This document shows, piece by piece, positions 1-64,000 of a DNA stretch of 64,000 bases. The DNA lies in contig BLSF01000018.1 of NCBI GenBank assembly GCA_012862575.1, positions 129,680 through 193,679 of the forward strand. The letters run 5' to 3'. Origin of the DNA: Parietichytrium sp. I65-24A. Lineage: Eukaryota; Sar; Bigyra; Thraustochytrida; Thraustochytriidae. The notes under the pieces were generated by a model. That model did no database searches. It was given only the letters and a program-made list of their open reading frames with translations, and was not told where the DNA came from. How positions within the stretch are numbered: position 1 is the stretch's first letter; each line of letters opens with the position of its first letter. Made by a program: the position numbers and the translations under genes.

Positions 1-2
1 AG

Positions 3-2714
3 AGGCTCAAGCCTTTACGGCTGTCGAACATGAAAGCGCTCTGCAGCATTTTCTTAAATGTTGGACATCGGGATGCAGGCCTGCTTGAGAAGGTGCTCCC
101 AGGTGTGACTGGATCAATGATTCGCGTTATTCTGGCAGACTTTAAAACACCCGGATCGATTCGTTCTGAGGGCTTGCGAGTGTGGAGGTTATGCTTGATC
201 CCGGTCTTGGAGGCGCGAAAGACGAATGGTGAGCCAGGAGGAAAGCAAGGCAGCAACTCCAGCAGCTCCCTGGGGACTCAATTTCGTCGGGCTCATGGGA
301 AAGTGCGGGCTCTGGATTCAAATCTTGATACTATTTGCCGCCACCTGTTTGTGGCATTGGAGAAGATCTCTTCCTCGCCGAACGTGGCTGCGTGTGAAAA
401 TAGTGCTGTACACATACAGATTGCTCAGCTCGCTGGCGACATCCTTCGAAGCCGAGCTGGCTCGACAACGTCCAGTTCGGTCGACGCTCAGTTTTCTGCC
501 CTTTTGATTGGTCTCCTTGTTCAAGGGTCACGCGACGCAAGGGCGGTCATTTCCGCAGCAAATAAAGAGAAACTCGAGGAGGCGATGCGAGCTTTGCACG
601 AGGCTGACGGTGGTGCAGACTGGCAAGAGATTATCGTCCCGGCGCTCGAGAGAAAATTCTTTGCTTTGATTACTTCGCTTCCGAGACAAGCAAAGAGCAG
701 CGACGAAGCAATCTTGAGATCCGCATTGAGAATGTGTTCTGGAATCGTCAGCATCCTTGGGGAAAACGCTGAGATAGTTCTTTCTGAGGCACGCACGTTT
801 TCGCTAGTGTTGCGCAGTTTCGCGGACTTGGCAGAGCTTGCAAACGTGGGGTCTCTCGCAATCGAGCAGAGGCGCATTCAAGTCGTGGGAAGCGATAAAG
901 AAGAGAGCCATGCAGAGTTTCCTAAGCATGATTTCCTGCATTTCTTAGAGAAGGATTCTATCATTTGCGTTCGTCAGGCAATATCAAGTGTAGCAAAAGC
1001 GATAGGTGTAACTTTCTTTGTGCGGCAAGTTGTCGAAGTCGTCAAGACTGCTTTGAATGGTCCAAATAGCGGCGAAGCGACTGAAATCGCCAATCAGTCG
1101 CAAATGATTTTCCATGACAGGATCAACGAGTTGCTGTTATTACTATGTATGTTATTGAGCGAGCCGGATATAGTTTCACCTGGAGAAAGGGCAGGGCTCG
1201 CAAGCATGGTATTTCGATCGTTAATAGCATTGCAAATCAGCCAAAGAACTGTGCCAGACCCCCAGACTCGAAGTATATATTTGCAACTCTTGGCAACCAC
1301 GTTCAATCTGTGCCCGGATAGCACCCTAGCCGGCCGGTGGCTTGTCGATGCGCTGTACGCAGTCTTGGAAGAATTCAATTCGGGACTTGACAATCGCGCA
1401 GACCAGGTATCTGTGGCCGCTAGCGGAGCGTTGAAAACCATTGCCCTTTGCTGCGACTTTGACTCCTCCTCAGAATTAGTAAAGTCCAACATGGATTACA
1501 TTCTTGAAGCAATCGTATATAGGTTAGAGAATTTAGACCTGTACCCTGGGACACCGTCTGTACTAGGTGCCGTGTTTCAGCTTCTTGGGTCAGGCAATGC
1601 GTCAGGATCGGAAAGCGACGTGGACCCATATTTGAGAGACATGATTGAATCTATGCTCTCGACTTTGGAACTCCATAGTACAGACAAGGACGAGTCAATC
1701 TTGCTCGGAATTCTAACAAGTCTCTTTGAGGCCATGCGCTTCATAGAAGTTACTCGGTTCACTGAGCGGCCTGAAATTCGAAAGAGTGCTGACTCTGGAA
1801 ATGCTGGCAAATGCGAGTTGGAGTGCTTCCTTGAGGAGGCAGCCTCTCGCGCCAAGAGCGGTGATGACGAAGATATGAATGAGTCAAGAGATGAGCCTCT
1901 CCTGGAGACAGGTCGCAGTCATGGTAAGATGTCGAACCCAAACGTGCAACTCGCAAAAGATGTGGCGCTTCAGGTTCGGCACTTGACTGTCAAGGGATCT
2001 CCATTCATACATCAAAAGGCGTTAAGCGTACTCGAAGTCGGGCTGCGCTGCGTTTCGACTGACAAAAAAGAAATTTTGCCTTTCGTTCACGAGCTTTGGC
2101 CGTGCGTCATGCCATGCCTTGCCAGATTGTCGACTACTGCTGTTATGTCCAGTGCCGTTCGGATTGTCACACTGTGTATTCTGCTTTCTCGAACCTTTGT
2201 GGAGCGCCGCTTCTTCGAAGATGTCTGGCCGGTCTTGCAAGAAATTTTAAATGAGAATCTACCTGCTCCACGTGACGTGGGGACAGTCATTGCTCAACAT
2301 CTTGAAGGACTCCTGGTGGCGGTATTTGGCTGCATAAGGGAGGCGGTTGTCGCGTTTCGCGGCAGCTTGATCTCGCGAAAGAAGGTCTTGCAGATTGCGG
2401 ATTTATCAGCCAAATATTTGTCGCATCAAAACGGCAAAGTAGGTGAAGCTGTGCGCAATTTGTGGCAGTCAATAATCCACCGTCATCTTGATAAAGTGTG
2501 GCTGGCCATTGTGAGCAGCTCAAATGCTGCATTACCGGACTCCGCAGAACTGGCGCATTTCCTCGCAAATCAGAACATCTCCAAAGCAGACCTGCCAAAG
2601 CCCAAGAATTGCGAACCCCGTTTTGGTGATGGCGCAACGAAGACAGAGTTGCAAGCTCTTTTCCATAGTGTCCTACAAAGCAGCCAATTGTTGGGCACGT
2701 CTACCATCGTTTAG
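3..2714 (+). CDS. TTI1: TTI1-like HEAT-repeat protein (5' partial)
   Basis: Probable TELO2-interacting protein 1, the scaffold of the Tel2-Tti1-Tti2 (TTT) complex, which with HSP90 matures and stabilises PIKK kinases (mTOR, ATM, ATR). What is seen: one uninterrupted frame, open to the window edge, so the true start may lie upstream; the first ATG is at 30, giving 894 aa. The protein is almost all alpha-helical, HEAT-like, with an acidic linker near residue 620. The last 250 residues resemble the TTI1 C-terminus: a helical pair containing FVHELWPCVMPCLARL, a later LSAKYLSHQ segment followed by a paired helix, and a final ELQALFHSVLQ helix close to the stop. It converges on GRWD1, with about 290 bp between the two stops. 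The assignment rests on remembered family pattern, mainly in the C-terminal third; another HEAT-repeat protein remains possible. Confidence 0.68.
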   Translation, partial: RLKPLRLSNMKALCSIFLNVGHRDAGLLEKVLPGVTGSMIRVILADFKTPGSIRSEGLRVWRLCLIPVLEARKTNGEPGGKQGSNSSSSLGTQFRRAHGKVRALDSNLDTICRHLFVALEKISSSPNVAACENSAVHIQIAQLAGDILRSRAGSTTSSSVDAQFSALLIGLLVQGSRDARAVISAANKEKLEEAMRALHEADGGADWQEIIVPALERKFFALITSLPRQAKSSDEAILRSALRMCSGIVSILGENAEIVLSEARTFSLVLRSFADLAELANVGSLAIEQRRIQVVGSDKEESHAEFPKHDFLHFLEKDSIICVRQAISSVAKAIGVTFFVRQVVEVVKTALNGPNSGEATEIANQSQMIFHDRINELLLLLCMLLSEPDIVSPGERAGLASMVFRSLIALQISQRTVPDPQTRSIYLQLLATTFNLCPDSTLAGRWLVDALYAVLEEFNSGLDNRADQVSVAASGALKTIALCCDFDSSSELVKSNMDYILEAIVYRLENLDLYPGTPSVLGAVFQLLGSGNASGSESDVDPYLRDMIESMLSTLELHSTDKDESILLGILTSLFEAMRFIEVTRFTERPEIRKSADSGNAGKCELECFLEEAASRAKSGDDEDMNESRDEPLLETGRSHGKMSNPNVQLAKDVALQVRHLTVKGSPFIHQKALSVLEVGLRCVSTDKKEILPFVHELWPCVMPCLARLSTTAVMSSAVRIVTLCILLSRTFVERRFFEDVWPVLQEILNENLPAPRDVGTVIAQHLEGLLVAVFGCIREAVVAFRGSLISRKKVLQIADLSAKYLSHQNGKVGEAVRNLWQSIIHRHLDKVWLAIVSSSNAALPDSAELAHFLANQNISKADLPKPKNCEPRFGDGATKTELQALFHSVLQSSQLLGTSTIV

Positions 2715-3006
2715 GTACAAGGCTGCGATCTTTGCGCGCTCGCCAGATTCATGGAGACAACTTCGAAATTTTGAAATGTAGAAAACATTTGAAAAGCAAA
2801 AAAAAAAAAAGAACTGATGATGTTGCTGGACAAAACATTTATTCACAAGACTGACCGAGCATCTCGCACACATGAACTGCATCTCAACTCGACAAGGACC
2901 TAACCTAACGACCGGGAAATGCTGAAAAAGCCCGAGCGATTTGGTTCCAAGCCCTCCCGCTTTCATTGTATTTCTCAAATCCTGCGGTGTTTGTGTGAAC
3001 TCTCAG
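2715..3006. other. Convergent intergenic spacer
   Basis: This spacer lies between the stops of TTI1 and GRWD1. It holds a short A-run near 2799-2810 and no supportable gene; presumably it contains both 3' UTRs. Confidence 0.6.
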
Positions 3007-4536
3007 TTAGTTACTATTCTTCTCGGAGGAGAGGTATTTTTCTGCACCAGTTGGATCCAGAGGCTCAGGAATGAAAACATGAAACCCATCTGAAGCGGTG
3101 GACCCCAGCATGCCGTGAATTTGGGGATGAAAGCGAATCTCCTTAATGTCGCGTTGGCCTTGATGAAGGAAGAGGAGCTGAGGAGGGATGTCAAGTTTCT
3201 GCCCCTCACTGCCAAGAATCTCTGACTGTAACATTGGGGTGGCAGCGGCTTGCTCCGTGTCTTCCTCAAGACCAAAATCCCAAATCGAGATTTGGTCGTC
3301 CGCCCCAGCCGCGGCAAGGACGGTTACATCCTGAGGATGCCATTGAATTGATGTAATAGGAGCTTGATGCCACTTGAAGTGACCAACTGGTTCCGGGCTG
3401 GCCTTGCCTGCAGTTTTCTTCACCATTCGGAAGTCCCAGACCTTAATGCTGCCATCGTCAGACCCAGATGCAAGAAGCACCTCCTCAAGACGGTTCCAGG
3501 AAATGACATTGATGTCTTCTTTGTGGGCTGACTCTATCGCGAGCATAGACTTCTTCCGTTCCCTAATGTCCCAAATGCGGATTGACAGATCAACGGAACA
3601 AGACGCGAGAATTTTCTCTTCGTTTGGCGACCACTGCACGTCCTCTACTGACTTTGTGTGGCCAGACAACGGCACGTCGTCCACGGCGCATTGGCCATCC
3701 GGCCCAAGTTGCCAAACGTGAATAAAACGTTTGCAATCACCAGTTGCCAGTTGTCCTTCCTTCACTGGGGACCAGTCCATGGCAAAACCTTCGTCTTTGT
3801 GGCCTTTGAATGCGAAGAACGGCACCACCGAATTTGACGGAGCAAAGGACTGGTCAGTTGACTGTACGCCACCGAGAACAGACATTTGGCTTGTGAGATC
3901 CCATAAGTAAACACGCCCTGCATCACTCCAAGTTGCCACGACACTGGATTTGGTCGGCATGCATCGCACGCGGTTTACTGCACCTGTATGCTTGAAGCTT
4001 CGGCTCGTAACAATGGCATCGTCATCAAGGTCGTCATCCTCGCCTTCAGAATCCGAATCAGAGAGATCATCCTCTAGTTTGTCCTTTTTCGTGCGATGCA
4101 TATCTGACATCTTGACGATGGAAAGCTTGTGCTTGCCAGGGTCATCAGCCTGGGTCCCGCCGACCATGAAAGCAGTTTTGGGGAACCTGGAACGCTGCTC
4201 GCCAAGCACGTCTCGAGCAAAGTCAAAACTCAGGAACGGATACTCGACCTGGAGCTGGTGAAGCATCGTGTAGGCGCTATTGTCGTAATCAAGTTGCTCA
4301 TCTTCCCCAAGTTGGTCGATGCCAGGTCGATAGAGTTGCTTTTGTGTGCCCTCGCCACCCTCATTCATGTCCTCGTCGTCTTCCATTCCTTTGTCATCGC
4401 CGCCTACAACATCTTCTTCGATTACATCTTCATAATCGTCCTCAAAGTTCATGTGTTCGTCATCTTGACGAGTCGCACCTGTCGATTTCTTTGGGTTTCT
4501 ATCTTCGCGGTCTGCGCCGCGCTTGTGTGTGCTCAT
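3007..4536 (-). CDS. GRWD1: GRWD1/Rrb1, WD40 chaperone of ribosomal protein uL3
   Basis: Glutamate-rich WD-repeat protein 1 (yeast Rrb1), a nucleolar chaperone that escorts newly made ribosomal protein L3 (uL3) into pre-60S particles. The 509-aa single exon starts at the ATG at 4536. Seen: an acidic N-terminal stretch (about residues 28-62), then the CAF1C/H4-binding-like segment typical of the family (YRPGIDQLGEDEQLDYDNSA and the following LQVEYPFLSFDF), a second acidic patch (about 155-175), then WD repeats from about 185 with WD dipeptides in YLWDL, IRIWDI, IKVWDF and ISIWDF. Length is close to yeast Rrb1 (511 aa). It is divergent from the AC40 gene 1 kb away, another ribosome-production gene, so the intervening DNA may serve both promoters. 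Confidence 0.93.
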   Translation of the reverse strand: MSTHKRGADREDRNPKKSTGATRQDDEHMNFEDDYEDVIEEDVVGGDDKGMEDDEDMNEGGEGTQKQLYRPGIDQLGEDEQLDYDNSAYTMLHQLQVEYPFLSFDFARDVLGEQRSRFPKTAFMVGGTQADDPGKHKLSIVKMSDMHRTKKDKLEDDLSDSDSEGEDDDLDDDAIVTSRSFKHTGAVNRVRCMPTKSSVVATWSDAGRVYLWDLTSQMSVLGGVQSTDQSFAPSNSVVPFFAFKGHKDEGFAMDWSPVKEGQLATGDCKRFIHVWQLGPDGQCAVDDVPLSGHTKSVEDVQWSPNEEKILASCSVDLSIRIWDIRERKKSMLAIESAHKEDINVISWNRLEEVLLASGSDDGSIKVWDFRMVKKTAGKASPEPVGHFKWHQAPITSIQWHPQDVTVLAAAGADDQISIWDFGLEEDTEQAAATPMLQSEILGSEGQKLDIPPQLLFLHQGQRDIKEIRFHPQIHGMLGSTASDGFHVFIPEPLDPTGAEKYLSSEKNSN

Positions 4537-5555
4537 CCTCTTGCGAAGCTTTAAGTTTTACTTGATAAAAGCTCTATTTTCAGAACAGCGAGAGCCGAGC
4601 CGCGCCCGAAACCAAACGAGCTGAATAGAGATGCTTCCTTTTGCGCTCACGGACCCGCTTGCGGCTGCCTCTTCTTGAGCCCCTTTGGTCCACTCTAAGC
4701 ACTGGCCTCGCTTGCGGAAGCACCGCCCTGCTCCTCACTTCCCGACGGGCTTTCTTCTCTTTGTCTGCCTTGTGCCTTGTGCCTTGTGCTCTTGTGCCCT
4801 CTGCTCTTGCTCTCTGCTCTCTGCACTCTGCTCTCTGCTGCACTTCGGGTACTCTAACTCTACACGCTTTGAGCAATAGGTTGCCGGCCAGCCAATCTGT
4901 TCTGCGATGCTGTTCTGAGATGCGTTCAACGTGGCGGCTACAGTTCCACGCTAAAAGACCCAAATGGTAGCGCCTCCTACCTTTTCAACGACATAACATG
5001 CGCTACTGCCCATTCGATCACTGGTGTAACCATTACTATGAACTGCACTACTCGTACAGTATGCGCTGGAGACTGCTATAGAATGGCATTAAATGGGCCG
5101 AAGAGTAGCGCGGTGTAGGCGTTTTGGTCATGGTGAGTGATGGTGAGTGCTAAGAACTGGGGTCAATGGAAACATTGAAGAGTCTGTAAGACGAGGGGCA
5201 GGGATGGGCAGGGGCATCAATCACCACACAACTGGTGCAGCGAGAATCAGCTCGAGTCAGAGTTCGCAAGACAGCGGCAACCAGCAGAGACTGAGACACT
5301 GAGACACTGAGACACTGAGAGACCCAGCTACGCTAGCAGATAGAAGACGGACAGACAGACAGGCAGACAGGCATCTCGTCGCCCAGTGAGCCTCGTTCTG
5401 AGCGCAGTGTGTAGAGACTGTGCAGCGGGGACTGACTGAACCCAAAGAAAACCCGCTTACCGGCAGGACTTGTACTCCCCACCGAACGAGCGCTGGCCCG
5501 CCGAGTGCGCGGACTCTGTTTGTTTGAGACGGGAACGTCGAAATCCGCTGCAAAG
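4537..5555. promoter_or_regulatory. Divergent intergenic region between GRWD1 and AC40
   Basis: About 1 kb separates two start codons that face away from each other. It contains a pyrimidine-rich CTCTGCT-type tract (about 4755-4850), a CTGAGACA tandem repeat (about 5290-5320) and a GACA-rich tract (about 5347-5373). Short frames on both strands follow these repeats and are not believable genes. Its promoter role is inferred from gene orientation only. Confidence 0.45.
5286..5373. repeat. Tandem CTGAGACA and GACAGACA microsatellites
   Basis: About four copies of an 8-bp CTGAGACA unit are followed by a GACA/GGCA tetranucleotide run, some 180 bp upstream of the AC40 start codon. Confidence 0.8.
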
Positions 5556-6494
5556 ATGCAATTCACAGATCGTGTGAGGGTTTTGAACGATGCCCCGCAC
5601 GAAACTCACAACCCACGTTTAAATGAGTCCGAGGGAGGGTTCTCGATCAAGGATGCAGAGTTTAAGGTCTTGGAAAACACCAGGGCGGCGGATGGAAGCG
5701 GTACTTTGGTGTTTGAAATGAGAAACACAGAACCTGCAATCGCAAACGCACTGCGCAGAATTATGATAGCGGAGGTGGAGACAGTCGCTCCAGATCGAAT
5801 TGGGATTGCTAACAACACATCCATTATCCAGGATGAGGTGCTTGCGCATCGCATTGGTCTGGTTCCTATTGACGTAGACCCCTTGATGCTTCGAAAGGCC
5901 GGCAAAGATGTGGTGATCTTTGAGATGTACAAAAAATGCGTTGACGAGGAGCGTGACGGAGTCTTACTTTCTTCAGAGCTCAAATTTTCTGACAAAAACG
6001 GCGACCTGAAGAAATTTTACGAAAAGGAGGGTTTGTCGCTTCCCAAACCTATTCACGGAGATATTCCTCTTGCAAAAATGCTTCCTGGGCAAGAGATTTG
6101 GATCGTCGCTGAGTGCAGGATTGGAGTTGGCAAAACACACGCCAAGTTTTCTCCTGTCGCAACTGCTTCGTACCGCCTGAAGCCAGTGATAAGCACCAGC
6201 GACGAAATCAGCCGATCGGAGGCAGAGGAAATCGCTACTAGCTGTCCAAAAGATGTTTTCGACATTGAAGACTCAGGCAAGCTTGTTGCTGCGAGACCAA
6301 TGGACTGCACCATGTGCAGAGAGTGTATCAGACGCAAAAACTGGGAGCAGCTTGTGACGCTTGAGAGGGATAGGCACCATTTTATTTTCTCCGTAGAATC
6401 TGTTGGCATGTTGGAGCCGGCCGAGATATTTCGCCGTGCTTGCAAAGTGTTATCCGAAAAAGCCCAGGTTCTAAAACGATCATTAGACGATTAA
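5556..6494 (+). CDS. POLR1C: RNA polymerase I and III subunit AC40 (RPAC1)
   Basis: The alpha-like subunit shared by RNA polymerases I and III, which pairs with AC19 to nucleate assembly of both enzymes. The ATG at 5556 (MQFTDRV) is preferred over an upstream in-frame ATG at 5505 because conserved sequence begins after it; that gives 312 aa, slightly shorter than animal RPAC1 (about 346). Seen: the alpha-motif IANALRRIMIAEVET, then NNTSIIQDEVLAHRIGLVPI, the diagnostic VGKTHAKFSPVATASYRL, and a C-terminal HHFIFSVESVGML followed by the dimerisation helix. AC40 and not RPB3 is indicated by the THAKFSPVATASYRL block and the EVLAHRIGLVPI form. A CTMCREC motif near residue 250 sits where archaeal and some eukaryotic homologues carry a cysteine-rich patch. 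Single exon. Confidence 0.93.
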   Translation: MQFTDRVRVLNDAPHETHNPRLNESEGGFSIKDAEFKVLENTRAADGSGTLVFEMRNTEPAIANALRRIMIAEVETVAPDRIGIANNTSIIQDEVLAHRIGLVPIDVDPLMLRKAGKDVVIFEMYKKCVDEERDGVLLSSELKFSDKNGDLKKFYEKEGLSLPKPIHGDIPLAKMLPGQEIWIVAECRIGVGKTHAKFSPVATASYRLKPVISTSDEISRSEAEEIATSCPKDVFDIEDSGKLVAARPMDCTMCRECIRRKNWEQLVTLERDRHHFIFSVESVGMLEPAEIFRRACKVLSEKAQVLKRSLDD

Positions 6495-6696
6495 TTGGCA
6501 ATTTACTAAGTGCTTTGTGGATTGTTTTTCTGTTTCCAGCTCGGGCTTTAACCTTCGGGGCTGCTCAAGACTGATTTCCTTTCCGATAGAATTATAAAAT
6601 GCGATTGACACGCGGGATGAAGCGAGGAGCTCAAGCAAATAGAGGCAACTTGGAAATTAGGACGACAGCCCAGCAATCGAGTTAACAGCTTCGGAT

Positions 6697-7735
6697 ATGG
6701 TGGAACTCAGCAAATACTATAGGCCCGGGGTTTGCCTATGTACCGGTAAACTTTTCAAGCTCGCTTTTTTCGCTCAGACCCCGAGTGCTTGGGCCAAAGT
6801 TGCCCGGGCGGACTGGGCGGCGACAAGTGGGAGGACCTCTCCGTGGATGAATATGCTAACCCCTTATGTTGCATGCGTGTCGTATGTAGTTTTCGGGCTT
6901 GTGCACCAGGCAGTCGAACGCGCTGTTGCTAGATTCCTAATACACTCGAGGGGTTTGAACCGGGCAAAAGAGGAGCAGGCAAGGTTTGCTCCACCAGAAT
7001 TCCTATTCCTGCCAACACAGAAAAGCTTCTCGGCATGGCTGGGTTTCCTTCTTCGGGAGATTTGCGTCGGTCATGTCAGAATAGCTGCCTCCTTTGCCGC
7101 CTTGATTGCTCTTCACACAGCCGGGCAATGTGAAGCAAATAAATTTTTCACTTCGCTGGTCATTTGCGCCGATTTCTTATCGCTTGGCGCGCTTCATCTG
7201 ATTCGAGCAAAGGCCCCTTTAAACTCTCAGAGATATATTTGGCGTAAGCTATCGCTTCAGGAGAACGACCAGCTTGAAGCTGGCACAGATGGTGCCTCCT
7301 TTCAAGTTGATAATCTTCATCTGGCCCTCGTGTAAGTTGTAGTCGCTGTGACTTTCATCATAGGTTAAGGAGACTGACGCCTCGAGTGCCAATTTTTGGA
7401 TGGCGTAATAACCGTGGAGCAGTGCAGTTGTGAGAAGTTTGTTGTACTGCCAGCTGTACGTGGTGCTCCTCGCAGTTGCTTGTCTGTTGTCGACAGTCAT
7501 GACTTTGCCTCCGGAGGGAAGCCCATGCAGCAACACGATGCAGACAATAATAGTAGCGTTCCTTGTATACCTCGTTGTTGCTTTGCCTTTCATGATGGCA
7601 TACGCTCAGATCTCCGTTAAAATACTTGTTTCTGGAGAGTGTGCGGCGAAGCTTAGCCTTTCATATCCTGCCTTCATGTACTATCCTTGCAAATTGACCT
7701 CGAAGAACTCAAGAAAAGTCGTGAACGCGCACTGA
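6697..7735 (+). CDS. Predicted multi-pass membrane protein, two exons
   Basis: Not recognised. The first frame (6697-7332) encodes helices such as MLTPYVACVSYVVFGLVHQA, VRIAASFAALIALHTAG and FFTSLVICADFLSLGALHL, and stops inside a perfect GTAAGT donor at 7332. A second frame downstream encodes two strong helices (QLYVVLLAVACLLSTVM, TIIVAFLVYLVVALPFMMAY). An intron at 7332-7422, ending in GAGCAG, joins them in frame into 315 aa with about five membrane segments. The join is inferred from the donor, the phase match and continuity of hydrophobic character. Without splicing, the two would be separate small proteins of 212 and about 100 aa. No catalytic motif is visible. Confidence 0.45.
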
Positions 7736-8182
7736 CGTAGAAATGAGACTTGCAAACTAGCAAAACATCAATTTACTGTTAGCTCAAAACTTTGAACCTC
7801 ACAACTAATTGCACGACTGAGTGCCGCCAGGGAAGTGGGTGTTCTGGTACTGGTTGAAATGCAAACCACGCGCGTAATCTTGACCATGGGGTATGGTATG
7901 TCAAACGAAGCAGCCTGGGTGAGCTTTTGAATGAACGTACGTACAGAACATAAGTTATTTCTTCTTAAAAATTAGAAAAGAGGAACGAAATGTTCAGAGC
8001 CTACACAACTCGTAAGCGCTATTTCAAAAAGCTCCTCGTTCGACAACTTGCGCAGCTCAATTCACTTTGATGAGAATCTTGGCATTAGGGAAATCACATC
8101 CCGCTCAACCATGAAGGCTGACAATTTGGAACTGCGGCTTGACAGTGATAAAACAGATCTCGACCGATCGCTACCCAGCACA
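7736..8182. other. Intergenic, no gene seen
   Basis: This is a convergent spacer between the membrane-protein gene and the poly(A) polymerase gene. No supportable gene, repeat or RNA was found. Confidence 0.5.
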
Positions 8183-11100
8183 TCAATCCGATTGTTGATG
8201 GTGCGATCCACTATGATTAGAATTGCTCTGAGAATTGTGACTGTGATGGTGGTGTTGAGATCGTTGACCACTTTGAGACCTGAAGCGTCTCGTGCGCACA
8301 TTGCCGCTCCCGCCCTTTGAGGATTTGCTCCTCGACCCACGAGACCCAAAGTGCCCTCCATGATCCCCCTCGTGATTTGAAGGGCTCTTGCTGCTGTGAT
8401 TGTGATGGTATCCATTCGAGGGATCTACACCACGGCTGTCGTCCCGGGACCCTGAGGCCTTCTGTCGATGCTGAGAAAACTTTCGGGAATGGGACCCGAA
8501 TGAGCTTGCACCAGAGTTGGCATTAAAACTTTGATTTTGCGGGAAAAAGTTGGGATTTGGCATTCCACCGGAATGCGCGCCAAAGCCAACATTTGCAGGC
8601 CCGGAGTTTCTGCCTGCGCCTTGAGTAGGGACAAAACCGAAAGGTGCGGTAGCGTATGCACCAACAGGGGAAACCAGGTGCATCGGAAAAGGCATGACGA
8701 AAGGGTACATGTAACCTGGCATCGAGGCGCCGCCTACTGGCGACAAGACACCGGGGACTTGTGGAGTAACCCCAGCTCCCATGGGCGAGAAGGGGCCAAA
8801 GACAACTTGCTGATGAGCCTGATGAGGGCTCGCTGCCTCGGCATCATTCGTTTGTTTCCCAGGCAACTCTGGCATCGACAGCATTTGCGACAAAGCTGTT
8901 GGTTGAAGCATCACTGTCTCCCGGACCTCGGCGAATTTGTGTTGAACATAGCTCATCTGAAACGATGAGGCGCCCAAAATATTAGTCGACATGACGGGAT
9001 CTTGGATACATAATGCGGCATGCTGTGCAGGTATAAACAACTTTCCTCTCCCTTCCAACGACAGTCCAACTGTCGCCAAATCCAGACCGCCTTTTAACGG
9101 AGATGAGTACATTTGCAAAAATCCGATCAAAAGTATTCCGATGTTGAATTTCTCAGTGCGTCCGTTCTTCTTGTACGTCGCAAGCCAGGCGCGCGCCTCT
9201 TTGGTAGCCTCTTCGATCACTCGGGCTGCACGATCGAGCCTAACGCGATCTTTCTCCTCAATACCATCAAAATCCTCTGCAACGTTCAACGGAGGAATAT
9301 TCTCTGGATCGACAAGGATTGACGACTCCCGCTTTTGCGGGAAGGTCGGGCTACTGCTCGTCTGCTGATGGAATGACGGAGAGGGCGGTGGCAGGCTAGA
9401 TCCGGCAGCCATCTTATATGGAAAAGACGCTGGGCTTCGATCGGGGCTAGCACAAGGTGACGCGGATGCACCAGAGACACTTCCGGGAGGCGTCAACGAG
9501 ATTGCGGAAAAAATTGGTGAATTGCTACCGTCGTCCCCTTCAGCGAGAAGATCTGCATTCGGCGCACCAGACAGATCCGAATCGTTGCCCAAGGTTGCTG
9601 GCGGCATCGCTTCGGTCGCCCGGGACTGGTTCGCTGGGCTGAGAGGTGGAGAAGGAAAACCCATGGCGCTTGCCAGACTTGGCACAGACTTTGAGCGGAG
9701 AGACCTGGGCCCGCTTGGTGATGTTTGTGAAAAGGCCGAAGGGTTTGGGTTTCGAGAAGGGGAAGTGCAAGCGTCGACTCCAGCTTTTGCACTCGGGGAA
9801 GTGGCAGTTCCGGTGGAAACCGTCCTCACGGCCGACTTGGAGATGCCTCGGCTTTCACCAACGAGAAAACCGCAACGAAGCAGGAAAAAAGCGGCCAAAG
9901 TGGTGAGCGAGTACGAACCTAGCCCGCCTTTGTAGACGTCGTTGAGATTGTTCTCCTTCAAAAGACGCTTGAGAACCAAAACTAACGGTCGCAAAACTCC
10001 CGGGAGGTCTTCCGTGAGCTGAAGTACATAGTCGCGGGCTTGAATACCGTAGTGATCGCTTGTCCGAAGCGATATATCAACTGGGATCTCTGGACCTTGA
10101 ACTCCAGGTGCGATCATATTGACGGCCTTCATTTTGATCACCGGCATTGAGGATGACCGAATCAATTTAATGCTCTTACACCACGGCTGAACTGTCAAAG
10201 CACTGTGTAGGGCGTACAGGTAAACGAGCATCTGCTTCCGGTCAATGTCCACCACTTCCACCGTTGGAAGGGCATAAAATGGAGGCATCAACACATTGCC
10301 GTTCGCCATCGAGTATGGAAAGGGCATCCCCACCCCATAAGGTGGCACACCTTTACTTGCGGAGGTTGAAGATGGGGCAGATACGACACTTCCCGCATCG
10401 TCGCTGTCGTGACGACGGCCCAATCTTGTCTCATCAGAAGGTTTACCCGCTGCAGAAGAAGAGCGCGGGGGCGAGGAAGTTGGGACGCTGGACGCGCTGT
10501 GCACTCCCTCTGTAGCATTTTCTCCAGCTTCTTGTTCCATCACCGGCCGTGTTGACACTGCTGCTTGCGCAGCCGCCTGCGAAGTTGGCGGCCTCTCAGT
10601 TGAAGCGGCTGGAGCCGTCGAAATTGCCGAAGGTGCCGCCGGCACAGCGCCTGGTACCATCATGTTGAACATACCCATCGCCGCTGGCATGCCATGCGGG
10701 TACGGAAGAGGCTGCTGAGGTAGTGCCGTTGGAGTGGCATTCGCCTGAGTTTGCGCTTGAGTTTGACCTTGTCCAGACTTCGCTGCACCTTCCACGGGTT
10801 GAGGCTGAAACGGTTGAGGCGGTGTTGGAAATACAAAACGCTGAAAGCTAATGAGAAGGTCCAAGTCGCTTTGTCCGGGCAGCCATAGCCCAGTTGCAAA
10901 AGAACCGTATATCTGTACCATGGCCGTCCCGTATATCTGCTGGACTACTTGTTGCACGCGCAGCCAGATCATATTCGCATCATTGCCGCTGTATTTTGTC
11001 ATGTCGTACTCCTGGTCGTTTGGTTGTTTCACATTCATCGCGTTTTTCACGTTCTCTAAGAAGTGCTCGATGGCGATGTTGACGGGCCTAAGGTAAGATA

Positions 11101-12010
11101 CCCCGTTCGGGTTTTCCTCCTCCACAACAATAGCTAGCTGCTTGCGGCGATGTTCGCCAAGTGTATTATCGGGGGAACATGACTCAGTGTTTCCAAATCC
11201 TTCCGAGTCACCAGACCAAAATCCGCTACTACTCTCTCCGTCTGAGTCTGTACAAGACTGTCTTGCTGTCTCCTGAGCCGATCTGCTCTTGACAGCAGTC
11301 ATCGACATCGGTGGGGCAGTGAATTGCGTCGCCTCATCTGACCCGCTTCCGTTAGAAAGGTCCTCCGAGGAGTTCCAAGAGTCCTCGTCGGAGCCCACAG
11401 AGAGAGGAGATGCAATTTGGTTCTGTTTTTCTGTATCGTGTGTTTTTGAGTCGCGCTCAGTAGCTTGGTGGTTTTCTCCAAAGTTCATGTTGCTGTTATT
11501 CACAGACGCCCCAGTCGTCGAAGCGTAATAATTGCTCTCTCCTGTTACCGCCTGACTAGCCTCCAGCAGAGCCCGAGTGGTCGCTCCTCTGTTGAATGGA
11601 TTGATAAGACTCTGAAGGTACACCACTTGCTCGCCGGACAGTGGGAGCACAGACTCGGCGTCAGAGATCTCGGCGTCTGAAGCTGAAAGCCTCAGAGTAC
11701 CAATGCAGTTCTTCAAGGCGATAGGGGGGCACTCACAAACCCGCCTAGCGCGGACCTGAGCAGAGAGCTCTTCCTCGCCTTGCTGTTCACCACCCCAAGT
11801 TTCGATATCCTTGCGGCCCTCAGAAGCTGCTTCTAAGCCAGCCCAGAGTTCCCCGGCTTGGACGTCCAAAATAAACACTGGTGTGCCAGGTGCGATTCGA
11901 AATACAATTGGCAGGTTGGATTTGGTAGCGCCCAAGAGCATACGAGTGTTTACTTGACCCCTGAAAGAGCGGTCCCCTTTGAAGACTACACCACCTAGGC
12001 CCCCTTCCAT
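8183..12010 (-). CDS. Non-canonical poly(A) polymerase, TRF4/PAPD5 type, with long inserts
   Basis: A pol-beta-fold nucleotidyltransferase of the TRF4/PAPD5 (TENT4) group, which adds short 3' A-tails to RNAs for nuclear surveillance or deadenylation control. Seen in 1275 aa: a G-S motif and two catalytic aspartates in YGSFATGLWLPGQSDLDLLI (about 366-388); a candidate third aspartate in IPVDISLRTSD (about 643); a central-domain segment containing VLVLKRLLKENNLNDVY and GGLGSYSLTTLAAFFL (about 675-712); and the PAP-associated segment FNIGILLIGFLQMY (about 950). Two long disordered inserts lie inside this core: about 250 residues rich in Gln, Pro, Ala and Ser between the second and third aspartates, and about 240 Ser/Pro-rich residues before the PAP-associated domain. 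The C-terminus is Gly/Ser/His-rich, like RNA-binding tails. The ATG at 12010 starts a single exon. The family is secure; the precise paralogue is not. Confidence 0.87.
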   Translation of the reverse strand: MEGGLGGVVFKGDRSFRGQVNTRMLLGATKSNLPIVFRIAPGTPVFILDVQAGELWAGLEAASEGRKDIETWGGEQQGEEELSAQVRARRVCECPPIALKNCIGTLRLSASDAEISDAESVLPLSGEQVVYLQSLINPFNRGATTRALLEASQAVTGESNYYASTTGASVNNSNMNFGENHQATERDSKTHDTEKQNQIASPLSVGSDEDSWNSSEDLSNGSGSDEATQFTAPPMSMTAVKSRSAQETARQSCTDSDGESSSGFWSGDSEGFGNTESCSPDNTLGEHRRKQLAIVVEEENPNGVSYLRPVNIAIEHFLENVKNAMNVKQPNDQEYDMTKYSGNDANMIWLRVQQVVQQIYGTAMVQIYGSFATGLWLPGQSDLDLLISFQRFVFPTPPQPFQPQPVEGAAKSGQGQTQAQTQANATPTALPQQPLPYPHGMPAAMGMFNMMVPGAVPAAPSAISTAPAASTERPPTSQAAAQAAVSTRPVMEQEAGENATEGVHSASSVPTSSPPRSSSAAGKPSDETRLGRRHDSDDAGSVVSAPSSTSASKGVPPYGVGMPFPYSMANGNVLMPPFYALPTVEVVDIDRKQMLVYLYALHSALTVQPWCKSIKLIRSSSMPVIKMKAVNMIAPGVQGPEIPVDISLRTSDHYGIQARDYVLQLTEDLPGVLRPLVLVLKRLLKENNLNDVYKGGLGSYSLTTLAAFFLLRCGFLVGESRGISKSAVRTVSTGTATSPSAKAGVDACTSPSRNPNPSAFSQTSPSGPRSLRSKSVPSLASAMGFPSPPLSPANQSRATEAMPPATLGNDSDLSGAPNADLLAEGDDGSNSPIFSAISLTPPGSVSGASASPCASPDRSPASFPYKMAAGSSLPPPSPSFHQQTSSSPTFPQKRESSILVDPENIPPLNVAEDFDGIEEKDRVRLDRAARVIEEATKEARAWLATYKKNGRTEKFNIGILLIGFLQMYSSPLKGGLDLATVGLSLEGRGKLFIPAQHAALCIQDPVMSTNILGASSFQMSYVQHKFAEVRETVMLQPTALSQMLSMPELPGKQTNDAEAASPHQAHQQVVFGPFSPMGAGVTPQVPGVLSPVGGASMPGYMYPFVMPFPMHLVSPVGAYATAPFGFVPTQGAGRNSGPANVGFGAHSGGMPNPNFFPQNQSFNANSGASSFGSHSRKFSQHRQKASGSRDDSRGVDPSNGYHHNHSSKSPSNHEGDHGGHFGSRGSRSKSSKGGSGNVRTRRFRSQSGQRSQHHHHSHNSQSNSNHSGSHHQQSD

Positions 12011-13925
12011 CGTCCTTTGAGTTGCTGACGCAGAAGGAGAGGGAGGCGGTAGTATGTTCTTTCTCCTGAGACCAAGGAAACGTTCTCTGTGACTCCCGAT
12101 TCCTGCGCGGAACTCTCTCCGTAATTAGATCGTTGAATTCTTTGACAGAGTTAAGCGCCTTGCGAAATGCACAAACACCTAACCAACAAATCGCTTGTGA
12201 CTCCCGGGCACCAACAATCCGTTTAGTTGAGGCCAAGTTGGACGAAAAAGCAACGAAAGTAGGAAGGGGGAAACGTTAGATATACGTGCGCCGCCGCGCG
12301 CAGATGCTCTCCTTCACTGCCTAGAAAAGTTGGAGAGCCAGATGGTCCACCTCTTACTATGTCGAATTTCACAAGAACTGTTCCCTCCTTCTCGACCTCG
12401 ACGCTCCTCCAGTGGCACACCAGTCCGCTCCTTTCCGCGCTGAGAGACTCTTGCGAGGCCTCGCCTCCTTTGAAGAGCCTTTCTGTTTGTCAGTCTGTTG
12501 TCTTGGAGCCTCGGTTCGCAATATTCCTTCCGAGCTTAGCTGAACAACGCTGGGCCCGCCTACCGGCGGAAGTGTTGGATGTGTTGGAGCGAGTAGTGAG
12601 TGGCGACTGCGGACACTCTCACTCTCACTCTCACTCTCTCGTCTCTCGTCTCTCGTCACTCGTCGCGTCCCAAAGGCCCTCCCTTTCGCTCTGCGCTTGG
12701 CCACGCCGCTGACGCCTGGCAGTACTTTGTGAGGGGCAGTACTCGCTCTGTCACTTCGGCACAAGTCCTACCGCTCAGCTTTAGCGATGGGTACCAGTAC
12801 GCACGGTTCCTACTGCGGGAGAGTACTACTGAGTACACCGTGAAAATCGCCGTGGGTGCCGTGGGCTCACAAATACTGCTACCGTATCTGCCATATACGA
12901 TTACCATAAGTACGAGTACTCGAGTTGGTAGTCAGGAAGAGAAGTGACACACGAAACAAGACTTACTCAGCTCCTCTGACATAGTTAGGAGCTGGAGCTA
13001 CTAAGGGTATTAAGAATATCTTACTGCATCTTAGCACAGAGGCAGGCTTATGCAGGAGTTCTACATGCCCCCCACCCAGGAGATTAGAGGCTTGGGGTGG
13101 GAGTGGAAAAGCGCAATAGCGCAGATCTACTCTAGCTACTTGCTGTACTCATCAGGGACGGTGCCAGAATGTCTCGTGGCAGACTTGCCGTGACACCGGT
13201 GTACAGAGTGCTGAGTAACGAGTACTGTACCCAGAACCAACAACGCTGTTGACAGTGCATGGGATGCACGAGTCGAGGAGCAGCGTTGGGTCGCAGCGAA
13301 GGAGGAGGCCTTGCTTGAATGCTATAAGGCTTTCACGCGACTTGCTTGACTTGATTGTTTGATTGATTGATCAATCAAAAACACTTTCTTTGTCCTGACT
13401 GAAGGACTGAAGGGGTGTGCTTCTTTCGGCTAAGACCAGCTCAGCTGTAAACCTTAGAAGCTGTATAGTCTGTTGGCTCCTAGCAGTAAATACAACTCAC
13501 CGGGATTCGCAACACTCTCAGCTAGGCTGCTTCTTGAGACTCTTAATGACTGTACGCACATAACTCCCGGCAGTGGTGCTCGCTCTATGATTATATCTAT
13601 CTATCGTGTTAAGGTATTGGGTGCTACCACCTGTAGAGAATCTCTACATCTCTGTCTGCTCCCACCTCCAGTTTATGGTAGGAAGAGCGTGCTAAAATTG
13701 AATTTAGAATGTTAATGTACTGAGTACCAGTTACTCGTTACTTTCGGCCTGACCTATACTCAGTACCAGTGCAGTACCTTCGGCGAGCTACTGCTATACC
13801 TGTATATTCTGCACGGTGTAGCTCTAGTAGCTATTTAGGGCTAACTGTGACAGGTGTTCCACTCCAGATCACGGCAGAGAGGATGACGGAGAGACAAATG
13901 CAAGGGGTGCGCGGGCAAACACAAG
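12011..13925. other. Long intergenic stretch with microsatellites and GTAC-rich tracts
   Basis: About 1.9 kb without a supportable gene. It holds a CTCACT/CTCGT tandem tract at about 12613-12662 and, from about 12780 to 13790, many short palindromic GTAC-containing words such as GAGTACTG and AGTACC. Reading frames at 12359-12947 on either strand track the simple repeat and show no family resemblance. Confidence 0.5.
12613..12662. repeat. CTCACT / CTCGTCT tandem microsatellite
   Basis: Runs of a 6-bp CTCACT unit grade into a 7-bp CTCGTCT unit, about 600 bp upstream of the poly(A) polymerase start. Confidence 0.8.
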
Positions 13926-14583
13926 ATGCAGGCTGTACAGCTCTGTGAGGGACTCACTGGCGATACTTGCCTTTATGTGCAAGCTTGGCGATGCGGGTCC
14001 GCTGATGCAGCAAGAAGCGCGAAGCTCCCTGACATGCTCGGTTATGTTCCTGCAGAAAAGGTGAGTGAACACAAGCAGCTCAGCTCCCGGTTGTCAGTAC
14101 TCACATGTCAGTACCGGTACTGCAGGAGTCTTCAGTTCTCAGGTCAATAACGTTGTGCTTACAAAAGGTCTGTTCTGACTGTGAATACATTGCTGTCGTT
14201 TAAAGGTAGCAAATGTTCAAATTCTAGCTTTTGCTGCTCTCAAAGCACTGTTGGACAAGAAATCTGAGGATGCGGATCCACATTCCGTGATCAAGCAGAC
14301 CATACAAAATCTGAACCCCACCAAAAACAGAAACAAGGGCCAGGCGATATTGGAGATAGAAACCTCAGAACCAATTGTCTTTGTGTTTTCATTTGATAAA
14401 GAGAGCCTTGGGCAGGCGACTTTATCTGAATACTTTGGCGGTGGTGAAGCCACAACTATCGAACAGGCGTTGCTGCCTGATGCGTCGAAATTTACAAAAG
14501 AATTCTATCAGATCACTGATGCTGAGAACATCAAGCCGCTCACTTTGATCGTTGCAAGTCGTATTGCCAGCAAAGGCGTGTGA
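13926..14583 (+). CDS. Unknown two-exon protein, 170 aa
   Basis: Not recognised. The downstream frame lacks an ATG at its start and extends back through an intron acceptor. Joining 13926-14060 (donor GTGAGT at 14061) to 14206-14583 (acceptor TTTAAAG) is phase 0 and gives 170 aa: an N-terminal segment ending MLGYVPAEK, then a soluble alpha/beta-like region with ALKALLDKKSEDADPH and EIETSEPIVFVFSFDKESLG. No signal peptide, membrane helix or known motif is seen. The second exon has convincing protein-like composition; the first exon and its ATG are less certain, and further 5' exons could exist. It converges on PHF5A. Confidence 0.5.
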
Positions 14584-14858
14584 CGCGCTCAAGATTAAAA
14601 TCATGGCCAATTGTACAGCTCGGTCGGCTCTTTGCAGATGTCTGATCTGAGTTTGCCAAACTCAAGGGAAAAACGACGGTGCATGCTTTTCACTGTAAAA
14701 GCATTACCCATCCAACGTCCTAATAGCTTCCATAAAGCTCTTCCGTTCGGTGAACACTAAAATGAAAATCACAAGCTGAGAAGATCATGTCCCAAGAGTC
14801 TAGTCGCATACTCAGTACCCCGAGAGGCGGTCACAGAGCATGTTGCGATGTGGACAAT

Positions 14859-15188
14859 CTATTTGGCAGAATACTTTTTCTGCTCGTAAAAGCGATCTGC
14901 TCGCGCCGAGCCGAGGTTGACAACCTTTGGACAGCCGTCCCGGTCCTTTTCCTGCTGCACGCATTCCGAGCAATAATAAGCTTCGGAGACACCATGATTA
15001 TCGCAAATCACGCACTTGTCCTGCAAGTTACCGTAGCTGTGCTCGTCGCAGACTCTCACAGCAGTATCCGGGCGTACAAAGCTATCACAGATAACGCATC
15101 GCCCCTCGCACTTCTCGCAGAGCTTTCCGATAGCAACGCCCGGCTGCTTTCGGCAGAGAATAAGGTCAGTGTGGTGCTTGGCAGCCAT
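14859..15188 (-). CDS. PHF5A: PHF5A/Rds3, SF3b spliceosome subunit
   Basis: A small zinc-knot protein of the U2 snRNP SF3b complex; with SF3B1 it forms the pocket for the branch-point adenosine. The 109-aa single exon from the ATG at 15188 matches the family's usual length of about 110. Seen: [20 protein letters not shown] at the start, a ladder of CxxC pairs ([26 protein letters not shown]), and the conserved [16 protein letters not shown] segment. A histidine stands in VCDEHSYG where the human protein has a cysteine (CDECNYG), so one zinc ligand may be His. The conservation fits the intron-containing genes in this window. Confidence 0.96.
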
Positions 15189-15790
15189 TCTGCGACACCG
15201 ATGTGCCTGCTGTCACCTGCTGTCACCTGCTACAAATGCTTGCGCGTTCTTTCTAAGTTCACTCCTCCCCCTCCACCCGTCAAGCTCGTCGCCTCCACCA
15301 CTCTCCAATACTCTCCACCACTCTCCAATACTCTCCACCACCCTCCACACTCTCCACACTCTCCACACTCTACCACTCTCTGCACCTCCGCATACCTCCG
15401 CCACTGCGAGGTCCTAAGAGCTTGAGTATTGACTGTGAGTCCAGCACTACTATTATTAGTCGAATATTACACAAGGAAGCGTACCCTGAGGTATGGCATT
15501 AACGTCACAAGTAATTGCTAATGAGGGCTACCAGCTTTAAACAATTCAAAAAAGATTTTTTTCTGTTCTGACAGACTGGGGACAGCAATTACCAGATCTG
15601 GGGTTGTTTCATTCGGGACCGGAGAGTAGTCATTCTGAACCAGTCAGAATCACGAAACTTTTTGAGAGTGGAAATGACATTTTCTTGTCTCGGTGCCGCA
15701 GTGAGCTGTTGACTGTCAGAGTACCGGTACAGGTGCGCGGGTTCAGGTTGGCAGAGGACATGTAGAACACGTTGGAGTTTGTCGCAGCGG
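15189..15790. other. Intergenic with CTCCACCACT-type repeat
   Basis: It contains a pyrimidine-rich tandem tract at about 15294-15385 (variants of CTCCACCACTCTCCAATA, then CTCCACA). Closer to the transposase there is a self-complementary CCAGATCTGG next to a TA (15590-15601) and a perfect 7-bp inverted repeat ATTCTGA/TCAGAAT (15632-15650). These could belong to the transposon's 5' end, but that is not shown. Confidence 0.5.
15294..15385. repeat. CTCCACCACTCTCCAATA tandem repeat
   Basis: About 90 bp of a pyrimidine-rich 9-18 bp unit lie about 110 bp upstream of the PHF5A start. Confidence 0.8.
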
Positions 15791-17401
15791 ATGTCAACAA
15801 GGGCCAAGAGAGCAGCGCAAGACCACGATGGTGACCAAGGTTCTCATAAGGTCAAGAAAAGACTCACAAACGACCCGGATAAAGTCGTGGCGCAACTTGA
15901 GCGCTTGGCCCACGCTCGCGGGCGCCGCTCAGTTTTGACGCGGGAAGAGCGCATTGACGTGCTCCACGCATATTTTGCGATCGTCAAAAGTGGGCTTGAC
16001 GAAGCAAAAGCAGGTGGCCGGAAAGCATCAGACGCGCTGCAGAAAGCAGCTACTTTGCTTGGGCGATCAAAATCTACCGTGGCAAAAGTCGTCAAAAACT
16101 GGACAGATCACATTCACTCTGACCAAGAGGCATCGATAGTGGAGAATGTAATCGATGCGGTCTCCAATCGCGGAAATAAAAAAGAAAAGCCATCACGAGT
16201 ATCGAATGCGCTGAACGTGTTTCGCAGCGTTCGGGACCACGTTCGCGAGAAACGCATTAATCGCGAGAGAATTACAGCTCGTCAAGTCCTCGATTATTTG
16301 TTAGAAAAAGGATTCATGGAGGGACAGCCGGAAAGTCGAGGTATGGATGACACACATTTCCTCAAGGCCGAGCTTCGAGCGACTCAGCGCTACCTCGCCC
16401 GCAAAGGATTTCGTTGCGGAGCAACATCTGGCAAGATCGTTATGGACCCCGACTGTATCGCAGAGCGCAACGCATATCTTCGCGCACTTCTTGCGAACAG
16501 GGCGCAACCGATTGAAAACCGTTTTGTGGAGGTCTATCTTGACGAGGCCTATCTCCATGAGCATTATCACCGCGACGATTGCTCTCCCTTCGATCCCAAT
16601 GACGAGCAAGACTTCTACTTTAAAACCCCTACAGTCGGGAAGCGATTCTGCATGCTTGTTGCGATCGAAAATAGGTTCGCATACGCTCGGCTTGTCCCAG
16701 ACACGTTTTGGTCGAGCTGCCCGGATTCAAGGGAATCTCACAAAGGAGACTATCGCAGGAATTTTTCAGGGGAGAGCTTTTTAAAGTGGTGGCGCGAGCA
16801 GCTGCTTCCCAACTTAAGCTCCCCGTCTATCATCATAATGAATGGAGCACCGTACCACAAAACGACCCCTTTGGATGTGCCGAACCCTCGGAGAATGAAG
16901 AAGGCGGAAGCGATCAGCAAGTTGGTAGAGCTTGGCATTCATCACGACGACGATATTTCGGCAGCGGAAGCTAAAGTATTACTACGTGATTGGACGACTC
17001 AAAATGTCAAGCCCGAGGCAGTAGCATTCGCGGAGCTCCTTGGCCACCGCGTTCTGTTTACGCCGCGGCACTACTCTGACCTCCAGCCAGTTGAAGCACT
17101 TTGGGGCTTCGTAAAGGCCAACGTCGGTCGTCAATACACTGCTGAGACTACCCTAGTTGACGTGAAGAACAGATTGGACATTGAGCTTGACAATCTTAAT
17201 TCTGCTGGGGGCCAAGCGATCGTGAAACGAGTTGTGGATTCTATAAACCCGAAAATTGAGGCGTTTTTGGCAGAGACTCGGGCTGAAGAGGCCGCCGAGG
17301 ACGAGGAGATTGAGCGAGAAGAAACAGAAGAGCTTGTCGAGCTGTTTGAAGAACTGGAACTGACATTCAATGATGACGGGGACTGCATTGGACCTTTGTA
17401 G
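15791..17401 (+). CDS. Tc1/IS630-like DDE transposase, open but with an altered catalytic residue
   Basis: A cut-and-paste transposase of the IS630/Tc1/mariner (DDE_3) type. The first ATG is at 15791 (536 aa); the frame is uninterrupted. Seen: a helix-turn-helix-like N-terminal part (LTREERIDVLHAYF, LLGRSKSTVAKVVKNW); the first catalytic Asp in VEVYLDEAYLHEHYH (about residue 255); the second motif reading IIMNGAPYHK, where the family normally has MDGAPYH or MDNA.H, so Asp is replaced by Asn through one base (AAT for GAT); the third acidic residue in DLQPVEALWGFVK. An acidic Glu-rich tail follows. The altered second residue predicts no strand transfer, yet the frame stayed open: either the insertion is young with a recent loss, or the protein has been kept for another role. 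Clear terminal inverted repeats were not found. Confidence 0.85.
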   Translation: MSTRAKRAAQDHDGDQGSHKVKKRLTNDPDKVVAQLERLAHARGRRSVLTREERIDVLHAYFAIVKSGLDEAKAGGRKASDALQKAATLLGRSKSTVAKVVKNWTDHIHSDQEASIVENVIDAVSNRGNKKEKPSRVSNALNVFRSVRDHVREKRINRERITARQVLDYLLEKGFMEGQPESRGMDDTHFLKAELRATQRYLARKGFRCGATSGKIVMDPDCIAERNAYLRALLANRAQPIENRFVEVYLDEAYLHEHYHRDDCSPFDPNDEQDFYFKTPTVGKRFCMLVAIENRFAYARLVPDTFWSSCPDSRESHKGDYRRNFSGESFLKWWREQLLPNLSSPSIIIMNGAPYHKTTPLDVPNPRRMKKAEAISKLVELGIHHDDDISAAEAKVLLRDWTTQNVKPEAVAFAELLGHRVLFTPRHYSDLQPVEALWGFVKANVGRQYTAETTLVDVKNRLDIELDNLNSAGGQAIVKRVVDSINPKIEAFLAETRAEEAAEDEEIEREETEELVELFEELELTFNDDGDCIGPL

Positions 17402-18420
17402 TCCACGGGGCTTGTTGCAGTTGGTGCAGCTTTTTCACGGTCAATTCATCTCGAGGGCGATGTCACTTAGGTGAAGCGGTATGTTTTAGGGCACTTGTGA
17501 ACTTTGTCTTTAATGCGCTGCTCATGCCAATTAAAAAAGCTGCATGCAATTGGGGCAAAAAGCTCAATTCCCTTGCTACGATTTTTAAAAAATATCATAA
17601 ACAAGCTTTGTTGCTGCCGAAAATGTAGTGTCTGAACAGAATTGAGCAGAAGAACGGCCATTCTCCCTTCGCGCAAGGTATAATATAAGACGGCTCGCCC
17701 GTGCTCATGCGTATATTTCGAAGAGCTCCAGTTCCAAATAGTTCCAACACATCCAAATAGTTTCAACACTCGATCAAATTGAAATGGCATGGAAGTGTTT
17801 TTGGGAGAAAAACGGCTCAGACCAGTCCGGTATGATTGCACCACATTCAGAAAATCTGGATTTATGGTGTCGCGTCTTCCTTGCGCTGGGGCGAGTGGGT
17901 GGAGAGGAAGGCATTCACAAACCCACGACTATACGCTACTATTGTTTTCCATAGTTATCGCTCGGGTTGTTCTCGAAAGGTCTAAAGTGCTCCCTAGTAC
18001 TCGTCTGTGGCGGGAACATGTGGAGAATTGAAAGCCCAAACACTCTATTCAATCGCTTATATAATGGGTAGCGACACTATCTTTGTTGGAGACTTGAGCA
18101 TCAGATATCGAATAGCTAAGGTGCTCTTACCGCCTGCCTAGTGAAAGCGCTGGGCCACTTCAGCGTCACAGATATTCACAGACACGAAGGGCCGCCCTGC
18201 TATCGGATGTCTACCATATTATGTAGCAATTGGGAGGAACACAGTTCGCTCGCTCTGTTCACTGCGCAGTTGGTGGAGCGGGCAGGTTGAATGAGAGGGG
18301 AAAGAAAGTTAGAAAAAAAGGAAGAAAAGAGGGAAGGAGGGAAGAAAGGAGGGAAGGAGCAGCAGCAAGGTCGCAGGAGCGAAGGCAGCTAGTAGAAGGA
18401 ACAGAGCGCAGTGAGGCAGA
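17402..18420. other. Intergenic between transposase and Ran
   Basis: About 1 kb. It has A/T-rich sequence after the transposase and, from 18296 to about 18400, a purine-only tract leading into the Ran 5' end. A 125-codon minus-strand frame (17467-17844) shows no family resemblance. Confidence 0.45.
18296..18375. repeat. Purine-rich GGAAGGA tract upstream of Ran
   Basis: About 80 bp almost purely of A and G, with GGGAAGGA-type units, ending roughly 50 bp before the Ran ATG. It is probably in the 5' UTR or promoter. Confidence 0.75.
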
Positions 18421-19563
18421 ATGGTGAGTTGTGGCGTGGCCTTGGGCACTAGCTCGGAGGCTCTGTTGGCGTGTGCGTGTGCGTGTGCGTGTGCGTGTGC
18501 GTGTGCTGGGCAAGCGGATGCTTTGTTGAGGCCTGGGCGGAACGGGATTGGGAGTGGGAGTGGGAGTGGGAGTGGAGCGCCACACTTGCCACTGAGCGGG
18601 GAAGGGGCAAATGCGGTGCCACGCAGGGGTTTGTGGACTTGGACGAGCCGGTACTGACGATTTTGTGTGAATATGTGCGAATGGATCCTGCTCCTCTTCA
18701 TTGGGTGGTGGTGCAATAAATTGGAAATTTAAATTTTCGTTATGGCATGCCGACCGATTTCTGGGGTGGAAAATACGGACCTGCGATGCGACGCAATTTG
18801 GTGCCATAATGATGTTGTGTAGGGTGATCAAGCTCCAGAGTTTAAACTTATCCTCGTTGGGGATGGTGGTGTTGGCAAAACTACCTTCGTGAAAAGGCAC
18901 AAGACCGGAGAGTTCGAGAAGAAGTACGTGGCTACTCTTGGAGTGGAGGTCCATCCTCTCGACTTCAGCACTAGCTTTGGCAAGCTTCGTTTCAACGTGT
19001 GGGATACCGCAGGACAGGAAAAGTATGGAGGTCTCCGTGATGGATACTACATCCAGGGAGAATGCGCTATTATCATGTTTGATGTGACTTCTCGTATCAC
19101 ATACAAACATGTGCCAAACTGGTTCCGTGACCTCATCCGCGTGTGCGAGCAGATCCCAATTGTCCTTGTCGGAAACAAGGTCGATGTCAAGGTTCGTCAG
19201 GTCAAAGCCAAGCAGGTCTCCTTCCACCGCAAAAAGAACTTGCCATACTATGACATCTCCGCCAAGAGCAACTACAACTTCGAGAAGCCGTTCTTGTACT
19301 TGGCTCGCAAACTGACAGGGTAAGTTGTCTCGTGTTGCTGTGTTAAGAATTTGCATTTTTTGTTGGTGTGGCCACTGATACTGACTCTCTACTCCGTGAT
19401 TGCGTTTTGATCTCGGTACAGAGAAGAGAAGCTTACCTTTGTTGCTGCACCTGCTTTGCGGCCACCAGAAGTTCAGATTGACATGGCTGAGCAGGAGAGG
19501 GCTATGGAGGAGCTCCGCAAGGCTGAAGCGGTGGCTCTTCCAGATGACGATGATGATCTTTAA
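18421..19563 (+). CDS. RAN: Ran GTPase (three exons)
   Basis: The small GTPase that drives nuclear import and export and spindle assembly. Exons: 18421-18423, 18823-19319, 19422-19563; 213 aa. Exon 1 holds only the ATG, followed at once by a GTGAGT donor; exon 2 starts with GGT GAT CAA ([16 protein letters not shown]). Seen: P-loop GDGGVGKTT (Val where most Ran proteins have Thr), switch region [28 protein letters not shown], and [13 protein letters not shown], ending in the acidic DDDDDL tail unique to Ran. The 399-bp first intron holds GTGTGC (18471-18504) and GGGAGT (18549-18577) microsatellites; the second intron is 102 bp with a GTAAGT donor and ACAG acceptor. Confidence 0.97.
18471..18577. 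repeat. GTGTGC and GGGAGT microsatellites in Ran intron 1
   Basis: There are about five copies of GTGTGC (18471-18504) and about four of GGGAGT (18549-18577), both inside the first intron. Confidence 0.85.
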
Positions 19564-20252
19564 ACTGCTTGCTCATCTGTCGTTTGACGTATTTGCACTT
19601 TCATCCAAGCGTATTCAGTCTCTCTCGACAAATTGCAGTTGCCAAGGAAGGGTTTTAGTACGTACAACATAACATTTCGGGAGACTGGTTGGGTGGTAAT
19701 GCCCCTGCGTCCGCCTCGAAAGACGAACGATTTATATACAAGTTTTTTTTAGAAACAAAGAAAAAAGGATCAATCGGAATCACGAATTTGACTGCTTTTC
19801 TCTTCATAAGCTTCTTGTATTCAGAGAACTCAAGTGATCATCGACTCGTCTTCATTTTCGGTGGGGAGTCCTGGCTCTGCACTTCCAGTTCTTAGCCTCA
19901 ACCTACCGGCTCTAGGATAGAGTAGGCAAGAGCTAGTCGTTTTCGAAGGAAAACATAATGCCGTTACCAGGTCTTATTGTGCCCTACTCAGTCTGCTAAT
20001 CTTCCCACTCCGAATTTCGAGTTGCACATTTTTCCTCCGAAAGAGGTTTGCGGAAGGCCTCGAATCACTGCTCAGTGGCACTCGTCGCGGGGAAACTAAA
20101 GGCTGCATCGGACTGGTGAGAACGCAGCCAGCAATGCGTACTTGAGTGGACGTGTTGGCGTACTCACAGCGGGCCAGATTCCTGCGAGCTCCACGCCACG
20201 CTGCGCCAACTATGCCCAAGCGCACGTTGCAAGCACCAACTCAGGTACGGAA
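19564..20252. other. Intergenic, no gene seen
   Basis: The Ran 3' region and the leader of the next gene. The next gene's frame is open back to about 20142 without an ATG, so a short upstream exon is possible. Confidence 0.4.
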
Positions 20253-23200
20253 ATGTCGTCCTCAGCCAACCAGTCAGACCTCGCCGACACGGGGAACAAA
20301 GATCAAAAGAGCAAAGGCAGACCAAATGAAAACGCTGAGCGGCTGGCGAGGCAGATTTTGGCAGTTAATTTGTCAGCGAAAAGACCCCGGAATGGACGCC
20401 ACCACCCTGAGTCTGGGGAGGTGTACCTCTATGACATTTTGAGACAATCCAGAAGTCCGAAAACGCCAAAGTCCCCAGTGGACCCACCAAATGCGCAAGC
20501 CCAGACGGAAAGAGGTCAGCACAACTGGACTGGGCCGCCCAATGCGGTAGCAGCTCCACACCAGGGATCGGCAAAGAAGATCGGCAGACGACGGAAGGAG
20601 AAGCGCGCTCGGAAAGACGATCGAAAGAGTGGTCCTAATTTCGGCCTACGCGCGCCTCCACGCACAGCAAAACGGGATCTTTCAAAAGGATTTAAGAACA
20701 ACTTACTCGACGAAGCGGAGTCAGAACGGATTGCTCAGGAGTGTGAGGTCGAAGCTAGCACGAGAGACACAGTGTTTGAAACTAATGTGATGAACTCTAT
20801 GCTGATATCGCGTGCACAGGCTTTGTCAAAGAAGGGTTCAGCAACTCAGAAACGCCAGCGCCCGATGCCCCAGCAACATGCAAAAGTTGTCCTTTCGCAT
20901 GGGAATGCTAATCACTCATCAGATGACTTCAAGCGCCGATACGCGGCCGCATTTGGTTTCGACGATGCCACATTGTCGCGCGATCAGTCCCAAACAAACG
21001 GAAGCGATGTGCCAGAAAAAGTTGCTCAAGCCCACGATGATAGTATCTATTTTGCGTTTTCTTCTGTAGTACGGAAACCTCCGACAGTCCTGTCCTCAGA
21101 GAGTTTAAGTGCTTTGCTCGACTCCGCAGGAGTTGCGAAAGATTTTAAGCGCCTTGCAGCGACAACGACTGCCGCGCCAGCCACCGTCGGGCAGAATGTT
21201 CGAATCGGCAAACTAATAAGAGATGGGACGAGGCTACAAGCGAAGGTTGAGCAATCCATTGCAGACGGTGAAAAGGCATTGCCAGCATCTTTTCTTACAA
21301 AATATAAGCTTCGGTCGTATTGCCACGAGCAGGGGTCGAATAAGATCATCGGCGTTATGACCAAAGCACTCACCAGAATGCAGCGAAGTGCCATAAAGAC
21401 ATGGCAAGAATTTGTGTCGCATTCACAGGCACTCGAGAAAGAGAAGAAAGCGTGGGTGATTCAGACCATTGTAAGAGGATGGCTCATTCGTAACCGCAAA
21501 GTACTTTTGAAGACGCGGAACGCACGTAATAAGTTGTTGGATGCCATGGAACGGCAGGTCAGCAAAACTCTTGATGACTGGTATAGCGCCGCGAAAGAAA
21601 TCCAACGCGTTTGGCAGGGCCACCATCACCGTCTAATTGCGAAGCGGGTCCGAGCAGATTTACATGCCATTATACGCGTACAGACGCACTGGAGAGGAAA
21701 GAGGAGCCAACTTGCAATGGCAGTTCTTCGACAACTTCGAGAACGACAGATCAAATGCGCGACCAAAATTCAGAGCGCTTTCCGCGGTATGAAAGGCCGA
21801 CGTCGGGCTCGAGAGCGGGCAATAATTGTTCAGACCTTACGAAGAGAGAAACTATTGACGAATGCGGAATATCTTCGCAATCAGCGCTTTTATCAGACGG
21901 GCGCCAGCCTAATCATCCAAAAAAGCTTCCGGAAACACCTTTTTCGCAAGCATGTCCGGTTCCTCGGACATGATATCGCGAAGGAGATGCAGAGAGTTAC
22001 ACGCGGTTGGCTTGGGCGCTTGCGAGCCGCTCGACAGAGAAAGTTTGCCAAGTACCAAGTATGGCTTGCAAGGAATCGAGTATTGATGGAGGAGAAAGCA
22101 CGGGTCATTCAAGGTGCGTATCGTGGCTATGTTGGACGTCGTCTACTCCGGGAGATCAAAGCTGAGCGGAATGAGTTAAAACGCAAACGCCTATTAGAAA
22201 AGAGTGAGAAAATCGGAAAGAGTCGACGCCGAGGACGTCTTGCGAATATGATGATCTCCAAGAGTCGCAAAACGAAGGCTGCAGTATGCATACAAAGGTT
22301 TTGGAGAGGCAGACTCGCGAAAAGACTTATTATTCACCATCGAAGAAGATTTGCAAAAGAGCGAAACCGTAAAGCTGCTACATGCATTCAACGGCATTTT
22401 AGAGGCTTCAGGCGGAGAAAGGTATTCCTCGCACACGTTCGGAGTACCAGAGCGACGAGAATTCAAGCAAATTGGAGGGGATACTCGGTACGTAAAGCTC
22501 GGCGGGAGATGAGTTCCAAGGGCTTGAAGATCGTTCAACTTCAAGCATGGTGGCGCAAGCAACAGGCGATACGAGTTGCGGCCCATCGCCGCCATAATTT
22601 TCGTTCGGCAGCAAAGATTCAGGCGACGGTACGGGGCCATCATCAGTTTCGGCGCTTTCACGAGCAATTCCTTCACGATCTTCGAGCAAAGCAAGAGTTT
22701 GCTGTGGTTGGAGCTGCTATGCTCGTCAAAGCACTAGTAAATGAACAGGACAGATTATTGCTGAGTGCTCTGTTCTGCAATCCTGACTCCACAGACGTTT
22801 CCCAGTCGGAACCATTGCAGCTTTTCAGTTCATTGACTACGCGGCCGGCTTCATCGACGTCTTCGCAAAACAAAGGCAGTAAGAAGGACAAACGAGACTC
22901 CAAAGCACAAAGAGCAACAAAACAAAAACAAAAGCTTACAATTGGCAATGCAGCGTTTGCAAGACTCTGCAAAGATTGTGGCGTAATTGATGGGGCCAAA
23001 AAATCTTCAAGCGTAAAGTCTGACGGATGTGAAGAAGCCGGTAGCTTGACAGCAACGCAGGTGGACATCATCTTTAGTAAATGCTGCGCTGGAAAGAAGA
23101 CGATGGACTACTTGGAATTCACAGACGGCCTTGAGCTTGTTGCGCAGCAAAGGTTTCCTTCGATGAACCAATACCACCTATTGAAGGGGACGAATGCTCA

Positions 23201-25946
23201 ACTGCTCTACTTTCTGGACAAGTTTCTGATCAAAGACTCGTTTCGCGAAAGCTTGGTTGCGCGCGTTAACACGAGAGCCAAGAAAATGACATTGCGTATT
23301 CAGAATATGTACAGGGTTTGGAAAAGCAGAAAACTTGCGAAGATGGCCAAGATTGCACGTGAGTATCAAGCACTCCTTCAAAAGCAACTCGAATGCGCGT
23401 TGTCGCTACAGAAAGCGTGGCGATTCTACCTCGCAAGGAAAAAAATATTTTTCCTCGTCCGCTCTACTTACAGATGCTTTGTTGATATTGAGAGCGGCTC
23501 AAAGTTCTGGCAAAATCCAGTCTCCCAAGCCACGTCTTGGACGAAGCCCAAAATTCTTGCTGACTTTGAGGTTGACGCAGTCATTCATATCCCCCCGGAC
23601 CGATTCCAGCTCGTCGAGCGCTGCTCGCGATGCGAAGGGGCCACAATATCGGTCCACTGCGAGGAATGTGCGGACTCCTTTTGCAAAGCGTGCTGCGCGA
23701 CCGTACACAAAAAGGGGGCTCGAGCAAAACACGATTTGGTGGACATTGAAAGATGCAGCAATTGCTACTTCCAGCTTGCATCACGGACCTGTGCGGAGTG
23801 CGGAGACCTAGTGTATTGTGACACGTGCGCAGATTATACCCACCGAGCTGGAGCAAAGCTTCACCACGAGATAGAGTGGATACTCGACGATCTGGACATC
23901 TGCCAAGCATGTGGCATCCGCGCGGCGCAATACGACTATCCTGGGCCCACTTGCGCCTATTGTTTGGAAAGGCTGCACGCCGTCGATCCGTATTCTCAGT
24001 ACCCTCGAAAATTTGTTACTGCTCGGATGCGGAACCACTGGGCAGATTTGCAAGAAAGGAGAATGCGAAAATTTTTGCTCGACCAGGCGCAGGAGAAAGA
24101 AGAAGCTCGACTTCACAAAGAGAGAATTGCTGCGGCCATTCAGATCGAAAGACTGGTACGCGGGCATCTGGCTCGTAATGGAGTCGCTGGCTCACAAGTC
24201 CGTCAACGTATAAGTGCGCGGCGAGAGCGAATTGCAAAGGAGAAGCAGGACGCTGAGAACAAGAAACTGGTCAATCGAATGAAAAACAATATCTCACAGC
24301 TCAAGCAAGCCCGAGAAGATGTCAAAGACAAATTCCTGCATCAGGTCAGAAAGAATATCGCCAAAAAACCAGCTGATTCCGCAGGAAACGCTCACAATGA
24401 TGAAGTGTTGACGGAGAGCAAAATGGGCCAAAAGGATGGGGATCCGGCCAAAGGCGAAGTACAGGAAAATGTGGCGGGGAAAGTTGAGGAGGAAACACAG
24501 CAACAGACAGAAGGTCCTTCCAAAGAAGAATCCAAAGGGGAACAGTCTGGAAAGCAAAAGTTTCCAAACCTGAAAAACGTCACCGGAAATCTCCTCAAAT
24601 TGAAGAATTTCCGAAAAAGCAACGCGCAAGGCGCGACCCAATCGCGAAGCCAGGAAAGCACCAAATTAGAGTCCAACGAGGACAATAAATCTAAGGAGGT
24701 GCGGGAGGTTGTAAATGATCTTGAACACAGCGACAAGGCCAATTCCAATGTGGTGGAAGAGGAAACCCACCAAACCCAGCCGAACGCGAGCGCAGAAAAG
24801 ACACATGATGGCGAAAGTTTGCTTTCGTTGCCAGAAGGGTCAAGTGACACTGACGTTGCGGCGACCTTGGACAAGAACTCCCAATACGGTCTCAACACGG
24901 GAAGTTTAGAAAGCAGCTCAAGTCCAACAAGCCATCGCAAACATACAGGAGAGACAGTGAATCCTGCGAACACAGTTTTTGAGATAGCGAATAATACAGG
25001 AACAACTTCCGGTGAGCGACGTTCCGAATCGACGCCTGATGCACCCGGAGAGGTGGGACACTCTGACGGATTGGATATTATCAAAGATGCGCCTCATGAT
25101 GCCAAGACGGAGGCCCAAAGCGACCATTTTGCGAACTCTAACCAAGGAGATGGTCAATTCTATGACGGGTATCAGAGCATTGAAGGCTATGCGGAGCCAA
25201 ATATCGTCTCTCACCATCCAAGCGATCTCGAAACCTTTCATGCAAATGTTGTCAGCAGTCAAGATGCTGTAGAGTACAATGCTGAGTATTTGTCAGGGTC
25301 AGAACTTTATGCCAACTATACTTCAGAAGGTATTAGCAATGTGGCAGAGTACTCGCAAGGGTACACGGGGCAAGCGCTGAATGAACTCTCGGTCGATCAA
25401 GGTTATAACTATCCTCAGGAAGATGCACAATATGAAGACCAGTACTATTCGCCAACTAGTTACGAGGCAGTAACTCACGGCGCTGACGTGTATCAATCTG
25501 GCGAATATGTTGCAGGGCAAAGTCTAGAGTACGACGCTCAAGATTATTCTGTACATCCTCAGCAAAGCGCTTGGGGGGCTGGGGCATCTGAGTGGGTAGA
25601 GTATTTTGATGAAAACGCTCAAGCTTCGTACTACTACAACTCGGTGACCGGTGAGTCAACGTGGGAGAACCCATACTTGCAAGCTCAAGACTGGGGTTCT
25701 GCTCACTCACCGGCTTCTTATGATGACGGTCAGGCAGCATACATGGGTCTCACTTCGGATTGGAATGGACCCGAGTCTGCTCAGGCTGGTGAGTATGATT
25801 ATACTTATCAGGCCTATGACACACAGGCCAGCTCTCCGGCAGAAGGCAATGAATGGGTGGAAGCCTTGGATGAGGGTTCCGGGCTCCCTTATTATTACAA
25901 CACCATAACAGGCGTCACGCAGTGGGAGAACCCGTTCAATAGCTAG
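20253..25946 (+). CDS. Large IQ / p25-alpha / B-box-like / WW protein
   Basis: A predicted 1897-aa cytoskeletal or ciliary scaffold, single exon; the first in-frame ATG at 20253 is used. Domain order seen: disordered basic N-terminus; about twelve IQ-type calmodulin-binding helices between about 390 and 815 (for example TKIQSAFRGMKGRRR, RVIQGAYRGYVGRRL, TCIQRHFRGFRRRKV); a p25-alpha/TPPP-like segment near 900-970 (ARLCKDCGVIDG, TATQVDIIFSKCCAGKKTMD); two more IQs; a WW-like motif (FWQNPVSQATSWTKP, about 1075-1102); a Cys/His-rich B-box-like zinc region with three CxxC clusters (about 1117-1245); a further IQ-like helix, coiled coil and acidic region; then two WW domains at the extreme C-terminus (WVEYFDENAQASYYYN and WVEALDEGSGLPYYYN, each ending WENP). 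TPPP family members bundle microtubules and track with cilia, so an axonemal or basal-body role is inferred. No orthologue is named. Confidence 0.85.
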   Translation: MSSSANQSDLADTGNKDQKSKGRPNENAERLARQILAVNLSAKRPRNGRHHPESGEVYLYDILRQSRSPKTPKSPVDPPNAQAQTERGQHNWTGPPNAVAAPHQGSAKKIGRRRKEKRARKDDRKSGPNFGLRAPPRTAKRDLSKGFKNNLLDEAESERIAQECEVEASTRDTVFETNVMNSMLISRAQALSKKGSATQKRQRPMPQQHAKVVLSHGNANHSSDDFKRRYAAAFGFDDATLSRDQSQTNGSDVPEKVAQAHDDSIYFAFSSVVRKPPTVLSSESLSALLDSAGVAKDFKRLAATTTAAPATVGQNVRIGKLIRDGTRLQAKVEQSIADGEKALPASFLTKYKLRSYCHEQGSNKIIGVMTKALTRMQRSAIKTWQEFVSHSQALEKEKKAWVIQTIVRGWLIRNRKVLLKTRNARNKLLDAMERQVSKTLDDWYSAAKEIQRVWQGHHHRLIAKRVRADLHAIIRVQTHWRGKRSQLAMAVLRQLRERQIKCATKIQSAFRGMKGRRRARERAIIVQTLRREKLLTNAEYLRNQRFYQTGASLIIQKSFRKHLFRKHVRFLGHDIAKEMQRVTRGWLGRLRAARQRKFAKYQVWLARNRVLMEEKARVIQGAYRGYVGRRLLREIKAERNELKRKRLLEKSEKIGKSRRRGRLANMMISKSRKTKAAVCIQRFWRGRLAKRLIIHHRRRFAKERNRKAATCIQRHFRGFRRRKVFLAHVRSTRATRIQANWRGYSVRKARREMSSKGLKIVQLQAWWRKQQAIRVAAHRRHNFRSAAKIQATVRGHHQFRRFHEQFLHDLRAKQEFAVVGAAMLVKALVNEQDRLLLSALFCNPDSTDVSQSEPLQLFSSLTTRPASSTSSQNKGSKKDKRDSKAQRATKQKQKLTIGNAAFARLCKDCGVIDGAKKSSSVKSDGCEEAGSLTATQVDIIFSKCCAGKKTMDYLEFTDGLELVAQQRFPSMNQYHLLKGTNAQLLYFLDKFLIKDSFRESLVARVNTRAKKMTLRIQNMYRVWKSRKLAKMAKIAREYQALLQKQLECALSLQKAWRFYLARKKIFFLVRSTYRCFVDIESGSKFWQNPVSQATSWTKPKILADFEVDAVIHIPPDRFQLVERCSRCEGATISVHCEECADSFCKACCATVHKKGARAKHDLVDIERCSNCYFQLASRTCAECGDLVYCDTCADYTHRAGAKLHHEIEWILDDLDICQACGIRAAQYDYPGPTCAYCLERLHAVDPYSQYPRKFVTARMRNHWADLQERRMRKFLLDQAQEKEEARLHKERIAAAIQIERLVRGHLARNGVAGSQVRQRISARRERIAKEKQDAENKKLVNRMKNNISQLKQAREDVKDKFLHQVRKNIAKKPADSAGNAHNDEVLTESKMGQKDGDPAKGEVQENVAGKVEEETQQQTEGPSKEESKGEQSGKQKFPNLKNVTGNLLKLKNFRKSNAQGATQSRSQESTKLESNEDNKSKEVREVVNDLEHSDKANSNVVEEETHQTQPNASAEKTHDGESLLSLPEGSSDTDVAATLDKNSQYGLNTGSLESSSSPTSHRKHTGETVNPANTVFEIANNTGTTSGERRSESTPDAPGEVGHSDGLDIIKDAPHDAKTEAQSDHFANSNQGDGQFYDGYQSIEGYAEPNIVSHHPSDLETFHANVVSSQDAVEYNAEYLSGSELYANYTSEGISNVAEYSQGYTGQALNELSVDQGYNYPQEDAQYEDQYYSPTSYEAVTHGADVYQSGEYVAGQSLEYDAQDYSVHPQQSAWGAGASEWVEYFDENAQASYYYNSVTGESTWENPYLQAQDWGSAHSPASYDDGQAAYMGLTSDWNGPESAQAGEYDYTYQAYDTQASSPAEGNEWVEALDEGSGLPYYYNTITGVTQWENPFNS

Positions 25947-26526
25947 AGGACTCTTGAAAAAAAAATAATAATAAGGTTCACAAATTTCATTCTCGAGGCA
26001 CGGAATACATATGCAATCGTCGACACGGTAGAAATTCCGAGATATTGCATACACAAGCTATCAATCAATTCTTGTTCACTTTCACATCTTCATCTCCAAC
26101 CCCATGCCTTGAGCGGCTTACCGGCATCAACACAAACAGGAAGGAACAAAATCTGTTCGTGGGCCACTCAAAGCAATAAACCAAAATTCAAGTAAAACAA
26201 AGGGATTAGTGCTACTGGAGCACTATTATTATCGCTTTAAGCTCTGCTACCCTCGGTGTCGTAGGCCTCCCGTCTATAGCGATCTGTGGAATGCGAGTAC
26301 GTGGCAATCGATAGGTTTGATAAGTTCGATAGGTCTTCAGTGTCTTCAGTGCGAGACAGACAACACGCAGAGTACGCAGAGGCACAGTCTCTCACCCACT
26401 TTCTCATTCGCGCACTCACTCTCTCACTCCCAAACACACACTCAAGCGCACTCAAGCGCGCAGGGAAGAGCACTTGGGCGAGCACGGCTGCTTTACGGAG
26501 GGAGATCACCTAGGAGGGAAGGAAAG
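25947..26526. other. Intergenic with CA/CT-rich leader before NAA10
   Basis: Tail-to-head spacer. A pyrimidine-rich CTCACTCTCTCACTC tract and ACTCAAGCGC repeats (about 26395-26462) lie just before the NAA10 ATG, probably 5' UTR or promoter. Confidence 0.5.
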
Positions 26527-27267
26527 ATGGTCAACATAAGGAGAGCGACCATAGAGGACCTCATCGCCATGCAAAACACCAACTTGCACTGCCTTCCAGA
26601 GAATTATCAGATGAAGTACTATTTTTACCACATCCTCTCTTGGCCCCAGCTCCTTTACGTCGCGGAGGACTACAACCGGAAAATTGTTGGATACGTTCTG
26701 GCCAAAATGTAAGTTTGCTCGAATGCGTCAAGTTTGTGAAATTTGTGGTGAAAAAGATTTGCTGACGAGCTTGTCACGACCATGCTGATCATAGGGACGA
26801 GGACACAACAAAGGATTTGCACGGCCATATCACTTCACTGGCCGTGTTGAGAACTCACCGCAAGCTTGGCCTTGCCACCAAGCTGATGACTGCTGCTCAG
26901 TTGGACATGGTTCAAACATTTCGCGCCAAGTTTGTGTCTCTGCACGTTCGAAAGAGCAACTACGCTGCATTCCACCTCTACACGGATACCCTGGGGTACA
27001 AGTGAGTTTTCGTTCTTTTTTATTATTTTCGTGATTGCTGGGCGGCTGTTCGTGGCTGACGTCTTTGGTGGTTTACACAATAGAATCAATGGCATCGAAG
27101 CTGGCTACTATGCAGATGGAGAAGATGCCTACGATATGAAGAAGGACTTTGAGAGCATATCAGACGAGAAGATTGACCCTGAAAAAGCTGCAGAGCTGGA
27201 GGCAAATTCAAAGGTGGAAATTACACATGACCTTGAGAATAACGCATCTGCAGAAGCGGCCAAGTAA
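26527..27267 (+). CDS. NAA10: NAA10, catalytic subunit of N-terminal acetyltransferase A (three exons)
   Basis: Transfers acetyl from acetyl-CoA to the N-termini of nascent proteins after Met removal, working with NAA15 at the ribosome. Exons: 26527-26708, 26795-27001, 27084-27267; 190 aa. Both introns (86 and 82 bp) are phase 2 with GTAAGT or GTGAGT donors and TAG acceptors. Seen: a start close to the family's ([16 protein letters not shown]), the signature [14 protein letters not shown] followed by [11 protein letters not shown], the acetyl-CoA loop RKLGLATKL, and [18 protein letters not shown]. The acidic C-terminal tail after [15 protein letters not shown] is shorter and diverged, as usual. 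Confidence 0.97.
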
Positions 27268-27475
27268 GCATAACACAACCTCTCTGGTTCGATTATAGAC
27301 TGCACCCCCCGTCGCTACTGCCGAATGTCGTACGCCCGTGAACCACCTGTCGTAGTTGCCTGCTTGCTTATGTTCTTTCTCGTTACGTATAATAATATTT
27401 CGGAGAATTCCTGAGGCACGTGCGAGTAAGGTCGGATATTATAGATTGGAGAAAATGCAACTTCCACTCTTTACT

Positions 27476-29601
27476 TTATTTTAGTCTCCTCTGTTGATTC
27501 ATTTTTTCTTCCAACTTTTGGTAGGCGACGATTGCGTGTTTAAGCCGAAGCTGCATCTCATCGTACGCGTCGCGCATAGCACGGTCCATGCCGGCAGTCT
27601 TTAGCGATTCCATCTGCTCTCGCACCGTACGAATCTGCTCTTCGTACTTTGTCGCATCATTCTCCTTCTCCTGCTTGACTTTCCGGAGCTCTTCGAAAAG
27701 ATCGATTTGAGCAGACTCGGCCTTATTCAGAGCGTGCTTCATTCGGGCCTGCTCCGCCTGCATCTGCTCCAACTCAAGGTCGCGCTGTTTGAGCAGCTTC
27801 ACAGAACTGGCCAGCGTCTCTTCCGCACGAACAGCCTTTGCCTGCATCTCCTTTACCGTTTTGGCCATTTCATGCCGAGTTCCCATGAGCGCTGTGATCA
27901 CCTTGTCCTTCCGCACATTCTCGGTCTTCTCTTCCTGCATAAGTTTGATAAGTTTGCGGAACTTTGTGGAGATCTGCACTTGTTCCTCCTTGAGGCTTTC
28001 GTTTTCCTGCACTCTGCTCTCGAGCGCATCGCAAGTGTTAATATACATATTTGTCAATAGTTCCACGTCCAGCGCCATGGAGTCGAAGATGGTTGCCGTA
28101 GACAATACCATGTTTTCTAATAACTCGATCCGCGGGCGGAACCAGCCCGTCTCACGCTCTGCGTGCTCTTTGCAGAGACGAATATGATCCTGCAACTTTG
28201 CAATAGTGTCTCGCAGTTGGCCATTCTCAATCAGCAAAGCGGCGTTCTTCTTCTGGTTGGCGTGGTAAAGAGCCTCCGTCTTCAAAACATGCTGCCGAGC
28301 CTCCTCCAGTCTCACCACATGCTTTCCGTTGTACGCCATGTTTTTCTGACCAGCAAGCTCCTCCTTCACGGAGCTCAAAGCCGCTTCCAGGAGTTGGATC
28401 TGTTCGCGCGCGTCCCTGACAGACTTCTTCAAAGACTTGTTCTCCGCAGCTAGGAGATTGAGTTCTTCACCGATGCCCACCCCTTCCCCAACATAACCCA
28501 GCGCTTTTGATACCGAATGCAGATGGTGCAAGGTCCGCGCGCTCTGAATAATGAGCTTGGTAAATCCTGAGGCAGCTTCCTTGACGTCGCCTACGTCGAC
28601 AGCTTGTGGGTCTGTAATTCCGGTTGACCGTTTCGCCAGCGCTGCTGGTTTCAATGGGTCCGCAAAATCGTCCAATCCGAGTCCAGCGACGAGATTCCCT
28701 TTCTGTGCCAGGACGCATTGGAGTAAAGCGCTGATAAGTCGCTGGTGTTCAAATGCGAGATCATGAAGAGAGTCGCTCGAAATCTGTGTTAAGCCGCCTC
28801 CATCAAGTTCAGACTGGTTCCCACCAGGAACGGAATGCTGGCGCTGCATCAGGTTTGCGGTCGCGGCCGACTTTTGGTTCGCTTGTGCTTCGGAAGGCGA
28901 CGTGCCTTCTTCGCACCCGGATCTGGAGTGCTTGAAAACAGGGACTTTAGCGAGTTGCGCTTCCAGTGCGGATGCGCTAGATTCATACCGAGTTTCCCGC
29001 ATTCGAAGAGCTGCTGAGTGACTGAGAGAGCTATCGGTGGCATTATCGCTTCCACTTGGAACGAAGGACCCGTCACAAGCTTCGACGAGACTGTGGAGAT
29101 ACCTGATGTCTGTCTTCAGTTGTCGCGCATAGTCGTGCTTCCGTCTGATATCTTCCACCTTAGATGACTCTTGCAAAATAGAAGCTATTGTGCCTCCTTC
29201 CCTGAGCGACTTACAATACTCAAGCTGAGCATTTATTTGCAAAGAGTACTGTTTCAAATCCTGCCTCCACGCCGCCTGAACAGATACGCACAATTACATC
29301 CTTGAGTTAGCGATGGGTCCTTGGTTTGCGAAGCTCTCAGACCACGTCACAGACTTACCACCTGCTCCCTTGCAATCTCGAACCGCGAGTCGCCTTCCAC
29401 GTGCGACCGCAGTTGGTTTGCACTTTCCCTGAATCTTTTCTCCAGGAGTTTACCCTTGGAAATAAGTTTATGCAGGTCATCTCCGTGCACGGGGCGATCG
29501 TCAGCGCCTTGGAAAAGCGCGTGCTTGTCCTTTCGAGACCCTGGCTTCTGCGCCGCAGACGAAGGACTCTCAGCGGGCCGACGAGGAGTCAAGGGCTCCA
29601 T
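27476..29601 (-). CDS. Coiled-coil protein, two exons
   Basis: Not recognised; a 680-aa predicted coiled-coil structural protein. Exon 1 is 29359-29601 (81 codons from MEPLTPRRP to REQV) and exon 2 is 27476-29275, joined in phase 0 across an 83-bp intron with donor GTAAGT and acceptor GTTCAG; the frame reads through as EQV-AAWRQDLKQYSLQ. Heptad-rich helices dominate from about residue 360 to the end, with a less coiled region around residue 430-480 (FRPRIELLENMVLSTATIFD) and a serine-rich stretch near 150-230. No motor, SMC or IFT signature was identified. It converges on NAA10 with about 210 bp between stops. Confidence 0.75.
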
Positions 29602-31032
29602 CTCCCGTCAAACCAACCTTCAAAAGCGCACTTTCGCCGTTCATCCGCGCGGCACTCGCACTTGCGACGGACGAGCTTACCACCGGCTGCCAACCAACAG
29701 GAGAACGCACAAGCCGGATGTGCGTATGACCATGTATGGCCACGGCGATGTGATGGCCGGCCCCGGCAGCTATTGCAGCAGTAGAGTTGATTCGATGCTC
29801 ACATCAAATCGATGTAATTTACAAACAGCGAGGATCGTAAAATACAGTTCAGAGTTCAGACTTACCGTCCTACCGACGCGGAAGCCCTTCACGGAGCAGA
29901 TAATGTAGCCAAGAAAGATCAATAAAGTCCTTCTTTTCAGCTTCGAATTCTCAAGTCCGACATTTTGAAAATAGAGAGCTCAAAGTCTCGCGACGAGACA
30001 AACAGACCATCGCACAAGCAGTCAGGCCATCGCGCATGTTTCCATATGTTTCCGTTGTAAAGCTCTGGTGCAGTGCAGTGCCACTGGCACTACTGGCACT
30101 GTGGCACATGGGTGGCACTGTTATTGGCACTACTTAGGCTCCGGCTCAGGCCTCCCACTAATGGCCCCGCTGCACTATGGACAAGACTAGGTGCGAGGAT
30201 AGGTATTTCTCCTTATTTTAGCTCCATTCAACTAGTAGATAGATAATTATACTGGTAGCTAAAGAAAGGATAGGTACTTTTGATACAGTACTCACAATCA
30301 GTCTTACACTATGCTCTGTAAGCATAGGATAGCCGCAGCTACATACCTAACGTAAGAACTCGAAGCAATCTTTTTTCCCGTGCTTTCGAAGTTCAAAAAA
30401 ATCAAAATCTAGTAGTCAGAGTCCAATTAGTCCAATTCACGAATTCCAAGTTTTTCTTTTCGCGGTACTTATCCTTCTGCGCTCTGCGACCAGAGCATTC
30501 TGCAAGACCTTACTTGGTTGCATTGAAAACTGCCAATTTTCACAGCGGATCAGCACTAGCACCCGGCTACCCTCTTTGCTACTCTCGCTACCAGCATTCG
30601 GTACTAGTACTCAGTACCCTCCCACTTTTCATTTCCACTTTTTCATCTTTTTCATTCTTTTTCCTTCCCACAGCCCGCCTAGGCCTCTGCTAAGCGCGCC
30701 TACTGCAAGTGTCCGCGTACCCTTGTGCGAGTCTTCCCACCTCCCAATCCTCGCAGCTCCTTCGCCGCTTCCCGCGTTGCCTCCTCCCTGTCTCTCCTGT
30801 CTCTGTTCTCTGTTCTCTGTTCTCTGTTCTCGGACTGTGGTCGCGGACTGCTTCCCCCTGCGCAGCGGAGCGTCGGAGCGTCGGAGCGTCCGCGCACAGG
30901 CTTGCGAGCGCCGGTGTTGTGCTTGTTCTTGTTCTTGTTCTTGTTCTTGTTCTTGTTCTTGTTCTTGTTCTTGTTCTTGTGCTTGTGCTTGTGTTGTTGA
31001 GCGGGGCGACGGTAAGAGTGGAAGAGTGAAAG
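29602..31032. other. Intergenic, microsatellite-rich
   Basis: About 1.4 kb upstream of two divergent genes. It contains repeated GGCACT-type words (30070-30140), CTCTGTTCTCTGTTCT repeats (about 30795-30835) and a TTCTTG hexamer array directly before the CHCT gene. Overlapping long frames at 30576-31692 follow the repeats and are rejected as genes. Confidence 0.5.
30921..30992. repeat. TTCTTG hexanucleotide array
   Basis: About ten copies of TTCTTG (in GCTTGTTCTTGTTC phase) end about 40 bp before the ATG at 31033. It is likely transcribed as part of the 5' UTR. Confidence 0.9.
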
Positions 31033-32610
31033 ATGAGCCAGTTCCGCGGGAAGAACCCGCAGGTGCTGATGGCGAAGGCGTCCGAGTCGTCGTCGGAGGA
31101 GTCCGAGTCGGAGTCTGAGGAGGAGTCCGGTTCCGACGACGAGAACCAAGACGCCGCGGGTTCCGGCGACCTGCCACCACCAGGGCAGCGCGGCAAAGGC
31201 GCCAGCTTGCACGTCCAGTCGGGCGGCAAAGGCGCGTTCCGAGGCAAAGGTTTGCGCATTGAGCCCAAGGCCAGCAGCGACTCGGAGAGCGGTTCTGACA
31301 GCGGCGCTGATGGCAACAACGATCACGACGACCATGACGATGACGATGACGATGACGATGAAGAGGAGGAGGAGGAGAAGAACAAGCCCGAGGCAGCCAA
31401 CGGCAAGCACACGGCGAACGCCAAGGACCTGGGCGCTGACGACGACGATGACGACGACGATGACGAGGACGAGGAGGAGGATGTCGGCAGAAAGAGCGGC
31501 GGAAAGAGCCCGGCGCCGACGACAAAGCCCCTGAGCGAGCTGCAGCAGCGTAGACTGGAGAAGAAGCGCAGGGAGACGGAGGAGGCGCGGGCGAGGAACG
31601 AGGCGGAAAAGGAGCGGATGGAAGCGGAGCGGATGGAGAAGCTCAAGGAGGTGGCCCAAAAAAACAAACTGGAGCAGGAGCGCAAGCGCCAAGCCGAGGA
31701 GGCCTCGGTGTTTATTCGCGATCAGAATCGCCGAAAGGCGGACGACGGGACCGAGCGCAAGTCGAAACTCTCAGAAAGCGTCAAGAAGCGCGAAGAGACC
31801 AAGTCTGTGCCACCGGCGGCGTCTATTTCGGCAACCTCCGTTGGCGCAACAACGCGCGAACCTGAGAAAAAGGCCACCGAGAACATGAGCGCTATTGAGC
31901 GCCATGCACTTAAGATGGCTGCCAAAAATGCCAAAGCGCAAGGCGGGGCCGTCAAACCAGTTATACCGAATGCAGGCTCCAACTCGCCGGCGTTTATTGA
32001 GCCCAACGCCAACACCACCAGTTCAAGTCAAGCCCTTCCCGCTGCCGTTGTCAGCAATGCTTCGAAACCGAAAAGTGTTCCCACAACAGCCGCATCAAAG
32101 GCCATTACCACGCCAAGCAAATCCCCTGCCGCCTCTGTGAAAATAGATTCGGAAAGGGAGAGCCCTTCGGCACAAAACGGGAAGAAGCGCAAACGAAGGG
32201 ATAGCTCGTCCCAAAATGATCAAGACACGACGGATGGACGAGCTTCGAAGAAGACAATGGCAGACGACTCCGACTCCGGTACAACGAAACCCTCATATCA
32301 ATCCAGCAAAAGTGCCGTGGACGTAGAGACAGTACTCGCAGGAGTGATAAATACGGTTGTGAAAATATCAAAGGTTAAAGCTTGGGCACTAGACAAGAAA
32401 CAGAAGCGCCCGCAAGTTGTCCAAAAGCTTGGTTCTTATTTGGAGAGGCTGGGAGACTTTGTGGATGCAAATAGATCTCAACACCCACAAGTCACCTCAC
32501 AAAGTATGTGGGAATATTTAGCTGACAAATGCAATTACAGCCCTGGAGGCAAATCCATGGAGAAAATGTACAACATGCTGAAACGAGAAAAGGAGCAAAG
32601 CGGCTGCTGA
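31033..32610 (+). CDS. Acidic protein with C-terminal CHCT (CHD1 helical) domain
   Basis: A 525-aa single-exon protein, probably nuclear. Seen: residues about 15-160 are strongly acidic Ser/Asp/Glu runs; about 165-235 is a charged Glu/Arg/Lys helix; the middle is Ser/Ala/Pro-rich with a basic KKRKRR patch near 390 (likely nuclear signal); the last 100 residues (about 425-525) form a helical domain containing TVVKISKVKAWALDKKQKRP, YLERLGDFVDAN, MWEYLADKCNY and KMYNMLKREKE. That pattern resembles the CHCT domain at the C-terminus of CHD1 remodellers, which binds DNA and nucleosomes, but no chromodomain or helicase is present. The domain match is a judgement by eye. The ATG lies just after a TTCTTG repeat. 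Confidence 0.6.
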   Translation: MSQFRGKNPQVLMAKASESSSEESESESEEESGSDDENQDAAGSGDLPPPGQRGKGASLHVQSGGKGAFRGKGLRIEPKASSDSESGSDSGADGNNDHDDHDDDDDDDDEEEEEEKNKPEAANGKHTANAKDLGADDDDDDDDDEDEEEDVGRKSGGKSPAPTTKPLSELQQRRLEKKRRETEEARARNEAEKERMEAERMEKLKEVAQKNKLEQERKRQAEEASVFIRDQNRRKADDGTERKSKLSESVKKREETKSVPPAASISATSVGATTREPEKKATENMSAIERHALKMAAKNAKAQGGAVKPVIPNAGSNSPAFIEPNANTTSSSQALPAAVVSNASKPKSVPTTAASKAITTPSKSPAASVKIDSERESPSAQNGKKRKRRDSSSQNDQDTTDGRASKKTMADDSDSGTTKPSYQSSKSAVDVETVLAGVINTVVKISKVKAWALDKKQKRPQVVQKLGSYLERLGDFVDANRSQHPQVTSQSMWEYLADKCNYSPGGKSMEKMYNMLKREKEQSGC

Positions 32611-33028
32611 TGCGTTGGCCTCCATCATCTACCCGCATTTCAGAGTCAGGCTTGCATCATGCAAATTTATTATCTAACTCGCTCGTACATTTGCTACCAC
32701 CCCCCTCCCCCCAAATTTCTTTAAAAAATATAGCAAAGATGTTCTTAGCCGAGGCCACCGTGTACTTTGCTCCAAAAAGTGGACAGTTCTAGCCATCACT
32801 TTTTACTTTGACAGTGAAGCAATCGATTTGACAGTGAATGAAAAGGAAAAGCTTTAAGGAAAACTCCCAACACATTGTAGATATATAACATGGCGCATTT
32901 CAGAGCGACTGGCAAATATCCCTATCCTCTCTCCGCATTTCAGCCGTGATACTACCAGAATGTACCAAAATGTCGGTTGATGATATCCTCCCGCGCGGAA
33001 CATCCTACCAGAAACGATGCCGTCCGCA
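32611..33028. other. Convergent intergenic spacer
   Basis: A spacer between the CHCT and CRAL-TRIO gene stops. It has a C-run near 32699-32710. No gene is seen. Confidence 0.5.
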
Positions 33029-34767
33029 TCAAGAGTCGTTTTCCGCGAACACTGCATCGATTTGCTCCTCCGTCAACAACTCGAGTAATTTTTCTCTGGG
33101 AATTTTATTCGACACAATGATTTTTTCTCTCGTAGCTGGATCAAGCACGCGGCTTATGACCGACCACGCACCAGAGAAGAACCAGGGCCTAACCACAAGC
33201 AAATTATCACCCACAAGTTAAACCAACGAAGAACTAAATCTCCCAAAGCAAGCCGAGGGAAATCAACTTACGCATTGCATATGAAGCAGCCCCGAAGATT
33301 TTCTGGGTAATTGCCTTGCCCTACTTTTAGGACTCTGGTGAGCATGAGCACACCAGGCATGTACAACTGTGTCCGACCAATCCCACCTAAGTCGTGAATC
33401 TCCACGAAATTCTTCCATTCGTAGGGTTCGCGCTTTTTCGCAGGGGCAAGGTCTTGCTCTTCGCTATTCGAAGGGTTGATAGAGGTTTGGTAAACTTTGG
33501 AGTTGGACTTGTTTTGCAACTCTAACGTCTGCTCCATCCAGGTGATGTAAAAGTCCGTAAAGTCGTTCTCCGTAATTTCCTGCATCAGCTCCTTTGGACG
33601 AACATCCTTGAACCGAAAAAATTGGATCGGAGACCCGTCCGCAGTTGTAAAAGGCATGAACTTTCCCGCCCATAGGTGTCTTGCCCGTACAAAACATTCA
33701 AGGCGCTCTTTGCTGCGCTGGCAGTTCGGATCGTCTAGCTCTCGCTCTCTTCTAAATTTTGCGCACTCTCTAAACATCTTTTCAGCCGCAGGGAGCTTGC
33801 CTTGCCTTGCTCTGAGGAACCTTTCAAAGCAGCGTATGTCGCCCCCAAGTTTAAGAATCATTTCGGGTGTTGCCACATCGGAAACACGACTTCTGAGGTC
33901 ATCAACGAGATGATGATGCGGAGGCTGGCAGATACAGTCTGAGTGAGGCGGATGATCCAAATCTTGAAAAGACTTGGAAAGAATGCTGTCGAATGACTCA
34001 TGCGAGCTGTAACTGTCCGGGGTGAGCGTCGGCTCTGGCGTGGTCTCCATATCACCGTTGGACACACTCTCTCCGCTTGTCATCGTGAGCGTGGTGGTGG
34101 TAATCGTGGCGGCAGAGTCTACCGACTTACTTGTGCGCAGCGACCTCCTTCCAAGGAAGCGAAAGCTCCTGCTCGACCGCACGCGGTCTGGGCGGTCTGC
34201 TGCGCTTCGCACCGATTTTGAGTCCCCGTCGTCTATCCGCGACCCGCGTGAAAACACTCTCTTAATTAGACTCCGACGCTGGCTCCCCGAAAAGCTTTGG
34301 GTAGAATGAACAGAAGCAGCTCCATTGGTCTTGTTCTCCTCAAGCGTGGCGATACGCAACGTTTCGAGGGTCTTTCTTCTATTGGCCTCACGTAAAATCT
34401 CTTTGCGCTTCAGTGTAAGCTTTTCAATCTCTGCGGTGAGAGCATCGATAGAGTCGTTGAGTTTGACAGTATTTTCCTCCGCCGCTTTCACCGTGCGCGT
34501 TTGGCTCTGATGTAAGATAAAAACAGCAGTGCCAAGCGAGACCGAGACCATACTCACACTCAGCGCTGACAAGTGCTGCAGCGAGGCTGACCGGGCAATC
34601 CACGCCACCAGCACGGCGCTGAACAAGAACACATTCCATTTAAACGTCTCCAGAGCCTGCCGCACGCGATCCTGCTCTAGCTTGTTCAACTCGGCGATAT
34701 GCTTGGCCACGCGGAGCAGCCGTTCTCCAGTCTCACCCGTCTCACCCGACTCCACCTCGCCGACCAT
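33029..34767 (-). CDS. CRAL-TRIO (Sec14-like) protein with N-terminal membrane hairpin, two exons
   Basis: A predicted lipid-transfer protein. Exon 1 is 33272-34767 and exon 2 is 33029-33188; the 83-bp intron (GTAAGT donor, GGTTAG acceptor) is confirmed by domain continuity: NYPENLRGCFICNA joins PWFFSGAWSVISRVLDP, the standard CRAL-TRIO core. 551 aa from the first ATG at 34767. Seen: two hydrophobic segments at about 41-60 and 63-82 (WNVFLFSAVLVAWI, VSMVSVSLGTAVFIL), a short coiled coil, a Ser/Arg-rich disordered region, the CRAL-TRIO N-lobe (CFERFLRARQGKLPAAEKMF, about 310-345), and the lipid-binding domain to the end. The C-terminus (LLELLTEEQIDAVFAEND) matches the usual last helix. The membrane hairpin on a Sec14 protein is unusual. 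Exon 1 is open upstream of the ATG. Confidence 0.87.
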
Positions 34768-35027
34768 TCTCTCGCGCCCGCCCACCGCAACCGCGTTCGC
34801 GGCAAGACTTGACGAAGAGGTTGTTTGAGTCCCTGAGCTCGACAATACTAAAATACGCGCCAAGCTGGCCGGCTATTTGCACACAACACAATCTGCACAG
34901 CCTGCACAAGTGAATCTGGCACGCTATGCAGCTAGCTAGGCTGTCTACGAAGAGTCGCTGAATCCTCGCGCAGAGCCCTGCAACATCCTCCGCACAGCAC
35001 GCACAGCACGATACCGCCGCGCCAAAG

Positions 35028-35066
<39 letters not shown>

Positions 35067-36367
35067 TCCCTTCTCTCTTCTCTCTTCAGTGTTCAGGCAG
35101 CTGGGCCCGCTGTATGTCTCTGTATGTGCGCACGTATGTACGGCTAAATTGTAGGGCTGTATGGCGCGCACGAGAGCCTCGAGAGACCGCGGCAGCGCAA
35201 CCTGTGACTGTGTGACTGACAAAGAAAGTGTAAACAGAAAACAACAAACTCAACAAACAAACTAAACAAACCAAACAACAAACACAGCACAGCACAACCA
35301 GCACTTCTATCTGGATCTCTATAACTTGGACTACGCCTAGCAGTATTACCACGCCAAGCAAAGTGCTTAACTGTGCATGGTAACATCATGTAACGATGTT
35401 GGTGAGCTCCGGGTTGAAGTAGCGCGAGCCCTAAGAAGGCTAACGCACACATCTAGTGTCAAATTATTGGGTTTGTTTGTTGTGCAATGAATGAGGTGTT
35501 GGGCGAGCCTTCACACGTGCAGTGATGATCTCATGATCCCGTGATGTCGCCCCAGGTCTCTGAGAAGATGCTTTGGTTAATTTGGATGATTGGGATCTGC
35601 ATCTCATTCGCGACTTCCTCACTTGCTTGTCCTGCACGAACAGGGTTGTGCTCTCGTGTGCAGTGGATGCAGGGTTTCGGCATTCGTCAGACACGCTTTT
35701 CTTTCTGGGTTAATTAAGGTTGAAGAATGTCGATGAAAGGGGCTCCATTCTCACAGGAAACGCGAGAACCTGAACTTTCGTCGTTTAATCACTCGAAGTG
35801 ACTGCGAAGATGTTCCAAAGAAACGAGGGAAATGAGATACAGGAGTGAGAGAGGATATCGGTTCCCACTCCAGATCTCGGGGGGAGCCTTCAGATGGCAC
35901 ATTATAGAATTAGATTGAAGACTTCAAGAGCGCAACTAAAGAGAGAGAGCCCAAGAGCGTCAGTGTTGAAATGATTCGCGCGTCGGCATTAGCGCTAGGT
36001 GAAGGTTGAGTGGCAAACTATTCAAAGCCATTTTTAGCATGGTTGGGTGGGTGGCTTCTCCACATGTGCCAGTGTATTCCTCACGTCCCTTCGCGTCAAC
36101 AATAAAGGAAGCTACGGCCCACGTTCAAGACGGTCGTCGCACTGATTCTCTTCGCTAGATTGGTAGTCTGTGTTTATGTACCGGTACCTGCAAATGACAA
36201 ATAATCTCTTCGTGAAAGCCACCAAATTATTGACTTGCGGCTTCGGTCGTACACGAGTGACTTATCGAGAAAGGAGGAAAAAAGAGATGGAAGATTTTGA
36301 ACTTCCCTCATGCTGGGAAATATTATTGTAATGGGTTATGGGAAAAAAGGTTTGGTACGTAGCAAGT
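34768..36367. other. Intergenic with long CT repeat
   Basis: About 1.6 kb. It includes a (TC)n run at 35031-35063 and CAAACAAAC/CACAGCACA repeats near 35240-35300. Short minus-strand frames show nothing recognisable. Confidence 0.5.
35031..35063. repeat. (TC)n dinucleotide microsatellite
   Basis: About 16 uninterrupted TC units, about 270 bp upstream of the CRAL-TRIO ATG (read as GA on the gene's strand). Confidence 0.95.
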
Positions 36368-36943
36368 TTAAGAAGGAACTGTTTCTTTCACATCAACCGC
36401 ATAGCCGGCGTCCGGAGCCGCGGCGTTTGGAGGCATGTACGGAGGCTGCGAGTATGGGTCCCCGGCCTGAAAAGCTGGTGCACCAGCGTAGCCACCGTAT
36501 CCAGCAGTGCCATAGCTACCATCTAGGTTCGAAGCCGTTGAAGTGCTCTTCGCAGCGACCATGGACACGCAGCCAGTGATCCCCGCAAAGACAAAGCCGA
36601 CAATCGAAAAGATAAAGCCTCCTGCGTAGCACGTCGAGTAGTGCGAGCTTGAGCAGTCGCTACGCTGGCTGATGTACACCGTCCAGCTGATCAACAAGCA
36701 GAAGCACACGAGCATTTGCACAATGCCATTCGCCACCCACAGGCGCTCCTCGCCCTCCTTGCAGAAGGCCAGCGACGAGATCACCACAGACGCCAGCGCG
36801 AACAAAAACGCGATCACCAGGAACCCCCCCGAGGTCCCACCAGGGAAGAAGTTGAACCCGTACGCCTTGAGCCACGGAGCTGCGATGGCGATCAGCACGA
36901 GGCCGAACTCGACCAGCGAGAGCGCAAACGCCGTTTTGCGCAT
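36368..36943 (-). CDS. Four-TM (MARVEL-like) membrane protein with Gly/Tyr/Pro tail
   Basis: A 191-aa membrane protein, not assigned to a named family. The ATG at 36943 (MRKTAFALSL) is the first on this frame. Seen: four hydrophobic helices (about 4-25, 38-60, 69-92, 107-130: for example SLVEFGLVLIAIAAPWL and GGFIFSIVGFVFAGITG), a cysteine-bearing loop (SDCSSSHYSTCYAGG) between helices 3 and 4, and a tyrosine/glycine/proline-rich cytoplasmic tail (GYGGYAGAPAFQAGDPYSQP). Topology and tail resemble MARVEL, synaptogyrin and similar vesicle proteins, but detailed homology is not shown. A GTAAAA donor-like site upstream leaves room for a 5' exon. Confidence 0.7.
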   Translation of the reverse strand: MRKTAFALSLVEFGLVLIAIAAPWLKAYGFNFFPGGTSGGFLVIAFLFALASVVISSLAFCKEGEERLWVANGIVQMLVCFCLLISWTVYISQRSDCSSSHYSTCYAGGFIFSIVGFVFAGITGCVSMVAAKSTSTASNLDGSYGTAGYGGYAGAPAFQAGDPYSQPPYMPPNAAAPDAGYAVDVKETVPS

Positions 36944-37952
36944 CTTTGCTTCCTCGAATGAAGAATGAGCCGAAGACAAGTTTTACCTGGCGAAACGAAT
37001 TCGAAGACCTCGCTCAGACCTCTTTCTTTGGCGCGCCCGTCCCGTGAGCATCCGTGAGCGCCTCTTTCAACGATGCTTCGCGTCCCACTTTGTCCTTCAT
37101 TCTAATTAGAAACTCTATTCGTTCATTCATTCATTCAGAACATCAATCAGATAAATCAGATCAATCATCAATCAGATCAACTAACTGACTAAGAGCAACA
37201 TACCCTCCAAGCTTACCCCTCTTGTAAAAGTCAGCTACCCCCACTTATTGCCTACCATCTTAGCTAGGAGTGCAACCAACCGCCTCTTTGCTTACGGGGT
37301 TGGTGTTACGCCACTTGTATTGGATGCGGTAGTCCTCAAAGAAGTGAAGAGATACCTTGCTAGCCAAGTGAATAATCGCGGCTAATGCAGTTTTAGCAGG
37401 TAGCAGTAACGGTATGGTAAGGGGTTGTTAACCAGCAATCTGGAAAACGATCTAACGCACGCCATGATACATTGACTTAGCGAGTCAACTTGAGCTGGAT
37501 GAAGCTTTGGATGTTTTGCCAATGGGTCACGTGAAAGCAATAGTTAGCTTTTCAAAATTGAACTAACAAACAAAACAAAATTATGATGGAAAAAAAATCG
37601 AAAAAATGAGCGCAAGTCCGACTTCAACTTCGACTCTTCCATCCAACGTGTGGCCAGAAAAGCGAAAATATCAAGAGAAACAGAACATTTTTGTGAATTG
37701 AGTTGCTCAGTTGAGCAATCATTTCTCCATTTTGAACACGACTCAAATCTCGGCGCCAACGTGAACGTGCATGGGCCATCATGGGCCCATAGGAATCATT
37801 TGGTGGCTTCAAAATGAATCAGAGGTATGGAGTTTCCTGCTATTCCAATATCGTATTACGGTGTCAAAAGTCGGTCGAAAGTCAGTCACAGAGAACGAGA
37901 AAGGTCAACAATTATTTTTCTTGGCACAAAGATCTGCATCAAGTGCACATAC
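36944..37952. other. Intergenic / 3' end of the LRR gene
   Basis: About 1 kb. It contains ATTC and ATCAATCAGAT repeats (37118-37190). The stop of the LRR gene must lie near 37840-37905: either a short spliced last exon after GGAATAG or a read-through into about 17 further codons. Which one cannot be decided from sequence alone. Confidence 0.4.
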
Positions 37953-40900
37953 TCTTCTCGATGCCAGCGCTCTGTTCTTCTCCAATGCGCGAGAGATCTC
38001 CATTTCTTCTTCAAAGCTGACTTTTGACCAATCAAGACTTTTCAATCAAACAAAAGGATATGAACATCATCCACAAAAAGAAATTTAGTGAGGCATATTT
38101 CTCTTTCCGCCAAAAAATGTCAAAGTCACACGTACACCAAATAGGTCAGCGCAGTGTTCTGCTCCAGCGCACGACTGATCGCGGATGCTCCTTCACCGTC
38201 AATTTTATTCCGCAACAGACTATTCCATTACAAAAAGACATGAAATTGTGAGTCACCGAGTCGGAAAAAGTTTGGCACGTTGCAAAACCTTTTCTCCAAA
38301 CCAATCTCAAAGTCACACATACGCCAACGTGGCCAGCACTGTGTTCTTCTCCAACGCGCGACAGATTGCTGATGCTCCTTCAATTTCAATCTTATTCCAT
38401 GAGAGACTATTCAATCAATCAAAAAGGACCTCAAATCGTCAGCCACAAACGACAAGGAAAGTCACTAAACTCCTTCGCCAAACTGGTTTTAGCGTCTCAC
38501 GTACCCCAACGTTGTCAGCGCAGTGTTCTTCTCCAGCGCGCGACCGATCGCTGTTGCTCCTTCGTCGCCAATCTCGTTGCTGCTAAGACTATTTCGTTAC
38601 AAAAAAACACGAGATCGTCAGCGAAGAAAAGACGAGAAATTGTAGCAAGCTACTAAATTCCTTTGCCAAACTAGTTCAAACGTCGCACATACTTCAAATG
38701 AGACAGCGCAGTATTCGTTTCCAGTGCGTCACCGATCGCTGATGTTCCGTCATCGCCGATTTTATTCCGCCAAAGACTATTTAATTACATAAGGACATGA
38801 AATCGTCAGCTACAAAAGACGAGAGACAAGACTTCCTCCGCCAAACCGGTTTCAACGTCAAACATACTGCAAACTAGTTAGCCCAGTATTTGTTTCCAGC
38901 GCGTGACCGATCACTAACGCTCCTTCATCGCCAATATTATTCCGCGAAAGACTATTTAATTAGAAAAGGTCATGAAATCGTCAGCCACAAAAGACAAGAG
39001 GACCTAGCAAGGCACCAAACCCCTTCGCCAAATCGGTTTTAACGTCACACGTACTGCAACGTAGTTAGCGCAGTGTTCTTTTCCAACGCGCGACCGATTG
39101 CTGATGCTCCTTTATCGCCAATTTCATTTCCGTAAAGACTACTCAATCAATCAAAGTGGACGTGGGATTATCAGCCACAAAAGACGAGAAAGTTTAGCAA
39201 GTTACAAAACGTTTTCACCAAACTAGTGTCCAAGCCACACATACTACAACTCAGTCAGCGCAGTGGTCTTTTCTAACGCGCGGCCGATCGCCGATGCTTC
39301 TCCATCGCCAATTTTGTTCTCAGAAAGACTATTTTATGAAAAGGACACGAATCGTCAGCCGCCAAGGGCGAGAAAGTTTTGCAAAGCACGAAACCGTATT
39401 CAATAGAACAGCATCAAAGTCAGACGTACTCCAATGAAGTCAACGTAGTGTTCATTTTCAGCGCGCGACCGATCGCTGATGATCCTTCATCGCCAATTTC
39501 ATTCTTATTGAGACTATTCAATCAATCCAAGGACGAGATATAGCCACCCACAATGAGCGAGAATTTTAGCAAGGGACACATTGCTTGGGCCAAAGTGGTT
39601 TAAACGTCCACGTACTTCAAGTCAGTCAGTGCAGAGTTCTTCTCCAACGCGCGACCGATCGCTGATGCTCCTTCAGCGCCAATCTCGTTATTATAAAGAC
39701 TAGTTCATTACAAAAAGACATAAATTCGTCAGCCACGAAGTTCGAAGATACTAATTCTTTTGTACCAAACCGGTGTCAAAGTCACACGTACTTCAGTGTA
39801 GTCAGCGCAGTGTTCTTCTCCAACGCGCGACCGATCGCTGATGCTCCTTTATCGCCAATTTCACTGGATTCAAGACCTAATTTNNNNNNNNNNNNNNNNN
39901 NNNNNNNNNNNNNNNNNNNNNNNNNNNNNNNNNNNNNNNNNNNNNNNNNNNNNNNNNNNNNNNNNNNNNNNNNNNNNNNNNNNNNNNNNNNNNNNNNNNN
40001 NNNNNNNNNNNNNNNNNNNNNCAAAAAGACATGAGATCGTCAGCCACTGAGATCGAGAAAGATCAGGAAGGTACTCATGGTTCCGCCGAACTGGTTTAAA
40101 CGTCACACATACTATAATGTCGCCAGGGTAGTGTTCGTCTCCAAGGCGCGACCGATTGCTGACCCTCCTTCAGAGTCGATCTCATTCCAAGAAAGACTAT
40201 TCAATTATTTAAAAAGGACATCGAATCGTTAGCCACAGAAGACAAGAAAATTTAGCCGGGTACCAACCTCTTTCCCGAAACCAGTGTTAAAGCGGCACGT
40301 ACTCCAATAAAGTCAGCGCATCGCTCTTCTCCATCGCGCGACCGATCGCTGATGCTCCTTCTGCACCAACTTCATTGAATCGAAGACTGGTTTTCAATCG
40401 AAAAGACATGGTATCGTCAGCCGCCAAGCCCTTGCAAGTATCAAGGTACACCAAATCTGTGTCAAAGTTTCACATACTCTAACGTCGCCAGGACAGCGTT
40501 CTTCTCCAACGCACGACCAACCGCTGATGCTCCTTCATCGTCAATGTCATTGGATCGAAGACTATTTAATTATGTGATGACAAAAAGACATGAAGTCGTC
40601 AGCCTCAAAGAACGAGAAAGTGTAGCAAAGCACTACGCTGATTCGCAAACAGTGTCAAAGTCACACGTACTCCAGCGTAGTCAGCGCAGTGTTCTTCTCC
40701 AACGCAAGACCGATCGCCGAGGCTCCTTCATCGCCAATTGCGTTCTTCCTGAGGCTATTCAATCAATTGAAGGACATGAAATCGTGAGATACAAAAGACA
40801 GGAAAACTTAACAAGGTACCAAAGTCTTTTTCCAAACCAGTGTTAAAGTCACACGTACTTCAACGTAGTCAGGGCAGTATTCTTCGCCAGCGCGCGACCG

Positions 40901-41106
40901 ATCGCTGTTGCTCCTTCGGCTCCAATTCCATTCTCACCAAAACTATTTAATCAAATAAAGGATACGAGTTCGTAAGCCACAAAAGACGAGAAGGACTAAG
41001 TCAGTGTCCAATTCACACGTACTCCAACATAGTCAGCGCAGTGTTCTTCTCCAACGCAAGACCGATCACTGGTGCTCCTCCAGCGCCAAATTCATTCGAA
41101 GAAAGC
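37953..41106 (-). repeat. Tandem array of about 185-bp exon-plus-intron units
   Basis: Seventeen units recur with spacing of 164-193 bp, except across the assembly gap (321 bp). Both parts repeat: the exon (GCGCGACCGATCGCTGATG on the plus strand) and the intron (plus-strand words such as ATCGTCAGCCAC, AAAGACGAGAAAG and AAAGTCACACGTAC). Confidence 0.92.
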
Positions 41107-41562
41107 CTATTTTATAGAGTAGGACAAGAAAAATTGTCAACCAGCCTCAAACCATGGACTAGGTCAGTAAATGTAGCGACGGTTTTCGCGAAACCTCGTT
41201 GTCCAAGTCCACAAAGTGAATGAATGTGAAGGTTTTACAGGAATCCCAAGTGTTGGACCAGGTCAATTGCTTAGCACAAGCACGACTTACCTCAAGCATC
41301 TGAGCGTTTTGTTTCCGTTGAGCGCTTCGGCAATCTTCGTCGCTCCATTTTGCCCAATGTGCATATGGGCGAGACTGTGCGTGAAAGGAAGAGAGTTAAC
41401 AGAATTCACAAAACTTGCTGCGTTGGGTCTTTCACTCAGCGATAGAATGACTCACCTCACTGCCACTTCCCGGTCGAAGGACTTCAGTCCTTCCCCCATC
41501 GAATCCGCACACAGAAACCTCTCCTTAACGCCACAAAAATCCTGTTCTTCGAACCGGCCCAT
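37953..41562 (-). CDS. LRR protein gene with one 84-bp exon per leucine-rich repeat
   Basis: An RNI/NLRC3-type leucine-rich-repeat protein of unknown partner. Exon 1 (41456-41562) encodes MGRFEEQDFCGVKERF to the start of repeat 1. Then come 18 visible LRR exons whose low ends are 41291, 41023, 40859, 40671, 40478, 40303, 40113, 39792, 39616, 39430, 39245, 39055, 38868, 38693, 38505, 38323, 38136 and 37953. Every one is exactly 84 bp except the last (85). All internal exons are bounded by phase-2 introns, with GTACGT or GTATGT donors in most and TAG-type acceptors. Each encodes a 28-residue repeat near LxxNEIGDEG-ASAIGRALEKN-TALTxL, and all 18 translate without a stop. Introns are mostly 80-109 bp and are themselves similar to each other. 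No NACHT, TIR, signal peptide or membrane segment is seen. A 138-base gap interrupts the array and may hide another repeat. The terminal exon is uncertain. Confidence 0.85.
39884..40021. other. Assembly gap (138 N)
   Basis: A run of 138 undetermined bases inside the LRR array. The surrounding intron would be 237 bp against a typical 100, so a repeat unit may be missing or collapsed. The acceptor next to the gap (CCTAATTT on plus) departs from the usual CTATT form, suggesting poor sequence at the edge. Confidence 0.95.
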
Positions 41563-42374
41563 CTTTTCTCTGCGGTGCCAACCTTCTCTCGCGCGATACC
41601 GTGGCCTCCTCCGTGCCCTTCTTCTTCTTCTTCTGCCAAATTCTGCCAAATTCTGTCTGCAACTCACTGGAATCCCGTTCTGTTACTGTTCTTGTTATGT
41701 TCTGTTGCTGTATCATGCAAGGTGCGCACTATACTATACCATACTTACTATACTATACTATACTTGTTGTGATTGTTGTGAGTAGCGGATTACTACGTGA
41801 CTACAATAATCTCTAGCTAATTAGTACTATAGCCTTACTGTAGTCTAGCTATAACTAGCGAGTTATTAGCGATATAAGTAGTAGCTACTAGCTAGCTAGA
41901 CGCATGACCCGCGGCAATGAAAACCTAAACGGGTGAGCACGTAGAAGCCATTTTTGAGGGTACAATTCTGTATTTTAAAAAGCACAGAATAGACGGTATA
42001 ATTCTTTCACGAACAAAAGCAATCACGGGCTTTAGATTCACTGCCACTCTGGATGATCTGTTCTACTTCGTTCATTCGTTCATTCATTTACAGCGTTGGA
42101 TCCAAAGTCTGGGTTCTCAGGGTCTGAGAAGCTAATTGAGCGTCTCGGGAGTCGGGGTTCCGGCAAGATAGACGCGATCGTCGCCCATCGAAAAAGGCGT
42201 GAGAGACAGGAGGCGAGCGTCATTGTGATGGGATTGGAAATAAGATATTCAGAGTCAAAACAATCTGGGTTTCAAGAATTATAGACCCTAAAGGCGAATG
42301 ATCGTTTCGGTTTAAACTAGGTAGTTGTGGTGAGGGGGAAATAAATAGAGGGATGGAGTTGGATGGGAAGGGGC
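41563..42374. other. Intergenic, no gene seen
   Basis: About 0.8 kb upstream of the LRR gene and downstream of ornithine aminotransferase. It has CTTCTTCTTCTTC and ACTAT tandem tracts (41625-41640, 41728-41765) followed by TAGCTA-rich sequence. Confidence 0.5.
41728..41765. repeat. ACTAT pentanucleotide repeat
   Basis: About seven imperfect copies of ACTAT/ACTTA, some 170 bp upstream of the LRR gene's ATG. Confidence 0.8.
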
Positions 42375-43703
42375 TTACTTGCCAAAGAGAGCCTTGGCGG
42401 AGCTACGAATGATGTCGACTCCTTGCTCGAGCTCTTGGTCGGTGATAACTAGCGGAGGAGCAAAGCGAATGATGTCTCCGTGGGTTGGCTTGGCGATGAG
42501 ACCCCGCTTCTTCATCTCCATACACATTTCCCAGGCGTCGCGGCCCTCCTCTGGCTTGATGATCATGGCGTTGAGTAGACCCTTGCCACGCACAGTTGGA
42601 ATCCTATCCTCCCCGAACTCTTTCTGGATATCTCGAAGAGCAGATCTAAACTTTTCACCTTGTTCAAACGAACGCTCTGCAAGTTTGTCGTTCACGAGGA
42701 CCTCAAGGGCGGCCTTTGCGACGCGGCAAGCAAGTGGAGAGCCTCCGTAAGTGGAACCGTGCTGCCCAGGCTTGATGTTAAGCATGATCTCATCGTCGCA
42801 TAGGACTGCGGAGACTGGGTAGAGGCCTCCGGAGAGAGCTTTACCGAGAATGACAATGTCCGGACGAATTTCTTCGTAATCACAGGCGAGCATTCGGCCG
42901 GTACGGCACAAGCCAGTCTGAACCTCGTCCGCAATCATGAGCACGTTGTACTTGGTACAAAGCTCGCGGACCCCTTTCAAGTACCCCTCATCTGGAACCA
43001 TCACACCAGCCTCTCCCTGAATAGGCTCGAGCATGTAGCCTGCAATGTTTGGGTTACTTGCCAGCTTCTTCTCCAGGGCGTCCAAATCGTTGTACGGAAT
43101 GAGCTCGAAGCCTGGCATGTATGGCCCAAACTTTTCGTAACAGGTTGGGTCGGAACTGGAAGAGATCGCGGACAGAGTTCGCCCCCAAAAGTTGTTCTCT
43201 GCAAACAGAACGGTGGCCTTCAAATCTGGAACACCTTTGTTAACGTACGCCCAGCGGCGGCAGAGCTTGACTGCCGACTCGCCTCCCTCGACACCGGTGT
43301 TCATAGGAAGTACCTTGTCGTATTTGAACAGCTTGGTGATGTACTCCTCGTATTCTCCGAGCTGGTCATTGTAGAACGCACGAGAGGTCAATGCCAGAGT
43401 CTGACACTGGTCGATCATGGCCTCCACGATTGCGGGATGCGAGTGTCCCTGATTCACCGCAGAGTAAGCAGAGAGAAAGTCCAAGTACTCCTTGCCTTCC
43501 ACATCCCACACCTTGGTCCCCTTGCCGCGCGCTAGAGCTACCGGCAAAGGGTGGTAGTTGTGGCATCCGTGCTTGTCCTCCAGGTCAATCAGCTGCTGCG
43601 TCGACCGTTTACCGTTCGCCGCAGCAGAGCTGAATTGTCTGCTGGACGCCCCTTTCACAGCGCTCACCACACGCGCGCCCGCCTTCATCCTCTGGCTCAG
43701 CAT
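42375..43703 (-). CDS. OAT: Ornithine aminotransferase, mitochondrial
   Basis: A PLP enzyme interconverting ornithine plus 2-oxoglutarate with glutamate semialdehyde plus glutamate, linking arginine and proline metabolism. 442 aa from the ATG at 43703 (human OAT is 439). Seen: an N-terminal basic, Ser/Ala-rich mitochondrial presequence ([20 protein letters not shown]), then [72 protein letters not shown], and the PLP lysine in [15 protein letters not shown] (about residue 290), followed by [11 protein letters not shown]. All catalytic landmarks are present. Single exon. Confidence 0.97.
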
Positions 43704-45582
43704 CTTTCCCACCTCGTACAAGCTGTCAACCGTTCCGCAAACACCTCAAACGCAACGACCACAAAGCTAATGCAACCGTACAACCGTGCAACCGTGCAAC
43801 CTTGAAACTACAACCGCAACCGCAACCGTGACGAGATATCCACTGCGACTGCCGAGTTATCGAATTGAATCAGACTGCGCAACGACTCACTATCGGCACC
43901 TGTCTCTTGACTGCCCTTGCTCTATCTACGTTCGCCGAAGACTGCCACACTGTGGAAATGGATTGTTATATTCGAGATGGTTGAGGGATTGCCTTGCTTT
44001 TGCTTTTGCTTTGTCTACCTTTCTACCTTTCTGGATACTTACGTCGCAGTTGTCGCAGTACTCTTCCACTAAGGGTGCTCTGTAATATTATCTATGTAAG
44101 TAGTGGTAGTGGATAGCTGGTACTAGGCCTCTCTTTGTCTCTGCGGGGTGCGGTAACCTCCGTGTCTTAGCGATTTACGCTATTAGTAGCTACGCCTGCC
44201 CGCGAAGGAAAGATATTCTGATTACTAGTCGCTAATGTAATGGTTAGGTTAAGTGTTTTTTAAGGCGATCGTACTGGTGTGCGTGAGAGATATATGTAGG
44301 AGCCTTACTTGCTCGTCCAGCTCCCTCGCACCAGGTTCTCGTAATACTGAGTACATGAAGTATTAAAGTAAAGAGTTGTGGGCATACAGTAATTCGTATT
44401 AAAGGACCACGCCTGGCGGAGAGAAGGCTCCGTGTGCTTCCCAGCCTCCTTCAGGTCCTATTCTCAACTAGCGCACATGCTTACGAGCCCAAAAATCTCA
44501 TGAGCCAGAATAGAAATTCTCGCGCTATTCCCCACTACCGAAAACCTTGAAGGACAGCTTAAAGTCTCAGCTACCTTAGCGATTGTAACGCGCTTAGCTA
44601 CTACGCCTGCGGTAGCGTGGGTTAGCGTTCACCACTCTGGAGAAAGGTGTGGCGCGAGCGATCTGAATTTCTGAAATTGTAATTTTTGAGTTTGTGATGA
44701 AAAATGAAAATGGAAATGAAAAATGAATCGATGCAATGAGAAAACGCTGACTGTGAATCTGAATCAAATGTTGTTTCCATTCCATTCCATCGGACGAGCC
44801 AGCGAGCCAGCGAGTGTGCGGTCTTGGTTTTGGAGGCGAACGTATGGACCGCGAATGCAACCGCTGCAAAAGAAGTCCTTTGAAATGCAGCTTCGAAGTA
44901 CGTCCGCAGCCAACCAATTCCCGCGTTGGAGAGGGTTTGGAACAGTCGAGACTCGGAGCAGCTGCGTTGTCTGCGTGGACTGGTACGCAGTACTCGTATT
45001 AGCACCGCGACTCTTTACTGCGAAGCACTGCTGCGATCACCGCATTCCATTCCATGGATCCAATGGATTCCAATGGAATAATTGAATCCAATGGATCGAT
45101 TGGTCTCCGGTCGTCAAGTAGAGTTTAGGAAACTTGAACTACGTGAACCATCGGCACGTGACTTGGCGATCTGAGAAACTAGAGTCTCGGTCCGCAAGCT
45201 CATGGGCTATCACGGCTTTCTCTCTTCTCTTCTCTGACAGCCGATCCTCAAGGCGGAGTGTGTGCTGGCGTTGCTTTCGTGTGCCCGAAAGCTGAACGTA
45301 ATGCTTTCCGAGCGATTTTGGCCAAGCATTTTCGCGCACGTTTGCTCTCAAAGTCTGGGAGCTTCGGAAATGCATTTCCGATTGTGTATGGCTTGGGAAC
45401 TGACCGAGTAATCTGGCCAACGTCATAATCTCTCTGCCGGCGGCCAGCCCAGTTGTCGCTCTACTGGTTGGACCCAGAAGAGCTCCCGCCATCCCCCGCC
45501 CGAAGAACAAGCAGACGGAGTGCCACAAGCTCAGGCTGCATTGGCGAGCAGATATCGATGCTGCGTGAGAGTAAAGGATGGG

Positions 45583-45612
45583 CGATATTGCAGCACGAAC
45601 GTTGCAATATCG
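45583..45612. other. Perfect 10-bp inverted repeat
   Basis: CGATATTGCA and TGCAATATCG are exact reverse complements separated by 10 bases, able to form a hairpin. Function unknown. Confidence 0.6.
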
Positions 45613-46108
45613 GAGGCGAGAATCGCACAATCTCAGTCCAACGACCATTTCGTGATTTTACTTGACAGTGAGGTGAGAGCAAACTCTAGATGGGTTGACC
45701 TGTGCTCTCCGAGTTTGGAGACGACACTCTTCGGACGACGCCACGTCCAGAATTTACAATTCAGAATACTTTCGAAAGATTTCAGAACGTAGAAAAGCGT
45801 GCGGGCCAGACGATAGGGGCTGCCATTTCTTCCCAGTCTGCAGTCGCTGTCTTTGCTCTTGGCCATCACAGTCTCGGCTCCTCCGCGAAGAAACGATGGA
45901 AACGGTAGAAACGATGGAAACGATGAGCTGCCCAGCTGCCGAGCTTCCCAGCATTGACTGTTTCGTGCGAAATAAAAAAGCATTGCGCGGCTATGCATGA
46001 TGGCATTTAGAAATAGCCTAAATATGCATAAATCTCCTATGTCTCCTACACTCCTACTCGCGAGTAGAGCCACGAGTGAGAAAGATACTTGGACAACTTG
46101 GACAGTGA

Positions 46109-46239
46109 GTGCGAACGTGCGAACGTGCGAACGTACACGAACCTGTGTCTGCAGGGAGCGCCCTTGTCCGCGTGGACTCGCGGGGACTTGTGCACGGCTA
46201 CAGCCCCCCAAGGCGTGCAGGCGTGCAGGCGTGCAGGCA
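46109..46239. repeat. GCGAACGT and GGCGTGCA 8-bp tandem repeats
   Basis: About three copies of GCGAACGT (46109-46134) and three of GGCGTGCA (46213-46237) lie immediately upstream of the TSP1 gene's first ATG. Between them is an acceptor-like GTCTGCAG. Confidence 0.75.
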
Positions 46240-46241
46240 GC

Positions 46242-47216
46242 ATGAAAATCCAACTGGACTGCACTCCGTACCACTCGGACCCGTGCCTGTGCTTCGCTGC
46301 TGGGAACGGCGAAGAGTGTTCGTACTGCTCCACGTCCAAGACCTGCATCAATGTAGAGAAGGTGGTCGAGGAATGCCCGTCTGTGAGCGTGTGGGAGCGA
46401 TTAGAAGACGCCTCCGAATGCGGCACAGAGGAGACCAACCTGGTCAAGTCGCCTTTCAGTGTTTTGCCAAATAGTATCCTCCCACCGTACCAAGGGGCAT
46501 CGCTAGACTATGAATTCGGGGCCGTATTTCGCGTGAGTCGCGTGAGCTTTCATCGACAAGGGGATGTGCCTGTTTGGGTCAAGCTTTACCCAGAGTCCTC
46601 CCTGCGACTCGAATCACTAAATTCACCGTGCAACTCGACGCTCTGTACATATCAGCTGGTGGTTCCGTTTGTGGAGAATATGACCCTCTCGAGTGCTGTC
46701 GATGGTGAGATGATGAGCATAAATAATCTCGAGGTTCAGTTGACGCCTTACTTTCCTACGGAAGGTGTCGTCACAGCAGTGGGAAGCTGGACCACGTGCT
46801 CGAATGACTGCGGGATAGGGAACCAGACTCGCGTGTTAGAATGCCGCCCACCAGCGTATGGAGGACTCCCATGCATGGATGTGGACGGCAAACCATTTGA
46901 GGGCCTCCAAAACATAACACGGTACTGTGTAGGGGACACGGACTGTGGCACAAACTGGATGGTCCTCGCGATCATCGGCTGGTGGCAGGTTCTTCTGGTG
47001 GTCGTTTTCGTGGCCAGGAAGATAATCGAGCATATTCTGGCGAAACGCAGCCAGAAAGAGGAACTACTCCTCGCCCATCGGCAGCGATTTTCTTCGGACT
47101 TTGACCCGGACGACGTTGGCCTGGATGACACCCTACAAATTGAAGACAACGACGGAGACTTTGGGGAAGACGACGAGGGTTTCAAGTCTGACTATGGCGA
47201 GCTGAGGCTAGCATAA
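46242..47216 (+). CDS. Single-pass membrane protein with thrombospondin type 1 repeat
   Basis: A predicted type I surface protein. From the ATG at 46242 there are 324 aa. Seen: a cysteine-rich N-terminal part (CTPYHSDPCLCF, ECSYCSTSKTC), a middle ectodomain with possible N-glycosylation sites (NST, NMT), a TSP1 repeat at about 181-232 (VGSWTTCSNDCGIGNQTR, then CRPPAYGGLPC), a membrane helix directly after it (WMVLAIIGWWQVLLVVVFVA), a basic stop-transfer, and an acidic cytoplasmic tail ending YGELRLA. There is no signal peptide after this ATG although one is expected. The frame is open upstream to about 46089, and a GTGAGT donor at 46105 plus a CTGCAG acceptor suggest an upstream exon. The start is therefore uncertain; the TSP1-TM part is firm. 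Confidence 0.75.
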   Translation: MKIQLDCTPYHSDPCLCFAAGNGEECSYCSTSKTCINVEKVVEECPSVSVWERLEDASECGTEETNLVKSPFSVLPNSILPPYQGASLDYEFGAVFRVSRVSFHRQGDVPVWVKLYPESSLRLESLNSPCNSTLCTYQLVVPFVENMTLSSAVDGEMMSINNLEVQLTPYFPTEGVVTAVGSWTTCSNDCGIGNQTRVLECRPPAYGGLPCMDVDGKPFEGLQNITRYCVGDTDCGTNWMVLAIIGWWQVLLVVVFVARKIIEHILAKRSQKEELLLAHRQRFSSDFDPDDVGLDDTLQIEDNDGDFGEDDEGFKSDYGELRLA

Positions 47217-47492
47217 CCAATTGTGAAATTTTATTTTCCCTCTCGCCTTTACATTCAAATGCGTTTATATTGTGCTTGCTACTCTCACGTGACCCTCGGT
47301 CTTCTCACTGCTCTCTAAAATCAACATATCAGATTTTAAAAGAAAAAAGAATCTAGTCCAGCTACTAATCACCAAAAGTGTGTGAGTGAGTGAGAGAGAG
47401 AGAGAGAAAGAGAAGAGAAAAGTAGAGAGAAAAAAATTCAGGTCAATCAAATAGGGTCCTAACACGTTCACAGCCTTCGCCACTCCCGGAGA
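47217..47492. other. Convergent spacer with GAGT/GA repeat
   Basis: A spacer between the TSP1 and bL25 stops, with a GTGAGTGAGT-to-(GA)n tract at about 47385-47420. No gene is seen. Confidence 0.6.
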
Positions 47493-48209
47493 TCATTCGT
47501 CATCATCATCATCCAGGCCGACCACCTCCACAGCCGTGCCTTCGCGCGCCGCCTTCTTCTCGGCAGCGACCTGCTTGACGATTCCGTGCTTGCCCTTGAT
47601 CGTGCAAATGACTACTTCTTTCTCGGTCGGGCGTCGCTTGACGACTCTGTCAATCGCTTCCGGCAGCTTCAGGTCGGCCCAGCACACGCGGTCGCCCACA
47701 TCGAGGTGCGAGATATCCACCTTGATCCTGTTCGGAATGTCAGTCCCGTGCGCGTGCACCCACACGGACTGTAGCATGGTGTTGAGGTATCCGCCCCTCT
47801 TGATGCCCTTGCTCGTCTCGTGGCCCACAAACTCAAAGAACATGGGCATCCGCGCGCCCTTGACCGGGTCGTAGCGCACAAAGTTGCATGTCATGGGCTT
47901 CTGGTTGAACACGCTCAGCTGCAGGTCGCGCGGAATCACCAGCTCCTCCGATCCGTCCTCCATCTGCAGCGTCACCAACGTGTTCTCGAAACCAGGGCCG
48001 GTCTGAGTCATCAGACGTTCGATGTCCTTCTGCCGCGTCGCCAACAGACCGTCCGTCGGCTTCTCGCCTGTGCGAAGTCCGTACACTCTTCCCGGCACAA
48101 GGTCGAACTGCTGCCTCGCGAAACGGCTAGGGTTGCTCCCAGCAACCGCGCTAGAAGTAGCGCGGACTGGGCGCGCGAACGCGCGGAGGGTCGTCGCCAA
48201 CGCGCTCAT
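47493..48209 (-). CDS. Mitochondrial ribosomal protein bL25 (CTC/TL5 type)
   Basis: A bacterial-type large-subunit ribosomal protein that binds 5S rRNA in bacteria, here with an organelle presequence. The ATG at 48209 gives 238 aa; the frame continues upstream through a CT-rich tract without an ATG. Seen: a presequence (MSALATTLRAFARPVRATSS), then VPGRVYGL, GFENTLVTLQMEDGSEELV, QLSVFNQKPMTCNFVRYDP (N-terminal beta-barrel), and the TL5 domain with SKGIKRGGYLNTML, IPNRIKVDISHLDVGDRV and DLKLPEAI, ending in an acidic tail. Mitochondrial targeting is inferred from the Arg/Ala/Ser-rich start; plastid targeting is a less likely alternative. Confidence 0.9.
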   Translation of the reverse strand: MSALATTLRAFARPVRATSSAVAGSNPSRFARQQFDLVPGRVYGLRTGEKPTDGLLATRQKDIERLMTQTGPGFENTLVTLQMEDGSEELVIPRDLQLSVFNQKPMTCNFVRYDPVKGARMPMFFEFVGHETSKGIKRGGYLNTMLQSVWVHAHGTDIPNRIKVDISHLDVGDRVCWADLKLPEAIDRVVKRRPTEKEVVICTIKGKHGIVKQVAAEKKAAREGTAVEVVGLDDDDDE

Positions 48210-49579
48210 CCTGATCTCTTTTTTCTCTTTTTTTCTCTTTCTCTCCTTCTCCTTCTCGACCTCAACCTCCAACGCGTCTCCGCGTATATGTGTATATGAA
48301 TATGTGTATATGTATACGATGGGTATGCGTCACTATTGGGCCGTACGCGGTGGGGAACTTGCAGGTCCTCGCTGCCGATGGTCTTGTGAGGAAGGAGCGA
48401 GGGAACGTTCGTTGTTCGTTGCGGGAAAGGGGGTCCGCGGGTATGCCTTGCTAGGAGGCGTCTAGCTAGTGGAGAGGAGGGCAGTAGGAGTAGTTAAGAG
48501 CGGAGAGAGGGTTACTGATTGGAGTAGGTGGCGAGAACCTGACTAGGTGAGAGGATGAATTGTGGTTTGTGGCGTTTGGGAAGTGTTTCGGAGCGATGGG
48601 TGGTGTTGGATGCGGGATGATTCGCAGCGAATGTGAGCGAGAGAAAGGTCTTTAGAAGATAGACGAGAGTCTGTTAAGTTGGCGCGACCGTGCGCCTGGC
48701 TTCCTCACGTCGTTTTGTGCAGAAGAGCTGCCTTCTCGTGCGGGTTCCTGGCAGGAGAACCCAAATCGACGCTATAGGTCGCTAGCTCTTTCCATAGCAC
48801 CAACAGCGGGTGGTCGTGCACGGTCGCGGCCAGGGGAGCTGGCGTCACCAAGACGTCATCCCTGCGTTGTAGTGTTTTATTAAAGGTGGTTAGCGAGACA
48901 TGCCATTGAGCACGTCATTGCACATCTGCGTTTCTTTCTCTCAATCAATCCGAATCAATTCATTGAACAAGTGCAAGAGAAAAAAGAAGTGAGTAAAAGT
49001 AAAGAGAATGAAATGCAAAGCCAAAAATGTTCGATCACCGGCACATGGTCTGACGGTGGGTCAGCATCGGTAATTTCTGATTTATGACTCACAGTTCACA
49101 ATTGCTACGACGAGTCGATGTAAGTTTGTCAAGAACATTCATCGAGCAGAAACACAAACGATAAGAAACAGGGCGGACTCCTTATGGTTAACAAACTTCT
49201 TACACATTCAATCGTGTTCATGTGTGGGTGGATTGATTACATCGTCAATCAATCAATCTCAATAATCTCAATCAATCTCAAGATGCAAAAGAAACCACTG
49301 GCGTCGCAGGACTGGTTTCGAAACAAACGCGCGCCGTCCGCTCGCACATTTCACACATTTCGCGCATTTCGCACTTATCAAACTCTTCGCATTCGCGCGC
49401 GCTCAGAGGTTCCAGTAGCCAGCAAGACGGGTGGATCGCGCGCTTGTTGTAAGTGTTCTGACAGTGAAACTTGTCCACGCTGAGGTCCGGCCCGCGAGCG
49501 CGGCAGACGTTGGGAGCTCTAGAACACACCAGAATATACACGAGCTGCTAAGGCAGGCTGGGAATCGTGCGAGCGCGAA
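48210..49579. other. Intergenic, no gene seen
   Basis: About 1.4 kb between divergent genes. It has a CT-rich tract beside the bL25 ATG (48215-48262), GTATATG repeats (48284-48316) and TCAATCAATC repeats near 49246-49282. Confidence 0.5.
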
Positions 49580-51838
49580 ATGGAAGCTCCTGACGCAGTG
49601 GCGTGGCCTCGCGATGCTGCGACTTTGCGATCGGTGTGCGACGCTTTGAAAAAGTTGTCTCCTGGCGGGGAGACGGCGAGTGAGATGACTGTGTCAGAAT
49701 GCCTGCAGCACGCGAGAGAGGCCGAGTCTTTGCCGCCAGCTTTGTTTGATTGCGGGGAAAGATCAGTGTTGTTGGAATGGCTAAAACTTGCCGTTGCCAC
49801 CGCCGAAAAGCCCAGGGCGGGAAAGAACACGAAAGGTGAGAACGAGGCGGAAGCTTTTATTGGTGAAGAGGCAGCAGTCGGGCTCGCAGAGGCACTGGTT
49901 CGTGAAGGGAAGGTGGCAGAAGCACAGATTGAATTGCGTAAAGCGGTGGAGAGGATCCAATCGATTCAGGACGGTCTAGACGAAAAAAGCAGCGATGGAA
50001 AAGATGATATGGACGAAGAGGACGACGATGACGAAGAAGATGAAGAGGATGAAGAGGATGGGGAAGCACTGAAAAGAAGGGCTCTGTACACTTTGGCTCT
50101 AATCCTGCTGGCTGAGGGCGGAGAGAGCGTGGACGAGGCAGACAATATCCTCAGAGATATGGGCTTCAACTTTAGACTAGCGAGGAAAGCATTCGAGGCG
50201 GAGGAAGTAGCCTTTGCAGATGCTCCAGAGGTGTCTGAAGAATTAAAATTAGTGCGCGTTGTCGATGGCGCTTTTCCTGCTGAAATAATTGAGTATTTGA
50301 AGAGCGAAGCTTTCGGACCCAAGTCGGCATACTGGGTCGAGCACGACTATTACAATCCAAGCTGCTCTTATTTTTCATACTCCTACTCGCTGCGTGACAC
50401 GCCTAGAACAGGTGTTGAGGCCTTCATCAAAGAGCATCTGTATCCCTTGGTGTCTTCAATGAGTGAGGAGGTGGCCAAGACGGCAACCCGAGCAGAGTGG
50501 TGGGTTCATAGCCGTGACCCAATGTCTGGCCACCAGCTGCACTGGGACACTGACGAAGCCCGGCTGACCTCTGGCCGAGGGCTGCATACCCCTATCATTT
50601 CCACCGTTATTGTGCTCGATCCTGGTGCATCGCAAGCACCCACACTTATTACCGCTCAAAAGTTTGCTGAATCCGAGACAAAAGACGGTTGGTTAGTCTA
50701 TCCAAAAGAGAACCGCTTGGTCTGCTTTGACGGACAACTTTTGCACGGCGTGATTCCACACCTTCGAGTGAACAATAGCAAAGCGGAAGGGAGGCTCACG
50801 CTCATGGTAGGATTTTGGGACAGCTTGGTGGAGCTAAACGAGTACGACTCGACAAGCCTGGCCGCGAACATGAAGATTTCGTCCGTGGACGCAGAAACCT
50901 GCCCCGGGTGGGCAAGACCAGAGTCAGTCTTTTGCAAGTGGCCAGCCTGCCCTCGCAATCAAGCGTTGAAGGAAGTCAACATTTCCTCTAGACACATCCG
51001 ACCGCTGTGGGAAAAGATCGGAACAAAGTCTAGCATTGCTGCTGCAAAAGCCGCTGAAGCTGACGCGCACGTTCCTCTAGACTTTCCCGGCAAGTTCTTT
51101 TTGCGTACCATGAAAGACCTGGACGCCGACGTGACAAATTATGTGCAGCCCCCAGTAGATTACGTTCAGTCTTTGGTACAATTCTTGACCACACTCGACG
51201 AGGAGAGCGCGGACGATGCTGTCATAGCCGAGCAGGTTCGATTTGTGGTGAATCTGGTGATGAGAAATTGGAGCGAAGACCGCAGCGGGGGAAAGTCAAG
51301 GGAAGAGGAGAAGGCTCAGGCTCTTTTGTCACTGCTGGCGATGTACGATGATGCCTGCTCTGAGTTCGTCAAAACCTCCGACTACGTAGACTTCCTCGCC
51401 AAGAAGATTGAGGAAAATAATCTGTTGGCGGCTGCTTTGGCTCTGGAGCTTATCAAATGCCCTGTGGAGGAAGTTCAGCCCGAGGTTGGTGATTTGCGAT
51501 CAGCCGCTGACCTTGCGTTTTCGTGCCTATTCCCAAGCGAGGAGAAGGAGGACATGAAGGTCAGGTATGAGACAGTTGCGCAAAGGTTTGAAACCCTCTC
51601 GGTTCTTCTTGCTGCGATTCTGGTGCGCGGCGGAAGCAAATTCCTCTCTCGATCCGCAACGTCGGCGGAGACCTTGGCGCGAGTTCTTGGCAACGCCTTG
51701 CGGTTCCACTCTGCAGAGGACATCGACGAAGAAACAAAGGACGCCATCCTGGACTCACTGCGTCTGCTTTGTGAAACGGAATTCTCCGAGTCCGTCACGA
51801 AGATTTTAAAGTCGGAGTTTCCCGACATCAAACTGTAA
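49580..51838 (+). CDS. 2-oxoglutarate/Fe(II) oxygenase with helical flanks
   Basis: A predicted non-heme iron dioxygenase of the prolyl-4-hydroxylase-like fold; substrate unknown. The ATG at 49580 gives 752 aa in one exon. Seen: a helical, possibly TPR-like N-terminus (about 1-200) broken by a pure Asp/Glu run (about 142-162); the oxygenase core (about 225-415) with the iron motif HxD in HQLHWDTDEA (His321, Asp323), the distal His389 in LLHGVIPHL, and the 2-oxoglutarate-binding Arg405 in RLTLMVGFW; a short Cys-containing stretch (CKWPACPRN); then about 300 residues of alpha-helical, HEAT-like sequence. All four expected ligands are in place, so activity is likely. Protein or RNA modification is inferred only from domain class. 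Confidence 0.8.
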   Translation: MEAPDAVAWPRDAATLRSVCDALKKLSPGGETASEMTVSECLQHAREAESLPPALFDCGERSVLLEWLKLAVATAEKPRAGKNTKGENEAEAFIGEEAAVGLAEALVREGKVAEAQIELRKAVERIQSIQDGLDEKSSDGKDDMDEEDDDDEEDEEDEEDGEALKRRALYTLALILLAEGGESVDEADNILRDMGFNFRLARKAFEAEEVAFADAPEVSEELKLVRVVDGAFPAEIIEYLKSEAFGPKSAYWVEHDYYNPSCSYFSYSYSLRDTPRTGVEAFIKEHLYPLVSSMSEEVAKTATRAEWWVHSRDPMSGHQLHWDTDEARLTSGRGLHTPIISTVIVLDPGASQAPTLITAQKFAESETKDGWLVYPKENRLVCFDGQLLHGVIPHLRVNNSKAEGRLTLMVGFWDSLVELNEYDSTSLAANMKISSVDAETCPGWARPESVFCKWPACPRNQALKEVNISSRHIRPLWEKIGTKSSIAAAKAAEADAHVPLDFPGKFFLRTMKDLDADVTNYVQPPVDYVQSLVQFLTTLDEESADDAVIAEQVRFVVNLVMRNWSEDRSGGKSREEEKAQALLSLLAMYDDACSEFVKTSDYVDFLAKKIEENNLLAAALALELIKCPVEEVQPEVGDLRSAADLAFSCLFPSEEKEDMKVRYETVAQRFETLSVLLAAILVRGGSKFLSRSATSAETLARVLGNALRFHSAEDIDEETKDAILDSLRLLCETEFSESVTKILKSEFPDIKL

Positions 51839-52861
51839 CAGAACACTCTCTTCCGTCTTCCGAGGGCCTCCTGATGCACTATGAAGGGTGTCCCGCTGAG
51901 AGACGTTTTGCTGATCCCTATAATTCGACGTCTCGTTATTGTTTCTCTAGTTCTTTCTTCATTTCTTTATCATTTCGTCTTGCCCTTTGATCGATCGAGA
52001 TACGAAACAAAATCAATTTGCCGCGGGGAAGGCATGCGTTTGACAACGAAACCCATCTCGATGACAATCTCTCAATCAAAGAGCCTGCGACTTGGACTGA
52101 CTGTGAGTCAATTTCGGTTTCACTCTACTAACTAATAGTATGGTTTCACCACCCTAAGTAGCTCTATTAAAAGACCCCAAATAACCACGTGCAAATAACC
52201 CTATCTTTTTGGTGAAATAATAATAGAAGCTTACAACATTCTTAAGCCGTTCAGTATCCTCTAGATTAAAGGGCCTATGGCTTAGTACTAGTGTACAAAA
52301 AACAGAAGGAGTAGGCGTCCTAGGAGAAAAGGTTGGCAAGGGACTAATCTTACTGACATTTACGACAAAGATATTGTAAGACTATTGTTATCGGTATTGT
52401 CGCTTTAGTGACGGTCACTCTCCTGGTACCGGATAGTCCTTCTTCCGACTATAGGCCTCATAGACCAATCTCTTTGTATCTCATCATTCCTACTCATCAA
52501 ACTATCTTTCCCCTACCCACCTCATACACGACACACTACCACCGTCACTACTCTACCCTACCACCATTTCCCCTAGCCTCCCTCTACCACTCCTATCAGC
52601 AGTTACTCCTTCTCTTCTCTTTTCCCTCTCTCTCTCTCCTTCGCAGTAGAACCAACTAGCCCAGGCGTACCCCACAGAAGGAGACCCAACGTCGAGTCCC
52701 CGCTGGACATCGCAGAATCCGCCTTGCAGGAAAGAAGAAGAAGGAGAGGAAGGAAGAAGGAAGGAAGGAAGGAAGGAAGGAAAGAGGAGAGGAGTGCGTA
52801 TCTATAGATAAGAGAGAGAGAGAGAGAGAGAGAGAAAAAGAGTGAGGGGAGCGCGATCAGG
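51839..52861. other. Intergenic with GGAA and GA repeats
   Basis: About 1 kb. A CT-rich stretch (52560-52640) is followed by a GGAA tetranucleotide array (52741-52790) and a (GA)n run (52807-52835) that ends about 25 bp before the kinase ATG. No gene is seen. Confidence 0.55.
52741..52835. repeat. GGAA and GA microsatellites before kinase start
   Basis: Several GGAA units, then about 14 GA units, probably in the 5' UTR of the kinase gene. Confidence 0.9.
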
Positions 52862-54430
<1,569 letters not shown>

Positions 54431-55296
54431 GTTTAGCTGAAAATGTATCCGAAACAAACGTAGTCATTTAATATCACAGCACTCTTTTCTCTTTGTCTTT
54501 TTTTTGGACCCAAGAAGACAACAAGCTCAAGTGACAACACAACTGCAAGCTTCCTTTTCGCCGCTCGGTATCCACCTTGAACGCATTCCACAATGCACTC
54601 GCTCCGCTCCGCAAATTGTTCTTGGACGCCTTTATTTTAGTGAAGCCACGAAGTGCAGCGTAAACAAACCTGGGGTGGCTTTTGTTCTTGTTGCTGAACT
54701 TCTCTCTATCTACTAGCGAGCAATACTTCAGCGCAGAGGAATAGCTTCTACTTGAAGCTTTCTATAACATCCGCGAGTATGTCTTAAATAGGCAGCATTA
54801 CGCAATACACTGAAGTGTGGATGAGCAACCTGAATTTCACGCTGACTCATGTTGCGTGTGGCGCGCCGATGATCACGATGATCACTAGAATGCCACATGG
54901 TGTGTGCCGGACGCTGAAGAGTTGACTCCTTCATCTCCTTTTACGATAACCTTGAAGGTTGAAGAAGAATGGCAATACGAATGAATGTGTGTCGCGGCGG
55001 AATTCAAATATGCGCGACATTGGCGCTGACACATGCTTGTTGCTGGATTGAAGGGGTGCTGAAAGCACACCGACACACGGACACACAGATGCAAGATAGT
55101 GGATGATGTGGTTGGCTCAGGAAAGCCTTGAGATTCGCTTTAGTTGACACTTTTGATTGACACCGCGAGCTCGAAGGGGATGGATTGCAAAACCACAACT
55201 CGGACAATCAAGAAAAAACACTGAAAACAAACACCACGAAAACAGAATCCTCAAGATAACTGGAAGCGCCTCTCAAATCTTTCGAACAAGCCAAAA
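54431..55296. other. Intergenic, no gene seen
   Basis: About 0.87 kb between two plus-strand genes. It has a CACCGACACACGGACACACAG-like repeat near 55068-55090. Minus-strand frames are short and unconvincing. Confidence 0.5.
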
Positions 55297-56142
55297 ATGA
55301 AATTCGCAGCTTTTGCAGCAGCCACTCTTGCGCTCTCCGGGGCCAACGCCGACTCTGTGCGTGGCTCCGTCCTGGCCCGGGACCTCACCTCTTGCAAAAA
55401 CGACTTCCACTGCGGAGCCAACTCTTACCGTCTTCCAGACCGCAAGTGCTACAACAGTTTTGACGACTGCGCGTGCGAGATTGGGTACTTCAAAGACCAC
55501 GGCCGATGCGTCAAAGAGTTGGAGATTACTGTCAACAACCTGTCTTTCCAGCAGCCTTTCTCCAACTTCTTCGTCATGGTTCACAACAAAGACGCGCTCC
55601 CCCTCTACGCGCAAGGCTCGCCAGCGTCTGAGCCGCTCGCCATCTTGGCCGAGAACGGAAACCCTGATGCTCTGAAATCGTACTACAAGTCCCAATACGG
55701 AGTTCTTTCAGTCGGCGAAGCTAGCGGAGCGGCGCCAGGAGCATCGAGCACGTTCAAAGTCCGTGTCAACGACGACTACGACCGTGTCAGCATCGCTTCC
55801 ATGGCAATCAACACCAACGACTGCTTCGTGGCTGTGAACGGGCTTGCGCTTCAGCACGGCGACAAGATGTCGTTCCCAGGACTGGACGCGGGAAGCGAAG
55901 AGAACAACGAGCTTTGCACGAGCATTCCAGGCCCAGCCTGCCATGCGAAGAGCGGCAACGTGAGATCCGGAAACGGAGAAGGGTTCGTACACGTCCACCG
56001 CGGGTTCCATGGCATCAATGAAGGCAAGCACCTCGAGAACCATTATGACAACGGTGCCAACGGCGAGCCACTTTCAGCAGTTGGATATGACTGGCGCAAC
56101 AACATGATGCGCGTGTCCGTGTCCCAGGCATCGCACTACTAA
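55297..56142 (+). CDS. Secreted Spondin_N-domain protein
   Basis: A 281-aa single-exon secreted protein. Seen: a signal peptide (MKFAAFAAATLALSGANA, cleavage near residue 18-20); a six-or-more cysteine EGF-like knot at about 33-73 (CKNDFHCGANSYRL, CYNSFDDCACEIGYF); then a Spondin_N-like domain at about 75-275 with ITVNNLSFQQPFSNFFVMVH, LAILAENGNPDAL, IASMAINTNDCFVAVNGL, FPGLDAGSEENNELC and GEGFVHVHRGFHGI. Bacterial, algal and animal members of this domain are extracellular; adhesion or matrix binding is inferred. No GPI or membrane anchor is seen. Confidence 0.8.
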   Translation: MKFAAFAAATLALSGANADSVRGSVLARDLTSCKNDFHCGANSYRLPDRKCYNSFDDCACEIGYFKDHGRCVKELEITVNNLSFQQPFSNFFVMVHNKDALPLYAQGSPASEPLAILAENGNPDALKSYYKSQYGVLSVGEASGAAPGASSTFKVRVNDDYDRVSIASMAINTNDCFVAVNGLALQHGDKMSFPGLDAGSEENNELCTSIPGPACHAKSGNVRSGNGEGFVHVHRGFHGINEGKHLENHYDNGANGEPLSAVGYDWRNNMMRVSVSQASHY

Positions 56143-57747
56143 TTGTATATCTACTTCCCTTTCATCACGCTCTCGCCAAGATGGCCGGGCACAGAATTGT
56201 ACTTACCCAAATGCTTTTGGAACTAATAAAAACGGTTTAATCAACAAATTACAAATTACAAATTTACGGATTGGGATTTTGATTTTGATTTACAATTACA
56301 AACACTAACACCTGATGAGCTAAATTGCCAGTGAAAGCTCTCATTTCTCAAGCCGTCCATCTGACGGACCGTGGAAGACCCCAAACGCAAGACATTTCTG
56401 TTTAGTGTCCAAGATGCTCGCTCCAAATGCAGAAAAAGAGCAGGATTCAGGTTTTGCGCTGACCGTGAAGTGCCCTTCGAGGTGGCGTTGTAGCGAAAAC
56501 TAGGCAAGATAAAATTCGCGATGAAGGAAAATAACATCCTCCAATTATTCTCCAATTCACGGGAGGCAATGGGAGGCAAGTCTCAAGGCACCCCTCCTCC
56601 CGAGAGGGTTTGTTTCCACTCATAGCTTCGTTGCGCTCCACTTGAACAAATGAACGAAAGATAAAATAAAAAAGAATAATAAAAAATGTTGAATTGCAAG
56701 CACGTGATTGCAAGTGGGAAAAAGAAGAATATACTGCCACGCTTTCTGCTGAGACAAGTCCCCAATCGATAAAAGAGAAGAGACGCAAAGAAGCCAAGCT
56801 CATCACATCACAATCTTATTCTTCTTGACAAGAAGAAGAAGAAGAAAAATGTTGAACTGCAAGTGCGGTACGAATCTGTCATCGTGAAAGAGCTCAGAAT
56901 CCTGGTCGACCTGGTCGACACAAAGCAGATACCGGTACCGAGGTCACGGCAAACGCAGCACACAGCGGATTCAAGAGCAGTCTCATTCGCCTGCGCACCG
57001 ATTGATGAGGGGCCGGAACTCTACCTTGCATTGCAACTCCAAGAGCCTGCCGAGAAAACGAGCGAATCAAGGTCGGGTCTCACTGAGTGTCGGCTGCAAC
57101 ACGGGCACTGGCATAGAAGTTTTCAAACCCTGGCTATGCCGAGAGCCAAGATTTGCGATTGTCTGTAGCAAAGAGCAAGTTGTATGGCTCGTCAAAGAAT
57201 TTGGAAGACAGAACTACGTTAAAGTGATTGACCGTGAGAACCGAACATGCATGAAGAGATGTACTCTACAGTAAATTGTAAGTCAAACAACATCCGACTT
57301 GACACGATCCAGGGCGAAGGTGTAATCAAGTGGATGTGCAAGACGTGCAACAAGGAAGTCAGCGCCCGGTACTGACAGAGAGTACTCGTGCCTTGACTTG
57401 ACAGCAACCACGCACTTGCACACAAGGTCGCTCCCGCCCGTTCCCACATCCGTCTGTAGTTGATTGAGTAGGTAAGAAAGAAAGAAAGAAAGAAGAAAAA
57501 GTGGAGTTGCGCTCAGGGTCTGCAAGTGTTGTGAGTGGTACTCACGCTATGTATGCGCGAGTTAGAAAAGAAGCACGAGCGAGGGTTTTGAGAAGCAGTA
57601 CAGTGCTCCAGGATGGAACTGGTACGAGTGGAGACCGAGGCGACAGGGCTGAGCAGTCACTTAAAGTTGAACGAGCAACCGAGCGAATCAGATTTTGAAG
57701 AGACGCGGTTGGCGCGGTGACGAGTCAGGAAAGAGTCTGTCCGAGTC
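56143..57747. other. Intergenic, no supportable gene
   Basis: About 1.6 kb. It has GATTTTGATTT repeats (56272-56292), GAAGAAGAAG (56830-56848) and GAAA (57473-57496) tracts. A 90-codon plus frame at 57002-57274 has no recognisable content. Confidence 0.5.
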
Positions 57748-59739
57748 ATGGGCTGTGGTCATGATGAAGAGATTGACAAGTATCTCGCAGAAATGCGTGC
57801 GCATCTGATGGATGCATATGTACAGGAGAAAGAATGCAAAGCGCTTGGGATACTCGCTTGCAAATATGATGCCAGGCCGAGCTTGATGACACACGGCGCT
57901 GGTGAACAAATCATTGTGGCGATGTTCGACCATCTGGGGAGTGCAGGCGCGCAAGAAGCTGCATGTGGAGCGCTAAGGAACCTCGTGGGTTTTTTGAGAA
58001 AAAACGGAATCAAGCTGATGCAACTTGGCGCCGGTGAGCGGATCGTTGCGGCCATGGAAAAGCATCTCGACCATGCAGGCGTGCAAGAAGCTGCATGTGA
58101 AGCACTCTCAAAACTCTCTTGGAGTGCTGAAATGAGAACCAAGTTGATGGATACAGCACACAACGCCGGTAAGCGGATCGTCGCGGCCATGAAAAAACAT
58201 CTAGACCATGCAGGCGTTCAATTAACCGCATGTCAAGCACTCTTAAGACTCTCTCAGGATACTGAGATTAAAATCAAATTGATGGATACAACACACAACG
58301 CCGGTAAGCGGATCGTTGCAGCCATGGGAAAGCATCTTGACCATGCAGGCGTGCAAGAAGCTGCATGTGAAGCACTCGAATACCTCTCTTGTAATCCAGA
58401 AATTAGAATCAAGCTGATGGATACATCACACAACGCCGGTAAGCGGATCGTTGCGGCCATGGAAAAGCATCTCGACCATGCAAGAGTGCAACGAGCTGCA
58501 TACCGCGTGCTTGAGACACTCGCTAAGGACACTGGAAATAGAATCAAGTTCATGGATACAACACACAACGCCGGGAAGCTGATCGTTGCGGCCATGGAAA
58601 AGCATCTCAACCATTCAAGCGTGCAAAGCGCTGCATGTTTAGTGCTTGTGAGACTCGCTCAGGACACTGAAATTAACATCAAATTGATGGATACAACACA
58701 CAACGCCGGTAAGCGGGTCGTTGCGGCCATGGAAAAGCACCGCAATAATTATGTCGTGCAAAACGCTGCATGCAAAATGCTTCATGCACTCGCTAGGGAC
58801 ACTGGAAATAGAATCAAGTTGATGGACACAACACACAACGCCGGTAAGCGGATCGTTGCGGCCATGGAAAAATATCTCGGCCATGCAGGCGTGCAAGAAG
58901 CTGCATGTCAAGCACTCTCAAACCTCTCTTGGAATGCTGAAAATAGAATCAAGTTGATGGATACAATACACAACGCCGGTAAGCGGATTGTTGCGGCCAT
59001 GGACGAGCATATGGAACATGTAGGCGTGCAGGAAGCTGCATGCTTGGCGCTTTGTTATCTCGCTGATGGAAATCCTGAAAATCAAATCAAGTTGATGGAT
59101 ACATCCCACAACGCCGGTGAGCGGGTCATTGTAGCGATGCTCATGCACCTGAAACATGCAGGCTTGCAACAAGCTGCATGCAAAGCGCTTTGGAACCTCG
59201 CTTGGAATAGCTCTGCCAACAAATACAAATTAGTGCAACTTGGTGCTGCTGAGCGGATCGATGCGGCCATGGAAGAATATCCGTCAGACTCAGACGTGCA
59301 TTTATCCGGAGCTCTTGCATTCTGGATCATCGCTGCGAGCAGTCCCTTCGAGCGGTTTATGACACTGAAGAGGAAAAGGCAATGTCGCATTCTGATGGGC
59401 ATTTTGTTCTATGGAGTTCTAATAGTATTGTTGGCATGTGGACTAGTTCTGAGACACATTTGGATTCATTCTCACCTCTACGTGCCTATTTTGACGTGTT
59501 TCTTAATAATGGGGGCTTCGTGCAAAAAAATCCGCCATTCTCTTCGCCCAACATCTGAATCCCAAGATGCAAGTTTGTCTGAATGCCGAGTGTGCTTCGA
59601 GAGACTTCATTGTGGGGAGCATCAACCCACTGCTTTCCAGTGCGGACATGTGGCGTGCAAGGCGTGCTCCACGCGGTTGGCCATTTGCCATATCTGTCGC
59701 GAACCAGTGAGGTCGAGGTTGCCGATTTACCTCCATTGA
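57748..59739 (+). CDS. ARM-repeat, two-TM, RING-finger protein (predicted membrane E3 ligase)
   Basis: A 663-aa single-exon protein. Seen in order: the N-terminus MGCGHDEE, a predicted dual acylation signal; about eleven armadillo-like repeats at about 50-535, nine of them 44-46 residues and highly similar (GKRIVAAMEKHLDH, AGVQEAACEAL, RIKLMDTTHNA); two hydrophobic segments at about 546-568 and 577-592 (MGILFYGVLIVLLACGLVL, YVPILTCFLIMG); and a C-terminal C3HC4 RING at about 613-655 (CRVC, QCGHVACKAC, CHIC). RING proteins are usually E3 ubiquitin ligases, and ARM repeats bind partners, as in plant U-box/ARM ligases, so a membrane-bound ligase with a repeat-based substrate reader is inferred. 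The near-identity of the repeats indicates recent expansion. Confidence 0.88.
   Translation: MGCGHDEEIDKYLAEMRAHLMDAYVQEKECKALGILACKYDARPSLMTHGAGEQIIVAMFDHLGSAGAQEAACGALRNLVGFLRKNGIKLMQLGAGERIVAAMEKHLDHAGVQEAACEALSKLSWSAEMRTKLMDTAHNAGKRIVAAMKKHLDHAGVQLTACQALLRLSQDTEIKIKLMDTTHNAGKRIVAAMGKHLDHAGVQEAACEALEYLSCNPEIRIKLMDTSHNAGKRIVAAMEKHLDHARVQRAAYRVLETLAKDTGNRIKFMDTTHNAGKLIVAAMEKHLNHSSVQSAACLVLVRLAQDTEINIKLMDTTHNAGKRVVAAMEKHRNNYVVQNAACKMLHALARDTGNRIKLMDTTHNAGKRIVAAMEKYLGHAGVQEAACQALSNLSWNAENRIKLMDTIHNAGKRIVAAMDEHMEHVGVQEAACLALCYLADGNPENQIKLMDTSHNAGERVIVAMLMHLKHAGLQQAACKALWNLAWNSSANKYKLVQLGAAERIDAAMEEYPSDSDVHLSGALAFWIIAASSPFERFMTLKRKRQCRILMGILFYGVLIVLLACGLVLRHIWIHSHLYVPILTCFLIMGASCKKIRHSLRPTSESQDASLSECRVCFERLHCGEHQPTAFQCGHVACKACSTRLAICHICREPVRSRLPIYLH
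58026..59105 (+). repeat. 135-bp coding tandem repeat (ARM units)
   Basis: About eight units at an exact 135-bp period (one of 138) within the ARM-RING gene. The word AACGCCGGTAAGCGGATCGT, or a close variant, recurs from about 58160 onward. The length is a multiple of three, so unit gain or loss keeps the frame. Confidence 0.92.
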
Positions 59740-61000
59740 ACTTGACTAATTCTTTAAAAAAAAAATTCTTCAATTTGGACCAGAAAACGAAACCACCCAT
59801 GCCGTCAACGCTGGTCTCTAAATCTTGACGGCGTTCGTTGTTTCAATCCTCGCGTTCCGTGTTGACTTACGTCCTAAAAACTTGTGATTCGTGCGTCATT
59901 CGGAGCTTACGCGTGACGTGAAATGACAACTGTAACGTCTGGGTTAACGATGGTTAACGAAGGGTTCATTGCTACTATATGTTTCTACTGAACTAACCAT
60001 TCCTATGATGAGCGCTTATTAAAGTCGGTCTAGTCATGTCTAGTCAGTGATTGCGACTTTTGCATTGGGACCACCCGTCATATGGGCCGCACTGAGACGC
60101 ATTTTAATCCGTGAGAAAGAAATGAACGCGTCATGTTAGGAGTACATGTGATGCGCAGCTAAAGCTAAGTAGATTAAATAGGAGAGAGTACGTACACAGG
60201 TATTTATCAGTCTCACTAAGCTTACGCAAGTATGAGTAGTACGAGTACTATTGTTATTCCAGCTATTCCAGCACCATTTTCCGTGGCAATGGCTATTGGT
60301 TACAGTAGAATGGGTGCCCTTGTTCGAGCTATAGAGCTATCTACCAACTTCCTCTACAACCCTCCCCAACATGGAGAATACTTTTCCTGGGACGGTGCTA
60401 CCGAAGCTAGCGATCGCTCTATATAAATCAATAAAGCTCCAGTAAGACACGAATCGAGCCGCCTGGGCCTACCGAAGATGTCTATTCCTTGCTACCCTAA
60501 ACCCTATGACACCCAATCGTTTTCTTCTTGATCGCAGTCTACTAAGGTTCCCTCTAGCAGTTCGTCAAAAGTTCCAAGAACGTCCAGTATCCTTAGCGCA
60601 AAGGCCTAACCTCCGCGTAGTACTCAGGTGGATTTGTCTTCAAGCGACTTGCATGAAGACCGTCCCTTGCACTCTCTAACTCTCTTATCTCTCTTTTTGT
60701 TGCGCATCGCAAAGTGTACATCGCACGCACATCGCACATCGCACATCGCACATCGCGTATCAAGTATCAAGTATCAAGTATCAGTTATCAGGTATCAGGT
60801 ACAGCAGATAGTGGCCGATAGGAGCAAGCAGGGGCAGGTAGGTCAGGTAGGACAGGGTCAAAGTGAGTAGAGAGCGTACGCGAGGGTACGCAAGAGGGTA
60901 CGCGAGGTGTTTTCTTTAGATTGCAGCGGCCGTGTGTGGGGGCGCGAGAGGAGAAGGGGCGAGAGCGGCAAGGAAGCAGAGGCTGCGCAGGAGACGGAAG
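59740..61000. other. Intergenic with CGCACAT and TATCAAG repeats
   Basis: About 1.26 kb. Tandem CACATCG units (60722-60757) pass into TATCAAG/TATCAGG units (60758-60802). No supportable gene; a 64-codon frame at 60232-60426 is too weak. Confidence 0.5.
60722..60802. repeat. CACATCG and TATCAAG heptanucleotide arrays
   Basis: Two adjoining 7-bp arrays, about four to six units each, about 200 bp upstream of the BSD-protein ATG. Confidence 0.85.
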
Positions 61001-62068
61001 ATGGATTTGTTCTCGTCGTTCATGCAGGTCGCCAGAGGGCAGCTGGATGACCTCATGCAGATTATGGGGGAAGATGATGTGGCAGAAACTGGAGGTGGTG
61101 GCGAGGCAAGTCGCCAACCGAGCCCGCCTTCTGAGCTGGACCCCAGCGTGCCACATGACACCTATCGGTTTGTTAAAAAGATTGTGGAAGACCGAGCGTA
61201 CGCGAAAAAGCTCTTTCTGGCATACAGCAAGGTGAAGCGGGACAAGCAGGGCGAGGAAACACCTTTTGTAATGAGCAGGCAGAAGAGCATGCATGCAAGA
61301 AATATTATTCGAGCTGTGCCAGAGTTTGATCAGCTTCGTTTTGAGTTATGCCCTTCCCAGATGAGGGACGACCAATTTTGGGCTACCTACTTTGCATTAA
61401 TCACAGAGAAGAACTGCGCTGGAGCTGCCAAAGACGACGCGCCATTCGACTTGGCAAACCCCGCAGAACGGGCGCGCGACTCATTTGATGATTCGGACCA
61501 AGCGCGGCTGTGCGAGGATCTTGGGGATGGGGCAACACTTGGCAACTGCTCGGAGACGGTCAAAGGCTCCCAAAAGAGTGACTCTCAGGCAAAAGACGCA
61601 GATGCTCCAGAAGAGGATTTAAACAAGGGTGTGAAGAGAGAGAGGGAAGATCAATCGTCGGCTGGTATTTCGGACGACATTGCTCTGGTGTCTCGACTGC
61701 TGTATAATGGCGCTCGCAGAACCCTCCAATTCGCTGAGCAGTTTATCGAGGCTGTAGATGAGAGAGCAGCATCCAAATTTCCAAGCCCACCGCCTGATCA
61801 AATTGCTGGGCCTGACCCTTCCGAATCCAAGGCCGAGTCAGGAGAGCAGGCAGTGTGTGAGGCGAAACGCTCTAGAACGGCAGTTGATCCAGGAGCGCAT
61901 ATTGACAGCCATGATTTGCAGGCTGACGATTCCAAAGACAGCGAATCGGGATTTGACACAGATGGTCTCTCCTGTTCTAGCATAGAGGACTCAGACTTCA
62001 AGGACTGGTCCAGGGTCCGCCCTTCTGATGGGGCGAAAAGTGACGAGGATGGCTTCGAGCTCGTGTGA
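61001..62068 (+). CDS. BSD-domain protein
   Basis: A 355-aa single-exon protein; the ATG at 61001 (MDLFSSFMQ) is the first in frame. Seen: an N-terminal helical part (YRFVKKIVEDRAYAKKLFLA), a BSD domain at about 107-133 with the signature tryptophan and paired aromatics (FDQLRFELCPSQMRDDQFWA followed by TYF), then a long acidic Ser/Asp-rich low-complexity tail with a central helix (VSRLLYNGARRTLQFAEQF). BSD domains occur in TFIIH p62, in synapse-associated SYAP1-like proteins and in plant DOS2-like proteins. The layout of BSD followed by a long acidic tail is closest to the SYAP1/DOS2 group, but no paralogue is claimed. Confidence 0.75.
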   Translation: MDLFSSFMQVARGQLDDLMQIMGEDDVAETGGGGEASRQPSPPSELDPSVPHDTYRFVKKIVEDRAYAKKLFLAYSKVKRDKQGEETPFVMSRQKSMHARNIIRAVPEFDQLRFELCPSQMRDDQFWATYFALITEKNCAGAAKDDAPFDLANPAERARDSFDDSDQARLCEDLGDGATLGNCSETVKGSQKSDSQAKDADAPEEDLNKGVKREREDQSSAGISDDIALVSRLLYNGARRTLQFAEQFIEAVDERAASKFPSPPPDQIAGPDPSESKAESGEQAVCEAKRSRTAVDPGAHIDSHDLQADDSKDSESGFDTDGLSCSSIEDSDFKDWSRVRPSDGAKSDEDGFELV

Positions 62069-62923
62069 CGTCGCTACTCGCGGCCAATTTGCCATGCGAC
62101 GTAGCACCCACAACTTTTCGCTTCTCTTTAATAAACTTCATCGTTGGGTATCTGGACCCATCTATAATTGTAGCTTCACAATCTGTACAGGCTAGGACTC
62201 ATGGCTTCGTTCGTCTCGGTCCCCAGATTTCATTTATTATCCACTCTCAATCATATCAAATACTGCTCTTCTCTTCGATGCGGCAGATCTTCGCACTCCG
62301 AAGTTTTGGCTTGCCTGATCGTGTGGCTGTTTTCTTTTTGCCCGGATTCTGGCACCTTCCAATTGATTTGGCCTCGAAAAGACAGGTCCCTGACTTGGTT
62401 CTCCCAAGGCCCGAGACGGGGGGAGAAATTTCCTTTCATCTTGTCTATCTGTTCTGCGAATGGTCTGAATTCTGAATTTCCGAATTCACAGAGCTATCAC
62501 ATTCCAGAGCTAGTAGTCTCGCTCTAATGCAACATAATGCAACACAACGTAATCCAGCTCCTAGTACGACTCTAACAACTACACAACCTTCTATGTGCTA
62601 ACTAATCTCCGCTCAAGAACAAGGAATATTCCTCTGGAACCAGCACCTTTTCGGAAACTCCGGCAGCCAGCCATTTATTTCTCCCTTCCAACACACCCAA
62701 CTCCTCCAAACTCGCACCAAACAGAGCGTCCTCGGGGACACTTATTTTTTCCCCACACCAACGCCGCAGCTGCGGCTCCGTGCACGAAGGTCGCACGAAG
62801 GTTGCTCTGACGCTGTGCGCTGTGTGTCTGCGGACATAGGAGAATAGGAGAATAGGAGAATTGGAGCATTGGAGTGCGGGAAAGGACGAAAAAGGACGGT
62901 AAAGTGCGGTAAAGTGTGGGAGA
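62069..62923. other. Intergenic with AGGAGAAT repeat
   Basis: About 0.85 kb. It has TAATGCAACA repeats (62526-62550) and about four AGGAGAAT units (62837-62866) shortly before the LSG1 ATG. No gene is seen. Confidence 0.5.
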
Positions 62924-64000
62924 ATGCCGCGCAAAAAGACGCAGAAGAGCGGCCTCGGAGCGGCGCTGGTGAAGGGTCAACGGCGCGCGAAAGTGCAGCA
63001 CAGGTTGGCGCAGAGAGAAGGGGCGATTGCGGAGTTGGGGTTTGAGAGCGCGAGCGGGACGAAGAAGTCCGTGACGGAAACGAACGATTTGGAGGCGTTC
63101 ATCGCAGATGCAGTGCTAGCTGGGAGGAATTTTCAGACGGAGCGCGGAGCCCGCATTGTTTCCAATGGAGCGCAGCTGCCTGCGGTGCCGGAATTGAGCT
63201 CTGTGGTGGATGATGCCAGCTCCGGAAACCTCATGTTCGACTTTAAGAGCTTGCCTGTGCCACGCCGACCGCATTGGACCAGGGATATGTCCGCCGCAGA
63301 GCTGGACCAGGCGGAGAGGGAATCATTTCTGCGTTGGAGAAGGAGCATTGCCGCTCTGGAGGCGCGCAACTCTGGGCTGCATGTGAGCCCGTTTGAGAAG
63401 AATTTGGACTTTTGGAGGCAGTTGTGGAGGGTCGTCGAGCGAAGTGATCTTGTAGTGCAGGTGGTCGACGCGCGGAATCCGCTCTTGTTCCGATGCGCTG
63501 ATGTGGAGAACATGACGAAAGAAACCGCTCCTCACAAGGTAAACTTGCTGTTGATTAACAAAGCTGACTTTCTTTCGGTCGAGATGCGCATGGTGTGGAA
63601 AAAATACTTTGATGACAACGGCATCAAGTTCATCTTTTTCAGCGCGCGCTCTGAGCAGCGCAAACTTGATTCTGGCGATCGCTCGACCGAGACACCGGAA
63701 GGCGAGTCGGAGCTTATTGATATGGAGCATAGTTCAGTAGAGCTAGTCTCGCGGAAGCAGCTGCTTCATGTTTTAGAAACCTTGACAAAAGAAGCGGCTG
63801 CGAACGACAAGGACGAAACGCGATCATCACGCGCGGCAGCTAAATCTAAGCCCTGCGTGGGAATGGTTGGCTACCCAAACGTGGGAAAATCCAGTGTCAT
63901 CAACGTGCTCGTTGGAGCTACCTCGAAAGACCATAGCACTACTCGTGTGTCCGTCGCGGCCACACCGGGTCACACCAAGCACTTCCAAACCTTGCATCTT
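62924..64000 (+). CDS. LSG1: LSG1, circularly permuted GTPase (3' partial)
   Basis: The cytoplasmic GTPase that releases the export adaptor NMD3 from pre-60S subunits, a late step of ribosome maturation. The ATG at 62924 opens a frame that runs to the window edge (359 codons) without a stop. Seen: MPRKKTQKSGLGAALVKGQ, RRPHWTRDMSAAELDQAE, LRWRRSIAALEARN, PFEKNLDFWRQLWRVVERSD, then the permuted G-motif order with VVDARNPLLFRCADVE and NLLLINKAD (G4) before GYPNVGKSS (G1) and ATPGHTKHFQT (switch region). An acidic insert lies between G4/G5 and G1, as in other LSG1 proteins. A short extra run (ATSKDHSTTR) sits between G1 and the VSVAATPGHTKH block. Confidence 0.95.
   Translation, partial: MPRKKTQKSGLGAALVKGQRRAKVQHRLAQREGAIAELGFESASGTKKSVTETNDLEAFIADAVLAGRNFQTERGARIVSNGAQLPAVPELSSVVDDASSGNLMFDFKSLPVPRRPHWTRDMSAAELDQAERESFLRWRRSIAALEARNSGLHVSPFEKNLDFWRQLWRVVERSDLVVQVVDARNPLLFRCADVENMTKETAPHKVNLLLINKADFLSVEMRMVWKKYFDDNGIKFIFFSARSEQRKLDSGDRSTETPEGESELIDMEHSSVELVSRKQLLHVLETLTKEAAANDKDETRSSRAAAKSKPCVGMVGYPNVGKSSVINVLVGATSKDHSTTRVSVAATPGHTKHFQTLHL

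Follow-up and report, generated by a model that had tools for sequence, protein, structure and literature searches.

A genome-wide family of 84-bp leucine-rich repeat exons with hypervariable codons in Parietichytrium: candidate recognition receptors

The window, i.e., the whole stretch of 64,000 nucleotides of Parietichytrium sp. I65-24A that was analysed, contains an array of 28-residue leucine-rich repeats (LRR) in which each repeat occupies its own exon. Comparison with the rest of the genome suggests that this LRR-only locus belongs to a large receptor-like family, whose members are candidate recognition receptors under both concerted evolution and diversifying selection; a probability of about two in three is given to this reading. 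Three observations are at hand: (i) arrays with three types of ending (kinase with an RBR-like region, ROC-COR-TIR, none found) are built from one family of units; (ii) units are added both in tandem and as blocks; (iii) four hypervariable codons differ far more, within loci as well as between them, than the framework codons with their synonymous sites and than the introns.

The window gene is predicted from its sequence on the minus strand (41562-37905), i.e., it reads from right to left, and all the exons described here lie on that strand. The start exon (41456..41562, 107 bp), aligned with the head peptides of sister loci, carries the ATG and the head peptide MGRFEEQDFCGVKERFLCADSMGEGLKSFDREVAV. 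It is followed by the first LRR exon (41291..41374, 84 bp, phase 2), a divergent cap-like repeat LAHMHIGQNGATKIAEALNGNKTLRCL, and by six 84-bp LRR exons spanning 40113..41106 (41106-41023, 40942-40859, 40754-40671, 40561-40478, 40386-40303 and 40196-40113). A run of 138 N (39884..40021) leaves room for part or all of one more unit. Beyond it are found a gap-side LRR unit of 84 bp (39792..39875), nine 84-bp LRR exons spanning 38136..39699 (39699-39616, 39513-39430, 39328-39245, 39138-39055, 38951-38868, 38776-38693, 38588-38505, 38406-38323 and 38219-38136) and a terminal exon (37905..38037), i.e., a degenerate LRR-like unit ending in a stop, with no kinase or ROCO tail found at the locus.

The original prediction counted 17 exons of exactly 84 bp. 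Sixteen of them, from 41374-41291 to 38219-38136, are strict AG-84-GT exons; the 17th, the gap-side unit (39875-39792), is imperfect, its nearest acceptor AG lying one base too far upstream, which would give an exon of 85 bp. In the reading frame of the spliced parts, one base of each LRR exon completes the preceding codon and the last two bases open the next one, i.e., the junctions are in phase 2. Splice spacing and spliced frame thus uphold the idea of one LRR per symmetric phase-2 exon. Two introns stand apart, one of 184 bp and the one that contains the gap; all others measure 80 to 109 bp. The product was spliced as two parts flanking the N run, the gap-side unit being omitted; Pfam LRR_6 is matched by the first part (E 8.3e-37) and by the second (E 6.1e-43), i.e., the repeats are of RI type, and no domain other than LRR is matched in Pfam. 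A profile built from the window exons finds no chance match in 210,080 bases of reversed sequence.

The pairwise comparison of exons and introns that had been proposed for dating the duplications shows that the window array is not a recent local amplification. Among 15 scored window units the mean difference is 27.7% for exons (105 pairs) and 26.9% for introns (78 pairs), and the nearest exon lies inside the window for only 2 of these 15 units. The proposal that introns were copied along with exons is supported.

The genome-wide family, its hypervariable codons and the kinase and ROC-COR-TIR tails of sister arrays go beyond what one window can show. With a 1-kb piece of the array, at least 113 DNA matches are obtained over the 172 contigs of the genome (42.5 Mb); they were grouped by eye into about 38 places besides the window; the loci analysed are 20 of these places, two further ones and two on contig C88. 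The exon core (24 nt, at most 3 mismatches) gives 528 matches in the 42.5-Mb genome and none in the reversed control. Since this pattern misses part of the known units (243 of 285 recovered), the real total probably exceeds 528 by a little, yet most of the known units come from loci picked for their likeness to the window. The unit scan seeks a core of 27 codons and excludes units with internal stops, thus its counts refer to open units only. Exactly 84 bp with AG and GT/GC are found in 285 of the 302 units scored over 25 loci, and the frame and splice spacing of the family agree with the phase-2 exons of the window gene. The intron length has its mode at 103 bp (36/190). A head peptide resembling that of the window is found in 13 of 20 sister loci; aligned with the window's, these give 14 rows with 4 invariant columns (the head peptide of L013, without ATG, was omitted). 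As to the genome at large, it is rich in introns and gives no light-harvesting match, which would fit a heterotrophic protist; PfaD-type PUFA synthase gives 4 matches, all weak and below the cut-off, and 5.8S gives none. Triosephosphate isomerase is free of a GAPDH fusion in the frame read at L037, and its second copy (L038) has a frame of 256 residues.

The number of scored units per locus goes from 4 to 24, and several arrays can be present at one locus (32 units for both C88 loci taken together). With the tandem and block duplications described below, this fits the expectation that repeat number can change in the genome. For 11 of the 20 sister arrays, as grouped by eye, the distance to a contig end is at most 10 kb, which might hint at a location near telomeres, but repeats can themselves break an assembly. 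In 9 contig ends, the terminal 200 bases contain neither TTAGGG nor TTTAGGG repeats.

The variability of the units is concentrated in few positions. In 226 units, the residue entropy is 3.4-3.9 bits at codons 2, 3 and 5 and 2.9 bits at codon 26; it is intermediate at codon 8 (2.29) and codon 9 (1.61). For the other 21 of the 23 codons outside the hypervariable four it is 0.04-1.16 bits, mostly with one dominant codon. According to the LRR consensus, codons 2, 3, 5 and 26, together with the junction residue split by the intron, would form the concave beta-strand face, and the intron would split a codon in the middle of this strand. When both introns of a between-locus pair have diverged by 12% or less (84 pairs), the difference amounts to 59% for hypervariable nucleotides and to 10.6% for the remaining exon nucleotides. 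The borders of the variable block in these pairs are one base wide: the difference rises from 0.24 at exon nt 4 to 0.69 at nt 5, and falls from 0.70 at nt 16 to 0.05 at nt 17. Even where exons of different loci have no more than 5 differences in the 68 other nucleotides (1602 pairs), the block of codons 2-5 (12 nt) still differs on average at 6.6 of 12 positions, compared with 7.3 in the most distant class; the hypervariable nucleotides are near saturation except at the smallest intron distances. The introns of the units share conserved stretches.

Codon 4 (AAY) lies inside this block and has a synonymous heterozygosity of 0.455 vs. 0.19. Synonymous sites inside the block being raised, the block would either predate its flanks or be exchanged as a whole; the raised synonymous variation is not explained by point mutation and amino-acid selection alone.

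Of 190 units, 80 have their nearest intron within their own locus (5.5% expected by chance), and identical adjacent units as well as duplicated five-unit blocks are present, i.e., both tandem and block gain occur. Changes were counted in two block duplications (10 unit pairs). They affect 11 of 120 nucleotides in hypervariable codons, 18 of 690 in other scored exon codons, 20 of 788 in block introns (p 0.001 vs. hypervariable) and 20 of 1401 in the upstream non-unit DNA (p 1e-5), which includes the head exons. Hypervariable codons have thus changed about six times as often as the flanking non-repeat DNA; the changed codons are 7 nonsynonymous and 2 synonymous. The counts do not include a third block duplication (L031), whose two unit pairs are free of differences. 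These counts favour diversifying selection over a mere lack of constraint. The excess is milder in 19 young same-locus pairs, which are not independent: 14 of 228 hypervariable, 17 of 1368 other exon and 44 of 2841 intron nucleotides differ.

How the variable cassettes change can be partly followed. An identical 12-nt variable word is shared by 10 between-locus pairs (8 words), vs. 1.6 in shuffles (maximum 7 in 1000). Half of these pairs (5/10) are exons with at most 5 of 68 other differences, thus common descent explains part of the sharing, and cassette exchange between loci is only weakly indicated by these words. Between units 3 and 4 of L012 there are 7 differences, confined to 25 nt around the block; the other 265 aligned nucleotides are identical. 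The unit 3 cassette is identical over 21 nt to that of an exon on contig C98 whose introns differ. The case for conversion from C98 to C45 is weakened, both exons being near relatives outside the block too (9 of 68 other sites differ, nearer than average, with 7 of 274 exons closer), and this likeness may come from conversion or from common descent. No source within 3 mismatches of 27 is found in the assembly for the cassette shared by units 4 and 5 of L012; a lost donor or a local rewriting of the block would explain this.

Sister arrays end in three ways: with a tail of about 1,000 residues containing a kinase and an RBR-like zinc region, with ROC-COR-TIR, or, as in the window, with nothing found. 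The kinase frame continues the arrays L011, L017 and L022 (Pkinase E 5e-24 to 2e-27 on these and on a fragment at L024), and by alignment L014 and both C88 loci are kinase-tailed too; HCDLKPHN and DFDG are present in 7 of 7 aligned kinase tails. This long shared downstream frame had been considered as a possible mobile element, which is rejected since the frame is a kinase. The array of L027 continues into Roc (E 1.8e-18), COR-A (E 7.3e-14) and TIR_2 (E 1.8e-8), more ROCO pieces adjoin arrays on C35 and C4, and searches with both tails show broken tails next to other arrays. NACHT and NB-ARC are absent at E 0.001 from five sister proteins and from the L027 protein, and the window product matches LRR models only.

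The C-terminus of the kinase tails is cysteine-rich, with a conserved Cys/His pattern. Sequence search gives IBR_2 on one of two tails (E 0.9, not significant). Ariadne-1 comes out at E 1.8 for the C-terminal region, behind protelomerase chains at 0.065, and is not significant either. The best ten fold matches of this region are RBR ligases or complexes containing one (best E 0.058, model pLDDT 67), 1wim being counted among them. The model of the whole kinase tail (mean pLDDT 47.5) carries no structural claim. A resemblance of this modelled region to RBR ubiquitin ligases (RING1-IBR-RING2) is thus taken as a lead only. Separate unit pools for each receptor class are not supported: kinase-tailed units do not cluster apart (0.14 vs. 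0.22 permuted, range 0.07-0.41), which suggests from unit likeness that kinase-tailed arrays share one pool with the other arrays.

In the mechanism that we propose, unequal crossing-over and gene conversion would hold the units alike, and variable cassettes would be swapped or rewritten over short tracts. Diversifying selection for new partners, i.e., pathogen or non-self molecules, would maintain the differences at the concave codons. The signal would be relayed by kinase, ubiquitin-ligase-like or GTPase/TIR tails; LRR-only loci such as that of the window might be sensors without an output of their own, decoys, or a reservoir of units. That frameworks and introns are alike from locus to locus could, however, be due to a recent expansion just as well as to conversion still going on. 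A bolder version would make the family a VLR-like germline repertoire in a heterotrophic protist: more than 500 interchangeable one-LRR exons, a binding-strand cassette of 12 nt that changes by exchange or rewriting of about 25 nt, whatever the framework and introns, and one exon pool serving kinase/RBR-like, ROC-COR-TIR and LRR-only receptors. On the sequences at hand we hold this version to be rather unlikely.

Another explanation of the same pattern is a neutral repeat whose hypervariable codons are unconstrained and whose other parts are held by constraints of splicing or folding, with neither diversifying selection nor a role in recognition. The conserved stretches common to the introns would fit it, as would the near saturation of hypervariable nucleotides at all but the smallest intron distances, which free sites could also reach. 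However, when the odds of change are compared in the block duplications, hypervariable codons exceed block introns 3.9-fold and the upstream non-unit DNA 7.0-fold. The latter has diverged by only 1.4-1.5%, therefore neutral sequence evolves more slowly than the hypervariable codons, and the neutral explanation appears quite improbable. A slightly better, though still low, chance is given to a targeted process, i.e., a local error-prone or templated rewriting of codons 2-5 (12 nt) in young copies, similar to programmed diversification. It would fit the confinement of the L012 differences to 25 nt: the cassette of units 4 and 5 is sourceless and that of unit 3 is almost exactly present on C98, which suggests that the sourceless one is the one that changed. 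The raised synonymous sites within the block and its one-base edges also point in this direction. Against it, L012 is a single case whose donor may be lost, allelic or unassembled, and 13 of the 19 young pairs have no hypervariable change at all.

For the window locus itself, a more serious rival is a relic: the array would be a dead or dying piece of an LRR-ROCO or LRR-kinase gene, with its frame kept only by conversion refreshing the units. None of 48 kinase-tail or 27 ROCO-tail matches falls on its contig (C18), and broken tails adjoin other arrays. With its N gap, the one-base acceptor flaw of the unit next to it, its degenerate last exon and its missing output tail, the window gene may indeed be decaying. 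But the start exon and the 16 strict exons are intact with open frames, the acceptor flaw adjoins an assembly gap, and LRR-only loci are described in brown algae too in the portions of PMC11378527 drawn on here. The relic explanation is therefore considered possible but doubtful, and an LRR-only member of a family of candidate recognition receptors remains our preferred reading of the locus.

One-LRR exons were given in the original prediction as known from vertebrate RI and NLR families. This list is incomplete, as papers on Tetrahymena (PMC6564038) and brown algae (PMC11378527) describe them there too. Human NLRP3 has frame-preserving LRR exons (PMC6642158). In the NLRP3 passages, the exons have 171 bp, contain two LRRs, preserve the frame and have their border inside the beta-sheet. 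RI-type repeats, frame preservation and the position of the border are thus common to both systems; the length of 171 bp and the two LRRs per exon differ, and those passages do not describe a likeness of introns between loci.

Brown-algal ROCO genes are among the closest parallels. As far as described in the portions used of Teng 2024 (PMC11378527), where Zambounis 2012 is cited on the same genes, they have 72-bp phase-2 LRR exons, positively selected concave sites, splice variants and LRR-only loci. Common to them and to the present family are phase-2 exons with a single LRR each, the shuffling of units, concave sites that vary, loci with LRRs only and, on some members, ROC-COR; here ROC-COR follows the LRRs at the sister locus L027 and not at the window locus. 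They differ from it by the exon length (72 bp vs. 84 bp of RI type), and the kinase with RBR-like tail and the C-terminal TIR occur here in addition. Alternative splicing is shown in brown algae; the in-frame exon skipping suggested in the original prediction would be a putative counterpart in Parietichytrium.

For Tetrahymena, the parts of PMC6564038 that we rely on report about 72,000 exact 90-bp LRR exons with phase-2 introns over ten species, in thousands of genes, an arrangement suggested by the authors to have evolved only once. Tandem exons of one exact length, an extreme phase-2 bias, introns amplified with exons and recent expansions are found in both cases; the exon length (90 bp vs. 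84 bp) and the numbers (about 72,000 over ten species vs. several hundred here) are not the same. The main text of that paper uses none of the terms « hypervariable », « concave » and « positive selection ». In the WD-repeat family of Podospora HET-D/HET-E, the abstract (PMC1805685) reports a concerted evolution of the repeats, both inside a locus and from one locus to another, and diversifying selection on four surface residues of each repeat. Few hypervariable residues outpacing neutral DNA are found here as well, at a surface position expected from the LRR consensus; the repeats of HET-D/HET-E are of the WD40 type, and that abstract mentions no exon-per-repeat layout.

Among the literature matches listed, judged by titles and abstract openings and including few subscription papers, none reports an 84-bp LRR exon array or such a combination of tails in a protist. 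The concept is already in print; what this genome adds is the length of 84 bp, the RI-type repeat and further output domains. The most interesting feature of the family is the separation of cassette variation from the framework. Introns and framework codons provide internal clocks with which it can be measured how the likeness of repeats and the diversification of binding residues stay apart. Besides brown algae, the family is a further case of uniform phase-2 LRR exon arrays, which the Tetrahymena authors suggested to have a single origin, and it bears on the question whether unicellular eukaryotes build recognition repertoires by shuffling.

LRR repeats of the same length as those of the 84-bp exon arrays, and not separated by introns, are found in a 612-residue protein matching the Pfam model LRR_6 (L025:2-1837, + strand, a fetched sequence); an 84-bp exon array lies immediately downstream. 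Two contigs from a viral collection (L035 and L036) also code for LRRs similar to the family (50-54% identity), and the lengths of these matches are too tight for introns of the size of the array introns.

The window contains another coding tandem repeat, of ARM type and 135 bp (58029-59208), included in a single open frame that also has a RING finger match; the exon-per-repeat structure is absent there. A frame of 562 codons (15713-17401) has a weak match, under the curated cut-off, to DDE_3 transposase. About 2 kb away from another LRR exon array, a contig end (L010:7100-7202) seems, judging by motif, to carry the 3' terminus of 18S rDNA together with ITS1; it has no match in Rfam.

Three long copies with a kinase tail are clustered with several arrays and fragments on contig C88 (L031 and L032, about 100-122 kb). 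The usual kinase motifs DFG and HRD are replaced by DFD and HCD, respectively, in all seven kinase tails aligned from sister arrays. This result suggests that the active site of the kinase tails is atypical yet conserved.
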